A DNA stretch of 52,988 bases from Thermoplasmata archaeon (lineage in GTDB: Archaea; Thermoplasmatota; Thermoplasmata; Lutacidiplasmatales; UBA184). Location of the stretch: NCBI GenBank assembly GCA_027315165.1, contig DAHUYN010000013.1, positions 1-52,988 of the forward strand, in the 5' to 3' direction. Below, piece after piece: positions 1 to 52,988 of this stretch (positions are counted from its first letter, which is position 1; the number at the start of each line of letters is the position of its first letter). Below the pieces are notes generated by a model. That model saw only the letters and a program-made list of their open reading frames with translations. It was not told the DNA's origin and ran no database searches. The position numbers and the translations under genes are program-made.

Positions 1-88
1 CAACCTGAAAGGCCCTTAGTTGGTGGTCTTTGATGTAGGCACTCAACGGACCTCGGAGCGCTCGCAGGTTAGCGGTCGACAACCGGCA

Positions 89-1804
89 CTACTCCGGGTT
101 CGTCGATTCGGCGTGCTCCGAGAGCTTCTTGACCCGACCCTTCGGCTTCGGGGCGAGGGGGACCGAAAGCGGCGCCTGTCGGAACGAGACGTTGCGGTAT
201 CGTGGCGCCTCGATGTTCTTGCCGCCGAGCAAGTCGGCAACAGTGATGATCTGAAGCTTGGCGTACCTCTCCTCGGGGGAGAGCCGGTACTCGGGTTGAT
301 AGAATCCAGCGTCGGCCGCCTCCTTGCGCATCGGCTCCGTAGACTCCTCGAGGGTCAGGAAAGCGCCGAGCTGGGCCTTCTCGCGCTCGACCACGCCGCG
401 AAGGTCTCGGATGTCTCGGGATGAAACGTGTCCCGACTTTACCTGAACGATAATCGTCTTGGACCCGGCGCCGTCCTTCTCGTGAAACACCGCACGGCCG
501 TCGATTCCTTGGTCGGCGCCTTTCCTGAAGTCGCGGGGGTCGGGGCGAGCGCCGACTTTCCCGAGCGCCCAGAGTTGGAATTGGTAGCGGTCGAGGGCTG
601 CGAGAGCCTTCGCGCCTTCCATGTCGGTAGGTTCCCCGACAACCGAGTAGTCCGCCTTGCCCTCGAACGCGTCCGCGAGGCGAGACCGAATGAGGGTAAT
701 GGCGAGGTGGGTCAGGTCTATGCCGATCCACCGGCGACCTAATCTCTGGGCCGCGGCAATCGTCGTACCGCAGCCGCAGAACGGGTCGAGGACCACCTCC
801 CCCGGATTACTACTCGTCTCGATGATGCGCTCGAGAAGGGCCTCAGGCTTCTGAGTCGGATACCCGAGCCTTTCAGCGGCCTGGGCCCCGAGGAGCTTGA
901 GGTCGGTCCAGATATCCTGAGTCACGACGCCCGGCATCTCATCGAGGTAGCGCTTCTGCATCGGGACGTTCCCGGGAGCGGTCTGTACGACTCGACCCTC
1001 TCGGACCATCGCCTCCATCTTCTCTTGAGTGAACCGCCACGCTCGGGTGACTCCCATCAGCTCGTACTCGGGGCTCCCCCGAGCAACCCCGCCAGGTCCG
1101 GTCAGGTCGCCCAGGCTGAACCGCCGCCAACCTTCCCGAGCCTCCTCCCCCTTCTTGAGATGGACGACCTGCCCGTCGGGCCCCTCGGCCCACCGATACC
1201 CCGTGCTGAGCTGCTTCTCGTCGTACGGGATGAACACCGGGTTCCACGTCCACTCGTCGCTCACCGTGTAGAACAGAATCGTGTCGTGGATTCGCCCGTG
1301 CTGACGTCGGCCTTGGCGGGCGTCGTTGTGGGCGCTCTGGCGTTTCCAGATGATCTCCGTTCGGAAGTTGGTCGGCCCGAAGGTGGCGTCGAGGAGAATC
1401 TTGAGGTAGTGCGAGGCGGTGGGATCGCAATGGAGGTAGAGCGACCCCTTCGGCTTGAGGACTCTCCGGAGTTCGACGACCCGGGGGGCCATCATCGAGA
1501 GGTAGGCAAGGAGATCGTTGGACCCGAGGAGGTCCCGCATCGCTTGGAGAGCCCGCCCTACGCTGCTCCCCGACTCGACGGTCTCTTGGAATGTCCGAGC
1601 TGAGTTCTCGTCCCAGCGCCACGAATCGGAAAACGCTTGGAACTGAGCCGCGGACTGGGTCCCGTTTCGCTCGGCGAAGAGGACGTTGTAATCTTGATTC
1701 GAGTTGAACGGGGGATCGAGGTAGACGAGGTCTACCGTTCCGTCTTTGACGTAGCGTCGGAGAATCTCGAGGTTGTCCCCATAGTAGAGGAAATTATCGG
1801 ACAC
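89..1804 (-). CDS. DNA adenine methyltransferase fused to Mrr-type nuclease domain
   Basis: 571 residues from a GTG start. The N-terminal part is a beta-class amino-methyltransferase: the catalytic motif DPPF is at residues 30-33, and the AdoMet-binding motif DPFCGCGTT comes later, at 340-348. The stretch of about 150-320 between them would hold target recognition. DPPF rather than SPPY favours N6-adenine methylation. After about residue 400 comes a PD-(D/E)XK-like domain of the Mrr type, with D435 in DQGIDG and Q454-x-K456 in IVQVKSG. The protein could therefore both modify and cut DNA, as in single-chain restriction-modification enzymes; nuclease activity is inferred. A TATA-like box at about 1828-1837 lies 27 bases before the GTG. 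The gene is more A/T-rich than the rest of the window, consistent with transfer. No separate restriction gene is visible to its left. Confidence 0.85.
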   Translation of the reverse strand: MSDNFLYYGDNLEILRRYVKDGTVDLVYLDPPFNSNQDYNVLFAERNGTQSAAQFQAFSDSWRWDENSARTFQETVESGSSVGRALQAMRDLLGSNDLLAYLSMMAPRVVELRRVLKPKGSLYLHCDPTASHYLKILLDATFGPTNFRTEIIWKRQSAHNDARQGRRQHGRIHDTILFYTVSDEWTWNPVFIPYDEKQLSTGYRWAEGPDGQVVHLKKGEEAREGWRRFSLGDLTGPGGVARGSPEYELMGVTRAWRFTQEKMEAMVREGRVVQTAPGNVPMQKRYLDEMPGVVTQDIWTDLKLLGAQAAERLGYPTQKPEALLERIIETSSNPGEVVLDPFCGCGTTIAAAQRLGRRWIGIDLTHLAITLIRSRLADAFEGKADYSVVGEPTDMEGAKALAALDRYQFQLWALGKVGARPDPRDFRKGADQGIDGRAVFHEKDGAGSKTIIVQVKSGHVSSRDIRDLRGVVEREKAQLGAFLTLEESTEPMRKEAADAGFYQPEYRLSPEERYAKLQIITVADLLGGKNIEAPRYRNVSFRQAPLSVPLAPKPKGRVKKLSEHAESTNPE

Positions 1805-1947
1805 GGACGGAGGCTAGTTGCGCCGGTGCTTATCGGTTGTGACGGATACTGCAGCCCGGCATCTTCCCCCGCCGGACTCCAGCCGGCTACCCGGGCCCCC
1901 GGCCTTCATCTACGGGTTTCTCGTTTCCCAGACTCGGGAGCGCGGAA

Positions 1948-2835
1948 GTGTTCGACCGATTTGGGGCGATTGCCCGCCGTCTTGCGGGACCTCGAATCGC
2001 AGTTCCGTCAGTTCTGGGGGTCCTATTCTTCGTCGCCCTCTTCCTCCTCGTCCCGAGGATCTCCCTGCCCGGTGGGGCGTTCGGCCTTACGGGTGGGGCA
2101 ATCCTCGTGGACCTGGTGGCGACGTCGATCCTGACGGTCATCTTATGGGTCGGTGCCTCGCTGGTCGGGCACAAGGTGAAGGAAATAGGGGAAGTCATCG
2201 GGATGAAGGATTGCGAGGCGTGCGTCCGTGGCAAAATCGATTGCAAGGACTGCGCGAAGAGCGGTTCGAGGGAGCAGGAGGTCACTGAACCGCAGACCTG
2301 TCCGTCTTGCGGTGGCACCGGACAGGGATCTCAAGGATGCCAGATGTGCACCGGCTCCGGATCGATTGTCCGTCCTGGCCGATTTTCGACGACCCCCGGC
2401 GCGCCGTCCGTCAGAAGGGACTGGAATCTCCTTCACTTCGGCCATTTTCAGAACGTCGCGGTGGGCGTTACCAACACCGATGAAGTTCGGGCCAGCTATT
2501 CAGTTACGGTCTCAGTGGCCGGCGGTGCCCCGAGCTCATTGACCGCGTCGATAACCCTGGAGCCCGGTCAGTCCGCGACTCCGACGTTCGAGTTCAAGGT
2601 GCACGGAGGAGCGCCGCGAGGGGTCCAGTCAACAGTCTCGCCTTCGCCGGTGACGGTTCGTTGCCCGTCCTGTTCAGGAAGAGGCACCGTCCCGACGACC
2701 TGCTTCACCTGCAGCGGTGCAGGCAAGGTTCCGGTGAACCGGACGGTGAGGATTCGGTGTGACACGTGCTCGGGTTCCGGCGTGATCGATTGCTCGGTCT
2801 GCCATGGTTCGGGCCGAGTTCATCGGGTCGACTGA
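1948..2835 (+). CDS. Membrane-anchored protein with DnaJ-type zinc fingers, no J domain
   Basis: 295 residues with a GTG start preceded by GGGAG. Two hydrophobic segments lie at about residues 17-36 and 45-70. The rest is soluble and rich in CxxC motifs. Several have the CxxCxGxG form that builds the zinc-binding region of DnaJ/Hsp40 (CPSCGGTG, CQMCTGSG, CPSCSGRG, CFTCSGAG, CDTCSGSG, CSVCHGSG), plus CEAC and CKDC. They form two clusters, about residues 90-135 and 235-290, separated by a beta-rich, Ig-like stretch. There is no HPD J-domain motif, so it is not a canonical Hsp70 co-chaperone. It may bind unfolded membrane or secreted proteins, but that is inference. Base composition is closer to the neighbouring methyltransferase than to the ribosomal genes. 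Confidence 0.75.
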   Translation: MFDRFGAIARRLAGPRIAVPSVLGVLFFVALFLLVPRISLPGGAFGLTGGAILVDLVATSILTVILWVGASLVGHKVKEIGEVIGMKDCEACVRGKIDCKDCAKSGSREQEVTEPQTCPSCGGTGQGSQGCQMCTGSGSIVRPGRFSTTPGAPSVRRDWNLLHFGHFQNVAVGVTNTDEVRASYSVTVSVAGGAPSSLTASITLEPGQSATPTFEFKVHGGAPRGVQSTVSPSPVTVRCPSCSGRGTVPTTCFTCSGAGKVPVNRTVRIRCDTCSGSGVIDCSVCHGSGRVHRVD

Positions 2836-2972
2836 TGGGAGGGAATCGGGCGGGGAGGTAAGCCGACACTTGGCGGTTGTTGGGCAATCCCGGGCCCGAG
2901 AAGGGTCTAATTCGATACCCGGATTCGTCCAGAACCGCACGGAAGTCGGGACCTTATACACCCCGGGGGAGG

Positions 2973-3078
2973 CGGGCCTGTCGGGAGTCTCCGCCGGGGT
3001 GCGCGGACGCCCCGGCCTTTGAACCCGAGAATGCTGGCTTAGAAGGCCAGTACTTTGTCCGAGCTAAGCTACAGGCCC
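2973..3078 (-). tRNA. tRNA-Arg(UCU) with a T-loop intron
   Basis: Read on the minus strand from 3078. The acceptor GGGCCTG (3078-3072) pairs with CAGGCCC (2980-2974), and the discriminator G is 2973. The D stem is GCTT/AAGT with a loop holding GG. The anticodon stem is CTGGC/GCCAG with loop CTTCTAA, giving anticodon UCU at 3043-3041. The variable loop is CATTC. The T stem TCGGG (3028-3024) pairs with CCCGA (2985-2981). Removing an inserted 31 bases restores the usual archaeal T-loop TTCAAAT. The 3' CCA is not encoded (CCT follows the discriminator). A TATA-like box lies at 3103-3110. The tRNA would decode AGA/AGG codons, which are rare in the GC-rich genes here. Confidence 0.92.
2987..3017 (-). 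other. Predicted archaeal tRNA intron (position 59/60) with bulge-helix-bulge
   Basis: The 31 bases between A59 and U60 of tRNA-Arg(UCU). The 7-base helix GCCGGGG/CCCCGGC closes a 10-base loop inside the intron. Flanking it, UUCA faces GGAG across the 4-position central helix (U-G, U-A, C-G and one A/G mismatch). Three-base bulges AAG and ACU sit on opposite strands, and the T stem UCGGG/CCCGA is the outer helix. Cutting after the second base of each bulge, the rule for the archaeal splicing endonuclease, gives exactly the 31-base intron and a 7-base T-loop. Confidence 0.85.
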
Positions 3079-3102
3079 GCGGCGAGCGGACGGTCGGCCG
3101 AG

Positions 3103-3110
3103 CCTTAAGG
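3103..3110 (-). promoter_or_regulatory. TATA-like box of tRNA-Arg
   Basis: CCTTAAGG is centred about 28 bases before the first tRNA base, the usual archaeal TBP spacing. Confidence 0.6.
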
Positions 3111-3145
3111 GTTCGGCCGCGGCGGCTCCGGGGGTCGTGGCGCCG

Positions 3146-3736
3146 TCACTCGACGGTCATCATACCCGTCATGTAGCCGATACCGGACATCGACGGGCCG
3201 TTGCACGGGGCCATGCACTGCCAGGTGAACACGCCGGTCGTGTTGAAGTAGGCGTCGAAGACGACGACCGTCGGGCTCGTCGCCGACGCCGCCGGCACCG
3301 GCACGTTGAACCCGGCGTAGGCTCCGCCAAGGAAGGTGAACGTGTGCGCGACCGACGCCGTCGGGACCGAGGAGACGCCCTGGGTGCTGCCGTTGAGGTA
3401 CTCGACGTTGCCGACCGTCCCCGAGATGGCCCCGTAGGACGGCGGGATGACGTTCTCGCCGTTGTCGTAGTTCGTGATCGTGAAGACGAGGAGCGTGTGG
3501 GCCGGGACCGAGAAGTTCGCCGGGTTGTACTGGTCGGCGCCGACCGGCCGGATGTCGGGGTTCCCGTTGATCGAGAGGTAGACGTAGGCGGCCGCGCCCG
3601 GGGCCGCCGCCGGGGCGGACGGGGCCGGCGTGCCCGCGCTGGAGAGCTCGGCGCCGGCCGCGCTCGCCACGAACGCTCCGATCACGACGATCGCCGCCAC
3701 CGCTGCCACGACGTTGTAGAACCGCTGGTCGTTCAT
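3146..3736 (-). CDS. Membrane-anchored cupredoxin-like protein with Met/Cys-rich metal site
   Basis: 196 residues from ATG 3736; upstream in-frame starts would extend into low-complexity sequence and are rejected. One signal-anchor segment (about 9-28) is followed by an Ala/Pro linker and a beta-rich domain facing outward. Candidate copper ligands are H80, H131 (VAHTF), C174 and C178 in WQCMAPC, then M183, M189, M192 and M193. The CxxxC spacing resembles the binuclear CuA loop of oxidase subunit II, but the position of the second CuA histidine is serine (S182). It could be an electron carrier of the sulfocyanin kind or a copper-binding chaperone; the sequence does not decide. A TATA-like box at 3767-3776 lies about 35 bases before the ATG. 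Confidence 0.75.
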   Translation of the reverse strand: MNDQRFYNVVAAVAAIVVIGAFVASAAGAELSSAGTPAPSAPAAAPGAAAYVYLSINGNPDIRPVGADQYNPANFSVPAHTLLVFTITNYDNGENVIPPSYGAISGTVGNVEYLNGSTQGVSSVPTASVAHTFTFLGGAYAGFNVPVPAASATSPTVVVFDAYFNTTGVFTWQCMAPCNGPSMSGIGYMTGMMTVE

Positions 3737-3783
3737 CCACGCGCCTGGCGAGAACCGCGCCGGGAGACTACTTAGGCACCTCG

Positions 3784-4416
3784 TCAAGCCGGCTGAACGA
3801 GCGAGCGGCGCGGGCGCTTTCGGGGCCGACGGCGCGGCGGCGACCCGGCGGCGACCCCGGCGGCATGGGCGACGAGGTGCGCGAGACGGAGCGGCTCCGG
3901 CCAGAGGCCGACGACGGCGGCGCGGCGGACGACCGCGACCGCGTCCTCGGGCGCACACCCCGCGGCGGCGGCGAAGATCGGCGCACCGGACGTCGGCACC
4001 TCGAGCAGCGGCGCCCGACGGAGCCGGCGCCAGCGTCGGGCCGCGTCCGGAAAGTAGCGGAACAGCGCCGCGCGGATCCGCGGAAGGTCGGGAGGTCGGC
4101 GCGTTACCGCGATCGCAGGCCGCCCCAGGCGGCGCGCGACGGCGTGGAGGTCGACGACGTTGAACCCCCCGACGGCGATGCCGTCGAGGAGCACCGCCCG
4201 GACGCCGTCGACGGCCGGGAGCGCGCGGACGATCGCCACGATCCGCTCCGTCGCGTCGTCGCCGTCGACCTCGACGCGGCCGATCGCGACCTCCTCGACC
4301 CGGTCGGGTGAGGACCAGACGACGGCGGCGAGCGGGGCCGAGCGCTGGCGGCGCCGGAACGCCCCGTCGTCGACGCCGACGAGCCGGAGGTGCGGCTTCG
4401 AGAGCGCCCGCCTCAA
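3784..4416 (-). CDS. DUF99 family protein
   Basis: About 210 residues if translation starts at TTG 4416, just before the family's opening motif LVGVDDGAF. Other conserved DUF99 blocks are visible: VDGDDATERI, VLLDGIAVGGFNVVDL and a PDLPRIRAALF stretch. This is an archaeal family of unproven function; a nuclease-like fold has been suggested and the conserved Asp residues are present. The start is uncertain because no ATG or GTG lies in frame near the motif and no clear TATA box was found. It precedes the cupredoxin gene by 47 bases on the same strand. Confidence 0.8.
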   Translation of the reverse strand: MRRALSKPHLRLVGVDDGAFRRRQRSAPLAAVVWSSPDRVEEVAIGRVEVDGDDATERIVAIVRALPAVDGVRAVLLDGIAVGGFNVVDLHAVARRLGRPAIAVTRRPPDLPRIRAALFRYFPDAARRWRRLRRAPLLEVPTSGAPIFAAAAGCAPEDAVAVVRRAAVVGLWPEPLRLAHLVAHAAGVAAGSPPRRRPRKRPRRSLVQPA

Positions 4417-4455
4417 GGCTAATCCGCCCGACCCCGATGCCCCCCGAGGTCCCCG

Positions 4456-5400
4456 ATGAGCTGGCTGACGCTTCGCTGCCCTCGGTGCGGCGCCTACCTC
4501 GCCGCGCCGTCGCCGGCGACCGGCACCTCGTGGGCGACCTGTCCTCACTGCTATGCGGTGCTCCCCGTCGTCGCGGCCCGGGACCCGCCCCCCCTGTTCA
4601 CCTGGGAGGTCTATCCGGCGGTATATCCTGCGCTCCCGCCCCCGAGGGCGCCGGGTCGCCAGCTGCCCACCGTCGTCGTCGTCGCCCTCGTCCTCGCGAC
4701 GGTCCTCCTCGCGGGGCTCGCCGGCCTCACGGCGTTCACCGGCGTCAGCGCGCTCGCCCCCGCGACCTTCTCAATGTCGGGGACCGTCGTCGGGGCCCCG
4801 GCCGGGACGCTTCGGGGCCCGCTGCCGAGCCCGCCGGTCGCGGGCGCGCTCGCGACGCTGACGGGGGAGGGCGGCTACGAGGCGAGCGTCGTCACCGGCC
4901 CCTCGGGAACGTTCTCGTTCACGGGGATCCCGGCCGGCGGCGCGACGCTCAACGTCACCGACCGCGGCTACGCGCCGACCGTCGTCAACGTCTTCTTTTC
5001 GAAGCCGTACACCGCCGCCGGGGCTCCGGGCGGGCTCACGGTCACGCTGACGCCGTCTCCAGCGCCCGCGTCGACGGTCGTCGTGACGCCGTTCGCGAAC
5101 CTCGAGAGCCTGCTCACGAGCCTGTTCTCGGCGACCGTGCTGCTCGGCGTCGCCGGTGCGGTCAGCGCCGCCGGGGCGCTCGGGGCCCGCCACGGTCGCC
5201 GTCCCGCGCTCGGCGTCGCCGGCGGCGCCGCCGCGATCGTCGCGCCCGTGGCGCTGTTCCTCCTCGGCGACACGACGGTCCTCCCCTGGACCGCCTACGC
5301 GACCGCCGGTCTCTCCGCGATCGGCGCGGTCGCGGCGTCGCTCGGGACGGTGCCGCTCCTCTGGGAGGGACCGCCGCCCGAGCCCGTCGAGCCGGACTAG
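4456..5400 (+). CDS. Zinc-ribbon membrane protein with carboxypeptidase-regulatory-like domain
   Basis: 314 residues. It starts with a short zinc ribbon (CPRCGAY at residues 8-14, then CPHC near 34-37), followed by a Pro-rich linker and a transmembrane segment (about 72-95). A beta-sandwich region at about 105-195 has the TGPSGTFSFTGIPAG pattern typical of carboxypeptidase-regulatory-like or SpaA-like folds. Three or four hydrophobic segments follow to the end. The ribbon should be cytoplasmic and the sandwich outside. Function is unknown. A weak TATA-like sequence (ctaatc) lies about 35 bases before the ATG. The stop codon shares the tetranucleotide CTAG with the stop of the converging DUF2203 gene. 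Confidence 0.75.
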   Translation: MSWLTLRCPRCGAYLAAPSPATGTSWATCPHCYAVLPVVAARDPPPLFTWEVYPAVYPALPPPRAPGRQLPTVVVVALVLATVLLAGLAGLTAFTGVSALAPATFSMSGTVVGAPAGTLRGPLPSPPVAGALATLTGEGGYEASVVTGPSGTFSFTGIPAGGATLNVTDRGYAPTVVNVFFSKPYTAAGAPGGLTVTLTPSPAPASTVVVTPFANLESLLTSLFSATVLLGVAGAVSAAGALGARHGRRPALGVAGGAAAIVAPVALFLLGDTTVLPWTAYATAGLSAIGAVAASLGTVPLLWEGPPPEPVEPD

Positions 5401-5882
5401 CTGCCCGGTCTCGGCGGCGAGGGGGACGAGGCGCCGGCGATGGGACGCCGGGTCCGGTACCCCCCGTCCAACGTGTGGTAGAAGCCGACCTCGCCCTCGC
5501 CGCGCTGCCAGCAGAGGAAGACGACCTCGCCCCCGAGGAGCGCGTAGAAGTCGATGAGCCCGCTCTCGAGGTCCTTGACCTCGATCCCCTCGGCCTGGAG
5601 TCGCGCCACCTCTCGCTCGAGCCGGTCGGTGAGGTCGGCCCACTCGCGGTCGAGCCGTCGCTTGAGGTCGCGGTCGGGATGGTCCGGCGCGTCGACCTCC
5701 CGGCCCCAGAAGCCGCTGAGCCGCTGGATCTCCGCGTGGACGGTCCGGAGCCTCGCCACCCACGCCCGAAGGCGCGGGAGCAGCTCGTGCATCTCCTCTA
5801 GGCGCGCGTTCGCCTCCTCGACGGACCACAGCCGGCCTGGCTGCGGCAGGGAGGCGCCGTCGCCGTCGCGATCGGCCTCCAT
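5397..5882 (-). CDS. DUF2203 family protein
   Basis: 161 residues. The N-terminal two thirds are helical and charged (likely coiled coil, about 25-110). The C-terminal signature LESGLIDFYALLGGEVVFLC followed by WQRGEGEV and a His-containing FYHTLDGGY is typical of DUF2203, a small cytoplasmic family of unknown function found in archaea and bacteria. A strong TATA-like box (minus-strand GTAAATACCC, 5911-5920) lies about 33 bases before the ATG. It converges on the zinc-ribbon membrane protein gene and the two stop codons overlap at 5397-5400. Confidence 0.85.
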   Translation of the reverse strand: MEADRDGDGASLPQPGRLWSVEEANARLEEMHELLPRLRAWVARLRTVHAEIQRLSGFWGREVDAPDHPDRDLKRRLDREWADLTDRLEREVARLQAEGIEVKDLESGLIDFYALLGGEVVFLCWQRGEGEVGFYHTLDGGYRTRRPIAGASSPSPPRPGS

Positions 5883-5910
5883 GACCCGGTACGACGTGCT
5901 GAGAGGGCGC

Positions 5911-5920
5911 GGGTATTTAC
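5911..5920 (-). promoter_or_regulatory. TATA box of the DUF2203 gene
   Basis: GTAAATACCC on the minus strand lies about 33 bases before ATG 5882, so the transcript is probably leaderless or nearly so. Confidence 0.6.
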
Positions 5921-6023
5921 GCCTTCGACGGCGTATCAGCGCCCGCGGGGGTTCGTGCGAGCCCCCCGAGCCCGCCGTCGCTCTCTACGCGCGCGTTCGG
6001 GGCGACGGCGCCCGAGCGGCCGG

Positions 6024-6057
6024 TCTCCCTCGAGAAAACCGCGGCTCTCGAGGGGGA
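6024..6057. repeat. Inverted repeat upstream of the L3 promoter
   Basis: TCTCCCTCGAG (6024-6034) and CTCGAGGGGGA (6047-6057) are inverted copies with one mismatch, separated by 12 bases. The repeat ends 24 bases before the TATA box of the ribosomal superoperon. It could be an operator or activator site; no function is shown. Confidence 0.6.
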
Positions 6058-6080
6058 ACGGGGGTCGTTCGTCCTAGGTG

Positions 6081-6088
6081 TTATATAG
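6081..6088 (+). promoter_or_regulatory. TATA box of the ribosomal-protein superoperon
   Basis: TTATATAG is the best TATA match in the 255-base gap before L3. Initiation about 25 bases downstream would give a leader of roughly 30 bases. This is one of the few promoters here with an evident leader. Confidence 0.75.
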
Positions 6089-6137
6089 GGTACGTTTCTC
6101 CCCCGTCCCCACCGGAGGCACACGACCCCCTGTACCC

Positions 6138-7136
6138 ATGGCCCGTCATCGTCCCCGCCGAGGCTCCCTCGGCTTCTCCCCTCGCTCCCGCTCCGTCCGA
6201 CCCGTCCCTAGGGTCCGCAGCTGGCCTCAAGGCCCCAAGACCCCGTCGGTCGAGGGGTTCGCCGGTTTCAAGGTCGGCATGACGCACGCGTTCATCGTCG
6301 ACTACCGAAAGCGCTCGACGACCGCCGGCCAGGAGGTCTCCGTTCCCGTCACCGTCGTCGAGGTCCCGCCGCTCCGGGTCGTCGCGGCCCGTCTCTACCG
6401 CCGCGAACCGTACGGCCTCCAGATCGCGGGCGAGGTCTGGGGCGACAGCCCGGCCGTGGAGCTCGGTCGCCGGCTGCCCACGCACCCCGCGAGCCCGCCC
6501 GAGGCCCGGGCCGCCTTCGCCGAGACCGAGGCCGACGAGGTTCGCCTCGTCGTCCACACGCAGCCGCATCTCATCACCGGCACCCCCTCGAAGACCCCCT
6601 CCCTCTTCGAGGTCCGGGTCGCGGGCGACAAGCCCGCCGACCGGCGGGCGTTCGCCGTGTCGAAGCTCGGCGCCGAGCTGCCTCTCTCCGAGCTCGTCCG
6701 CGAGGGCGAGTTCCTCGACGTCATCGGCGTCACGAAGGGGAAGGGCTTCCAGGGCCACATCCAGCGCTGGGGCGTCAAGCTCCAGCCTCGAAAGAACTCG
6801 AAGCACCGGCGGATGATCGGTACGCTCGGGCCGCACAACCCGAGCTTCGTGACCTATCGTATCCCCCAGGCCGGCCAGATGGGCTACCACCGCCGGACGC
6901 AGTACAACATGCGCGTCCTCAAGATCATCAGCGACCCGCGCGCCGAGGCCGTCTCGCCCGACGGCGGGTTCCTCCACTACGGCGAGGTCCGCTCGCCGTG
7001 CGTCGTCCTCCACGGCTCCCTCCCGGGGCCGTCGAAGCGGCTGCTCCGCTTCCGCCTCCCGATCCGCAGCCGCGTCGCGACCGTCGAGAAGGTCGACGTG
7101 CGCTACCTGAGCACCCGGTCCAAGCAGGGCGTATGA
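6138..7136 (+). CDS. rpl3: 50S ribosomal protein L3 (uL3)
   Basis: 332 residues from ATG 6138; the 20 codons before it overlap the promoter. Binds 23S rRNA near the peptidyl-transferase centre and is an early assembly protein. The signature GKGKGFQGHIQRWGVK near residue 207 and the following KHRRMIGTLGPHNPSFV block are archaeal/eukaryotic L3. First gene of the superoperon, with its own TATA box. The stop overlaps the L4 start as ATGA. Confidence 0.97.
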   Translation: MARHRPRRGSLGFSPRSRSVRPVPRVRSWPQGPKTPSVEGFAGFKVGMTHAFIVDYRKRSTTAGQEVSVPVTVVEVPPLRVVAARLYRREPYGLQIAGEVWGDSPAVELGRRLPTHPASPPEARAAFAETEADEVRLVVHTQPHLITGTPSKTPSLFEVRVAGDKPADRRAFAVSKLGAELPLSELVREGEFLDVIGVTKGKGFQGHIQRWGVKLQPRKNSKHRRMIGTLGPHNPSFVTYRIPQAGQMGYHRRTQYNMRVLKIISDPRAEAVSPDGGFLHYGEVRSPCVVLHGSLPGPSKRLLRFRLPIRSRVATVEKVDVRYLSTRSKQGV

Positions 7137-7969
7137 GCGACACGTCGAGGCGGGGCGCCGCGGGCGCCCCCGAAGAGCACGCTCCGACGCATCACCGCGT
7201 CCACCTGATCTCCCTCAAGGGGACCCCCGGCGAGACCGTACCGCTCCCGGCCGCCTTCTCCTCACCCGTCCGGACCGACCTCATCCAGCGCGCCGTCGAC
7301 GCGGCCCGCTCCCACCGGCGCCAGCCCCACGGCACGAGCCTGACCGCCGGCCTCCGCCACTCCGTCGAGTGGTCCGGGAAGGGCAAAGGGGTCTCGCGCA
7401 CGCCGCGGCTGATGAACTCGATGACGGGGGCGCAGGCGCCGAACACGGTCGGCGGCCGCCCCGCCCACCCGCCCCGGGTCGACACGATCTGGACCAAGAA
7501 GCTCAACACGAAGGAACGCCGGCTCGCCTTCGCCGCCGCGCTCGCCGCGACGCGCGAGGCGAAGCTCGCGCGAGCCCGTGGCCACGAGGTCCCCGAGGGA
7601 CTCCACCTCCCCGTCGTCTTCGAGTCGCCCGTCGAGGAGCTCAAGACCGCCGCCGAGGCGCGCGCGCTCCTGACCAAGCTCGAGCTCTGGTCGGACATCG
7701 AGCGCGCGAGCGACGGCGTCCACCTTCGAGCGGGCCGGGGTCGCCGCCGGGGCCGCGCCCGCCGTCACCCTCGAAGCCTTCTGCTCGTCACGAGCGCCCC
7801 GAACAAGGGGCTCGGCTTCCGCAACCTCCCCGGCGTCGACGTCGTCCCGGTGGGACGCCTCGGCACCGAGGACCTCGCCCCCGGCGGGACCGCGGGCCGC
7901 CTGACGCTCATCTCCCTCGCCGCCCTCGAGGGTCTCAGGACCCGGACCGAGGGAGGGGGCGAACCGTGA
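7133..7969 (+). CDS. rpl4: 50S ribosomal protein L4 (uL4)
   Basis: 278 residues from ATG 7133, overlapping the L3 stop. The extended loop that lines the exit tunnel is recognisable (GKGKGVSRTPRLMNS, then NTVGGRPAHPP), and the C-terminal globular part ends with the PNKGLGFRNLPGVDVV region typical of archaeal L4. The short N-terminus before HRVHLISLKG is disordered-looking. Its stop overlaps the GTG of L23. Confidence 0.97.
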   Translation: MSDTSRRGAAGAPEEHAPTHHRVHLISLKGTPGETVPLPAAFSSPVRTDLIQRAVDAARSHRRQPHGTSLTAGLRHSVEWSGKGKGVSRTPRLMNSMTGAQAPNTVGGRPAHPPRVDTIWTKKLNTKERRLAFAAALAATREAKLARARGHEVPEGLHLPVVFESPVEELKTAAEARALLTKLELWSDIERASDGVHLRAGRGRRRGRARRHPRSLLLVTSAPNKGLGFRNLPGVDVVPVGRLGTEDLAPGGTAGRLTLISLAALEGLRTRTEGGGEP

Positions 7970-8229
7970 CGAACCTCCGCCACCGAATCCTCCTCCACGC
8001 CTACGTCACCGAAAAGTCGATGGACGAGATGGAGCGGCAGAACAAGCTCGAGTTCGTCGTCGACCGCCGGGCCTCCCGCGCGGAGATCCGCCGCGCGATC
8101 GAGGAGGTCTACCAGTGCAAGGTCGCGGCCGTCAACACGAAGATCGTCCGCGTCGGTAAGATCGCCACGGTCCGGTTCGCCCCGCCGTTCTCGGCGGAGG
8201 ACATCGGGAGCCGGGCCGGAGTGTTCTGA
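7966..8229 (+). CDS. rpl23: 50S ribosomal protein L23 (uL23)
   Basis: 87 residues from a GTG inside the end of L4 (GTGA overlap). Archaeal-type L23 with YVTEKSMDEM at the N-terminus and AIEEVYQCKVAAVNT in the middle. It sits at the exit of the peptide tunnel, where signal recognition particle and the Sec translocon dock. The length is normal for the family. Its stop TGA shares a base with the ATG of L2. Confidence 0.96.
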   Translation: MTNLRHRILLHAYVTEKSMDEMERQNKLEFVVDRRASRAEIRRAIEEVYQCKVAAVNTKIVRVGKIATVRFAPPFSAEDIGSRAGVF

Positions 8230-8954
8230 TGGGCAAGCGCATCATCTCCCGTCGCCGCGGCGCGGGGACGGGTCCGTACCGCTCGCCCAGCCACCGCCAC
8301 CACGGGGCCGTCTACCACACCCCGCCCTCCGTCGCCGGCGAGGGGACGGTCGTCTCGATCGCCCAGGCCCCGGGCCGGACCGCCCCGGTCGCGACGGTCC
8401 GCCTCCCCGACGGCGCCACGGCCCCCGTCCTCGCGACGGCCGGCCTCGCCACGGGCGACACGGTCTCGGTCAACACGGGCCCCGTCGGACGCGGCGCCCT
8501 CCTCCCCCTCGCCGAGGTCCCGGACGGGACGCTCGTCTCGAACATCGAGGTGAACCCGTTCGACGGCGGCCGGCTCGTGCGGGCCGCCGGGACGAGCGCG
8601 CTCGTGGTCGCGCACGCCGGCCGCGAGGTGACGCTGCAGCTCCCCTCGGGCGTCTTCAAGGTGTTCCTGGCGACCTGCCGGGCCCAGGTGGGCCCGATCG
8701 CCGGCGGCGGACGGCTCGAGCGGCCGATGATCAAGGCCGGGAAGAAGGTCCTCGCCTACCGTTCCCTCTCGCGCCCCGCCTTCAAGGTCCGCGGCGTGGC
8801 GATGAACCCGGTGAACCACCCGCACGGCGGTGGCTCACACCAGCACGTCGGCCGCCCGAGCACGGTCTCCTCGGGGACCTGGCCCGGCGCGAAGGTCGGC
8901 CGGTTCTCTCGCTCCCAGCGGCGCCGTCGTAAGGGTCGCGGCGGAGGGCTCTGA
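8229..8954 (+). CDS. rpl2: 50S ribosomal protein L2 (uL2)
   Basis: 241 residues. The conserved motif NPVNHPHGGGSHQH, containing the histidine close to the peptidyl-transferase centre, is at about residues 197-210. The N-terminus MGKRIISRRRGAGTG is archaeal/eukaryotic L8-like. Starts at the last base of the L23 stop and ends on the first base of the S19 start, so translation is probably coupled. Confidence 0.97.
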   Translation: MGKRIISRRRGAGTGPYRSPSHRHHGAVYHTPPSVAGEGTVVSIAQAPGRTAPVATVRLPDGATAPVLATAGLATGDTVSVNTGPVGRGALLPLAEVPDGTLVSNIEVNPFDGGRLVRAAGTSALVVAHAGREVTLQLPSGVFKVFLATCRAQVGPIAGGGRLERPMIKAGKKVLAYRSLSRPAFKVRGVAMNPVNHPHGGGSHQHVGRPSTVSSGTWPGAKVGRFSRSQRRRRKGRGGGL

Positions 8955-9379
8955 TGCCGAAGGGACGCAGGACGCGCAAGGTCGAGGTCCGCCGAAAGCG
9001 CGAGTTCACCCTCAAGGGCCACACGCTGGCCCAGCTCCGGGAGATGCCGCTCGAGGAGCTCGCGAAGTTCCTCACGGCCCGCGCCCGTCGCTCGATCCGC
9101 CGCGGCTTCAACGAGGAGCAGCGCCGGTTCCTCGACCGGATCGCGACCACGCCGGCCGAGGAGCCGCTGAAGACCCACTGCCGCGACGTCCTGATCCTCC
9201 CGGGCCACGTCGGCCGCCGCGTGGCGATCCACAACGGCAAGGAGTTCAAGGAGATCGAGGTGCGGCCCGAGATGATCGGGCATTACTACGGCGAGTTCTC
9301 GCTCACGCGCCGGTTCGAGAAGCACTCGGGCCCCGGCGTCGGTGCGACGCGCTCGTCGAAGTTCATGCCGCTGAAGTAG
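8954..9379 (+). CDS. rps19: 30S ribosomal protein S19 (uS19)
   Basis: 141 residues. The C-terminal part has the S19 signature (VGRRVAIHNGKEFKEIEV, then GHYYGEFSLTR). The roughly 50-residue N-terminal extension with ARRSIRRGF is normal for the archaeal/eukaryotic S15e form. It contacts the 30S head near the A-site finger. Ten bases separate it from L22. Confidence 0.97.
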   Translation: MPKGRRTRKVEVRRKREFTLKGHTLAQLREMPLEELAKFLTARARRSIRRGFNEEQRRFLDRIATTPAEEPLKTHCRDVLILPGHVGRRVAIHNGKEFKEIEVRPEMIGHYYGEFSLTRRFEKHSGPGVGATRSSKFMPLK

Positions 9380-9389
9380 GGAAGGTTCG

Positions 9390-9851
9390 ATGCGGGGCTA
9401 CACGTTCCAGCCGGCACGAGGAGAGACCGTCGCCCGGGCCCGCGGCATCGAACTGCCGATCTCCCCCAAGAAGACCTACGAGGTCCTCAACGCGATCCGC
9501 GGGCGATCGCTCGAGGACGCGAAGGAGTACCTCGAGCGGGTCGTCGACCTCCGCCAGGCCGTTCCGTTCCGACGCTACAACCAGGAGACCGCGCACAAGA
9601 CCGGCACGGGGCCGGGCCGCTTCCCCCAGAAGGTCGCGAGGCACGTCCTCGCCGTCCTGACGAACGCCGAGGCGAACGCGGAGTACGAGGGTCTCGACGC
9701 GGACGCGCTCGTCGTACGCGTCGCGGCGTCGGCGCGCGGCCGCATCCTCAAGGCGAACATGCCGCGCGCCCACGGGCGCGCGACGGCGTGGAACGAGCAG
9801 ACGACGAACGTCGAGATCGTCCTTGCCGAGCGGTCGGAGGCGGCGGAATGA
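9390..9851 (+). CDS. rpl22: 50S ribosomal protein L22 (uL22)
   Basis: 153 residues, archaeal L22/L17e type. The ELPISPKKTYEVLNAIRG start and the C-terminal HGRATAWNEQTTNVEIVLAE, which ends in the beta hairpin lining the exit tunnel, are clear. A GGAAGG-like sequence precedes the ATG. The last codons overlap the start of S3 (ATGA). Confidence 0.96.
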   Translation: MRGYTFQPARGETVARARGIELPISPKKTYEVLNAIRGRSLEDAKEYLERVVDLRQAVPFRRYNQETAHKTGTGPGRFPQKVARHVLAVLTNAEANAEYEGLDADALVVRVAASARGRILKANMPRAHGRATAWNEQTTNVEIVLAERSEAAE

Positions 9852-10537
9852 CGAGCGAGCGCAAGGTCATCCAGGAGGCGACGCGCCGCGTCCTCCTCAA
9901 GGACTACCTCGTTCGAGAGAGCGCCCGCGCCGGCTTCGGCGGGCTCGACATCCAGCGCACCCCGATGGGGACGCGCGTCACGCTCATCTGCGAGCGGCCG
10001 GGAATCCTGATCGGCCGCCGTGGCGAGCTCATCAAGCAGCTCACGCAGGACATCCAGGGCCGGTTCCAGCTCGACAATCCCCAGATCGAGGTCCAGGAGG
10101 AGCGCCAGCCCGCCCTCAACGCGCAGCTGATGGCGGAGAAGCTCGCCGGCACGCTCGAGCGCGGCTGGCACTTCCGCCGCGCGGGACACTCGACGGTCCG
10201 CCGGATCATGGAGGCCGGCGCCCGCGGCTGCCAGGTGATCCTCTCGGGCAAGCTCACCGGCGAGCGCCACCGGACGGAGCGGTTCAAGTCCGGGACGATC
10301 AAGTACTGCGGCGAGGCCGTGCACCTCCACATGGAGAAGGGGTTCTACCAGGCGCGCCTCAAGCCGGGTGTCATCGGCGTCAACGTCTGGATCATGCGCG
10401 CGAACGCCAAGCTGCCGGACGAGATCAAGGTCAAGGGGGTCGAGGACCGCCCGAAGGTCGCCCCGACCCTGGTCCCGCCGATCGAGGGGCCTCCCGCGCC
10501 GCCCGTCGAGGTCGCGCCGGTGGGAGGCGTCCCGTGA
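9848..10537 (+). CDS. rps3: 30S ribosomal protein S3 (uS3)
   Basis: 229 residues from ATG 9848; a longer in-frame start inside L22 is rejected because ATG 9848 forms the usual ATGA overlap. The KH-domain loop GILIGRRGELIKQL is present. The C-terminal domain has the HRTERFKSGTIKYCGE block. S3 lines the mRNA entry site. The last 25 residues are Pro/Val-rich and likely disordered. Overlaps L29 as GTGA. Confidence 0.97.
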   Translation: MTSERKVIQEATRRVLLKDYLVRESARAGFGGLDIQRTPMGTRVTLICERPGILIGRRGELIKQLTQDIQGRFQLDNPQIEVQEERQPALNAQLMAEKLAGTLERGWHFRRAGHSTVRRIMEAGARGCQVILSGKLTGERHRTERFKSGTIKYCGEAVHLHMEKGFYQARLKPGVIGVNVWIMRANAKLPDEIKVKGVEDRPKVAPTLVPPIEGPPAPPVEVAPVGGVP

Positions 10538-10755
10538 CGCTGCTGCGCATGAAGGAGCTCCGCGCCCTTCCCGAGGAGGAGCTCCGCCGGAAGATCAGCG
10601 ACGCCGAGAACGACCTCTTGCGCGAGCGCGGGATCGCCGCGATGGGCGGCGCGCCGCCGAGCCCGGGCCGGATGCGCGCGCTCCGCACGAACGTCGCCCG
10701 CGCCCTCACCGTCCTCTCCGAGCGCCAGAACGCCGCCGCCGGCGAGAGCCCGTGA
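10534..10755 (+). CDS. rpl29: 50S ribosomal protein L29 (uL29)
   Basis: 73 residues from GTG 10534; an alternative ATG lies five codons later. A small all-helical protein at the exit-tunnel rim: MKELRALPEEELRRKISD followed by the helix with NVARALTVLSER. In many archaea an eIF1/SUI1 gene follows L29; here RNase P component 1 follows directly. Stop overlaps the next gene as GTGA. Confidence 0.93.
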   Translation: MTLLRMKELRALPEEELRRKISDAENDLLRERGIAAMGGAPPSPGRMRALRTNVARALTVLSERQNAAAGESP

Positions 10756-11093
10756 ACGGAGGCCGCGAGACGATGGCAGCGAGCTCGCGTCGCGAGGACC
10801 GCCACCTCGCCGAGGCGCTCGCCGGCGAGTTCCTCGGCGCGACGCTCCGCATCGAGCGCCATCCCGGCCTCGCCGGGCTTCCCGTCGAGGGCGTCGTCGT
10901 GGACGAGACGCTCGAGACGTTCCTCCTGCGCGAGCCCGGTCGCGTCCGGCTCCGGCGGATCCCCAAGGCCGGCGCCGAGGGCACGATCCTCCTCGGCGAG
11001 CACACGTTACCGTTAAGAGGCGGGGCCCTTCGCGTGCGTCCCGAAGACCGGACCAAGCGCCTTCTCGGTCCCGGTCGCTGGAGCTACCGATGA
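10752..11093 (+). CDS. rnp1: RNase P protein component 1 (Rnp1/Pop4/Rpp29)
   Basis: 113 residues if the GTG overlapping the L29 stop is used; ATG 10773, seven codons later, is also possible. The Sm-like barrel core is recognisable: [18 protein letters not shown], then [14 protein letters not shown] and the terminal [15 protein letters not shown]. It binds the RNase P RNA, which trims tRNA 5' ends. Its place between L29 and S17 is conserved across archaea. The gene ends four bases into S17. Confidence 0.93.
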
Positions 11094-11527
11094 GTCCCTC
11101 CCGTACCCCCGCGACGCGCCCGACGCGGCGCGCCCACGACATCGGCCTCGACGTGCGGGCGCCGAAGGAGATCTGCGACGACCCCCACTGCCCGTTCCAC
11201 GGCCGGCTCCCGCTCCGCGGCCAGCTGCTCGAGGGGACGGTCGTCTCGACCTCGATGCAGCGCACCGCCGTCGTCGAGCGGACCCTCCTGCACTTCGTCG
11301 GCAAGTACGAGCGGTTCGAGAAGCGGCGCCGCCGCTACCTCGCCCACAACCCGCCGTGCCTCAAGATCGAGGTCGGGCGTCGTGTCCGCATCGCCGAGAC
11401 CCGCCCGCTCGCCAAGAGCGTCGCCTTCTGCATCGTCCAGGACCTCGGCACCGCGGCGCTCCGCGTCCGTGGCGAGGAGCTCGCTCCGCCGGCGCCCGCC
11501 GAGACGGGACCGGAGGCCAAGGCATGA
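11090..11527 (+). CDS. rps17: 30S ribosomal protein S17 (uS17)
   Basis: 145 residues, archaeal S11e type. A leading [11 protein letters not shown] block (C-x4-C-x2-H, archaeal in character) is followed by the OB-fold: [21 protein letters not shown] and the basic loop [12 protein letters not shown]. The final 20 residues are Ala/Pro/Glu-rich. Binds 16S rRNA helix 11. Overlaps L14 as ATGA. Confidence 0.96.
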
Positions 11528-11922
11528 AGGGCCTCGCCGGCCGCCGCGGTCGCGGACTCCCGAAGGGGGCCCGTCTCGACTGCGTCGACAACACGGGCGC
11601 CAAGATCGTCGAGATCATCGCCGTGCGCAACTGGCACGGCACGCACCGGCGCTACCCGAGGGCCGGCATCGCCGACCTCGTCATCGTCTCCGTCAAGAAG
11701 GGGACCCCCGAGATGCGTCGACAGGTGCTCCACGCCGTCATCGTCCGGGCCCGCTCGCCGATGCGGCGCGCGGACGGCACGCGGCTCCAGTTCGAGGACA
11801 ACGCCGCCGTCATCACGACCGAGACGGGCGAGCTCAAGGGCTCCCAGGTCAAGGGACCCGTCGCGAAGGAGGCCGCCGAGAGGTGGCCCCGCATCGCCGC
11901 GGCGTCGTCGATCATCGTGTAG
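11524..11922 (+). CDS. rpl14: 50S ribosomal protein L14 (uL14)
   Basis: 132 residues from ATG 11524. Typical L14 features: [16 protein letters not shown] near the N-terminus, the [15 protein letters not shown] loop, and FEDNAAVI. It forms an intersubunit bridge and is where initiation factor 6 binds in archaea. Thirteen bases with AGGAGG separate it from L24. Confidence 0.97.
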
Positions 11923-11935
11923 GAGGGGAACGGGC

Positions 11936-12388
11936 ATGTCGACCACCTCGAGACTCCCCCGACACCAGCGCAAGGCGGTGTTCACCGCCGACACCTTCGA
12001 GCGACGCAAGCGGATGTCCGTCCCGCTCTCGCGGGAGCTGAGGCGGCGCTACGGCCGCCGCCAGGTCCCCGTCCGCAAGGGCGACACCGTCCGCATCCTC
12101 TCGGGCAGCTACGTCGGCCGCGAGGAGCGCGTGGCCAAGGTCAACCGCCGAAGCTACACCGTCACGCTCGACAACGTCACCGGCAAGACCGCGGATGCGA
12201 AGATGAAGCCGCTGCCGATGCGAACGAACCACCTCCTCCTCACGAAGCTCAACCTGTCCGACCCCTGGCGCCGACGCGTCCTCAAGGTCCCGGAGGCCGA
12301 GGCCCCGACCGAGGAGGGCGAGGCCGCCGAGACCCCGACGCCGACGGAGACGGCCGCGACGCCGAAGGCGAAGGAGGAGACGGCATGA
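11936..12388 (+). CDS. rpl24: 50S ribosomal protein L24 (uL24) with acidic tail
   Basis: 150 residues. The KOW domain is at about residues 40-75 (VRKGDTVRILSGSYVGREERV). The archaeal L26e-type N-terminus has LPRHQRKAVFTADTFERRKRMS. The last 30 residues are rich in Glu, Ala, Pro and Thr and look disordered, longer than in most L24 proteins. It is an assembly initiator of the large subunit. AGGAGG lies just upstream, and its stop overlaps the S4e start. Confidence 0.96.
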   Translation: MSTTSRLPRHQRKAVFTADTFERRKRMSVPLSRELRRRYGRRQVPVRKGDTVRILSGSYVGREERVAKVNRRSYTVTLDNVTGKTADAKMKPLPMRTNHLLLTKLNLSDPWRRRVLKVPEAEAPTEEGEAAETPTPTETAATPKAKEETA

Positions 12389-13101
12389 CGTTCCGGCTCA
12401 AGCGCGGCGCCGCCCCGAAGAGCTGGACGGTCCCGAGGAAGGGCACGAAGTGGGTCAAGCGCCCGGCGCCGGGCCCGCACGCCCAGAACGAGTCGATCCC
12501 GCTGCTCCTGGTCCTTCGGGACCTCCGCCGCCTCGCGACGAGCACGCGCGAGGCGCGCCAGCTCGTCAACTCCGGCTCGGTCCGCGTCGACGGGAAGGTC
12601 GTCAAGGACCTCGCGCGAGGGATCGGGCTGCTCGACGTGGTGTCGTTCGCGGCCCCGCTCAACGAGCACTTCCGGCTCCTCAAGGACCGCCGCGGCAAGC
12701 TGACGCTGCTCCCGATCCCCTCGACCGAGGCGTCGGTGAAGCTCGGGCGCGTCCGCTTCAAGCACGCGGTCCGCGGCGGCAAGGTCGAGGTGACGCTCCA
12801 CGACGGCCGCAACCTCCTCGTCCCCGCGTCGACCCCCTACAAGGTCGGCGACTCGCTCAAGCTCGAGCTCCCCGGCCAGAAGGTCGTCGGGCACCTGCCC
12901 CTCGCGGCGGGCCAGCTCGTCTACGTCGCGGGCGGCTCGCACGTCGGCGAGGTCGCGCGCGTCGAGCGGATCGAGGTCCTCAACTCGCCGCAGCCGAACC
13001 GGGTCCACTTCAAGGAGGGGTTCTCGACGGTGAAGGAGTACGTCTTCGTCATCGGCGACACCGCCCCGCAGATCACCCTGCCGGAGGGTCTCGCCCGATG
13101 A
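12385..13101 (+). CDS. rps4e: 30S ribosomal protein S4e
   Basis: 238 residues. An S4-like RNA-binding segment (LVLRDLRRLATSTREARQLVNSG, shortened here, about residues 45-70) is followed by the S4e central domain and a KOW-like segment near the end (LVYVAGGSHVGEVARVERI). S4e is found only in archaea and eukaryotes. Length is normal. Overlaps L24 and L5 by four bases each. Confidence 0.96.
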   Translation: MTFRLKRGAAPKSWTVPRKGTKWVKRPAPGPHAQNESIPLLLVLRDLRRLATSTREARQLVNSGSVRVDGKVVKDLARGIGLLDVVSFAAPLNEHFRLLKDRRGKLTLLPIPSTEASVKLGRVRFKHAVRGGKVEVTLHDGRNLLVPASTPYKVGDSLKLELPGQKVVGHLPLAAGQLVYVAGGSHVGEVARVERIEVLNSPQPNRVHFKEGFSTVKEYVFVIGDTAPQITLPEGLAR

Positions 13102-13646
13102 GCGCCCCTGCCGCGAACTCGGCGACACCCCCGACGGGCAACCCGCTCCGCGCCGTGCGGATCCTCAAGATCGTCGTCAACGCCGGCGTCGGCGAGTCCG
13201 GCGAGCCGCGCACGAAGGCCGAGCGGGTCCTGCAGATGGTCACGAAGCAGAAGCCCGTGGCGACGCGCTCGCGCTCGACGAACCGCGACTTCGGGATCCG
13301 CGAGGGCCAGGAGATCGGCGCGAAGGTGACGCTGCGCGGCGGGGCCGCGCGGGACTTCCTCGAGCGCGCGCTCGACGCGCGCGACCGCCAGCTCGACCCC
13401 GACTCCGTCGACCGGGCCGGCAACGTCTCCTTCGGGGTCGCCGACTACACCGACTTCGCCGGCATGAAGTACGACCCCGAGATCGGGATCCGGGGGTTCG
13501 ACGTCTGCCTCACGATCGGCCGCGCCGGGTTCCGGATCCGCACGCGGCGCATCGCGCCGCGGGGGATCCCGACGGCCCAGCGCGTCAGCCCCGACGAGAC
13601 GCGCCGGTTCCTCGCCGAACAGTTCCGCGTCACCTTCCTGGAGTGA
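13098..13646 (+). CDS. rpl5: 50S ribosomal protein L5 (uL5)
   Basis: 182 residues from ATG 13098, which overlaps the S4e stop. Archaeal L11e type: [16 protein letters not shown] opens the fold, [19 protein letters not shown] follows, and [16 protein letters not shown] is near the end. It binds 5S rRNA together with L18. The first 15 residues are Ala/Pro-rich. Confidence 0.96.
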
Positions 13647-13656
13647 GAGGCGATCG

Positions 13657-13803
13657 ATGAAGCCCAAGAAGCACTTCGGGCGGAAGGACGGCTGCCTCCG
13701 CTGCGGCCGCAAGCGCGGCATCGTCCGCCGCTACGGTCTCCACGTCTGCCGGCAGTGCTTCCGCGAGGTCGCCGTCGACCTCGGGTTCCGGAAGTACCAG
13801 TAA
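13657..13803 (+). CDS. rps14: 30S ribosomal protein S14 (uS14), zinc form
   Basis: 48 residues in the gap between L5 and S8. The sequence begins [12 protein letters not shown] and contains C-x2-C (CLRCGRK) and C-x2-C (CRQCFRE), the zinc ribbon of archaeal S14, ending [14 protein letters not shown] lies upstream of the ATG. Length matches archaeal S14 of about 50 residues. It sits in the head of the small subunit. Confidence 0.95.
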
Positions 13804-13812
13804 GGAGGTTCC

Positions 13813-14202
13813 ATGCAGCACGACACGCTCAACGACGCGCTCGTCACCCTTCGCCATGCCGACCAGCAGGGGAAGGGCCGCGTCGAGCTCCACCCGACCT
13901 CGCGCCTCATCGGGGAGGTCCTCCGCATCTTCCGCGAGCACCAGTACATCCAGGACTTCGCGTTCGTCGCCGACGGCCGCGGCGGGAAGTACGAGGTGAC
14001 GCTCGCGCGCCGGATCAACGCCTGCGGCGTCATCAAGCCCCGCGTCGCCGTCCGCGGCCGCGCCCTCGAGCGCTACGAGTCGCGGTTCCTGCCGGCGCAG
14101 GACTTCGGGATCCTTCTGCTCTCGACGAACCAGGGCGTGATGAGCCACGCCAAGGCCCGCGAGCTCAAGATCGGAGGGAAGCTTTTGGCCTATGTCTACT
14201 GA
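13813..14202 (+). CDS. rps8: 30S ribosomal protein S8 (uS8)
   Basis: 129 residues, archaeal S15Ae type: MQHDTLNDALVTLRHADQQGK at the start and the C-terminal LLSTNQGVMSHAKARE motif that contacts 16S rRNA helix 21. AAGGAGG is spaced six bases before the ATG, the clearest Shine-Dalgarno sequence in the operon. The last 11 bases overlap the start of L6. Confidence 0.97.
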   Translation: MQHDTLNDALVTLRHADQQGKGRVELHPTSRLIGEVLRIFREHQYIQDFAFVADGRGGKYEVTLARRINACGVIKPRVAVRGRALERYESRFLPAQDFGILLLSTNQGVMSHAKARELKIGGKLLAYVY

Positions 14203-14758
14203 GGGAGCTCACCTGACGGGCCGGGTCTCGTTCCCGGTCCCCGAGAAGGCCACGCTCGCGGTCCAGGCCGGCGTCGTCACGGCGAAAGGCCCCCTCGGCA
14301 CCGCGCGCCGGGCGTTCCCGCAGTCGGTCCTCACCCTCGAGGTCAAGGGCCGCACCGCCGAGCTCACGCTCCAGCTGCCGCCCGCGCGGAGGACCTCGAA
14401 GGCCCTCCTGCACACGTGGGAGGCGCACCTTCGCAACATGCTCACGGGCGTCACGGTCGGCTTCGAGGCGAAGATGAAGGCCGTCGCGGCCCACTTCCCG
14501 ATGAAGGTCGCCGTGAAAGAGTCGACCCTCATCATCGAGAACTTCCTCGGCGAGAAGCACCCGCGGAGCGCCCCGCTCCTGCCCGGCGTCGCGGCCCAGG
14601 TCGACGGCGAGTTCGTCGTCCTCTCGGGGACCGACGTCGAGCTCGTCGGCCAGAGCGCGGCGAACATCGAGCGGGCGACGAAGATCCGCGACTACGACCC
14701 TCGCGTCTTCCAGGACGGCATCTACATCATCGAGCGCGCCCACCCCAAGGGGGCCTAG
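14192..14758 (+). CDS. rpl6: 50S ribosomal protein L6 (uL6)
   Basis: 188 residues, archaeal L9e type with two repeated domains. The first has VQAGVVTAKGPLGTARRAF; the second has HFPMKVAVKESTLIIENFLGEK and DVELVGQSAANIERATKI. It binds at the base of the GTPase-associated region. Starts inside the end of S8 and stops directly against the L32e start. Confidence 0.97.
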   Translation: MSTEGAHLTGRVSFPVPEKATLAVQAGVVTAKGPLGTARRAFPQSVLTLEVKGRTAELTLQLPPARRTSKALLHTWEAHLRNMLTGVTVGFEAKMKAVAAHFPMKVAVKESTLIIENFLGEKHPRSAPLLPGVAAQVDGEFVVLSGTDVELVGQSAANIERATKIRDYDPRVFQDGIYIIERAHPKGA

Positions 14759-15346
14759 ATGGCCGAGGAAGAGACGTCCACCCCGAAGGCCGCGGCCTCG
14801 GAGAAGCCCGCGACGCCCAAGCGTCCTCCCCGCCGCGCCGCCGCGCCCGCGACCGAGGCGCCGAAGGCCGAGGAGCCGAAGTCGGAGAAGCCCGCCGCGA
14901 AGAAGCCGGCCCATCCGAAGGCGCCCCGACGTCCCTCGCTCGACCCGGAGGAGCTGCGCCTCCTCAAGGTCCGCGAGACGCTCGAGAACGGGCGGCCGAA
15001 GTTCGTCCGGACCGCCTCGAACCGCTACTGGCGCATCGGCCGCTGGGCCTCCTGGCGCCGACCGCGCGGCCAGCAGTCCAAGCAGCGCCGTCACTACGGC
15101 TACCGGCCCCGCATCGTGCGCATCGGGTTCGGCGGACCCCGCGCGACCCGCGGCCTCACGCCGAGCGGGTTCCGCCCCATCCTCGTCCGCACCGAGGAGG
15201 ACCTCGCGCACATCGACGCGACCCACGAGGCCGTCCTGATCGCGCGGACCGTCGGAACGAAGCGCCGCCTCGTCCTCGAAGAGTCGTGCCGGCGGCTCGG
15301 GCTGCACATCCTCAACCCGATCGTCAAAGAGCGGGGGGAGTCGTAG
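14759..15346 (+). CDS. rpl32e: 50S ribosomal protein L32e with long Ala/Pro/Lys-rich extension
   Basis: 195 residues. The L32e core begins near residue 68 (LRLLKVRETLENGRPKFVR) and has the SWRRPRGQQSKQRR and GYRPRIVRIGFGGPRATRG blocks. Before it lie about 60 residues composed almost only of Ala, Pro, Lys and Glu, resembling a histone-H1-like tail, with no fold expected. N-terminal extensions are known in some archaeal L32e proteins, but this one is long. The gene abuts L6 and L19e with no spacer. Confidence 0.95.
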   Translation: MAEEETSTPKAAASEKPATPKRPPRRAAAPATEAPKAEEPKSEKPAAKKPAHPKAPRRPSLDPEELRLLKVRETLENGRPKFVRTASNRYWRIGRWASWRRPRGQQSKQRRHYGYRPRIVRIGFGGPRATRGLTPSGFRPILVRTEEDLAHIDATHEAVLIARTVGTKRRLVLEESCRRLGLHILNPIVKERGES

Positions 15347-15808
15347 ATGCCCGACCTCACGAACCAGCGTCGCCTCGCCGCGACGATCCTCAAGTGCGGC
15401 CGCGGCCGCGTCTGGATCGACCCCGCGAGCCAGGAAGAGATCGCCGACGCCGTCACGCGCGCGGACATCCGCTCGGCGATCAAGGCCGGCGTCATCCGTC
15501 GCCAGGCGATCCAGGGGACCTCGCGCGTCCGGGCCCGTCTGCACGCCGAGGAGGTCCGCAAGGGCCGTCACTCCGGGCCGGGCTCCCGCCGGGGTACCCC
15601 GAGCTCGCGCCTGCCTCGGAAGGACCGCTGGATGCGGCGGATCCGGGCCCAGCGCGCGCTCCTGGTGGGACTCCGCGACGAGAAGAAGATCCCCGCGGGC
15701 GTCTACCGCGAGTTCTACCGCCGCGCCAAGGGCGGCATGTTCCGCAGTCGCGCCCACCTCCTCCTCAACCTGCGCCTCGCCGGCCACCTCCCGGAGGCGC
15801 CGGCATGA
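15347..15808 (+). CDS. rpl19e: 50S ribosomal protein L19e
   Basis: 153 residues, an archaeal/eukaryotic-only protein. Recognised by the start MPDLTNQRRLAATILKCGRG, the GSRRGTPSSRLPRKDRWM linker region and the helical C-terminus with YRRAKGGMFRSRAHL. It bridges the two subunits near the tunnel exit. Overlaps L18 as ATGA. Confidence 0.97.
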   Translation: MPDLTNQRRLAATILKCGRGRVWIDPASQEEIADAVTRADIRSAIKAGVIRRQAIQGTSRVRARLHAEEVRKGRHSGPGSRRGTPSSRLPRKDRWMRRIRAQRALLVGLRDEKKIPAGVYREFYRRAKGGMFRSRAHLLLNLRLAGHLPEAPA

Positions 15809-16332
15809 CGACGGGACCGCGCTACCGCGTCCCGTTCCGCCGGCGCCGGGCGGGCCTCACGGACTACCGGGTCCGGCTCAAGCTCCTCAAGTCGGGCCAG
15901 CCGCGAGCCGTCGTGCGCCTCTCCCACGGGCGGATCCGTGTCTCCGTCACCGAGTACGACCCGAAGGGCGACCGGGTCGTCGCGGCCGCCGAGAGCCTCG
16001 AGCTCAAGCGGACCGGCTACCCTGACCACGGGCTCTCGGCGACGCCCGCCGCCTACCTCGTCGGCTACCTCGCGGGCCTCCGGGCCAAGGAAGCCGGCCG
16101 GACCGAGGCGGTGCTCGACGCGGGCCTGCGCCGACCCACGCAGGGCGGCCGCCTCCTCGGGGCGCTGAAGGGGCTCCTCGATGCGGGCCTCGAGATCCCC
16201 CACGGCGAGACGGCGTTCCCGAGCGTCGACCGGCTCAACGGGACCCATCTTCGCCCGCCGCTGCCGAAGCCGCTCGAGGCGTACAAGGCGGAACTCTCCA
16301 AGATCACCGTGCGCGCAAAGGAGTCGCCGTGA
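15805..16332 (+). CDS. rpl18: 50S ribosomal protein L18 (uL18)
   Basis: 175 residues from ATG 15805; a long open frame upstream is a high-GC shadow. Archaeal L5e-type 5S rRNA-binding protein: [20 protein letters not shown] at the start, [20 protein letters not shown] in the middle and a C-terminal stretch after [15 protein letters not shown]. It works with L5 in placing 5S rRNA. Overlaps S5 as GTGA. Confidence 0.96.
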
Positions 16333-17174
16333 GCGCCGCGTCGATGCCACCGCCGACCCGGGACGGCCCGAGCGGCCCCCCGCCCCCGCCGCCGTGGGTC
16401 CCCCGCACCGAGCTCGGACGGAAGGTCCACGCGGGCGAGCTCACCTCGATGGCCGACGTGCTGCGCTCCGGGCTCCGGCTCCGCGAGCCGCAGATCGTCG
16501 ATGCGCTGCTGCCGAACCTGCACGACGAGGTTCTCGACGTGAACATGGTCCAGCGGATGACCGACTCCGGTCGCCGGTTCAAGTTCGCCGTGACGGTCGT
16601 CGTCGGCAACGGCGACGGGTTCGTCGGGCTCGGACGCGCCAAGGGCAAGGAGGTCGGCCCCACGATCCGTCGGGCCATCGACCGCGCCAAGCTGAACCTT
16701 GTCGAGGTCCTTCGGGGCTGCGGCTCGTGGGAGTGCGGCTGCGGCCGGGCCCACACGGTCCCCTTCCTGGCGAGGGGCCGCGTCGGCTCGGTCGTCGTCC
16801 ACTTCCGTCCGGCGCCCCAGGGCGTCGGGCTCGCCGTCGGGGACGTCGCCAAGCCGATCCTGCGCTTCGCCGGCATCACGGACGCCTGGGCGTTCACCGA
16901 GGGCCACACGAAGACGACGGTGAACTACGCCCAGGCGGCGTTCGCCGCGCTCGCCGGGCTCGGCTCGATGAAGGTCGAGGCGGCCGACGCGAGCCGGCTC
17001 AAGATCGTGCGAGGGCCGATCGGCACCTCGATCCTGCCGCCCAAAGAGCCGATGGCCCCCCGCGGCGGCATGCGGGGCGGTCGAGGCGGCCCCGGCGGAC
17101 GCCGGCCCGGCGGTCGGAGTGGGCCGGGCCGCCGCGGACCGCCCCCGCGGGCCGCGCCGCCCCCGAGGAGGTAA
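16329..17174 (+). CDS. rps5: 30S ribosomal protein S5 (uS5) with Gly/Arg-rich tail
   Basis: 281 residues from GTG 16329. The S5 core is clear: [38 protein letters not shown] and the archaeal [12 protein letters not shown] insert with three cysteines and a histidine. The last 40 residues are almost only Gly, Arg and Pro, with repeated RGG-like units; typical archaeal S5 ends near residue 210-240. A Pro-rich N-terminus is also present. RGG tails usually bind RNA, so an extra rRNA contact is plausible but unproven. Confidence 0.95.
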
Positions 17175-17176
17175 CG

Positions 17177-17617
17177 ATGGCGTGGATGGTCATCCGGGTA
17201 CGGGGCACGATCCACGCGCGCCACGACATCGTGACGACGCTCGAGCACCTCAACCTGACGCGCCCGAACCACGCGACGGTGCTCCCCGAGGCCGAGGAGT
17301 TCCGCGGGATGCTCTCGAAGGTCCAGGGCTACGTCACCTGGGGCGAGGCCGAGCCCGACACCGTCTCTCTCCTCCTCAAGGAGCGCGGCGAGACCCACGA
17401 GGGGGCCAAGCTCTCGACGGTGCCCGAGACGGACCTTCCGGGTCTCTCCAAGCAGGTCCTCACGCAGGGCCTCACACGGACGCCGGGCGTCCGACCGCTG
17501 TTCCGCCTGCGGGCGCCGCGGGGCGGGTGGCGGTCGACGAAGCGCCCGTTCGCCCTCGGCGGGGCCTTGGGCTACCGCGGGCGCGCCATCAACGACCTCG
17601 CACGGAAGATGCTGTAG
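17177..17617 (+). CDS. rpl30: 50S ribosomal protein L30 (uL30)
   Basis: 146 residues from ATG 17177, with GAGGAGG just before it. Archaeal L7e type: a MVIRVRGTIHARHDIVTTL start and LNLTRPNHATVL, longer than the 60-residue bacterial L30. It ends with an Arg/Gly-rich segment (APRGGWRSTKRPF) typical of the archaeal form. Nine bases separate it from L15. Confidence 0.95.
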   Translation: MAWMVIRVRGTIHARHDIVTTLEHLNLTRPNHATVLPEAEEFRGMLSKVQGYVTWGEAEPDTVSLLLKERGETHEGAKLSTVPETDLPGLSKQVLTQGLTRTPGVRPLFRLRAPRGGWRSTKRPFALGGALGYRGRAINDLARKML

Positions 17618-17625
17618 GAGGATCG

Positions 17626-18054
17626 ATGCCGAGCCGAACCAGGAAGTTCCGGGGACTGCGCACCCACGGCCGCGGGATCAAGGCGGGCCGCGGCGCCGGC
17701 AAGCAGGGCGGACGCGGGAACGCGGGGCTGCACAAGTACAAGTTCAAGTCGATGCTGATCTACGCGCCGGACCACTTCGGCCGGCACGGCTTCAAGCGGC
17801 CGCCCGAGATCGTCGAGCGGCCGACGGCCGTCAACGTCGGCGACCTGCCGGGCCTCGTCCCGGTCCTCGAGGCCGCGAAGGCGCTGACCCGCGACGGAGC
17901 GGCGTTCGTCGTCGACCTCTCGCGGATCGGGGTCGACCGCCTCCTCGGCGGAGGCGCGGTCGAGGGCCGCTGGAACGTCCACGTCGCCCACGCGACCAAG
18001 CACGCCCGGGAGAAGGTGACCCTGCTCGCCCAGCCGCCGGCCCCGGCGAGCTGA
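17626..18054 (+). CDS. rpl15: 50S ribosomal protein L15 (uL15)
   Basis: 142 residues from ATG 17626, with TAGGAGG upstream. Archaeal L27Ae type: RKFRGLRTHGRGIKAGRGAG with the Gly-rich loop GKQGGRGNAGLHK, then HFGRHGFKRPPEI. Last ribosomal gene of the cluster. SecY follows after 50 bases that contain a separate TATA box. Confidence 0.96.
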   Translation: MPSRTRKFRGLRTHGRGIKAGRGAGKQGGRGNAGLHKYKFKSMLIYAPDHFGRHGFKRPPEIVERPTAVNVGDLPGLVPVLEAAKALTRDGAAFVVDLSRIGVDRLLGGGAVEGRWNVHVAHATKHAREKVTLLAQPPAPAS

Positions 18055-18070
18055 CGGCGCTCCCGAAGGG

Positions 18071-18078
18071 TATATAAT
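18071..18078 (+). promoter_or_regulatory. TATA box of secY
   Basis: TATATAAT is centred 30 bases before the secY ATG and downstream of the L15 stop. SecY can therefore be transcribed independently of the ribosomal operon from a nearly leaderless message. Confidence 0.75.
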
Positions 18079-18104
18079 CGCCCAGCCGGCTGCAATCGAG
18101 GTCC

Positions 18105-19874
18105 ATGGCCGAGGAGGAGACCCCGCGCAACTACAGTTGGGCGATCCCGCTCTTGGTCATCGCGGGGATCCTGCTCGGCGTTGACTGGGTCTGGGCCCAC
18201 CCCACCCCGATCGGCTTCGGGATCACCGCGCTCGCGGTCGGGGTCGTCTTCGGCCTGTTCTTCTTGGGGCTCTCCTACGACGGGCCCAAGTCCAAGCTCT
18301 ACGGCCTCAAGCCGGTCACGTCGCGGATGCCCGCCGTCGCGCAGCCTCGAGGGCACGTGCACTTCCGCACGAAGCTGTTCTGGACGATCGTCATCCTGCT
18401 CCTCTACTTCCTCCTGACGAACATCTTCCTCTACGGCGTCGACCAGGCGCAGGTCATCGACCTGTTCCAGAGCTACCGCGCGATCCTCGCCGGGCAGCAG
18501 GGGACGCTGATGCACCTCGGGATCGGCCCGATCGTCACGGGCTCGATCATCATGCAACTGTTCACCGGCGCGAAGATCATCAACCTGGACCTCACCGACG
18601 ACGAGGACAAGGGGATGTACCAGGGCGCCCAGAAGGTGATGGTCGTCGCGATGATCTTCGTCGAGGCGATCCCCCAGGTCTTCGGCTACCTCTCGCCCTC
18701 GACGTCGCTCGTCTCCTCGCTCAACGTCACCTCGCCGGGGAACGGCTTCCTCCTCGCCGACCTCGTGATCATCGCCCAGCTCGTCTTCGGGAGCTACCTC
18801 GTCTTCCTGATGGACGAGGTCGTGAGCAAGTGGGGGATCGGGAGCGGCATCTCGCTGTTCATCGCGGCCGGCGTCTCGCAACAGATCATCCAGGGGACGC
18901 TGAACTGGCTCCCCGCGAGCTCGACGACGCCGGTGGGCATCTCGAACCCGCCGTCCGGGACGATCCCGAAGGCGATCTGGTTCTTCACGAACCAGAACGC
19001 GGGCCAGCTCGCGGGCGGCGGCTGGGAGCAGATCATGCTCCACGCCCCCAACCCGGTCGTCGCCCTTGCCGGCACCGCCGCGATCTTCTTCCTCGTCGCG
19101 TGGACGGAGTCGACGCGGATCGAGCTGCCGCTCTCGCACGCCGAGGCCCGCGGCGCCCGAGGCCGCTACCCGCTCCGCCTGATCTACGCGTCGAACATCC
19201 CGGTCATCCTGATGAGCGCGCTGCTCGCCAACGTCTCGATGTTCTCGATCCTCCTCTGGGGGAACGGGACCCTCCAGCATTTCCCGCTCATCGGCCATCA
19301 GTGGTGGATCGGGAGCTATCCCGCCTCGGCGGCGATCGCGCAGGCGCAGGGGATCACGCAAACGACGCCGCTCACGGGGGCGGCCTACTACCTCTCGACG
19401 GTCAACGGTCTCGAATCGTGGCTGCTGCCGCTCGTCAACGCGCAGACCTACGGCGCCTTCCTGGTCGGCCACCAGTGGTGGCAGGACCTCGCCCACGTCG
19501 CGATCTACTTCACCGTGATGGTCGTCGGCTCGATCATCTTCGCGAAGTTCTGGATCCAGACGACGAACATGGGCCCGGAAGCGGTGGCCCGGCAGATCGA
19601 GGCCTCGGGGATGCAGATCCCCGGTTTCCGGCGGGAGCCGCGCGTCCTTCGGCGCGTCCTCGCCCGCTACATTCCCGTGATCACGGTCATCTCGGGGGCC
19701 GCCGTCGGCGCCCTCGCCGCCGGCGCGGACCTCATCGGGACCGTCGGCAACGCGAGCGGCACGGGCGTGCTCCTGACGGTCGGCATCATCATCAACCTCT
19801 ACGAGGCGATGGGCCGTGAGCAGCTGATGGAGATGAACCCGCTGCTCCGCCGGTTCCTCGGGGGCGAGGCGTGA
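18105..19874 (+). CDS. secY: Protein translocase subunit SecY with two extra N-terminal membrane segments
   Basis: 589 residues; archaeal SecY is usually 430-490. The canonical fold begins near residue 85 (FRTKLFWTIVILLLYFLLTN). It has the plug region, the LVIIAQLVFGSYLVFLMDEV segment, SKWGIGSGISLFI and YYLST near the C-terminal half. Before it lie two additional hydrophobic segments (about residues 11-31 and 37-57), so 12 spans are predicted instead of 10. SecY forms the Sec pore; SecE and SecG/Sec61-beta are not in the window. The ATG is fixed by the TATA box. The stop overlaps the next start. Confidence 0.95.
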   Translation: MAEEETPRNYSWAIPLLVIAGILLGVDWVWAHPTPIGFGITALAVGVVFGLFFLGLSYDGPKSKLYGLKPVTSRMPAVAQPRGHVHFRTKLFWTIVILLLYFLLTNIFLYGVDQAQVIDLFQSYRAILAGQQGTLMHLGIGPIVTGSIIMQLFTGAKIINLDLTDDEDKGMYQGAQKVMVVAMIFVEAIPQVFGYLSPSTSLVSSLNVTSPGNGFLLADLVIIAQLVFGSYLVFLMDEVVSKWGIGSGISLFIAAGVSQQIIQGTLNWLPASSTTPVGISNPPSGTIPKAIWFFTNQNAGQLAGGGWEQIMLHAPNPVVALAGTAAIFFLVAWTESTRIELPLSHAEARGARGRYPLRLIYASNIPVILMSALLANVSMFSILLWGNGTLQHFPLIGHQWWIGSYPASAAIAQAQGITQTTPLTGAAYYLSTVNGLESWLLPLVNAQTYGAFLVGHQWWQDLAHVAIYFTVMVVGSIIFAKFWIQTTNMGPEAVARQIEASGMQIPGFRREPRVLRRVLARYIPVITVISGAAVGALAAGADLIGTVGNASGTGVLLTVGIIINLYEAMGREQLMEMNPLLRRFLGGEA

Positions 19875-20665
19875 GCGACGCGCCGCTCCCCGACGAGGGC
19901 GAGGCGGCGCCGGCCGAGAAGCCCGCGCCGCCGTCGCGCCCGGCCCCGCCGCCGTTCCGCCTGTCGACGTTCCTCCTCACGTTCCTCTTCGTCATGGGCC
20001 TGTGGATGCTCGTCGACTCGCAGGCCCGGATGGGCGTCGCGGACCTGCTGAGCGTCGTGCTCGCCCCCGCCATCGGCTTCGGCGGGCACTACCTGCTCCT
20101 CACGATGTTCCTCGCGGCCGTCATCGAGATGCTCGCGACGGCGCTCGCCTACAACTGGGCGACCGACTGGGTCAAGGCCGCGCGCGTGCAGAAGTGGGGA
20201 CAAGCGTTCCGCAAGGTCCAGTCGGAGGCGCTGCGCTCGGGCAAGAAGGACCGGATCGACGCGCTCAAGCCGCATCAACAGCGGCTCACGATCCTCTCGA
20301 GCGAGGTCTCGATCGCCCAGCTCAAGGGGATGGCGATCACCTGGTTCTTGGTCATCGCGATCTACACGTGGGTCGGGATCTTCATCGGCGCGACGAACAC
20401 GACGCAGCTGGGCCCCTGCGGCGTCGCCGGCGGAAACCCCTCGGGGACGGGGGCCTGCGTGACGATCGGCGGCGCCACCGCGAACCTGCTCTCCCCGACC
20501 CCCGGCCTCAGCTTCCTCCCGCTCTGGTTCGTCATCTTCTCGTTGTACACGATCCCCACGTCCGTCGCACTGCGCCGCGCCCTCAAGCACTGGTGGCTCA
20601 AGCGCTACCTCGCCGCGCACCGGTCCGACGCGCCCGGACCCGGGGCCGTCGGGGGCGGTGCGTGA
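19871..20665 (+). CDS. EMC3/TMCO1-like membrane insertase (DUF106)
   Basis: 264 residues from GTG 19871. A Pro/Ala-rich N-terminus is followed by membrane segments at about 37-55, 62-90, 155-175 and 215-235, with a charged cytoplasmic coiled-coil loop in the middle (WVKAARVQKWGQAFRKVQSEA). This is the DUF106 layout, the archaeal branch of the Oxa1/YidC/EMC3/Get1 superfamily. Position directly after secY is common in archaea and fits a role in membrane-protein insertion. A Gly/Cys-containing outer loop at about 175-205 is larger than usual. Confidence 0.88.
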   Translation: MSDAPLPDEGEAAPAEKPAPPSRPAPPPFRLSTFLLTFLFVMGLWMLVDSQARMGVADLLSVVLAPAIGFGGHYLLLTMFLAAVIEMLATALAYNWATDWVKAARVQKWGQAFRKVQSEALRSGKKDRIDALKPHQQRLTILSSEVSIAQLKGMAITWFLVIAIYTWVGIFIGATNTTQLGPCGVAGGNPSGTGACVTIGGATANLLSPTPGLSFLPLWFVIFSLYTIPTSVALRRALKHWWLKRYLAAHRSDAPGPGAVGGGA

Positions 20666-21213
20666 TCGCCCGCGTCGTCACGATCACCGGCCCACCGGGG
20701 AGCGGCAAGTCCACCGCGGGCCGGGGGCTCGCCGGGCGCCTCGGGCTCGACTACGTGAGCGCCGGCGCGCTGTTCCGTGACGAGGCCAAGGCCTGCGGCC
20801 TCGACCTCGCGGCGTTCTCCCGGTACGCCGAGGCGCATCCCGAGGTCGACCGCGCGCTCGACGAGCGCATGGTCGCGCTCGCCCGGCCGGGCCGGCTCCT
20901 CGAGGGCCGCCTCACGGGGGCGCTCTGCCGTCGTCGAGGGCTGGCGGTGGTCTACCTCGTCGTCACCGCCCGCCCCGAGGTGCGCTATCGTCGCCTCTCC
21001 GAACGGGACCGCCTCCCGCTCGCGCAAGCGCGCGCGGAGACGGAGGCGCGCGAGGCGAGCGAGCGGGCGCGGTACGAGCGCTACTACGGCGTCGACCTCG
21101 AGCGCGAGCGCCCGGACCTCGTCGTCGACTCCTCCGAGCTCTCTCCCGAGGCGGTCGTCGACCGGCTCGCCGCGTTCGTCGGGACCGTCGGCGGGCTCAA
21201 GGGGTCCCCGTGA
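20662..21213 (+). CDS. cmk: Cytidylate kinase, archaeal type
   Basis: 183 residues from GTG 20662, overlapping the preceding stop. The P-loop GPPGSGKSTAG is at residues 9-19, followed by LGLDYVSAGALFRDEA. The lid region is Arg-rich (RYRRLSERDRLPLAQAR). It phosphorylates CMP/dCMP for nucleotide recycling. The cmk-cbf5 pairing downstream of secY is a conserved archaeal arrangement; the adk, L34e and L14e genes that often sit here are missing from this stretch. Confidence 0.9.
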   Translation: MIARVVTITGPPGSGKSTAGRGLAGRLGLDYVSAGALFRDEAKACGLDLAAFSRYAEAHPEVDRALDERMVALARPGRLLEGRLTGALCRRRGLAVVYLVVTARPEVRYRRLSERDRLPLAQARAETEAREASERARYERYYGVDLERERPDLVVDSSELSPEAVVDRLAAFVGTVGGLKGSP

Positions 21214-22142
21214 CCGACGGACCCCTGACCGGGACGCCGGCCGATCGGCTCGCCGCGGGGTCGTTCCTGCTCATCGACAAGCCGAGGGGGCCGAGCTCGC
21301 ACCAGGTGACGGCCTGGGTCCGCGACCTGCTCAGTCTCGAGAAGGCCGGCCACGCCGGGACCCTCGACCCGAACGTCTCGGGGCTGCTCTGGGTCGGGGT
21401 CGGGCCCGCGCTCAAGCTGCTCCCGCTCGTCCTCGAGTTCCCCAAGCGCTACGTCGGCCTCGTCGCCTTCCACGCCCCCGTCGCGGCCTCCGACCTCGAC
21501 CGGGTCGTCCGCGAGTTCCTCGGGCCGATCTTCCAGACTCCGCCGGTCCGGTCCGCGGTGAAGCGCGAGAGGCGGAGCCGGACGCTGTACCGCCTCGACG
21601 TCGTCGAGTCCGAAGGCCCGCGGGCCCTCCTCGACGTCACCGCCGACTCCGGCACCTACGTCCGCACGCTCGCCGTCGACCTCGGGGAAGCGCTCGGCGT
21701 CGGGGCCCACCTCGAGGAGCTGCGGCGCGTCGGCACGGGACCGTTCCGCGAGAGCTCCGCCATCGCGATGACCGCGCTCGCCGATGCCGTCGCGGAGGCC
21801 CGCGCCGGCCGCCCGGAGCCGCTCGTGTCGCTCTTGCATCCGATGGAGGAGGTCTGGTCCCAGTTCCCCCAGGTCCGCCTCAAGCCGGCCGCCGCCGCCG
21901 CCGTCGTCCACGGCGCCGACGTCGCCCGCGGGGGGATCGAGGGGGTCTCGCGGAACTTCGCCGCCGACGCGCACGTCGTCCTGCTCGGCCCCCGGGGCGA
22001 GCTCCTCGCCTTCGGCCGCGCCGCCGTCGACGCGAAGGAGCTCTCGGGCCGTCGCCCCGGATGGGTCGTCGACACCGAGCGGGTCTTCGCCGAGCCGTCG
22101 GCGTATGGGCCGCTCTGGCGGCGCCGAGCGGCGCCCTCGTAG
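21210..22142 (+). CDS. cbf5: tRNA/rRNA pseudouridine synthase Cbf5 (TruB family)
   Basis: 310 residues from GTG 21210. The catalytic aspartate is D53 in the motif GHAGTLDPNVSG. LIDKPRGPSSHQV opens the domain, and TADSGTYVRTLAVDLGE forms the second conserved block. A C-terminal PUA domain (about 225-295, ending in GELLAFGRAAV) binds the ACA motif. In archaea Cbf5 with Nop10, L7Ae and Gar1 forms the H/ACA guide-RNA complex and can also modify tRNA U55 alone. Overlaps cmk by four bases. Confidence 0.95.
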   Translation: MTDGPLTGTPADRLAAGSFLLIDKPRGPSSHQVTAWVRDLLSLEKAGHAGTLDPNVSGLLWVGVGPALKLLPLVLEFPKRYVGLVAFHAPVAASDLDRVVREFLGPIFQTPPVRSAVKRERRSRTLYRLDVVESEGPRALLDVTADSGTYVRTLAVDLGEALGVGAHLEELRRVGTGPFRESSAIAMTALADAVAEARAGRPEPLVSLLHPMEEVWSQFPQVRLKPAAAAAVVHGADVARGGIEGVSRNFAADAHVVLLGPRGELLAFGRAAVDAKELSGRRPGWVVDTERVFAEPSAYGPLWRRRAAPS

Positions 22143-22183
22143 CGGGCGAGTCAGCATTATCCCCGACCCCGGCTCCGGCGGAC

Positions 22184-25100
22184 GTGGCGTCGGACCGGGC
22201 CGCGTCCGGGATCGGCGAGCGGGTCTTCCGCGCGCTCGGCCGCGGGATCCTCAAGCACCCGCTCTACCCGATCCTGTTCTGGGTCGTCCTCCTCCTCGTC
22301 GCGCTCCCGTTCCTCGGCGCCGTCAGCTCGGTGACGACGAACTCGGCGACGACACTCCCGGCCAGCGCGCCGAGCGCCGTCGCCCAAGCGGAGATCGACC
22401 GGCTCTTCCCGAACCAGTCGGGCGGCGCCGACAGCCTCCTGCTCCTCGAGGGACCGAACCTCACGGGCGCGACCGGCGAGGCGAGCGTCCTCGCGCTGAC
22501 CCGGGCCATCGAGTCGGACCCTTCGGTGACAAACCTCGAGGGGGTCTCGTCGCTCTACACGACCTACGCGAGCTACCTCGAGGCGAACGGTCGGATCGCC
22601 GCGGCCGCGATCGCCGCCGCCGACGGCTCGACCCCCTCGATCGACGCGAGCGTCAACGCGACGGCGTCGCTCCTCTGGGGCCCGACGGCGACCTACGTCG
22701 CCACCTGGTCGACCCTCCTGGCGACGCACCCCGGGACGCCGCCGGCCTCGTGGAACGCTCCCGCCTACAACGCGACGGCCGCCTCGCTCGGACCCGACCC
22801 GGGGGCCCTCGAGGCGCTCGCCTACTTCTACGAGGGGCCGCCCGGCGGCGCGGGGACCGGCTACGCGGGGGGATTCAACAAGAGCGCCGACTGCGCCTCG
22901 GCGCCGCTCGCCGTCGTCGCCTGCGCCGAGAACACGACGCGCGCGACCCTCGGCCCGAACCTCGACCTCTTCCTCCCGCTCCCGTCCGCCCAGGCGCTGG
23001 GCGGCCTCGTCCTCGCGAACCTGGGTCTCGCGACGTTCTCGAACGCGACGGCGCAGCGGAGCGTCGCGCTCGCCGCCGTCGCCGAGACCGTCGGGCTCGC
23101 CCCGGGGTTCGTCGAGACGGTCGACGGGGTCTTCCCGGGCGGCGTCGCGACGGGCGCGAGGCTCACCGCGTGGGCCGACGGCGTCGTCGGCAACGGGACC
23201 CTTCCCACCTACCCACTCCCCGTCCCCCCGGCGATCTCGTTCGCGTTCCTCGCGCCGAACGCCTCGGCGGAGCTCGTCGTCGTCTCGTTCGACGTCTCGG
23301 ACAACTACAAGACCGCGAGTGGCGGCACGCCCGTCTTCGACTCCCTCGAGGAGATCGCGCGGCTGGTGCCGACCGTCCTCGCGGTCACGGACCCGGGCCA
23401 CACGCTCACCGTCCTCCAGACGGGCGGTGCGCCGCTGGACCAGGCGCAGAACCAGGTCCTCAGCTCGAGCCTCGGGCTCGTGCTGCCCCTCACCGTCCTC
23501 GTCCTCGTCGGGATCACGATCGTCTACTTCCGGGCGCCGCTCGCGCCGGCGCTGACGTTCGGCGGCCTCGGGATCGCGCTCGCGCTCGGGCTCGCGGGCG
23601 TCGTCCTCGTGGGCCGGCTCATCGAGCACGTCGACTCGACCTCCCTCGAGCTCCAGAACACGTTCGTCCTCGGCGTCGGGACGGATTACTCGATCTTCCT
23701 CGTCGCCCGCTACCGGGAAGAGCTCTGGAAGGGGGCCGACCCGAGGGAGGCGATCGTGACGACCGTCACGTGGGCCGGCCAGTCGATCGCGACGAGCGGG
23801 AGCACCGCGATCCTCGCCACCCTGGCGCTCGCCTTCAGCGGGGTCGCGCTCCTCGAGCAGTGGGGGATGGTCCTCTCCCTCGCGGTCCTGATCGCCGTCT
23901 TGGTCTCCCTCACGCTCGTCCCGGCGCTCCTGGTCGTCGTCGGTCCGAGGGTCTTCTGGCCGTACACCGGCGAGCGGTTCCGCCGGCACGCCGACCGCAC
24001 CGTCGGCCGACGGCGCGAGGAGAGGACGTACTTCTACCGCGTCGGCCGCGCGGTGCGACGGCGGCCCCGCACGGTGGTCCTCCTCCTCGCCCTCGTCTCC
24101 CTCCCGCTGTTCTACGTCGCGCTCACCGCGCAGACCTCCTACGACTTCTACGCCCAGCTGCCCGCGGGCTACTCCGCGACCGACGGGCTCGCGGCACTCG
24201 GCACGCACTTCGGCCCCGGACGCGCGTTCCCGACGATCCTCCTCGTGACGATGGCGAGCCCGCTCCTCGTCGGCAACGCGACGAACCTCTCGGAGTTCAC
24301 CGACCTCGCCGACCTCGCGACGCTCCTCAACGGGACCTCGGGCGTCGCCTCGGTGGACTCGCCCACCGGACCGCTCGCGGCCCCGCTCTCGACGTGGGTC
24401 GCCTACCCGAGGCTGCCGAGCGCGACCCAGGCGCTCCTCGCCGGAACGCTCTCGGGCTACCTCGGGACCGACGGGCGCACCGTCTGGATCACGGTCTATT
24501 CGAGCTCGGGCGGCCTCACGGCCGAGTCGGTCCGCCTCCTCGACACCCTCCGCGGCACCGTCGACGGCTTCGCCTCGGCGCACCCGGACGTCGTCGGGGT
24601 CGCCTTCGGGGGAGGGGCCGCCGTGACGAGCGACATCGAGCAGCAGACCGCGCTCGCGACCCAGCGGCTCCTCCTCGCGGTGTCGCTCGGCCTGATGGCG
24701 GTCCTTCTCCTCGTCCTCCGCTCCTGGCTCATCCCGCCTCTCGCCGTCGCGACGATCGGGGTCTCGATCGGCTGGGCCTGGGGCGCGACGAACCTCGTGC
24801 TCGGCTCGCTCGCCGGCTACCCGATCTTCTACTTCGTGCCGACGGTGATGTTCGTCCTCATCCTGGGCCTCGGCATCGACTACAACATCTTCCTGCTCAC
24901 GCGCGTGCGCGAGGAGCGGCTGCGCGGCCACTCCTCGGACGAGGCGATGGTGCAGGCGCTCGCGAGCACCGGGGGGATCATCTCCGCGGCGGCCGTGATC
25001 CTGGCGAGCGCCTTCGCGATCCTGATGACGAGCGAGTTCCTCCTGCTCAAGGCGATCGGCTTCGCCGTCGCGACGGCGGTCGTGCTCGACGCGATGGTCG

Positions 25101-25210
25101 TCCGGACCTACCTCGTCCCGGCGTCGATGTTCCTCCTGGGCGAGCGGGTCTGGCGGCTCCGCCGCCCGCCCGTGCCGCCGTCGAACGACGCGGCGCGGCC
25201 GACGCGCTAG
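22184..25210 (+). CDS. MMPL/RND-superfamily membrane transporter
   Basis: 1008 residues from GTG 22184. The upstream open frame is rejected because an ATTATCC box at 22156-22162 lies about 26 bases before this codon. Two homologous halves each consist of one membrane segment, a large extracytoplasmic domain (about 60-410 and 645-800) and five further segments. Each half carries the family motif: [15 protein letters not shown] and [15 protein letters not shown]. Archaeal members are thought to move lipids or hydrophobic compounds using the proton gradient; the substrate here is unknown. It shares its stop tetranucleotide CTAG with the converging peroxiredoxin gene. Confidence 0.9.
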
Positions 25211-25647
25211 CGGGAGAGGAACGTCACGCGGGCCCTCGTGACGTGCCGCGAGGCGTCGGAGCTGTCGACGATGTCCGTGATCCGGCCATCGCCTCCGACG
25301 AAGAAGGTGACACGCCGCGCCCGGCCCTTGGGGTTCAGCGTCCCGTAGGCGGTCGCGACCTGTTTGGAGGTGTCCGCGACGAGCGGGAACGGCAGCGAGT
25401 ACTTCGAGGCGAACGCCTGCTGGTCCGCGACGTCGTCGACGCTGACCCCGACGACCTCGACCTTGTGCCCGCGCAGGTCGGGGTAGAGGTCGCGGAACCC
25501 CTTCGACTCGATCGTGCAGCCCGGCGTGTCGGCCTCCGGGTAGAAGTAGAGGATCACGGGCGCACCGCGGAGGGAGGAGAGACGAAGGGGGCGGCCCGTC
25601 GCGGTCGGGGCCTCGAAATCGGGCGCGAGCTCACCGATGGCCGGCAT
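25207..25647 (-). CDS. Peroxiredoxin, Bcp/PrxQ type
   Basis: 146 residues from ATG 25647. The thioredoxin fold has the peroxidatic cysteine C44 in [13 protein letters not shown]. The residue five positions later, where many PrxQ proteins have a resolving cysteine, is not Cys, so it probably works as a one-cysteine enzyme. It reduces hydrogen peroxide and organic peroxides using thioredoxin-like donors. A TATA box (minus-strand CTATAAG, about 25667-25673) lies about 24 bases before the ATG. Converges on the transporter gene with overlapping stops. Confidence 0.93.
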
Positions 25648-25698
25648 GGCTCGCCGTAGTCGCACGGGCTTATAGGCGGCACCGCCGCCGCCGACCCC

Positions 25699-25935
25699 CT
25701 ACGGGCCGCTCACGGTGACGAGCGTCTCGGTCCGCTTGATCCCGGGGACCCGCCGGATCCGGCTCATCACGATGTCGAGGGCGGCGTTGATGTGCTCGGC
25801 CTGGACCTTCACGATCAGGTCGAACGGGCCGGTGACGCCCTGGACCTCGACGACGCTCGGGATCGCCCGCACCCGTCGTGCCACCTCCTCGAGGCGGCCC
25901 AGCTCCGTCTCGACGAGGAGGTAGAGCGTCTCCAC
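25699..25935 (-). CDS. Stand-alone Lrp/AsnC-type ligand-binding (RAM) domain
   Basis: 78 residues. The whole protein corresponds to the effector-binding half of Lrp/AsnC regulators: LYLLVETELGRLEEVARRV, then GVTGPFDLIVKVQA and IRRVPGIKRTETLVT. There is no DNA-binding helix-turn-helix. Such proteins form decamers and bind amino acids. It may modulate a full-length Lrp encoded elsewhere. It lies 51 bases upstream of the peroxiredoxin start on the same strand and may be cotranscribed with it. Confidence 0.9.
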   Translation of the reverse strand: METLYLLVETELGRLEEVARRVRAIPSVVEVQGVTGPFDLIVKVQAEHINAALDIVMSRIRRVPGIKRTETLVTVSGP

Positions 25936-26043
25936 GAAGGCCCTCGGAAGCGCGACGACCGAACCCCTTCATGAACCTAGCGTCCTCACGCTCCCGGACC
26001 GGCGGGGCGAAGGGTTATGCCTCCTCCGGGCCGGACGGACCCC

Positions 26044-27270
26044 GTGGCGCTCCGTCTCTACGACTCGCTCGGCGGGCGCGTCCGGGAGGTCGCCCCCTCG
26101 GCCGACGGGGCCGTCACGCTCTACGTCTGCGGCCCGACGGTCTACGACCGGGCGCACGTCGGCCACGCCCGCACCTACCTCACGTTCGACCTCGTCCGCC
26201 GGCTCCTCGAGGCCCAGGGCGCCCGGGTCCGCCACGTGATGAACATCACGGACGTCGAGGACAAGATCACCGACAGGGCCCGGGCGCTCGGCCTGGGCTG
26301 GCGCGAGCTCGCGCGACGGGAGGAGCGCGACTTCCTCAAGGACCTCGCCGACGCACGGATGCGGCCCGCCGACACGACGCCCCGGGCGAGCCGGTACGTC
26401 GCGCGGATGGTCGAGGTCGCCCGCGCCCTCGAGCGCACGGGCCGGGTCCGGCGGACCGAGGAGGGGTTCGCCTACACGCCCGACCCCGCCCACGCGCGCC
26501 ACAACTTCCCGGGCAGCTCCGCCCTGAGGCGCCACGCGGTCGCCGAGCCGGGACACCCGTTCACGGGGCGCGGCCCCGGCGCCGCGACCGACGACTTCCT
26601 CGTGTGGAAGCCGCAGGAGCCGCCAGGACCGGCGTTCCCGAGCCCCTGGGGCCGTGGCGTCCCCGGCTGGCACCTCGAGTGCTACACGATGGCGAAGGAC
26701 CTCTTGGGCCTCCCGGTCGACCTGCACGGGGGCGGCCGCGACCTCCTCTTCCCGCACCACTTCGCGGAGAACGAGGTCGCGCTCGCGCTCGACAAGGCGC
26801 CGTTCGCCCGCACGTTCCTGCACTCGGCGTTCGTGACCGCGGACGACGGGCTCAAGATGTCGAAGTCGACCGGCAACCTCGTCCCCCTCCGGGGCGCGCT
26901 CGCCGCCCACGGCGCCGACGTCGTCCGCTGGTACCTCCTCTCGACCCCGATCACGCTCCCGCTGCAGTGGCAGGAGAACGATGCCGGTGAGGCCCGCGAG
27001 GAGCTCGACCGGGTCCGCGGCGCGCTCGCCGCCAGCCTGAGCGCCGGAGGAGGCGGAGGCGTCCGCGCGCACGCCTACGAACGGCTCGCGGCGCGCGTCG
27101 AACGGCACCTCTCGACGGGACTCCACGCCGATGCCGCCCTCGGCGCCCTGCGCGACTTCGCGGAGCGGCTCGGCGCCCACGCCGACGGTCGTGTGGCCCG
27201 CGGCGAGCGGGCCGCGGCCGCGCGCGCCGTCGGGAAGGTCGAGGCGCTCCTCGGGATCGGGCTTCGCTAG
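26044..27270 (+). CDS. cysS: Cysteinyl-tRNA synthetase
   Basis: 408 residues from GTG 26044; a GTTATGC box at 26014-26020 supports this start over ATG 26017. Class I synthetase: C29 and the HVGH signature at 38-41, zinc ligands in HLECYTM and LFPHHFAENE, and the KMSKS loop. The HIGH-like and KMSKS motifs are intact. The C-terminal part is short compared with about 460-residue bacterial enzymes, lacking most of the anticodon-recognition tail. Shares CTAG as overlapping stop codons with the converging thiolase gene. Confidence 0.95.
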   Translation: MALRLYDSLGGRVREVAPSADGAVTLYVCGPTVYDRAHVGHARTYLTFDLVRRLLEAQGARVRHVMNITDVEDKITDRARALGLGWRELARREERDFLKDLADARMRPADTTPRASRYVARMVEVARALERTGRVRRTEEGFAYTPDPAHARHNFPGSSALRRHAVAEPGHPFTGRGPGAATDDFLVWKPQEPPGPAFPSPWGRGVPGWHLECYTMAKDLLGLPVDLHGGGRDLLFPHHFAENEVALALDKAPFARTFLHSAFVTADDGLKMSKSTGNLVPLRGALAAHGADVVRWYLLSTPITLPLQWQENDAGEAREELDRVRGALAASLSAGGGGGVRAHAYERLAARVERHLSTGLHADAALGALRDFAERLGAHADGRVARGERAAAARAVGKVEALLGIGLR

Positions 27271-28472
27271 AGGCCGCGCCGGTCCAGGATCAGGCTCAGC
27301 CCGTTGCCGCCGCCCATGCAGAGGGTCGCGAGGCCGAGGCGGCCGTTCGCTCGGACGAGCTCGTGCGAGAGCGTCACGACGATCCGGCAGCCGCTCGCCC
27401 CGATCGGGTGACCCAGGGCCACGGCGCCGCCGTGGACGTTGAACTGCTCCTCCGTGAACCCGAAGGCCCTCTGCACCGCGATCGAGGCCGTCGAGAACGC
27501 CTCGTTGTGCTCGACCCGGTCAAAGTCCTTCGGCGTGAAGCCGGTCCGCTCGAGATGGCGCCGGACCGTCGGGATCGGCGACTCCATCACGCGCTCGGGC
27601 GGCACGCCGCTGACCTGGCCGCTGTGGACCCAGGCGACCGGACGGAGGTCGCGGCGTCGAACGACCTCCTCCGAGGCGAGGACGACCGCGGCGGCGCCGT
27701 CGGAGATCTGGGAGGAGTTGCCGGCCGTGAGGAGGCCATCCTTGACGAAGGCGGGCCGGAGGCGGGCGAGCCCCTCGGGCGTGGAGCTCCCGCGCGGCCC
27801 CTCGTCGATCGCGAGGCCGCCCCCGCGGGGCGTGGCGCTCGCGGGGACGGCGACGATCTCGGAGGCGAAGACCCCCGAGCGCGACGCCTCCGCGGCCCGC
27901 CGGTGACTGCGGAGCGCGAACCGGTCGGCCTCCTCGCGCGTGAGACCGAGGTCCCGGCCGATCCGCTCGCCCGTGAGCCCCATGTGCTCGTGCTCCCCGT
28001 AGGCGTCGAGCAGCGAGTCCCGGAGCATCGCGTCGTCGATCGACTGGGGCCCCGGGGCGAGCCCCCAGCGCGCGCGGGCCGGGAGGAGATACGGGGCCGA
28101 CGACATGCTCTCCATCCCGCCGGCGACCATCACGCCGAACTCGCCGGAGCGGATCGCGGCCGTCGCGGAGAGGATCGCCTGCAGGCCCGAGCCGCAGACC
28201 ATGTTCACGGTGAACGCGCCCGCCGTGTCGGGCACGCCGACGGCGCGCAGGACCTGACGGGCGGGGTTCTGGCCGTTGCCGGCCTGGATCCCGTTGCCGA
28301 AGATGAGTTCCTCGATGTCGGCCGGCGGGATCCCCGAGCGCTCGACCGCGGCTCCGGCGGCGAGGGCGCCGAGGGTGACGGCCGGTGTGTCCCGGAGGGC
28401 CCCTCCGTACTTGCCGATGGGGCTGCGGACTCCACTGAGGAGCGCGACGCGGGGCGGAGGAGCGGTCGACAC
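27267..28472 (-). CDS. Acetyl-CoA acetyltransferase (thiolase)
   Basis: 401 residues from GTG 28472, preceded by the box CTTTATC (28494-28500); TTG 28487 is an alternative. Catalytic residues are intact: C93 in NMVCGSGL, the histidine in HGGAVALGHPIGASG and the second cysteine in CMGGGNG. The complete cysteine-histidine set makes this a true thiolase rather than the archaeal SCP-x-like form lacking these motifs. It joins or splits acetyl-CoA units in mevalonate or fatty-acid pathways. No DUF35 or HMG-CoA synthase partner is adjacent. Confidence 0.93.
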   Translation of the reverse strand: MSTAPPPRVALLSGVRSPIGKYGGALRDTPAVTLGALAAGAAVERSGIPPADIEELIFGNGIQAGNGQNPARQVLRAVGVPDTAGAFTVNMVCGSGLQAILSATAAIRSGEFGVMVAGGMESMSSAPYLLPARARWGLAPGPQSIDDAMLRDSLLDAYGEHEHMGLTGERIGRDLGLTREEADRFALRSHRRAAEASRSGVFASEIVAVPASATPRGGGLAIDEGPRGSSTPEGLARLRPAFVKDGLLTAGNSSQISDGAAAVVLASEEVVRRRDLRPVAWVHSGQVSGVPPERVMESPIPTVRRHLERTGFTPKDFDRVEHNEAFSTASIAVQRAFGFTEEQFNVHGGAVALGHPIGASGCRIVVTLSHELVRANGRLGLATLCMGGGNGLSLILDRRGL

Positions 28473-28543
28473 GCACGGCCGACCCAACGGGCCGATAAAG
28501 GGCTAGCCCCGCGGGCTCGCGTGCCAAGGGGCGACGCGACCCG

Positions 28544-29281
28544 TCAGTCCTCTTCGACGCGGGGCGCGAGGAGGAACCGGCCCTCCCCCTTGCCGTCGGC
28601 GACGGTGAACTCGATCTTGAGCGGGTACTCGTTCCCGAGGTGGAGCGTGACCTCGGGGCTCGTCGTGATCGACTTCACCATGCTCGAGAAGAAGTCGAGC
28701 GGGTACATGCTCTTGACCGGCTCCTTGACCTCGAGCTTCGAGAGCGCCGCCTTGGGGAGGCTCAGGTCGACGCGGTCGGTCTCTCCCTCGGAGTGCATCG
28801 TGAACGACTCCGGCTCGAGGGTGAGCGTGACGTGGTCGGAGATGCTCTCGCTGCCGCGGATCCCCTGGCGGAGGTCGTCCATCTTGACGACGGCGAGGCC
28901 GGGGGGGCTCACGTTCGGCACCTTCGGGTCGGTGATCCCCGCCGGGTCGACGATCGCCATGTGGCGGGTCAGCTTGCCGACCTTGAGGACGAGGCGGTTC
29001 TTGCCGCCGTCGAACTGGAGGTCGAGGACGTCGCCGGGCTTGGAGAGTCGGAGGACCTCCTTGAGCTTCTCGACGTCGATGCCGATCTCCGTCGGCTCGC
29101 CGGTGAACTCCTCGAACGCCCCCTTGTTCAGCTTGAGGACGAGCATGGCGACGTGCGACGGGTCGACGGCCTTGACGTCGATGCCGTCCTTCGAGACCGA
29201 GAGCTTGACCTCCGAGACGAGCGTCGAGATGACCTCGACGAGCTCCCGAAGGATCTCCATTCGGATCCGTGCCTTGAACAT
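28544..29281 (-). CDS. pcn: DNA polymerase sliding clamp PCNA
   Basis: 245 residues from ATG 29281. The clamp fold is recognised by FKARIRMEILRELVEVIS, KDGIDVKAVDPSHVAM, the interdomain connector near EVPNVSPP-like sequence (KVPNVSPPGLAV) and LDFFSSMVKSI. The length is normal for a homotrimeric PCNA. It tethers polymerase, FEN1 and ligase to DNA. The TATA box on the minus strand (CCTATTTAGAG, 29315-29325) lies about 39 bases from the ATG, leaving a short leader with GAGG. Confidence 0.96.
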   Translation of the reverse strand: MFKARIRMEILRELVEVISTLVSEVKLSVSKDGIDVKAVDPSHVAMLVLKLNKGAFEEFTGEPTEIGIDVEKLKEVLRLSKPGDVLDLQFDGGKNRLVLKVGKLTRHMAIVDPAGITDPKVPNVSPPGLAVVKMDDLRQGIRGSESISDHVTLTLEPESFTMHSEGETDRVDLSLPKAALSKLEVKEPVKSMYPLDFFSSMVKSITTSPEVTLHLGNEYPLKIEFTVADGKGEGRFLLAPRVEED

Positions 29282-29380
29282 CGACCGTCCTCGGGCCGCG
29301 CTCACGGAGGGGGGCTCTAAATAGGTTTCCCGTCACGAGGGCACAACGGTTTTGTCGGCGGCGTGGGTCGCGGGTCGCGC

Positions 29381-30136
29381 GTGACCGAACTCCTCTACCT
29401 TCCGAACGTCGACGCCGCCTACGAGCGGACGTTCACCGCCCGCATCACCGCGCTCCCTCCCGGCGGGGTCGTCCTCGACCGGACCCTCTTCTACCCGACG
29501 GGCGGCGGGCAGCCGTGCGACCTCGGGCGGCTCTCGCTCCCCGGCGGCGTCGAGCTGGCCGTCGAGGACGTGAGCCGGAGCGGTCCGGCGGTCCTCCACC
29601 GGCTCGCCCGACGCGCAAGCCCCGTCGAGGGCCTCGCCGTCGGCGCCGAGGTCCGCGGCACGATCGACTGGGGCCGTCGGCACCGGCACATGCGGCTCCA
29701 CACCTTCCAGCACCTCCTGTCGGCCCGGCTCTTCGCCGTGCACGGGACGAGGACGCGGAAGGCCTCGCTGGGCGGCTCGGGCGGGCTCCTCGAGCTCGAG
29801 GGACCGTGGACCGCCCCGACCGACACGCCTCCGCTCGTCGACGACATGGCCGGCTACCTCGCGAGGGACCTGCCGGTCTCGGTGCGCCTCCTCCCGCGCG
29901 CCGAGTACGAACGGAGCCCGGGGGAGCGCTCGGGGCTCGTCCCGCTCCCGCACCAGGTCGACCCGGTGCGCGTCGTCGAGATCGAGGCGGCCGACCGGTG
30001 CCCGTGCGGCGGGACCCACGTCCGACGGTTGGGGGAGATCGGCCCGTTCCGCATCGACCCCCCGCGCGTCCTCTCGGGACGCGTCCGGGTCACCTTCACG
30101 CTTCCCGAGGCCTCGACGCCCACTCGCCCTTCGTGA
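29381..30136 (+). CDS. alaX: Alanyl-tRNA editing protein AlaX
   Basis: 251 residues if GTG 29381 is used (start uncertain; an in-frame GTG lies six codons upstream). A free-standing homologue of the alanyl-tRNA synthetase editing domain: zinc ligands in the RLHTFQHLLSA motif (HxxxH) and CPCGGTHV (CxxxH). FYPTGGGQPCDLG marks the N-terminal beta-barrel. It deacylates tRNA-Ala mischarged with Ser or Gly. The 3' end overlaps the converging acetyltransferase gene by 41 bases. Confidence 0.93.
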   Translation: MTELLYLPNVDAAYERTFTARITALPPGGVVLDRTLFYPTGGGQPCDLGRLSLPGGVELAVEDVSRSGPAVLHRLARRASPVEGLAVGAEVRGTIDWGRRHRHMRLHTFQHLLSARLFAVHGTRTRKASLGGSGGLLELEGPWTAPTDTPPLVDDMAGYLARDLPVSVRLLPRAEYERSPGERSGLVPLPHQVDPVRVVEIEAADRCPCGGTHVRRLGEIGPFRIDPPRVLSGRVRVTFTLPEASTPTRPS

Positions 30137-30653
30137 TGCCGTAGAGCGCGACGTCGTGCCAGGCGCTGTGGTGGAACAGCGCCGACCGAAGCGTCCCCTC
30201 GCGACGGAAGCCGAGCCGCTCGAGGAGCTTGTAGGACGGGGCGTTCGCCGTGTCGCAGGTCGCCCCGACGCGCGGCAACGCAAGATCGTGGAACAGGTAG
30301 TCGACCAGGAGGCCCACCGCCTCTCGGCCGTGACCCTTGCCACGCTCCGCGATCTCCCCGAGGACGTACCAGACATCGGTGAGCGTGAGGACGGGATGGG
30401 CCTGGTAGTGGCCGACGAACCCGATCACGTGCGGCCCCTCCTTGCGCTCGACCACGAACCGCGGGGCCAGGGACCGAGGGTCCTCCGGTGCCTCCGCGAC
30501 GTCTCGTGCGAAGTCCTCGAAGCGGTCGACGGAGAACCGGTCGAACGGCGCGACCGTCTCCGGATCGTTGTACCAGTTGAAGAGCGTGAGGAGGTCGGCG
30601 TTCCTCGGCGCCCTCAGCCGGATGTTCGGGCCCTCGAGGAGGGGGACCGGCAT
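30096..30653 (-). CDS. GNAT acetyltransferase, RimJ/RimL type
   Basis: 185 residues. N-terminal NIRLRAPRNADL and WYNDPETVAPF are typical of the RimJ/RimL subfamily. The acetyl-CoA loop is ERGKGHGREAVGLLVDYLF, and NAPSYKLLERLGFRREGTLR closes the fold. It probably acetylates protein N-termini or a small amine; the substrate is not predictable. It is third in a possible minus-strand operon with the two small genes upstream, four bases after the winged-helix gene. Confidence 0.88.
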   Translation of the reverse strand: MPVPLLEGPNIRLRAPRNADLLTLFNWYNDPETVAPFDRFSVDRFEDFARDVAEAPEDPRSLAPRFVVERKEGPHVIGFVGHYQAHPVLTLTDVWYVLGEIAERGKGHGREAVGLLVDYLFHDLALPRVGATCDTANAPSYKLLERLGFRREGTLRSALFHHSAWHDVALYGITKGEWASRPREA

Positions 30654-30657
30654 CGGC

Positions 30658-31053
30658 TCACGCGTCCGGTGCCGGGGTCGGGGTCGGGCCCGTGGGCGGG
30701 GTCGGTGGCTCTTGCCCGTAGAGGTGCAGGCTCGGCGGCGCCGGGGGGGCCCGGTCGGACGGGCCGTCGGTCCGCAGCGCGACGGCCTTCTTGTGGCCCG
30801 AGGGCGTCAGCGAGTAGACGAGCTTCGGCTCGCTGTAGCCGATGACGTACTGCACGCGCCGGTAGATGTATCGGCTCATCTCGAGCGAGCGGAGCGCCAC
30901 CTTCAGCGTCGACGAGTCCTCCTGCGCGAAGGCGCGGAAGATCCCGAACTCCGTCGTCCACTGGTCGGCCTCGAACCGGACCTGCTGGCCCCGGTGGTCG
31001 AGCAGATGCAGGAGGAGGGAGCGCTCGAGCCTATCCAGCTCCTCTTTGGCCAT
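30658..31053 (-). CDS. Small winged-helix-like protein
   Basis: 131 residues. The first 90 form a plausible winged helix: an N-terminal helix (LDRLERSLLLHLLDHRGQQ), a middle STLKVALRSLEMSRYI recognition region and a wing closing with LVYSLTPSGHKKAVAL, a pattern common at the end of MarR/PadR-like domains. The last 35 residues are Pro-rich and disordered. It is likely a DNA-binding regulator, but no family could be assigned with confidence. It lies 15 bases after the small gene upstream and may control it or the divergent epimerase. Confidence 0.6.
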   Translation of the reverse strand: MAKEELDRLERSLLLHLLDHRGQQVRFEADQWTTEFGIFRAFAQEDSSTLKVALRSLEMSRYIYRRVQYVIGYSEPKLVYSLTPSGHKKAVALRTDGPSDRAPPAPPSLHLYGQEPPTPPTGPTPTPAPDA

Positions 31054-31068
31054 GGCCGGCGGCTCCGC

Positions 31069-31293
31069 TCAGGAGATCGTCGTGATCTCGTAGTGGACGT
31101 CCATTCCCTTCATCCGGTGGTGCATCTCGGTGATCAGGCCGATCACGTCGTCGAACGTCGCCTTCTCCTTCCACTTGAAGACGAAGTCGTGCATCCCCAT
31201 CGACTCCTCGAACCCCAACGAGCGCATCGTCCCGACGATCGCGTGCGGGTCGCTCCCCTCGGAGTGGAACAGCATCCGGACGTAGGTGCGCAT
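31069..31293 (-). CDS. Small conserved-looking protein of unknown function
   Basis: 74 residues with no membrane segment. The sequence (FHSEGSDPHAIVGTMRSLGF, VFKWKEKATFDDVIGLITEM) suggests an alternating alpha/beta fold of ferredoxin-like size. Good coding structure and tight spacing to the winged-helix gene argue that it is real. Its promoter probably lies in the shared A/T-rich stretch at 31333-31347, which also serves the divergent epimerase gene. Confidence 0.65.
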   Translation of the reverse strand: MRTYVRMLFHSEGSDPHAIVGTMRSLGFEESMGMHDFVFKWKEKATFDDVIGLITEMHHRMKGMDVHYEITTIS

Positions 31294-31332
31294 ATCGCTC
31301 CGGCAGTAAGTGCTCGGCGGTGCTACGCGGCC

Positions 31333-31347
31333 CTTATCTTATATATG
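31333..31347. promoter_or_regulatory. Divergent TATA region between small gene and epimerase
   Basis: CTTATCTTATATATG is the most A/T-rich stretch in this part of the window. It lies 31 bases before the epimerase ATG on the plus strand and about 48 bases before the 74-residue protein on the minus strand, so both may use it. Confidence 0.6.
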
Positions 31348-31373
31348 CTTCCCTTCGTGCTCGCCGAACCGAG

Positions 31374-32333
31374 ATGCCCGGCCTTGACCTCGCCCGGCCC
31401 GCCGTCGTGACGGGCGGAGCCGGTGCGATCGGCGGCTTCCTCGTCCGCGCCCTGCTGGCGCGCGGCGCGAGCGTTCGGGTCATCGACAACCTCTCCTCGG
31501 GCTCGGTGGCGCACCTGCCCGATGTCGCGACCGAGCCGAGGCTGACCCTCCACACGCTCGACATCCGGCAGGCCGAGCCGCTCCGACGGGTGTTCGAGGG
31601 GGCGGGGAGCCTCTGGCACCTCGCGGCGAACCCGGACATCCGTCGCGGGACCGTCGAGCCGACGCTCGACCTCGAGCACGGGACGGTCGGAACCTCGAAC
31701 GTCCTCGAGGCGGCGCGTCTCGGCGATGTCCCCCAGGTGCTGTTCTCCTCCTCGAGCGTCGTCTACGGCTACCCGGCCCGGTTCCCCACGCCCGAGGACT
31801 ACGGGCCGCTCCTGCCGCAGTCCCTCTACGGGGCCTCGAAGCTCGCCTCCGAGGGCCTCATCAGCGCCTATGCGAGCTGCTACGGGCTGCGGGGCGTCCT
31901 CTTCCGCTTCGCGAACATCATCGGCCCGACGATGACCCACGGCGTCATCTTCGACTTCTTCGACAAGCTCCGGCGCGACCCGACCCAGCTCGAGGTCCTC
32001 GGCGACGGGGCCCAGGCGAAGAGCTACCTGCGGACCGAGGACTGCGTCGACGCGATGCTCCTCGCCGCCGCGCGGGCGCCCGGCCTCGTCGAGGCCTACA
32101 ACCTCGGCACCGCCGACCGCACCTCGGTGCGCGAGATCGCGGAGAAGGTCGTGGCCGCGCGGGGAGGCCACGCTCGCATACGGTATACGGGAGGTCGCCA
32201 GGGCTGGGCCGGCGACATCCCCCAGCAGCTCCTCGACATCGCGCGCATCTCCGGGCTCGGATGGTCCCCACGGTGGAGCTCGCGCGAGGCCGTCGACCGG
32301 ACGATCGGAGAGCTCGCGAAGGCCCCGGGCTAG
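31374..32333 (+). CDS. NAD-dependent sugar epimerase/dehydratase
   Basis: 319 residues from ATG 31374. Extended short-chain dehydrogenase: Rossmann motif VTGGAGAIGGFLV, SSSSVVYG with the catalytic Ser, and YGASK supplying Tyr and Lys. NIIGPTMTHGVIFDF and GDGAQAKSYLRTEDCVDA match the UDP-glucose 4-epimerase-like group. It makes a nucleotide sugar for glycan assembly, consistent with the glycosyltransferase one base downstream. TATA-directed leaderless start. Confidence 0.92.
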   Translation: MPGLDLARPAVVTGGAGAIGGFLVRALLARGASVRVIDNLSSGSVAHLPDVATEPRLTLHTLDIRQAEPLRRVFEGAGSLWHLAANPDIRRGTVEPTLDLEHGTVGTSNVLEAARLGDVPQVLFSSSSVVYGYPARFPTPEDYGPLLPQSLYGASKLASEGLISAYASCYGLRGVLFRFANIIGPTMTHGVIFDFFDKLRRDPTQLEVLGDGAQAKSYLRTEDCVDAMLLAAARAPGLVEAYNLGTADRTSVREIAEKVVAARGGHARIRYTGGRQGWAGDIPQQLLDIARISGLGWSPRWSSREAVDRTIGELAKAPG

Positions 32334-32334
32334 C

Positions 32335-33405
32335 ATGGCCCCCGAGCGCCCACCGTTCCGGTCGGTCCGACCGGGGACGGTCACCGTCATCGTGACGGTC
32401 CTCAAGGACCCTCGCGTCGCCCGGACCCTGGAGAGCCTCCTCAAACAGACGCGGAGGCCGGACGAGGTCCTCGTCGACGACGGCGGCGGCGACGACGCGG
32501 TCCGTCGCCTCACCGAGACGTTCACGCGGCGCGACCCGTGCGTGCGTCACCTCGAAGCGCCGGGGAACATCCCCGAGAGCCGGAACACCGCGCTCCTGGC
32601 CGCGACGGGCGAGTTCGTCGCGTTCCTCGACGCCGACGAGGTGGCCCCGCCCGCTTGGCTCGAGGAGCTCCTGCGGCCGTTCGCCGACCCGCGGATCGGG
32701 TTCACCGGCGGGCCGACGCCCGCGATGGCCGGCACGGCGACGACGGTCGGCGCCCGCTACTACGACGGGTATCTCTCCCGTTTCTACGAGACGGTCGCCG
32801 CTCGGAAGCCGCACGCGCTGCCGATGGGCAACTCGGCGTGGCGCGCGGAGGTCTTTCGCAAGGTCGGCCTGCTCGACACGACGCTCTACCGCCGGGCCGC
32901 GAGCGAGGACCAGGAGATCGCCGCGCGGGCCCTGGCCGCGGGCTTCGAGGGCCGCTACGTGCCTCTGGCCCGTGTCGACCACGACTTCTCGGACCTCTCC
33001 GTCCCTCGCCTGCTGCGCAAGCAGCGGGTCTACGCCGAGGGGGGCTACGTCGTCTGGCGTCGGCGCGGGACCACCTACGAGGCCTCGCCGACGGTGCTGC
33101 TGCCCTACGTCCTGCTGCCGCTCGCCGCGATCGTCGGCGCGCTCCTCGCTCTCCTGCCTCTCACCCGGCTCCTCGGGCTCGTGTTGCTCGCTCTCGGGCT
33201 CGGGGGCTTGGGCCTCCTCGCCCTCCTCCTGACGATCACCGGGCTCGCCGCCGACCGGCGATACCCCGGCCTGCGCTACCAGGCGCTCGAGATCCCCCGG
33301 CGCTGGGCGACGCTCTGGGGCGCCTTCCAGGGACTCCGCCACTACGGATGGCACGGCCGCGGCCGGGGCGCCGAGGCGGCCGGCGGCGCGCTTCCAAAAC
33401 CTTAA
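32335..33405 (+). CDS. Family 2 glycosyltransferase with C-terminal membrane segments
   Basis: 356 residues. GT-A fold: TVTVIVTVLKDPRVARTLES opens the domain, the metal-binding DxD is in FLDADEVAPP, and the acceptor-site acid is in SEDQEIA. Two hydrophobic segments (about 260-300) near the end anchor it in the membrane, and about 45 cytoplasmic residues follow. It probably transfers a sugar to a dolichol-type lipid or surface glycan with the product of the upstream epimerase; one base separates the two genes. Confidence 0.9.
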   Translation: MAPERPPFRSVRPGTVTVIVTVLKDPRVARTLESLLKQTRRPDEVLVDDGGGDDAVRRLTETFTRRDPCVRHLEAPGNIPESRNTALLAATGEFVAFLDADEVAPPAWLEELLRPFADPRIGFTGGPTPAMAGTATTVGARYYDGYLSRFYETVAARKPHALPMGNSAWRAEVFRKVGLLDTTLYRRAASEDQEIAARALAAGFEGRYVPLARVDHDFSDLSVPRLLRKQRVYAEGGYVVWRRRGTTYEASPTVLLPYVLLPLAAIVGALLALLPLTRLLGLVLLALGLGGLGLLALLLTITGLAADRRYPGLRYQALEIPRRWATLWGAFQGLRHYGWHGRGRGAEAAGGALPKP

Positions 33406-33429
33406 GCGGGCCTCGGGCTCCGCGCGGCC

Positions 33430-34320
33430 ATGTCCAACCACGCCGACCCCGCGGTCACGAAGACCGGGGACCTGGTCCTGCTCGACTACGAGCTGTGGGC
33501 CGAGGGCGCCGGCAGGTCCGAGCTCGTCGATACGACACGGGAAGAGGTCGCGCAGGCTGCGAAGATCCCCGTCCCCGAAGGGCACACCTTCGGGCCGAGG
33601 CCGCACCTGCTCGGCGGCGACTATTTCCCCGGCGGGATCGAGAACGCCCTCGTCGGGCAGAAGGTCGGCGCGGAGTGGGAGCGGGAGTTCGCGCCCGCGG
33701 ACGCCTTCGGCGAGCGGGACCCGAAGCTGATCGAGCTGTTCTCGATGCACGAGGTCTCGCGACTCCCCGAGATGCGGCGCGACGACGCCCACCTCGACAT
33801 CGGGACGGTCCTCACGATCGACGGGCGGCGCGGCCGCGTCGTGTCGCTCACGGCCGCGCGGGTCCGGGTCGACTTCAACCCGGCGTACGCGGGCCGCAAG
33901 GTCCGCGCGAAGTTCAAGGTCCTCTCGACGATCTCACAGCCCGTCGCCCAGGCGAAGGCGCTGATCGACCTGACCTACGGGCATGGGGACGACTTCAAGG
34001 TCGACCTCCACGAGGGCGTCCTCTCGCTGCAGGTGCCGGACCGCTCGAAGTTCGACTTCGGCTGGGCCGCCGCGAAGCCGCGCGTGATCGACCAGCTTCG
34101 AACGCACCTCAAGCCGAGCGCGATCAAGGTCGTCGAGGAGTACGTCACGCCGAAGGAGACCCCGAAGGAGTCTCCCAAGGAGTCCGCGCCGTCGACGCCG
34201 TCCCCGAGCGAGGGGAAGTCGGCCGAGAAGGCTCACGGCACGGAGCCGAAGGCGGCTGCGTCGGGCCACGGCCACACCCACGAGCCCTCCCGCGCCAAGC
34301 CCAGCTCCGAGAAGGACTGA
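33430..34320 (+). CDS. FKBP-type peptidyl-prolyl isomerase, SlyD-like, with His-rich tail
   Basis: 296 residues. FKBP core with an inserted IF flap: GDLVLLDYELWAEG, then GGDYFPGGIENALVGQKVG, APADAFGERDPKLIEL and a C-terminal return (DFNPAYAGRKVRAKFKVLS). About 80 further residues form a second small domain, followed by a Lys/Glu/Pro-rich tail ending in GHGHTHE that may bind metal. It helps folding of nascent or stressed proteins in the cytoplasm. A TATA-like box (aaaaccttaag, about 33395-33405) overlaps the end of the glycosyltransferase gene. Confidence 0.92.
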   Translation: MSNHADPAVTKTGDLVLLDYELWAEGAGRSELVDTTREEVAQAAKIPVPEGHTFGPRPHLLGGDYFPGGIENALVGQKVGAEWEREFAPADAFGERDPKLIELFSMHEVSRLPEMRRDDAHLDIGTVLTIDGRRGRVVSLTAARVRVDFNPAYAGRKVRAKFKVLSTISQPVAQAKALIDLTYGHGDDFKVDLHEGVLSLQVPDRSKFDFGWAAAKPRVIDQLRTHLKPSAIKVVEEYVTPKETPKESPKESAPSTPSPSEGKSAEKAHGTEPKAAASGHGHTHEPSRAKPSSEKD

Positions 34321-34459
34321 GCCGCGCCGCGGAGCCCCGTGAGGGGGCGACCGGGTCGACTCTCCGTCGAAGGGGTTCTCTCACCGGCCCCGAGTCTGCC
34401 GGCGACGCGTCGCGCTTCCGGAGCGACCTCGGAGGGGCGGGGTTCGGGGCCCCGCGCCC

Positions 34460-35191
34460 TCAGGCCTTCGGCCGGAGCAACATCTCGACGACGGCCGCGA
34501 GGAGCCCGCCGAGGATCGGCGCCACCCAGAACAGCCACGACTCGGCGAGCGGCCAGCTGGGTCCGCTCGCGAGCGACGTGAGCACCGCGGGGGAGAAGCT
34601 GCGGACCGGGTTCAGCGACGCGCCGTCGATGGGGATCGCGATCAGGTTCCCGACGGCGAGCGCGCCCCCGATCGCGAGCGGCGCGAGGTTCTTCGCGCTG
34701 CTCTCCGGCCGCGTGACGAGCTGGATCACGAGGATGAAGACGAAGGAGAGGGCGAGCTCGAGCAGGAAGACCGAGCCGAGCGCGTAGCCACAGCCGCTGC
34801 CGTTCCCGGCATAGCACTGCGAGCCGAAGCCCGAGGAGAGCGCGACCGTCCACTGGCTCGAGGAGCCGTGCACGACGGCGGCGACGGTGCCGATGCCCAC
34901 GATGCCGCCGAAGACCTGGGCGATGACGTACGGGACCACATCGCGGAGAGGCATCCTCCGGTTCAGCGCCATCGAGAGCGTCACCGCCGGGTTGAAGTGG
35001 CCGCCGGAGACGTCCCCGAAGACGTAGGCCAAGGCCAGGAGACCGACGCCGAAGGCGATCGCGACGACCCCATCGCGCGCGGTAAAGTCACCGTAGTACA
35101 GCGTCGACACCGCCGTGCCGCCGCCCAAGAGTAGCAGTCCGAACGTTCCGAGGAACTCTGCCAGGTATCGTTGCGCCGCGCTCCACGCCAT
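34460..35191 (-). CDS. Aquaporin/glycerol facilitator (MIP family)
   Basis: 243 residues with six membrane segments. The first pore motif is NPA at 67-69 (GGHFNPAVTL). The second is NPV at 194-196 followed by Arg (GASLNPVRSF) instead of NPA, a variation that may alter pore size. YLAEFLGTFGLLLLGGGTA is the family start. It conducts water or small neutral solutes. A TATA-like box (minus-strand GGTTTAACAT, 35215-35224) lies about 28 bases before the ATG. The 139 bases beyond its stop hold nothing recognisable. Confidence 0.92.
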   Translation of the reverse strand: MAWSAAQRYLAEFLGTFGLLLLGGGTAVSTLYYGDFTARDGVVAIAFGVGLLALAYVFGDVSGGHFNPAVTLSMALNRRMPLRDVVPYVIAQVFGGIVGIGTVAAVVHGSSSQWTVALSSGFGSQCYAGNGSGCGYALGSVFLLELALSFVFILVIQLVTRPESSAKNLAPLAIGGALAVGNLIAIPIDGASLNPVRSFSPAVLTSLASGPSWPLAESWLFWVAPILGGLLAAVVEMLLRPKA

Positions 35192-35276
35192 GGGGCGTCG
35201 ACATCGGGCTCGGAATGTTAAACCTTCCGAGGATTCGAGACGGTCGCCCGTGGCTCCCCGGAACGGACGGAACCGA

Positions 35277-35284
35277 CTAAAAGA
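35277..35284 (+). promoter_or_regulatory. TATA-like box of the first small membrane-protein gene
   Basis: CTAAAAGA is centred about 25 bases before ATG 35305. Confidence 0.5.
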
Positions 35285-35304
35285 GGGAGCGTCTCCCCGA
35301 CGCG

Positions 35305-35448
35305 ATGACCCCCACCGTCCCGCCTCCCATGCCCTGGAGATTCCTGATCCTCGTCTTCGTCGTGGCCATCGCGGTCAGCGTCGCCGTCGGCTACCTCGGC
35401 GCCACCGGCCACCTCGGCTGGGGGATCCCGGGGACCACGCCGCCGTAG
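35305..35448 (+). CDS. 47-residue single-span membrane protein
   Basis: The frame begins MTPTVPPPMPWRFL and runs to TAG 35448. One hydrophobic span (LILVFVVAIAVSVAVGYLG) is followed by a short Gly/Pro/Thr tail. A TATA-like box at the leaderless distance supports it as a real gene. Pro-rich N-terminus, single span and short tail resemble small accessory subunits of membrane complexes, but no family is recognised. Confidence 0.6.
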   Translation: MTPTVPPPMPWRFLILVFVVAIAVSVAVGYLGATGHLGWGIPGTTPP

Positions 35449-35472
35449 GGCACGCCGCTCGTACCGAACCCT

Positions 35473-35478
35473 CTTAAG
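35473..35478 (+). promoter_or_regulatory. TATA-like box of the second small membrane-protein gene
   Basis: CTTAAG is centred about 26 bases before ATG 35502. It selects this ATG over the out-of-frame ATG at 35492. Confidence 0.5.
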
Positions 35479-35501
35479 AGGAGGCCCCGTCATGGCGCCC
35501 G

Positions 35502-35624
35502 ATGGCGGCGTCGAGCTCCGGGGCCGAGGCGAAGCCCGACTACACGGGATGGGTCGCGGGCCTCGTGATCGTGCTCGCCGTCCTCTCCGTCGGCGCCGGC
35601 GTCTGGATCCACTTTCACGGGTAG
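35502..35624 (+). CDS. 40-residue single-span membrane protein
   Basis: The frame begins MAASSSGAEAKPDYTGW, continues with one hydrophobic span (VAGLVIVLAVLSVGAGVWI) and ends HFHG before TAG 35624. A TATA-like box precedes it at leaderless spacing. It resembles the 47-residue neighbour in size and layout and shares its orientation. Function is unknown; the HFH end could sit at the membrane surface and bind a metal or haem, which is speculation. Confidence 0.6.
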   Translation: MAASSSGAEAKPDYTGWVAGLVIVLAVLSVGAGVWIHFHG

Positions 35625-35633
35625 GAACGCCCG

Positions 35634-36167
35634 CTACGCGGCGGGCGGGCAGCGGTAGAGATAGACCCGGTGCCGTTCGTCGACGGCCTCGGGTCGCCAT
35701 CCGGGAAGCTCGTGCCAGTGGCTCACGATGCGCGCTCCCTCGGGCAGATCGCGTCGAAGGAGCGGCTCGAGGCGGCGCATCGCCTCCGGCCAGAGGAAGA
35801 CCGCGACGACCGTCGCATCGGTGAGCGACTGGGAGAACAGGTTCCCCCAGCGGATCTCGATCCTGTCGGAGTTCCGCGAGAGCCGGCGACGCAGTCGAAG
35901 CCAGAGAATCCGGAGCGGCTCCACTTCGACCGCGACGACGCGCGCACCCCGCTCCCGGGCGGCCCGAAAGACGATCGCGCCGGTGCCCGCGCCGAGGTCG
36001 TAAAGGCGGTCCGAAGGGCCGACGGCCGCGAGGTCGAGCATCGCGCTGACCGCACCGCGGGGCGCGGGCTGGTACCCCGCCCCGTAGGCGAAGGAGGCGA
36101 AGACGAAGTAGCCGACGGCGACGAGCGCCGCGATCCCGAGCCACACCGGCCAGAGGTCCCCCGGCAT
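35634..36167 (-). CDS. Membrane-anchored SAM-dependent methyltransferase, FAM173-like
   Basis: 177 residues. An N-terminal membrane segment (VWLGIAALVAVGYFVFASF) is followed by a small Rossmann methyltransferase with motif I YDLGAGTGAIVF and acidic EVEPLRIL. Later motifs (IRWGNLFSQ, VAVFLWPEAM) match the group that includes FAM173/ATP-synthase-c lysine methyltransferases. Small size and the membrane anchor suggest a membrane-protein lysine target, but the target is not shown. It lies eight bases from the MeaB stop on the same strand. Confidence 0.8.
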   Translation of the reverse strand: MPGDLWPVWLGIAALVAVGYFVFASFAYGAGYQPAPRGAVSAMLDLAAVGPSDRLYDLGAGTGAIVFRAARERGARVVAVEVEPLRILWLRLRRRLSRNSDRIEIRWGNLFSQSLTDATVVAVFLWPEAMRRLEPLLRRDLPEGARIVSHWHELPGWRPEAVDERHRVYLYRCPPAA

Positions 36168-36174
36168 CCTCGTG

Positions 36175-37140
36175 CTACCGCCGCCGCGCGCGGTCGCGGT
36201 AGAGCCGGTCGGCCGCGCTCTGCGGGTCGATCCGGCGGGCTACGACCTCCTCGAGGAGCTGCGCGAGCTCCGGGTCGCGGTCGATCCCGTCGCGAAGGTC
36301 GCGCGCGACGCGCTCCGCGACCATCCCGACGATCTCCTGGCCGAGGCGCTCGCGCTCCTGCGAGGCCCGGAGGCCCGCCCGGTCGAGGTACGCCTCGTGC
36401 GCCTCGATCGCGGACCAGAGCGAGTCGACCCCCGTCCCGTCCTTGGTCGAGGTCGTGACGACGGCCGGCCGCCACCCCGAGCTGGCCGGCCCGAGGCCGA
36501 GGAGCTCGCCCAGGTCCTTCGCCGCCGTCTCCGCGCCGGGAAGGTCCGACTTGTTCACGCAGAAGACGTCCGCGATCTCGAAGAGGCCGGCCTTGAGCGA
36601 CTGGACCTCGTCCCCGAGGTGGGGCACGAGGACCACGACGCTCGTCGTCGCGACCTCGCGGATCTCGACGTCGACCTGGCCGCTGCCGACGGTCTCGACC
36701 AGGATCGTGTCCATCCCGTAGGCATCGAGGAGCCGACAGACCTCCCGCGTGGCGGCGGCGACGCCCCCCGTATGGCCGCGGCTCGCCATCGACCGGACGA
36801 AGACCCCGTCGTCGCCGGGGGGCCGCTCGATCCGGATCCGGTCCCCGAGGACCGAGCCCCCCGAGAACGGGCTGGACGGGTCGACGGCGACGATGCCGAC
36901 CCGGCGGCCCTGCTCTCGAAGGCGCTTGAGGAGCGCGTTGAGGAGGGACGACTTGCCCACGCCGAGCGGTCCGGTGACGCCGATCACCCGGGCGTGGCCG
37001 GTGCGGCGGTAGAGGGCCCGCAGCGAGGGGAGCGCCGCCGGGTCGTGGTCCTCGACCGCGGAGATGAGGCGCGCGAGGGCCCTTCGGTCGCCCTTGAGGA
37101 GCTCCCGCGCCGGCGCGGGGAGCCGCTCGGCCGGGCTCAT
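36175..37140 (-). CDS. meaB: Methylmalonyl-CoA mutase-associated GTPase MeaB
   Basis: 321 residues. G3E-family GTPase: Walker [30 protein letters not shown], the switch region [13 protein letters not shown] and base-specific NKSDLP. It gates delivery of adenosylcobalamin to methylmalonyl-CoA mutase and protects the enzyme from inactivation. Its ATG overlaps the stop of the B12-binding mutase subunit, so the two are translated together. The catalytic large subunit is not in the window. Confidence 0.95.
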
Positions 37141-37556
37141 GCGTGAGGTCGGGCGAGCTTTCGCGCCGTCGTGACGATCTCCTCGAGGGTCGTCCCCGGC
37201 CCGAAGATCGCCTTGATCCCGGCCTTCCGGAGCGCCTTCGCGTCCCCGTCGGGGATGATCCCGCCGGCGAAGACGGGGAGGTTCCCGGCCCGGCGGGCCT
37301 TGAGCAATCGCAGGACCCTCGGGAAGAGCGCCATGTGCGCGCCCGACAGACAGGAGAGGCCCACCAGGTCGACGTCCTCCTCGATCGCCGAGTCGACGAT
37401 CGACTCGGGGGTCTGGCGCAGGCCGACGTAGATGACCTCCATGCCGGCATCGCGCAGCGCGCGCGCGACGACCTTGGCCCCGCGGTCGTGGCCGTCGAGG
37501 CCGGGTTTGGCGATCAGCACCCGGATCGGCGTCGAGTTCGACGACTTCGCCGGCAT
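37137..37556 (-). CDS. Methylmalonyl-CoA mutase, B12-binding small subunit
   Basis: 139 residues. The cobalamin-binding motif DxHxxG appears as DGHDRG near residue 21-26, followed by [29 protein letters not shown] and [10 protein letters not shown], and [10 protein letters not shown] at the end. Archaea often encode this subunit separately from the catalytic chain. With it the mutase interconverts methylmalonyl-CoA and succinyl-CoA. A TATA-like box (minus-strand CAAAGCTTTT, 37591-37600) lies about 40 bases before the ATG. Confidence 0.95.
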
Positions 37557-37650
37557 CGGTCCTTCCTCCTCGAGGGAGCGGGAGCGGCCGAAAAGCTTTG
37601 CCGCGGTCCGCTCGGGGCCGGATCCCCGGCCCGCGGCGTCCCGAGCGGGC

Positions 37651-38598
37651 CTACAGGAGCTGGAGGAGGTCGAACAGGAGGTTCCCGAACAGCACGGCCG
37701 TCACGGCGCCGGCGGCGAGGAGGACGACGAACGGCAACTGCGGTGTGACCCACACGTACCGGACCCCTTGCGCCGTGAGCTCCGCCTGACGCCGCTCTCG
37801 GAGCCGCTGGTCGTCCTCCGAGGTCTCCGCCGCCGCCTCCTCCGAGTCCTTGTCGAAGGTGGGGTCCTTGATCCAGACGAACCGTCGGCCGAGCTCCGAG
37901 ACCGGGAGCGAGTAGCCGGTGAAGCCCCGGAAGAACGAGAACGTGCCGGCCCGAAGGTTGCGGATCCCGAGGCTCGCCGGGACGACGAGCGAGAGGAGGG
38001 CGGCGTTCATGAGGAGCGTGACCGCGAACGGGTAGATCCCGAGCAGCGCGTGGGCCGGCCCGAGCGGCGCGAGGGGAGCGGCGGTGAGCATCGGGACCAT
38101 CAGCCCGGCGACCATGATCGCCTTGGCATCGGCGCCGCCGTAGATCAGCCCGACCTCGAAGAGGACCCTCGCGAACAGGATGCCGAGGTAGACGGCGACG
38201 ACGCTCACCGGGGTCCCGCCCGGTCCGAGACCGTAGAGGAAGGCGGGTCCGAAGACGGCCCCCCCGACGACGAGGTAGCCGGCGAGCTCGAGCCGGCCCG
38301 GCAGCTCGGGGTGCCTCTCGGCGAGGGCGACGTCCCACGGGACGAGGTGCTCGACGACGAACGCCGTCACGAGGAGCCACAGCAGGAGACCGAGGTGCCC
38401 CCCGAGGGGACCGGACCCCACCGGTCCGACGAGGAACGGGACGAGCCCGAGCGCCCCCCCGAGCAGCGAGAGGACCAGCCAGAGGGTGTCGCTGACCTCG
38501 CGCGTGCGCCAGTCCCGCCAGGCCGCGTACCCCATTCCGAGGCAGAGCGCCACCGCGCTCGCGGCGAGAGCGCCCTCCGAGGCTGAGATGCCGCTCAA
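37651..38598 (-). CDS. Prepilin/preflagellin peptidase (A24 family)
   Basis: 315 residues from TTG 38598, supported by the minus-strand box GGCTTAATTA at 38631-38640. A polytopic membrane aspartyl protease: first aspartate D29 in [11 protein letters not shown], second D157 in the GGADAKAIM motif. It cleaves the short positively charged leader of type IV pilins and archaellins before the hydrophobic core. A charged cytoplasmic loop (about 245-285) is an insertion before the last segment. A pilin substrate is encoded about 6 kb away. Confidence 0.88.
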
Positions 38599-38703
38599 GG
38601 GCCGTTCGCGGCCCCGGGACGGGCCGTGGCTAATTAAGCCCCCTCGTAGAGCGGGCCCGGGCCCGCCCGACCGGGCGGGGCCCGTGTCGGACCTTCGGGC
38701 AAG

Positions 38704-38713
38704 CTATTTAAAT
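38704..38713 (+). promoter_or_regulatory. TATA box of the S6e-eIF2-gamma operon
   Basis: CTATTTAAAT is a strong TATA match 40 bases before the S6e ATG; it leaves a leader of about 15 bases. Confidence 0.75.
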
Positions 38714-38748
38714 GGGGTCTCGCTGGCGCGCCCCGCTCAAGGCCCTCC

Positions 38749-39126
38749 ATGGTCGAGTTCAAGCTCGTCATCTCCGACGCGGCGAAGTCGCACGCCCGGG
38801 CCGTCAAGGACCCCCAGTCCGCCGGCTTCCTCGGGAAGCGGATCGGCGAGTCGGTCGGCGGAGAGCTTCTCGAGCTCCCGGGCTACACGTTCCGCATCAC
38901 GGGCGGGACGGACAAGAGCGGCTTCGCGCTCCGCCCCGAGGTCCCGGGCTCGCGCCAGACGCGGATCTTCGTCGGGGACGGCTTCGGCTTCCACGCGCCG
39001 CGGCGCGGGATGCGCAAGCGCCGCACGTTCCGGGGCGGGGCGATCAGCGAGGAGACCGTCCAGATCAACCTCGTCGTCGAGCAGAAGGGAAGCAAGCCGC
39101 TCTCGGAGCTGCTCGGCGCGACATGA
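38749..39126 (+). CDS. rps6e: 30S ribosomal protein S6e
   Basis: 125 residues, the short archaeal form. EFKLVISDAAKSHARAV, the loop GGTDKSGFALRPEV and RRGMRKRRTFRGG are the family's conserved blocks. Found only in archaea and eukaryotes. The order S6e - eIF2-gamma is conserved in many archaea; the stop overlaps the next ATG. Confidence 0.96.
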   Translation: MVEFKLVISDAAKSHARAVKDPQSAGFLGKRIGESVGGELLELPGYTFRITGGTDKSGFALRPEVPGSRQTRIFVGDGFGFHAPRRGMRKRRTFRGGAISEETVQINLVVEQKGSKPLSELLGAT

Positions 39127-40358
39127 AGGTACCGGCCCAACCTGAGGTCAACATCGGGCTCGTCGGCCACGTCGACCACGGGAAGACGACCCTCACCCAG
39201 GCGCTCACCGGCGAGTGGACCGACCGTCACTCGGAGGAGCTGCGCCGAGGGATCTCGATCAAGCTCGGCTACGCCGACTCGGCGTTCTACGAGTGCCCGA
39301 ACTGCCCGAAGCCGAGCGGCTACGCCGTCGAGCCGAAGTGTCCCAGCTGCGGCGGGAAGGCCAAGTTCCTCCGCGCGGTGTCGTTCGTCGACGCACCGGG
39401 CCACGAGACCCTCATGGCCACGATGCTCAGCGGGGCCGCCATCATGGACGGCGCCCTCCTGCTCGTCGCCGCCAACGAGCGCGTCCCCCAACCCCAGACC
39501 CGTGAGCACCTCTACGCGCTCGACATTATCGGCGTTCGCAAGGTCGTCGTCGTCCAGAACAAGATCGACCTCCTCACCGACGAGGAGGCGACCCGCAACT
39601 ACGAGGAGATCGTCCAGTTCCTGAAGTCGTCCCCGATCTCGGGGGCCCCGATCGTCCCGGTCTCGGCGAACCACCGCGTCAACATCGACGCGCTCATCGG
39701 CGCCATCGAGGAGACGATCCCGACGCCGCCGCGCGATGCGTCGAAGCCCCCGCTGATGTTCGTCGCCCGCTCGTTCGACGTGAACCGTCCGGGAACGACC
39801 CCGAAGCAGCTCCGCGGCGCCGTCCTCGGCGGCTCCCTCGTCCAGGGCGAGCTGCACGTCGGCGACGATATCGAGATCCGCCCCGGCCTGACGGGCCTCA
39901 CCGAGGGACGGGCCGAGAGCCTCCATGCGAAGGTGGCCACGCTCATGTCGGGCGGCTCGGAGCTCGACACGCTCAAGCCCGGCGGGCTCGCGGCGATCGG
40001 GACGACGCTGGACCCGTCGCTCGCGAAGGGGGACCGCCTCACGGGCCGCCTTGTCGGCACCGCGGGGACGCTCCCACCCGTGAGCATGAAGGTGCGCCTC
40101 AAGGTCACCCTCCTCGACCGGGTCCTCGGGACCAAGGGAGACCTCAAGGTCGAGAAGATCCGGACCGGCGAGGTCCTCGCGGTCACCGTCGGCACGACGA
40201 TCTCGCCCGGGAAGGTCACGAGCGCGCGCGGCGACGACGTCGAGCTCAGCCTCGGGCGGGCCGTCACCGTGTTCCCCGCGAGCCGGGTCGCGGTCTCAAG
40301 GAAGCTGAACGCCTGGCGCCTGATCGGCTACGGGATCGTCGAGGGGGGCGGGCGATGA
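39123..40358 (+). CDS. eif2g: Translation initiation factor aIF2 gamma subunit
   Basis: 411 residues from ATG 39123. GTPase domain: GHVDHGKTT (P-loop), VDAPGHE and NKIDL. A zinc knuckle CPNC...CPSC sits at about residues 58-77, as expected for a/eIF2-gamma. Two beta-barrel domains follow. It carries initiator methionyl-tRNA to the small subunit as part of the aIF2 trimer; alpha and beta are elsewhere. It overlaps the Trm112-like gene by four bases. Confidence 0.96.
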   Translation: MKVPAQPEVNIGLVGHVDHGKTTLTQALTGEWTDRHSEELRRGISIKLGYADSAFYECPNCPKPSGYAVEPKCPSCGGKAKFLRAVSFVDAPGHETLMATMLSGAAIMDGALLLVAANERVPQPQTREHLYALDIIGVRKVVVVQNKIDLLTDEEATRNYEEIVQFLKSSPISGAPIVPVSANHRVNIDALIGAIEETIPTPPRDASKPPLMFVARSFDVNRPGTTPKQLRGAVLGGSLVQGELHVGDDIEIRPGLTGLTEGRAESLHAKVATLMSGGSELDTLKPGGLAAIGTTLDPSLAKGDRLTGRLVGTAGTLPPVSMKVRLKVTLLDRVLGTKGDLKVEKIRTGEVLAVTVGTTISPGKVTSARGDDVELSLGRAVTVFPASRVAVSRKLNAWRLIGYGIVEGGGR

Positions 40359-40537
40359 AGAAGGACCTCATGGAGATCCTCTGCTGCCCCGTCTGCAAGG
40401 GCGAACTCACGCTCACCTCGACGACGAGCGAGGGCGACGAGGTGCTCGAGGGGAAGCTCTCCTGCGCCAAGTGTCCGTGCGACTACCCGATCTCCGACGG
40501 GATCCCCGACCTTCTCCCGCCCGACCAGCGCGACTAG
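40355..40537 (+). CDS. Trm112-like zinc protein (methyltransferase activator family)
   Basis: 60 residues. One zinc-binding pair CCPVC and another CAKC, with the terminal YPISDGIPDLLP typical of the Trm112/YcaR-like family (often called Trm112p or UPF0434). Trm112 stabilises several tRNA, rRNA and release-factor methyltransferases, which fits its place in a translation operon. It starts inside the end of the eIF2-gamma gene. Confidence 0.88.
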   Translation: MKKDLMEILCCPVCKGELTLTSTTSEGDEVLEGKLSCAKCPCDYPISDGIPDLLPPDQRD

Positions 40538-40556
40538 GCGTCGTCGGGGCCGCCGA

Positions 40557-40985
40557 CTAGGCGGTGTAGTAGTAGGCGAAGGCGAGTGCGAACAGCCCCG
40601 CCGAGAGCAGCAGCGAGGGCAGCCGCCAGGCGATCCCGCCGCGAGAGCGGCTGTGGACCGAGAACCCGACGGTGACGATCGGGATCGAGAACGTGAGCCA
40701 GAAGCCGCCGAGGACGACCTCGTACAAGGCGAACGCCGTCCGGTTCCCCGCGGGGTCGGAGACGGCGAGCGCGACGACGAGGAGGACGGCGAACGTGAGG
40801 AAGGCGAGGTCGACGCCCGCCGCCTCGAGGAACCCTTCGAGCCCGCGACGGCCTCGAGGATGCCGGGAGCGGAGGATCCACAGCATCGCGACGAACAGGA
40901 GGAGGAGCGAGAGGAGCAGGTAGAACGCGGGGACGGCGAGCGTGAGGTCGTACGGGCCGGCCGCGGGAGCCACGGGGGCGCTCAT
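40557..40985 (-). CDS. Four-span membrane protein of unknown function
   Basis: 142 residues from ATG 40985; the upstream open frame would overlap the cyclase gene and is rejected. Four hydrophobic segments are predicted at about 16-38, 57-75, 83-107 and 120-140, with a basic loop HPRGRRG after the first. No motif identifies a family. It lies eight bases downstream of the cyclase gene and is probably cotranscribed with it. Confidence 0.65.
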   Translation of the reverse strand: MSAPVAPAAGPYDLTLAVPAFYLLLSLLLLFVAMLWILRSRHPRGRRGLEGFLEAAGVDLAFLTFAVLLVVALAVSDPAGNRTAFALYEVVLGGFWLTFSIPIVTVGFSVHSRSRGGIAWRLPSLLLSAGLFALAFAYYYTA

Positions 40986-40993
40986 GGGGCGCG

Positions 40994-41623
40994 CTACGGC
41001 AGGACGAGGACCGCGCGCGCCGGACCCCCGTCCCCGTCCTCGACGCGCAGGGGGAGGCAACGGAGCTCGAACTCCCCCTCCGGGGCCTCCGCGAGACGAA
41101 GTCCCTCGAGGATGAGGGCTCCGGCGCCGAGGAGGGTGTGGTGCACGGGGAACCGCCCCGTCGTGTCGGACTCGACCGAGAGCGAGTCGACCCCGACGAG
41201 GCGGACGCCGAGCCCGAGAAGGGCCCGGGCCCCGTCGTCGGTCAGGGCGACGTAGTCCGGGAAGAACGCCTCCGAGCGGGCCCAGCGCTCGGAGTTCGAT
41301 GTGCGGAAGAGGACCCGGCGGGTCCCGGCCGGTACCGTCGAGGCCACGGAGGCGTCGATCGCCCGCGTCGACGGCCCGACCGCGACCACGCGGCACGGCC
41401 CGTTGAGGAGCCCGAGGTCGATCCGGTCGACCGGCGCCCCGCCGGCCAGGAAGTGCGACGGCGGGTCGACATGCGTGCCGGCGTGCGAGCTCATCGTGAG
41501 CGCGGAGAGGTTGTACGCGTCCCCGCGCGAGATCCGCCGCTGGGGGACGACGGCGACGGGCGGGTCGCCGGGGAACGCCGCCGTCGAGGGCGCCAAGGCC
41601 GTCGAGATATCCAAGAACCGCAC
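40994..41623 (-). CDS. Cyclase / kynurenine formamidase-like metal hydrolase
   Basis: 209 residues from GTG 41623, preceded by GGGAG; a longer form from ATG 41680 would start inside the promoter. The metal-binding motif is SSHAGTHVDPPSHF (HxGTHxDxPxHF), and AFPGDPPVAV starts the fold. Family members hydrolyse N-formylkynurenine or other amide/ester substrates using zinc or manganese. No tryptophan-degradation neighbours are present, so the substrate is open. Confidence 0.9.
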   Translation of the reverse strand: MRFLDISTALAPSTAAFPGDPPVAVVPQRRISRGDAYNLSALTMSSHAGTHVDPPSHFLAGGAPVDRIDLGLLNGPCRVVAVGPSTRAIDASVASTVPAGTRRVLFRTSNSERWARSEAFFPDYVALTDDGARALLGLGVRLVGVDSLSVESDTTGRFPVHHTLLGAGALILEGLRLAEAPEGEFELRCLPLRVEDGDGGPARAVLVLP

Positions 41624-41660
41624 GCGAGCTCCCTCTCTCGACCCCGTCTGCGACGGGGAC

Positions 41661-41670
41661 GGGTTAAAGG
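41661..41670. promoter_or_regulatory. Shared bidirectional TATA box
   Basis: GGGTTAAAGG lies 29 bases before ATG 41694 on the plus strand and about 42 bases before GTG 41623 on the minus strand. The adjacent inverted repeat CCCCGTC/GACGGGG (41642-41648, 41652-41658) sits between this box and the minus-strand start. Confidence 0.6.
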
Positions 41671-41693
41671 TTTCCGACACTGGGGAAGTCCCG

Positions 41694-42392
41694 ATGGTGG
41701 CCCTCTACCTGCCCGCGCTCATCGCCGCGTTCCTGATCACGGTGGTCGAGATGACGGAGGTCGTCGCGCTCGTCTTCGCGCTGTCGGCCGATCACGCGAC
41801 GGTGCGGCCCGGCGTCCTCGGGGCCGTCGCCGGGACGACGACGGTCGCCCTTCTCGCGCTCGGCCTCGGCGCGGCGCTCGTCGCCCTGCCGCAGAGCGCC
41901 CTCCTCTGGGGCTCGGCCGTCGTGCTCGTCGCGTTCGGGATCTTCCTCTTCCGGAGCACGCTCCGCTCCTACCGGCGCGCCCGTCAGCCGAAGGCCGCCG
42001 CCCCCGCCCACCCGCCCGTGCTGCTCTTCGCGGGCGGGTTCTCGGTCGGTGCGATCGAGGCGGTCGAGACCGTCATCGTCCTCCTCGCGATCGCCGCCGC
42101 GGGCCACCCGGCGTCGGCCCTCGTCGGCTCTCTCGCGGCCGGCGCCGTCTTGGCGGTCGCGGCGTCGGTCGTCCACGACCGGATCCGAAAGATCAAAGTG
42201 CCCTGGCTCAAGCTCGGGGCGACCTCCCTCCTCTTCGCCTTCGCCGTCTTCTGGGGAGGAGAGGCGGCCCGCTTCGCCTGGCCGGGCGCCGACCTGAGCC
42301 TCCTGCCGCTGTTCCTCGTCTCCCTCGTCGTCGTACGGGGCGCGATCTGGGCCGTCGACCGCCCGGCGGTTCCGGTCGAGACCAAGAGTTAA
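41694..42392 (+). CDS. Predicted membrane transporter with internal repeat (COG4280/GDT1-like)
   Basis: 232 residues from ATG 41694. Six or so membrane segments form two repeats, each opening with an acidic motif: ITVVEMTEVVALVFAL near residue 16 and VGAIEAVETVIVLLAI near 118 (ExxEvV in both). This resembles the archaeal COG4280 group and the TMEM165/GDT1 cation exchangers, which also use paired acidic repeats. Ion specificity cannot be read from the sequence. Leaderless start from a TATA box shared with the divergent cyclase. Confidence 0.65.
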   Translation: MVALYLPALIAAFLITVVEMTEVVALVFALSADHATVRPGVLGAVAGTTTVALLALGLGAALVALPQSALLWGSAVVLVAFGIFLFRSTLRSYRRARQPKAAAPAHPPVLLFAGGFSVGAIEAVETVIVLLAIAAAGHPASALVGSLAAGAVLAVAASVVHDRIRKIKVPWLKLGATSLLFAFAVFWGGEAARFAWPGADLSLLPLFLVSLVVVRGAIWAVDRPAVPVETKS

Positions 42393-42417
42393 GGGCCTCC
42401 GAGGCCGACGGGCCGGG

Positions 42418-43722
42418 ATGCGCGGCCGTCGGACCCGAGAGCCCGACGAGGACGACGACGCCGAGGAGGGGCCCTCGAAGGGGCGACGCCCCCGCGCGGG
42501 CCGGCACCGGCCGCACGCCGCCGTGAGAGAGTGGGCGCCGGACGAGGGTTCCGACGAGGGCTTTGAGGAGGGCGGGGCGCGGCGCGATCGGCGGTTCCAC
42601 CGCGAGAAGGAGCGGGTCTACTTCCGGGCCCGAGACTCGCTCTACTTCGAGCCTCTCGTCGCGCTCATGGTCATCGTCCTCCTTCTCGTGTCGCTCTACG
42701 CCTACACGTCCAACTGGCCCCCGGTCTACGTCGTCGAGTCGGAGAGCATGCAGCATGGGACCACCGACATCCTCGGTCTCATCAACACGGGAGACCTCGT
42801 CCTGGCCCAGCGCCTACCGGGCTCCCAGGTCCAGACCTACGTGGACGGGGAGAGCTCGGGCTACACGACCTACGGGGAGTACGGGGACGTGCTCCTCTAC
42901 CATCCCAACGGCCTCAGCGGGACGCCGGTGATCCACCGCGCGATCGTCTTCCTCGAGGCGAACGCGAACGGCACCTGGGACATCCCCTCGCTCTCGGGGC
43001 TCACCTGCGGCCCGAGCCCGACGGCCGCCTATTCGGTGAGCTCGAGCCCGACCGGTTGCGGGACCGTCGGGGTCCACGGTGTGCTCACGCTGCGGCAGGT
43101 CGGCTGGAGGTCCGCGGACGTCACGATCTCGCTCGACTCGATGGGACGGGCCAGCGGCTTCGTCACGATGGGGGACAACAACTACGTCTCCGGCACGCCC
43201 GCGACGGGGATCTCCGACCAGGCGTCGGGGATCTCGGGGCTCGTCCAGCCGTCGTGGATGGTCGGGGTCGCGCGCGGCTCCGTCCCGTGGGTCGGCTCGC
43301 TCAAGCTGCTCCTCGAGGGGAACGCCCAGGAGGTCCCCCCGCAGTCCTGGGAGTACCTCGGACTGTCGCTCGCCGCGCTCGTCCTGATCGCGATGGGGCT
43401 CCACTACGTGCTTCGGGCCGAGGGCGTCGAGGACCCGCGCCGTCTGGCCGAGGAAGAGGAGGAGGACGAGGGCGAGGAGCCCGAGGAGGACAGTGGGGAG
43501 GCCCCGACCGGACGGCGCTGGCTCCACCCCCTGCGCGCCTGGGGCGCCGAGGAGGAGGGCGAGGAGGATGAGCCCGAGCCCGCCCGATCTCGGCGGGACC
43601 GCTCCTCGCGCCGCGGTGGGGCCACCTCGCTCCGAGGGCGGCCGAGCCCGAAGATCGGCCGACACCCCGCCCGGAGCCACCGCAGCTCGCGTCGCGAGGC
43701 CTCCGAGGACGAGGACGAATAG
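42418..43722 (+). CDS. Archaeal signal peptidase I with long charged tails
   Basis: 434 residues. Membrane segment at about 80-97, then S110 in the motif SESMQHG as nucleophile, H173 in VIHRAIVF and D253 in GDNNYVSG: the Ser-His-Asp arrangement of the archaeal/ER type rather than the bacterial Ser-Lys dyad. A second membrane segment (WEYLGLSLAALVLIAMGL) follows the catalytic domain. The N-terminal 75 and C-terminal 100 residues are acidic and arginine-rich, low-complexity and probably cytoplasmic. It removes signal peptides after Sec export. Much longer than typical archaeal enzymes. Confidence 0.9.
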   Translation: MRGRRTREPDEDDDAEEGPSKGRRPRAGRHRPHAAVREWAPDEGSDEGFEEGGARRDRRFHREKERVYFRARDSLYFEPLVALMVIVLLLVSLYAYTSNWPPVYVVESESMQHGTTDILGLINTGDLVLAQRLPGSQVQTYVDGESSGYTTYGEYGDVLLYHPNGLSGTPVIHRAIVFLEANANGTWDIPSLSGLTCGPSPTAAYSVSSSPTGCGTVGVHGVLTLRQVGWRSADVTISLDSMGRASGFVTMGDNNYVSGTPATGISDQASGISGLVQPSWMVGVARGSVPWVGSLKLLLEGNAQEVPPQSWEYLGLSLAALVLIAMGLHYVLRAEGVEDPRRLAEEEEEDEGEEPEEDSGEAPTGRRWLHPLRAWGAEEEGEEDEPEPARSRRDRSSRRGGATSLRGRPSPKIGRHPARSHRSSRREASEDEDE

Positions 43723-44007
43723 GCTTCGGCCGCGAGCGGTCCTGGCGACCCACCTCGACCCCGCCGAAAGGACAGCGGGGAGCCGGACTGCGCTCGCCTC
43801 GATCGGGCGCTCCGCGAGCGGTGGAATAGGCCCGCCGACCGTGCGGCGGCTCGTCCCGTCGACGTTGACGGCCGCGCTCAGGAGCCGCTAGGGGCTGTTG
43901 GTCGCGGCAGGGGTCGAGGCCTTCGAACGACGAGGCCGAGAGCGGGCCGACGCCCCCGATCTCGAACCGAAACGGAAAGAAAAGGGAAGGAAAGGGTTCG
44001 CGTCCAT
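43723..44007. other. Intergenic gap of about 330 bases
   Basis: Between the signal peptidase stop and the pilin stop (43723-44051). Apart from the pilin terminator at its right end, it holds short hairpin-prone sequences such as GGCCT/AGGCC near 43919-43938 but no supported gene. The pyrimidine-rich tract on the minus strand (about 43966-43996) belongs to the pilin terminator. Confidence 0.6.
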
Positions 44008-44027
44008 CCCCCTGTTTGCACAGGGGG
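43966..44027 (-). terminator. Terminator hairpin and pyrimidine tract of the pilin gene
   Basis: On the minus strand, CCCCCTGT (44027-44020) pairs with ACAGGGGG (44015-44008) around a GCAA tetraloop. It is followed by a run rich in T (TTTCC, CCCTTTTC, TTTCC, GTTTC). It lies 24 bases after the pilin stop. Confidence 0.7.
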
Positions 44028-44051
44028 TGGGTCCACGGGTCTACGACGCCC

Positions 44052-44579
44052 TTACGGGATCGAGATCGGGATGGTGCCCGAGAAGGACCCCGTCCCGATC
44101 AGGTAGAGCGTGTTGCCCGAGAGGCTCGCGGGCGCCGTGACCACGAACGTCTGGGTGCTCGAGATCTGGGTCGAGCCCGAACCGGCCGCACCGGACGTCC
44201 ACGTGATACCCGTCGCCGAGCTCACGACCGTCGTGCCGGTGATGCTCGTCACGGTGTAAGTCAGCCCGGAAACGATCGTTCCCGAGGAGGTCTTGACCTG
44301 GACGTTCACGTCGTTCCAGATGATCCCCGCGCCGGCGGACTCGATGGTGAAGTTGTAGTAGTGGTTCGTTCCCGCCGTCGCCTCGTTAGGGGTCCCCATC
44401 GCGAGCGACGTTCCGATCGGCGTGTTCCCCGGTCCCTTGGTCAGCCCCGAGATGAGGATGTAGAGCACGGCGGCCAGGACCACGGTGATCGCGACGAGCA
44501 GAATCGTCGCGATGATCGGGGACACTCCGCGCTTGCTCTTCTTTCTCCACCGACGCTGGCTGTTGGTCCACTTGTTCAT
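44052..44579 (-). CDS. Type IV pilin-like protein
   Basis: 175 residues from ATG 44579, with GGAGG nine bases upstream. A basic leader (MNKWTNSQRRWRKKSKRG) is followed by the hydrophobic core VSPIIATILLVAITVVLAAV, the archaeal pilin type with cleavage expected after KRG. The rest is Ser/Thr/Gly-rich, beta-like and without cysteines. It has a Shine-Dalgarno sequence, a leader and a strong terminator, unlike its mostly leaderless neighbours, suggesting high expression. The A24 peptidase encoded at 37651-38598 could process it. Confidence 0.9.
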   Translation of the reverse strand: MNKWTNSQRRWRKKSKRGVSPIIATILLVAITVVLAAVLYILISGLTKGPGNTPIGTSLAMGTPNEATAGTNHYYNFTIESAGAGIIWNDVNVQVKTSSGTIVSGLTYTVTSITGTTVVSSATGITWTSGAAGSGSTQISSTQTFVVTAPASLSGNTLYLIGTGSFSGTIPISIP

Positions 44580-44634
44580 TCGCGTTTTCCTCCGCGGGGG
44601 TTGCGCCCGCTGGGGACGCGAGGGCCACGAAGGT

Positions 44635-44641
44635 CTATTTG
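44635..44641 (-). promoter_or_regulatory. TATA box of the pilin gene
   Basis: Minus-strand CAAATAG lies about 59 bases before the pilin ATG, giving a leader of about 30 bases that contains GGAGG. Confidence 0.6.
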
Positions 44642-44779
44642 AACGTTCGCGCCGACTAATCGGCAATAGACGATTTCAAGTTCGACATACACTGATGCGT
44701 ATTACCCTCCGGGCTCTCCGAGAGAGAGCCGGGACCGCACCCCCCTGCGGCGTGCTCGCACGGCGCCTCCCCCGGAACG

Positions 44780-44787
44780 GTTTATGG
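44780..44787 (+). promoter_or_regulatory. TATA box of the MFS exporter gene
   Basis: GTTTATGG lies 30 bases before ATG 44814. It contains the upstream ATG 44784, which therefore cannot be the start. Confidence 0.6.
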
Positions 44788-44813
44788 AGGGGCCGGGATT
44801 CGCTCTCGCTCCG

Positions 44814-46328
44814 ATGGACTACAAGTGGAAGGCCCTCGGGGTCGTCGGGATCGGTAGCCTGATGGGCTCGCTCGACGGCACCGTGGTCGTCATCGCGTTC
44901 CCGCAGATCGCTCGAGACCTCTCGGCGAGCCTCGTCGCCATGGTCTGGGTGATCATGGTCTATATCCTCATGGGGACCGCGCTCGTGCTCTCCCTGGGTC
45001 GTCTTTCGGACCTCAAGGGACGCAAGCGGCTCTTCATCGCCGGGTTCGCCGTCTTCGTCATCGGGAGCGCGCTGTGCGGCCTCGCCGAGTCCGGCACCGA
45101 GCTCGTCCTCGCGCGGGGCCTTCAGGGGATCGGGGGAGCCGTGCTGGTCGCGAACTCCTTCGCCATCCTCTCCGACGCCTTCCCCCCGTCCGAGCGGGGG
45201 AAGGCCTTCGGGATCAACACGATCGTCTGGGGGACCGGCGCGATCTCGGGGATCCTCTTGGGCGGGGCGATCCTCTCCGTCACGACCTGGCGGTGGATCT
45301 TCTGGATCAACGTCCCGATCGGGATCGTCGCGACCCTGTTGGCCTACCTGATCCTGAGAGAGTCGGTCACCCCGAACCCCCGCGACACCTTCGACTTCCC
45401 CGCGGCGGTCCTCTTCACGGCCGCGCTCGCGACGTTCCTGCTCGGCGTCACCGACGGCATCGTCAACGGCTGGAGCCACCCCTCGGCCTACGGTCCGCTC
45501 GCCGCCTTCGTGCCGCTGCTTCTCGCCTTCTTCGCGTGGGAGCGCTACCTCAGCCGCGACCCGATCCTCCCCGCCGGTCTCTTCCGCAGTTGGATGTTCA
45601 GCGCGTCGCTCCTCTCCTCGATGCTCCAGGGGATCGCGATCTTTGCGACGAACTTCCTGCTGATGACCTACGTCCAGGTCATCCGGGGCGTCTCCGTGAT
45701 CACCGCCGCCTACCTCCTGGCCCCGCTGTCGATCGCGCTCGCGATCGTCGGGCCGATCGGCGGTCGGCTCTCGGACCGGTACGGCGCCCGCGTCCTCTCG
45801 ACCGTCGGTTTGCTCATCCAGGGCCTGGCGCTGTTCCTGTTCGGGACGATCAGCTCGACGACACCGTTCTCGGAGATCGCGGTCTATGAGGCGATCCTCG
45901 GGATCGGCGGCGGGCTCTTCTTCCCCGCGAACTCCTCGGCGATCATGTCCTCCGTGCCGCGGTCCCGCTTCGGGGTCGCGAGCGGGGTGATGATGACGCT
46001 GAGGAACTCGGCCATGGCGCTCAGCTTCGCGCTGGCCCTCGTCGCGCTCACGAGCCAGCTGCCCGGTTCCCTCGGGGCCTCGCTGCTCGGGGGGGCGATC
46101 ACGCCGGGCTTCCTGACCCAGCTCGGGCTCACCCCCGCGAGCCTCGCCGCCACGTTCCTCGACGGAATGCGCTCGGCGTTCCGCCTCGGGGCCGTCCTGG
46201 TCGTCGTCGCCGCCCTCTTCTCGGCGCTCCGCGGCAAGGAGCACCGGTCGGACGGCTATGTGCCCCGACGTCGGTCCTCCCGCCCGACGGTCGTGGGCGG
46301 GCTCGCGCGCCCCCCCGTCGTCCCCTGA
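44814..46328 (+). CDS. MFS drug exporter, DHA2 (14-span) family
   Basis: 504 residues from ATG 44814. Fourteen hydrophobic segments. The DHA2 signature LDGTVVVIAFPQIARDL is in the first segment, the loop GRLSDLKGRKRLF carries motif A, and LARGLQGIGGAVLVANS carries motif B. WRWIFWINVPIGI is the usual motif after segment five. It would export drugs or metabolites against the proton gradient. The final cytoplasmic residues are basic. The downstream PRPP synthetase starts 76 bases later. Confidence 0.92.
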   Translation: MDYKWKALGVVGIGSLMGSLDGTVVVIAFPQIARDLSASLVAMVWVIMVYILMGTALVLSLGRLSDLKGRKRLFIAGFAVFVIGSALCGLAESGTELVLARGLQGIGGAVLVANSFAILSDAFPPSERGKAFGINTIVWGTGAISGILLGGAILSVTTWRWIFWINVPIGIVATLLAYLILRESVTPNPRDTFDFPAAVLFTAALATFLLGVTDGIVNGWSHPSAYGPLAAFVPLLLAFFAWERYLSRDPILPAGLFRSWMFSASLLSSMLQGIAIFATNFLLMTYVQVIRGVSVITAAYLLAPLSIALAIVGPIGGRLSDRYGARVLSTVGLLIQGLALFLFGTISSTTPFSEIAVYEAILGIGGGLFFPANSSAIMSSVPRSRFGVASGVMMTLRNSAMALSFALALVALTSQLPGSLGASLLGGAITPGFLTQLGLTPASLAATFLDGMRSAFRLGAVLVVVAALFSALRGKEHRSDGYVPRRRSSRPTVVGGLARPPVVP

Positions 46329-46404
46329 GCCCCTGCCCCGCCGGGGCCCGCGTCTCCGCAAGGTTTTTCGTCCACGCCGGGTCGTGGCAGCTCGGAGTGA
46401 GCTC

Positions 46405-47283
46405 ATGCACGTCATCGGCGGCTCCGCCTCGACCGCCCTCGCCGAACGGATCTCCCGCGAGCTCGGGAACGCTCCGTTCGGCCTGCCGTTCGTCAAGCGG
46501 TTCCCCGACGGGGAGCTGTACGTCCGGGTCGGCGGGCGGATCTCTGGGGACGACGTCGTGCTCGTCCAGTCGACGCGGACCGACCAGGACTTCCTCGAGA
46601 TGATCCTCTTGGAGGACGCGATCCGCGAGGCGGGGGCCAAGCGGCTCTTCGTCGTCGTCCCGTACTTCGGCTATGCGCGGCAGGACCGGCCGTTCTTCCC
46701 CGGCGAGCCCGTGAGCGCTCGCGCGATGAGCCGGCACGTCGAGCTCGACGCCGACGGGGTCGTCACCGTCGACCTCCACTCGTCCGACACCCTGGGGGTC
46801 TTCCGAAAGCCGGCGTTCGAGGCGAGCGGCATCCCCGCGATCGCGCGCCTCCTTCGGGAGCGACCCGTCGACCTCCTCGTCTCCCCCGACAAGGGCGGGG
46901 TCGAGCGCGCGAAGCGGATGGCGGCGATCCTCGACAAGCCGTGGATGGCCCTCGAGAAGCGCCGGATCGACAGCGAGCACGTCGAGCTCACGCTCCCCAA
47001 GGAGCTGCCCATGTCGCTCGAGGGAAAGCACCTCGTGATCGTCGACGACGTGATCTCGACGGGCGGGACCATCGTCGAGGCGGCCAAGCTCCTCAAGCGT
47101 CAGCGCGCCGGCGCGCTCGCCGCGGCGTGCACGCACGGACTGTTCCTCCGCGACGCCTTCGAACGCATCAAAGCGGTCTGCGACGGGCTCTACTCGACCG
47201 ATACGCTCGACAACCCGGCGGAGAAGGCGTCGGTGGCCCCGGACATCGCCCAGATCCTCCGCCGCGACCTCGGGGCGCAGTAG
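46405..47283 (+). CDS. prs: Ribose-phosphate pyrophosphokinase (PRPP synthetase)
   Basis: 292 residues from ATG 46405, with GGAG before it. GKRFPDGE-like start (VKRFPDGELYVRV), the flexible loop YARQDRPFFPGEPVSAR, DLHSSDTLGVF and the PRPP-binding VIVDDVISTGGTIVEAA are all present. It makes PRPP for nucleotide, histidine and tryptophan synthesis; the short archaeal form is not expected to be regulated like the bacterial hexamer. The acetyltransferase gene follows after eight bases. Confidence 0.95.
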   Translation: MHVIGGSASTALAERISRELGNAPFGLPFVKRFPDGELYVRVGGRISGDDVVLVQSTRTDQDFLEMILLEDAIREAGAKRLFVVVPYFGYARQDRPFFPGEPVSARAMSRHVELDADGVVTVDLHSSDTLGVFRKPAFEASGIPAIARLLRERPVDLLVSPDKGGVERAKRMAAILDKPWMALEKRRIDSEHVELTLPKELPMSLEGKHLVIVDDVISTGGTIVEAAKLLKRQRAGALAAACTHGLFLRDAFERIKAVCDGLYSTDTLDNPAEKASVAPDIAQILRRDLGAQ

Positions 47284-47291
47284 CCAGGGCC

Positions 47292-48263
47292 GTGTCGGAC
47301 ACGGAGGCCCCTCTCCCCACGACCGGGGCTCCCGAGCCCGAGCTGGTCGAGCTCACGCACGCCCTCCGACGGGCCCTCCTCGCCCGCGGCGAATTCCTCG
47401 CCCCCGCCTGGGTCGAGGAGTCGGCCCGCGACCTTCGGCGCGGCGACCTGCCGGGCTGGGTCTACCGCGGGGAAGCCCCGGCGCTCGGGTTCCTCTCGGT
47501 ACGCGCCCGCCGCGCCTACGGACACGTCCACGCGACCCCCTCACCGGTCGCGGTCGAGAGGGCCGAGCGCCTCCTCGTCGCGCTCGAGGGCGCTCTCCCG
47601 CCGACCGCCGGACGGCTCGACGTCGGGTTGACGGGGCTCGGGACGGCCGACGAGGACGCGCTCAGTCACCGCCTCGCGTCGCGCCCCGGCTGGACGACCC
47701 TCGAGCGGTGGGCGATGGACCGCCCGCTCGACGGACCGCCCCCTCCCCCGGCGGTTCCCGGGCCGGGGGCCGTGCGCCGGCCCGTCGCCGAGGTCCCCCT
47801 CGAGGCGCTCGGCCAGCTCGACTGGGTCGGCTACGCGGGGACCCCGGACGAAGGGCTGGTGGCCGACACCCCCGAGGAGGACACGAGGATCCTCGAGGAG
47901 ATCGTCGACGGGCGACTGGGTCGGTTCCTCCCGGAGGCCTCGACCGCGCTCGTGAGCCCCCACGAGCACCTCCTCGGGGTCGTCCTCGTCGCCGAGCAGT
48001 CCGCGGCGCGGGCCGTCGTGCTCGACCTCGTGGTCCACCCGGCCCATCGGAGGCACGGCCTCGGGCAGTCGCTCCTCGACCACGCCGTGCGCGCCTCGAC
48101 GGCTCTCGGCTACCATGAGGTCCGCCTGTGGGTGACGACGGCGAACGGCCCCGCGCGGCGGCTCTACGAGAGGAGCGGCTTCCGTCGCGCCGAGCGGGCG
48201 ATGATCTACCGGTTCGACCGACCGTCCGACGCGAGCCCGGCGCACTCGCAGCGGGAGCGGTAG
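47292..48263 (+). CDS. GNAT acetyltransferase with two tandem domains
   Basis: 323 residues from GTG 47292. The C-terminal half is a clear GNAT domain: VVLDLVVHPAHRRHGLGQSL (acetyl-CoA loop RRHGLG) and VTTANGPARRLYERSGFRRAE. The N-terminal half (about 20-145) has a degenerate GNAT-like layout without the acetyl-CoA loop. Two-domain GNATs often use one half for substrate binding. Substrate unknown. The 3' end overlaps the converging nuclease gene by 58 bases. Confidence 0.8.
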   Translation: MSDTEAPLPTTGAPEPELVELTHALRRALLARGEFLAPAWVEESARDLRRGDLPGWVYRGEAPALGFLSVRARRAYGHVHATPSPVAVERAERLLVALEGALPPTAGRLDVGLTGLGTADEDALSHRLASRPGWTTLERWAMDRPLDGPPPPPAVPGPGAVRRPVAEVPLEALGQLDWVGYAGTPDEGLVADTPEEDTRILEEIVDGRLGRFLPEASTALVSPHEHLLGVVLVAEQSAARAVVLDLVVHPAHRRHGLGQSLLDHAVRASTALGYHEVRLWVTTANGPARRLYERSGFRRAERAMIYRFDRPSDASPAHSQRER

Positions 48264-49576
48264 GGGCAGCTCTCGTACATCCAGCCCGGACACGCGGGGA
48301 GGTCGTACGGGCTGCGCCGCTCGACCGCGTCGCGCAGCGCCCGGAGCCGCTCGTCCAGGAGCGGGGCGAGGGTTTCCGGCCGACCGAACCGTACCCGGTA
48401 GAGGTAGACCTTCTCCTCCCAGCTCGCGGCCCTCGCGTAGCCGAGCACGAGCCACCCCGCCGTCCGGCCGAGCGCGGCGCACCGGAGCGCGAGCTCGAGG
48501 AAATACTGGGGCTGGCCCTTGAGGAGGTCGTCCCGGGGGGTGGCGCTCCAGGCCTTGGAGACGCGGAGCAGGAGCGGATCCCCGCGGAAGCAGGCGACGG
48601 ACTCGAGGGGCTCGCCGTCCTCGGTCGGCTCGCGGGTCATCTCACCGGTCGGGCCCGACTCGAGGAGGTCCGAGAGCGTCCGGTAGAGGTCGTCGCCCGG
48701 GGCGGGCCGCGCCGCGGGTGCGCCGGCCGGCTCGTCCACCGGTTCGACGCGCTCGAAGTAGGCCCGCCGCAGGTAGACGAGGTCGCGGAACCGACGCGCG
48801 GGGGGCAACGGACCGGTCGGCGTCGCCAGCCGGGCAGCGAGCGACGACGCGGCCCCGGGGTCCGCCTTCGGCGGATCGAGGAGCGTCACGAGCGGCGTCG
48901 CCGGCGGAGGCTCGCTCCCCCGGCAGTCGCAGACCTCGGCCGCCTCGAACTCGCAGCCCCGCCCGCGCCACGGGCAGCCGGGGAGACCCGCTGGAGAGCG
49001 GCGTTCGAGCGCGGTCCGGAGCGCCCCTGCCCGCTCGCGCATCGCGTCCCACACCGCGCCGAGGTCGCGGACCCGGAGGTCGTAGACCGCGACCGCGGGC
49101 GGCTCGGCCGCGGGGTCGACGAGGACGAGACGCCCCGCGTCGCGGTCGGCCAGCGCGCAGTACATCGCAAGCTGGTCGAGGTACGAGCTGCGCACGGCGC
49201 GGTCGGGTTCGTCGAGGCCGGTGAGCCGGGTGGTCTTGAGCTCCGTCGGGCGGTCCTCGAAGAGATCGATCTGGCCGGTGATCCCCTCGCGCTGGAGCCG
49301 GACCTCGCGATACCGGGCCGCCGCGAGCACGTGGCCGACCCGGACGTGGGTCTCCCGACCCGCCTCCATCAGGGCCCGGCGCTCGGGGCTCGGCGTCACG
49401 GGTGCGGTCGACCGCCAGTACGCCGGCCGCAGGTCGACGAGGTCGGTGACCCACACCGACCGCACGGAGCCTCCCTCGGCGCGGCGGGCGAGGAGCTCGG
49501 CGGCGACCTCGGGGGCCGGGACGACCTCGAGGGCCTCCGCCCACGGCCCGAGCGCGAGCGCGCGCGATCCTTCCAT
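48206..49576 (-). CDS. Tandem Cas4/RecB-like nuclease, second copy degenerate
   Basis: 456 residues from ATG 49576, with a TATA box (CTATAG, 49599-49604) 26 bases before it. The N-terminal copy has the full PD-(D/E)XK set of the Cas4/RecB type: H82 in GH, D104 in GQID, E112-x-K114 in TELKT and Q135-x3-Y139 in DQLAMY, then four cysteines (C201, C208, C216, C218). The C-terminal half repeats the layout from DLVYLRRAYF (compare DLVDLRPAYW) to RALRDAVERRSP (compare GALRTALERRSP) and ends with C429, C437, C443, C445. There the active-site residues are lost (VSK for ExK, ELALR for QLAMY). Two iron-sulfur clusters are plausible. No CRISPR array or other cas gene is in the window. Confidence 0.8.
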   Translation of the reverse strand: MEGSRALALGPWAEALEVVPAPEVAAELLARRAEGGSVRSVWVTDLVDLRPAYWRSTAPVTPSPERRALMEAGRETHVRVGHVLAAARYREVRLQREGITGQIDLFEDRPTELKTTRLTGLDEPDRAVRSSYLDQLAMYCALADRDAGRLVLVDPAAEPPAVAVYDLRVRDLGAVWDAMRERAGALRTALERRSPAGLPGCPWRGRGCEFEAAEVCDCRGSEPPPATPLVTLLDPPKADPGAASSLAARLATPTGPLPPARRFRDLVYLRRAYFERVEPVDEPAGAPAARPAPGDDLYRTLSDLLESGPTGEMTREPTEDGEPLESVACFRGDPLLLRVSKAWSATPRDDLLKGQPQYFLELALRCAALGRTAGWLVLGYARAASWEEKVYLYRVRFGRPETLAPLLDERLRALRDAVERRSPYDLPACPGWMYESCPYRSRCECAGLASDGRSNR

Positions 49577-49598
49577 CGGGCCGGGGGAGGCGGTCCGC

Positions 49599-49604
49599 CT
49601 ATAG
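49599..49604 (-). promoter_or_regulatory. TATA-like box of the Cas4-like gene
   Basis: CTATAG lies about 26 bases before ATG 49576 on the minus strand. Confidence 0.5.
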
Positions 49605-49657
49605 AGGCGTGCGGGCGCGGGGGCCGCGCTTTTGTGCGGCGTCCGCTCTCCTGCGGC

Positions 49658-51205
49658 GTGCCGTCCCGGGCCGGCCCTCTCATCGTCGGGAGCGGGATCG
49701 CGGGCCTCTACGTCGCCCTCCGGGCCCAGGAAGAGGGCCTCCGCCCGACGGTCGTGACGAAGTCCCGGCTCGAGGAGTCGAACACGCGGTACGCGCAGGG
49801 GGGGATCGCGGCCGCGATCGGTCCGGACGACTCGCCGGCGCTCCACCTGCGCGACACCCTTCGGGCCGGGGCCGGGCTCGTCGACCGGTCGGCGGCCCGC
49901 CTCCTCACGTCGGACGCGCCGGCTCGCATCGCGGAGCTCGTCCGCTACGGCGTGCCGTTCGACACGGTCGAGGGGCAGATCGCGCTCGGCCGCGAGGCCG
50001 CCCACTCGCGCGCGCGGATCCTCCACGCCGGCGGGGACGCGACGGGCCTCCAGATCGAGGAGACCCTGCGCGCGCGGGCCGTCGAGGCCGGGATCGAGGC
50101 GCGGGAGCGATGCGTCCTGCGACAGATCCGCCCCGGTCGCAAGGGAGAGCCGCTCGTCGCGGTCGTCTCGCACCCCCGAGGGGGCCAGGAGGAGCGGCTC
50201 ACGACCTCGAGCCTGGTCCTCGCCACCGGGGGCGCTGGGAGCCTCTACCGACGGAGCTCCAACCCGGCGATCGCGACGGGAGAAGGGGTCGCGATCGCGT
50301 TCCGCGCCGGCGCCCGCGTCCAGGACATGGAGTTCGTCCAGTTCCACCCGACGACCTTCGACCGGCCCGGCGCGCCCCGGTTCCTCATCACCGAGGCGCT
50401 CCGCGGCGAGGGCGCGCACGTCGTCAACGAAGCGGGGGAGCGGTTCCTGCTGCGGCACGACCCGGCGGGCGAGCTCGCCCCGCGTGACGTCGTGAGCCGG
50501 GCGATCTGGTACGAGCTCGGCCGCTCGCGCGAGGGGCGCGTCTATCTCGACGCGACGCACCTCCCCTCCGAGCGCCTGCGGGCCCGCTTCCCGACGGTCT
50601 GCCGCTTCCTCGCCGGCTACGGCATCGACCCCGCCCGGGACCGGATCCCGGTGAGCCCGGCGGCCCACTACACGATCGGCGGTGTCGCCGCCGACCGGGA
50701 GGGCCGCACGACGGTCCCGGGGCTCCTCGCCTGCGGCGAGGTCGCGGCGACCGGCGTCCACGGGGCGAACCGGCTCGCGAGCAACTCGCTCCTCGAGGGG
50801 CTCGTGTTCGGCGAGCGCGTCGTCCACCAGCTGCTCCGCCCCCGGCCCGGAAGGCCGCCGGAGGCGGGCCGGCGCCTTCGGCTCGCGCTCCCGCCAGGCG
50901 AGGGACGCGGCCGCGACGCCCGGACCACGGAGCGGGTCCGCGACCTCCTCTGGGAGAAGGTCGGCATCGTCCGGAGCGGCCCCGGTCTCGGCGAGGCCTA
51001 CGCGGAGCTCGAGGCGATGGCGCGCGCCAGCGAGCCGTCGTCGCCCTCCGAGGTGCCGGGGTCCACCGCCCACCACGCGCTCCTCGCCCGTCTCATCGCG
51101 GCGTCCGCGCTCGCGCGGCGCGAGAGCCGCGGCGCGCACTTCAGGAGCGATTTCCCTCGGCCGAACCCGAAGTGGCGACGGCACGTCGCCGTGCGCCGCG
51201 GCTAA
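49658..51205 (+). CDS. nadB: L-aspartate oxidase
   Basis: 515 residues from GTG 49658; a weaker GTG lies eight codons upstream. FAD-binding GSGIAGLYVALRAQ is at the start, followed by NTRYAQGGIAAAI, FVQFHPTTF, the active-site region TEALRGEGAHVVNEAGERF, and HGANRLASNSLLEGLVFG typical of NadB and fumarate reductase flavoproteins. It oxidises aspartate to iminoaspartate in NAD synthesis. NadA and NadC are not nearby. Its stop overlaps the stop of the converging methyltransferase gene (CTAA at 51202-51205). Confidence 0.93.
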   Translation: MPSRAGPLIVGSGIAGLYVALRAQEEGLRPTVVTKSRLEESNTRYAQGGIAAAIGPDDSPALHLRDTLRAGAGLVDRSAARLLTSDAPARIAELVRYGVPFDTVEGQIALGREAAHSRARILHAGGDATGLQIEETLRARAVEAGIEARERCVLRQIRPGRKGEPLVAVVSHPRGGQEERLTTSSLVLATGGAGSLYRRSSNPAIATGEGVAIAFRAGARVQDMEFVQFHPTTFDRPGAPRFLITEALRGEGAHVVNEAGERFLLRHDPAGELAPRDVVSRAIWYELGRSREGRVYLDATHLPSERLRARFPTVCRFLAGYGIDPARDRIPVSPAAHYTIGGVAADREGRTTVPGLLACGEVAATGVHGANRLASNSLLEGLVFGERVVHQLLRPRPGRPPEAGRRLRLALPPGEGRGRDARTTERVRDLLWEKVGIVRSGPGLGEAYAELEAMARASEPSSPSEVPGSTAHHALLARLIAASALARRESRGAHFRSDFPRPNPKWRRHVAVRRG

Positions 51206-52023
51206 CGACGGGCCGTCGGGGTCGCCGGCGCGCCCGGCTTCGCGACCGCGCCGCGGTGGCCGCGAGGGCCGAACCAACGGAACGAGGGCGAGCCCTGGGC
51301 GCCGGCGAACTCGGGGAACGCCGCGTTCCAGTGCACGTCGTCCGAGAGGAGCCAGCCGCCCGGCCGCAGGCTCGGCCAGGCGGTGCGGTACTCCCACATC
51401 ATGTTCTCGTAGGAGTGCTCGGAGTCGTGGAAGAAGATGTCGATCGGCCCCACCTTTCCGAGCACCGAGACGAGCGTCGGGTTCGACGGGCCGAGCGTGA
51501 GCTCCCACCGGTCGCGGAGGTCCGCGGGGATCACGGCGCCGGTGTCCTCGGCGGAGCCCAAGTGCACCCGGTCGCGGACCCCGTCGGCGTTCGTCCGCCC
51601 CTCGGGGTCGGTCGTCGGCAGGTCGATGGAGTGCAGCCGACCCGTGCCGTTGTCGTGGAGCGCTTGCAGCAGGTAGGCGCTCGAGTAGCCGAGCGCGACC
51701 CCGGTCTCGACGACCGTCTCGGGGCGCAGCGCGCGGACGAGAACGTAGAGGACCTCGCTGTAGGCGTCGGCGCGGCCCCCCGGGCTGCTCCCCGTCCGAC
51801 CCGAGCGGCTCAGCTCCTCCTCTCGCGCCCGGACCCGCTCGTAGAAGCGGTCGCGTCCGAGAAGGTCGTCCCAGTAACCGGCGATCTCAGCGCGCGGCCG
51901 GTCGAGTAGCCGCGCGAGCGCGGCGGGCGACCGGTAGGCGCCCCAGAGCTCGCGGAGGTAGGCGAGCGGCCGCGACCGGAGCTGGTAGAGCGCGTCCGGG
52001 GCGACCCGGCGCGCCACACCCAT
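51202..52023 (-). CDS. Class I SAM-dependent methyltransferase (Methyltransf_24-like)
   Basis: 273 residues from ATG 52023; GTG 52032 three codons earlier is also possible. N-terminal helices with Arg/Tyr-rich sequence precede the Rossmann core: TVVETGVALGYSSAYLL (motif I), LHSIDLPTTDPEG, and the later DIFFHDSEHSYENMMWEY with conserved acidic and histidine residues. The layout resembles cephalosporin-hydroxylase/macrocin O-methyltransferase relatives that modify sugars or natural products. Target unknown. Confidence 0.85.
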   Translation of the reverse strand: MGVARRVAPDALYQLRSRPLAYLRELWGAYRSPAALARLLDRPRAEIAGYWDDLLGRDRFYERVRAREEELSRSGRTGSSPGGRADAYSEVLYVLVRALRPETVVETGVALGYSSAYLLQALHDNGTGRLHSIDLPTTDPEGRTNADGVRDRVHLGSAEDTGAVIPADLRDRWELTLGPSNPTLVSVLGKVGPIDIFFHDSEHSYENMMWEYRTAWPSLRPGGWLLSDDVHWNAAFPEFAGAQGSPSFRWFGPRGHRGAVAKPGAPATPTARR

Positions 52024-52141
52024 GGGCCTCACGGTTTCGGTATCTCCGGCCCGGCCCGACCCGACGGCGCGGGGGGCGCGGGACCCCGCGCCGTACCCCG
52101 ACCGGCAGATAAGCCTCGCCCCGGGGGTACCCCCGTCCCCG

Positions 52142-52988
52142 CTAGCGGGCGGCTCCGGGGGGCCGGCGGCGTCGTCCCCATCCGACGTAGGCGAGGCTCA
52201 AGGCGAGCGCGAGGCCGACGGTGAGGCCGAGGAGGAACCCGAGGCGCCCCCCCGCCCACGGCCAGTTCGGCAGCCGTCCGTAGACCGATCCGGGCTGCGG
52301 GCCGGAGGTCAGTGGCGCGCCGGAGGTTGGCGGCGTGCCGCTCCCGGTTCCGGGCGGGTCGCCCGACGTGTTGCCAGAACCGTTGCCCGTCGTTCCCCCG
52401 GAGATCCGTCCACTCTTGCTGCCGTTGCCGGAGCCGTTCCCGCCCCCCGAGCCGCCTGTCGTGCCCGAGGTGTTCGTCGGAAGGGTGTCGTTGGTGAACA
52501 CCCAGGTGTCGTTGAGGCGGCCGCCGTTCTGGGCGCCGCCCACGAAGATCGCGTAGCCGGCGGCGGCGTCGTACGCCATCTCGGCCGAACCTCGCGCGGA
52601 CGGCGAGACGTTCAGCGCGGGCGTGAGGTTGTACCACGCGCCGCCGGACCACGCCCAGGAGTCGGCGTCCATCGAGTAACAGCCGAGGGAGGTGCAGCCA
52701 CCGAAGAGGAGGATCGCGTCCATGGCCGGAAGCCAGGTCATCCCAGGGTCCCAGCGCGCGGACGGCGAGGATGACGCGTTGAGCCCGAGGTTCGTCCACG
52801 TCCCGCCGACGTACGTCCACGTGTCCGACAGCGCCGTCGCCGTCGGCGTCACGCCTCCGAACAGCACCACGTACCCGGCCGCCGCGTCGTACGCCAGGCC
52901 CGCAGCCCGCCGCTCGCCCGGGGAGCTCGTCGTGTTCACGAGCGTCCAGTTGCCCCTCACGAACGTCCAGGTGTCGTTGTCGTAGCTC
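52142..52988 (-). CDS. Kelch-like surface protein with C-terminal anchor, N-terminus beyond window
   Basis: The frame is open to the right edge, so the start lies outside. Visible are about 282 residues: three Kelch-type blades with recurring AYDAAAGYVVLFGG, DTWTYVGGTWTNL and SPSARWDPGMTW units, then a Gly/Ser/Thr/Asn-rich linker, one membrane segment (LGFLLGLTVGLALALSLAYVG) and a basic end RRRRPPGAAR. The blades face outside and the protein is anchored at its C-terminus. Asn-x-Ser/Thr sites in the linker suggest N-glycosylation. Beta-propeller adhesins of this type are common on archaeal surfaces; the ligand is unknown. Confidence 0.8.
   Translation of the reverse strand, partial: SYDNDTWTFVRGNWTLVNTTSSPGERRAAGLAYDAAAGYVVLFGGVTPTATALSDTWTYVGGTWTNLGLNASSSPSARWDPGMTWLPAMDAILLFGGCTSLGCYSMDADSWAWSGGAWYNLTPALNVSPSARGSAEMAYDAAAGYAIFVGGAQNGGRLNDTWVFTNDTLPTNTSGTTGGSGGGNGSGNGSKSGRISGGTTGNGSGNTSGDPPGTGSGTPPTSGAPLTSGPQPGSVYGRLPNWPWAGGRLGFLLGLTVGLALALSLAYVGWGRRRRPPGAAR

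Follow-up and report, generated by a model that had tools for sequence, protein, structure and literature searches.

A 59/60 T-loop intron in tRNA-Arg(UCU) of a Thermoplasmata archaeon and its putative processing by an alpha'2-like splicing endonuclease

In this study we find that the tRNA-Arg(UCU) gene at 2973-3078 on the minus strand of the window, by which we mean the whole 52,988-nucleotide stretch of DNA analysed from a soil archaeon, contains 31 bases that are very probably a bulge-helix-bulge (BHB) tRNA intron at position 59/60, processed by an EndA of the alpha'2 type and by RtcB. With fair confidence we further propose, from sequence comparisons, that the T-loop acts in Thermoplasmatota as a second standing splice site, at which an alpha'2 EndA without the CSL/ASL insertion would mature 59/60 introns in up to about one third of the tRNA genes, together with a few D-loop introns, and including a derived BHB with a conserved A57 x G mismatch. 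If this proposal is true, non-canonical introns do not, contrary to the published rule, require an endonuclease with such a loop, and a narrow enzyme either reads the geometry of a 5-bp stem with a 7-base loop rather than its place in the tRNA, or has been broadened by an undescribed route.

Structure of the tRNA-Arg(UCU) gene and its intron

Nucleotide 1 of the gene lies at 3078 and the discriminator G73 at 2973; the first-pass annotation had named no strand. By cloverleaf parse, all four stems are complete only after removal of the 31 bases GGCCGGGGCGTCCGCGCACCCCGGCGGAGAC at 2987..3017 (minus strand), which separate exon 1 (tRNA positions 1-59, 3018..3078, minus strand) from exon 2 (2973..2986, minus strand), the latter consisting of U60, the T-stem 3' strand CCCGA, the acceptor strand CAGGCCC and G73, with CCA not encoded. 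As in other archaeal BHB tRNA introns, removal restores a complete cloverleaf, with the acceptor stem GGGCCTG/CAGGCCC, the D stem GCTT/AAGT, the anticodon arm CTGGC-CTTCTAA-GCCAG and the T arm TCGGG-TTCAAAT-CCCGA. The anticodon TCT (UCU), at 3041..3043 (minus strand), lies in the 7-base loop between CTGGC and GCCAG, and ARAGORN calls the identical anticodon. At a score of 20.5 or more, our tRNA finder reports this gene and nothing else from the 53-kb window, while 20 first-order Markov-shuffled windows gave no finder hits at a score of 19.5 or more. We found no second Arg(UCU) gene, intronless or otherwise, in the 2.04-Mb, 94%-complete genome, and the tRNA-Arg(UCU) with a 31-base 59/60 intron claimed by the first-pass annotation is borne out both by the cloverleaf parse and by a same-place intron in all 91 full-length matches of the order.

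The insert and its flanks form most of a BHB. The 5' bulge, A58 A59 / G(i1), lies at 3017..3019 (minus strand), with the predicted cut after A59; the 3' bulge, A C / U60, lies at 2986..2988 (minus strand), with the predicted cut before U60. Among 146 distinct T-loop-intron tRNAs, positions 58-59 are AA and base 60 is U in every case, and with these predicted cut points two 3-base bulges, AA|N and NN|U, can be drawn by sequence in 146/146. The central helix of the Arg(UCU) gene joins U54 U55 C56 A57 on the exon strand (3020..3023, minus strand) to G G A G (i-6..i-3) on the intron strand (2989..2992, minus strand), and consists of U54-G, U55-A and C56-G with an A57 x G mismatch, that is, three pairs and not four; in RNAfold it stays open. 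The gene thus lacks the 4-bp central helix of a strict hBHBh' motif. Of the BHB described by the first-pass annotation, the bulges AA|G and AC|U stand, with the central helix corrected to three pairs. The intron itself folds as a hairpin, its 7-bp stem pairing GCCGGGG (3010..3016, minus strand) with CCCCGGC (2993..2999, minus strand). Across 77 distinct Arg(UCU) introns the seven columns of this stem are 91.5% paired, against 73.0% in shuffles that keep the relatedness among the introns, a level that 0/1000 shuffles reach; the stem covaries, with compensatory changes.

In 79 Arg(UCU) introns (the duplicates L033, L170 and L019 and the G001 locus L152 being left out), bases 54, 55 and 56 pair with i-3, i-4 and i-5 in 78, 79 and 79 cases, and G stands opposite A57 in 71/79. 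The set of 146, collected with a stricter finder, omits two genes of this genome, Asn(GUU) and Leu(UAG), as well as 12 of the Arg(UCU) loci; four central pairs are present in 55/146. Within it, tRNAs with G57 have C at i-6 in 50/53, four central pairs in 49/53 and, with the arm folded on its own, the central helix in the RNAfold optimum in 40/53. Those with A57 have G at i-6 in 83/93 (U in 6, A in 4), a three-pair central helix in 87/93, all four pairs in 6/93 and the helix in the RNAfold optimum in 4/93, counts that are inflated by relatedness because this A57 set is mostly Arg(UCU) of one order. A57 is accompanied by G, not by its partner U. Given the prevalence of three pairs and the rarity of the folded helix, the A57 T-loop introns are not strict BHBs. 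Because it has three pairs and A57 x G, in a set where 55/146 have four pairs, we file the Arg(UCU) 59/60 intron as a relaxed, near-canonical BHB and not as a strict one.

T-loop introns in the genome, the order and the class

The intron is not a lone oddity: such introns occur in 13 genes of this genome, in the Arg(UCU) gene of 91/106 genomes of the order and, beyond the order, in 18 more families of the class. Of the 42 tRNA genes that we found in this genome, Rfam matched 40 at E<=10 and our R1 covariance model added two; 59/60 introns were found in Arg(UCU), Arg(UCG), Ser(CGA), Ser(GCU), Ser(GGA), Glu(CUC), Gly(UCC), Asn(GUU), Asp(GUC), Gln(CUG), Lys(UUU), His(GUG) and Leu(UAG). D-loop introns, placed only approximately (by eye, that of Lys(UUU) looks like 20/21), are present in four genes, namely a CAU-anticodon tRNA, Arg(GCG), Lys(UUU) and Leu(UAG). 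Another four genes have anticodon-loop introns: another CAU tRNA, Tyr, Leu(UAA) and Trp, the last parsed under relaxed settings only and with an inexact intron end. The total is 21 introns in 19 genes, two of which hold two introns each, and 17 introns are non-canonical; Glu(UUC) and Arg(CCG) were read by eye. Our finder requires TTC[A/G] at 54-57 and C61 in intron-bearing genes, so that other forms would escape, and it favours a pyrimidine at base 60 only slightly. T-loops without a T-loop intron in this genome read TTCRAAT in 22/26 parsed and start with TTCRA in 26/26, the finder demanding TTCR. Two more genomes of the genus have 13 and 14 T-loop-intron isotypes, almost the same set. The Lys(UUU) gene (G000:C1:10119-10258, L263) has both a D-loop and a 59/60 intron, and its double-intron relatives (L233, L239, L242, L309, L317, L338 and L354) come from this genus, f3, f5, f29, f30 and f33; it is possibly an old gene arrangement. 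The tRNA-Trp(CCA) gene (G000:C33, L151) has a long anticodon-loop intron; such introns are reported to hold a box C/D guide RNA.

Full-length Arg(UCU) matches (at least 105 of the 106 bases) are found in 91/106 genomes of the order, at 73-92% identity in relatives, and all 91 parse with a 59/60 intron (79 and 12 in two parses). Arg(UCU) is intronless in six read genomes of the order (G002, G003 and G010-G013), four from this genome's own family (g4) and two from f3, and eight genomes, with assemblies 65-89% complete, gave weak partial matches only. The Arg(UCU) gene of G001 (f2; L152, G001:C33, about 434-536) is an odd case: it parses with a 13-base T-loop insert, too short for a clear hairpin, and a D-loop insert, and it is counted among the 146. 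G038, possibly a mixed bin, has two full-length Arg(UCU) genes (G038:C52:4471-4577 and G038:C86:2173-2281). Ribosomal protein L3 is encoded about 3 kb from the Arg(UCU) gene, and its relatives (the best 80 of 520) are mostly Thermoplasmata MAGs, including UBA184 and Candidatus Lutacidiplasma silvani AcS3-62, names from which we infer the order to be Lutacidiplasmatales; the GC-rich euryarchaeon suspected by the first-pass annotation, represented here by a MAG, is a member of Thermoplasmatota. Arg(UCU) turned up in 45 of these best 80 of 520 L3 loci; the 59/60 intron is present in 41 of them, those of silvani and UBA184 among them, and absent from 4. The other 35 gave no tRNA hit at the threshold used, some, though not all, being too short to reach the tRNA.

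Beyond the order, at least one 59/60 intron occurs in 23/28 genomes read, from 18 families of the class, a figure that is not a measure of prevalence, the 28 having been chosen mostly by high model score. None was found in the loci read of the other five (G117, G165, G190, G210 and G283), and in G165 nothing at the locus was parsable. Candidate losses are g4 and f8 g53 for the Arg(UCU) intron, and f15 and f19. The R1 model matched 106/106 and 300/300 genomes among the matches listed, but we do not use these counts as prevalence because its E-value does not separate intron-bearing from intronless tRNAs and because they cover listed matches only; introns are claimed only where the sequence itself was read. 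mcrA is present in 5/12 genomes tested, namely all four tested from f8 and G332 of f33, which are therefore probably methanogens. We take these mcrA-bearing f8 and f33 genomes to be Methanomassiliicoccales.

The splicing endonuclease and the proposed mechanism

The first-pass annotation had looked to a loop-bearing EndA of broad specificity, which our analysis does not support. The EndA of this genome is one ORF with two tRNA_int_endo domains (PF01974; L002, about 1270-2331, with GTG taken as start codon by our choice), and no further PF01974 match, either a second EndA or a separate beta gene, was found at E<=0.001 in the 94%-complete genome. Two repeats in one ORF with no separate beta gene is the alpha'2 arrangement, and the ORF is colinear with the alpha'2 enzyme of Archaeoglobus fulgidus (1R0V, E 7e-27); the enzyme appears alpha'2-like, and this colinearity suggests a homodimer. 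In 15 further genomes, 14 EndAs have two matches in one frame (the second weak in G117, E 0.001) and that of G165 has one. The Lys-bearing CSL/ASL insertion, sought between YG(S) and LSL in the catalytic repeat, is absent in 16/16 EndAs aligned, which have wild-type A. fulgidus length at this site; the positive control was 3P1Y, read from the alignment as A. fulgidus EndA with a CSL graft between YGS and LSL. The lack of an insertion is shared with 1R0V, with which the comparison was made. Like the alpha'2 enzymes of A. fulgidus (1R0V, 2GJW) and Thermoplasma acidophilum (2OHC), the EndA is a two-repeat chain, and in the EndAs compared (n=16) the positions that align with catalytic Tyr, His and Lys retain these residues. 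RtcB is present in the genome.

From the observed gene structure, conservation and covariation, and from the EndA architecture with no insertion at the CSL/ASL site, we infer the following course. The gene would be transcribed, and the precursor would fold into the BHB through its T stem, bases 54-57 of the T-loop and the 3' tail of the intron; EndA, the sole one found and of the alpha'2 type, would cut after A59 and before U60, and RtcB would join the ends to give the T-loop UUCAAAU. Both 37/38 and 59/60 fall between bases 6 and 7 of a 7-base loop closed by a 5-bp stem, hence at equivalent places in their arms, and loop bases 1-4 would provide the exon half of the central helix in the T arm as in the anticodon arm. 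The canonical enzyme may then see the T arm as an anticodon arm, and splicing could proceed without a specificity loop because the two arms share this geometry. The position is non-canonical, as the first-pass annotation stated, yet apart from one central-helix mismatch the geometry is that of an anticodon-loop intron. With the canonical 37/38 BHB intron it shares a 5-bp stem, a 7-base loop that is cut after its sixth base, bulges of 3 bases, a central helix of four positions and an intron hairpin; it differs in that the arm here is the T arm and that A57 tRNAs mostly have A x G at the fourth position of the central helix. Positions 54-58 (UUCRA) are nearly invariant across isotypes and 59 is usually A, which would let one type of intron tail (CGAAAN, or GGARAN opposite A57) fit most tRNAs and so open the T-loop to introns as another general site. 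In the three surveyed genomes of the genus, 13-14 isotypes have an intron there.

The weak point of this geometric mechanism is the A57 x G class, whose mismatch EndA would have to tolerate, and EndA may have a broader specificity through a part of it that has so far escaped recognition. An independently broadened EndA, an alpha'2 enzyme without CSL/ASL in which other features allow relaxed BHBs such as that with A57 x G, would suit A57 introns with mostly three central pairs and G so often opposite A57. It could also draw on the stretch RG(G/S)...(K/R)TP...W in the N-terminal, non-catalytic repeat, which is present in 11/16 EndAs and not seen in the A. fulgidus sequence. However, this pattern was not found in the EndAs of G001, G117, G148, G165 and G332, and since G148 (f8) and G332 (f33) carry 59/60 introns without it, the stretch does not track introns and was rejected as a substitute loop. 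The class-wide G57 introns, moreover, are mostly ordinary 3-4-3 BHBs, and homodimers are reported in the accessible part of PMC8707768 to cut BHL-like motifs anyway. On balance an independently broadened EndA seems unlikely to us.

A recent spread of mobile introns from isotype to isotype by transposition, which has been proposed for Thermoproteales, would explain an intron type common to many isotypes, and a 50-base stretch of T arm and intron in Asp(GUC) matches the Arg(UCU) query at 83%. Tested by intron similarity in three genomes, however, recent cross-isotype transposition found no support: cross-isotype similarity within the same genome averages 0.068 (247 pairs), close to the 0.062 between genomes (495 pairs) and lower than the same-isotype value of 0.177 (38 pairs), while almost the same isotypes are intron-bearing in all three genomes. 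We regard such a spread as quite improbable; because intron similarity shows no recent cross-isotype copying, the case for a general site is drawn from the distribution of the introns. A pseudogene or assembly artefact with the insert retained would agree with the failure of general tools on T-loop-intron genes, but the locus is the sole Arg(UCU) gene found in the genome and has full-length matches throughout most of the order, and its intron stem shows compensatory changes in a splice frame constant in 146/146. Both pseudogene and chance were rejected on the 91/106 matches, the shuffled windows and the intron-stem covariation, and the former is hardly credible.

Processing of 59/60 introns by an alpha'2-like EndA would depart from much of the published record, in whose accessible parts a 59/60 intron in this lineage is indeed unexpected, as the first-pass annotation had supposed. 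The accessible text of PMC4090602 describes non-canonical tRNA introns from Crenarchaeota (above all Thermoproteales), Thaumarchaeota, Nanoarchaeota, Korarchaeota and ARMAN, and its list includes 59/60 and 20/21; 59/60 introns are thus already known in other archaea. Those archaea share with this genome position 59/60, two introns in one gene and many isotypes, but in the portions of the literature available to us their EndA is (alpha beta)2, epsilon2 or a loop-bearing alpha2, whereas here, in Thermoplasmatota, it is alpha'2-like without the loop. The permuted tRNAs of Thermofilum pendens and Cyanidioschyzon merolae also have a T-loop junction at 59/60; their halves are permuted, according to the part of PMC3218864 consulted, whereas ours has a simple cis intron. 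Alpha'2 enzymes are called narrow in excerpts of PMC6379350, PMC12397907 and PMC4033280, and these sources together with PMC4090602, as excerpted, either call alpha'2 narrow or link introns at non-canonical positions with CSL/ASL or with endonucleases of another subunit type. Alpha4 and alpha2 enzymes are said in the available text of PMC4090602 to be strict to the BHB at the canonical position, and according to a 2014 review (PMC4033280, partial text), which credits a specific loop, Korarchaeum alone among archaea combines an alpha2 endonuclease with tRNA introns at non-canonical positions. The enzymes of A. fulgidus and T. acidophilum are listed as narrow (PMC6379350, partial text), whereas the EndA here would have to serve 17 non-canonical introns. 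This narrowness is not absolute in print, because homodimers also cut BHL-like motifs (PMC8707768) and A. fulgidus EndA can cut them at 37/38 in full-length pre-tRNA (PMC6379350), both as reported in the accessible parts. Some Asgard archaea have very many non-canonical introns, to judge from the available part of PMC11291895.

An alpha'2-like enzyme that lacks the insertion, in a group rich in 59/60 introns, would directly contradict the published rule, and the group offers a natural series for what EndA reads, from strict G57 and relaxed A57 x G introns to intronless sister genera. Ferroplasma presumably belongs to the same class as this genome. Its homodimer is described in the accessible part of PMC8707768 as cleaving a mini-BHB at 30 C and was used there with a BHB intron set into a hairpin loop of 7 bases. 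Among the matches listed in the literature searched, by titles and abstract openings, we found no report of T-loop introns in Thermoplasmatota. The accessible main text of the Lutacidiplasmatales paper PMC9287336, in which tRNAscan-SE was used in archaeal mode, does not contain 'intron' or 'splic', and its tables may list such introns.

Behaviour of general tRNA tools and neighbouring genes

The expectation that general tools would mishandle this gene proved correct. ARAGORN called the spliced form tRNA-Arg(tct); on the unspliced gene it gave the right anticodon and a wrong 3' end, and Rfam RF00005 matched it at 31.6 bits over 3020-3078, mis-aligned and with the T arm lost. Among the T-loop-intron tRNAs given to ARAGORN with artificial flanks, two double-intron genes being left out, 11/11 were recognised when spliced, and when unspliced 8/11 were missed and 3/11 mis-ended. 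The Rfam cut-off was reached by 6/13 T-loop-intron genes; 5 fell below it and 2 were unseen at E<=10. This suggests that tRNAs in such MAGs are under-called by general tools, and counts based on tRNA number could be affected. Elsewhere in the window, at 89-1804 (minus strand), DNA methylase (PF01555) and Mrr-like restriction (PF04471) domains lie together in one protein. Another protein, at 3146-3958 (minus strand), is secreted-looking and without a Pfam match, and has a C-terminal WQCMAPCNGPSMSGIGYM reminiscent of cupredoxins.
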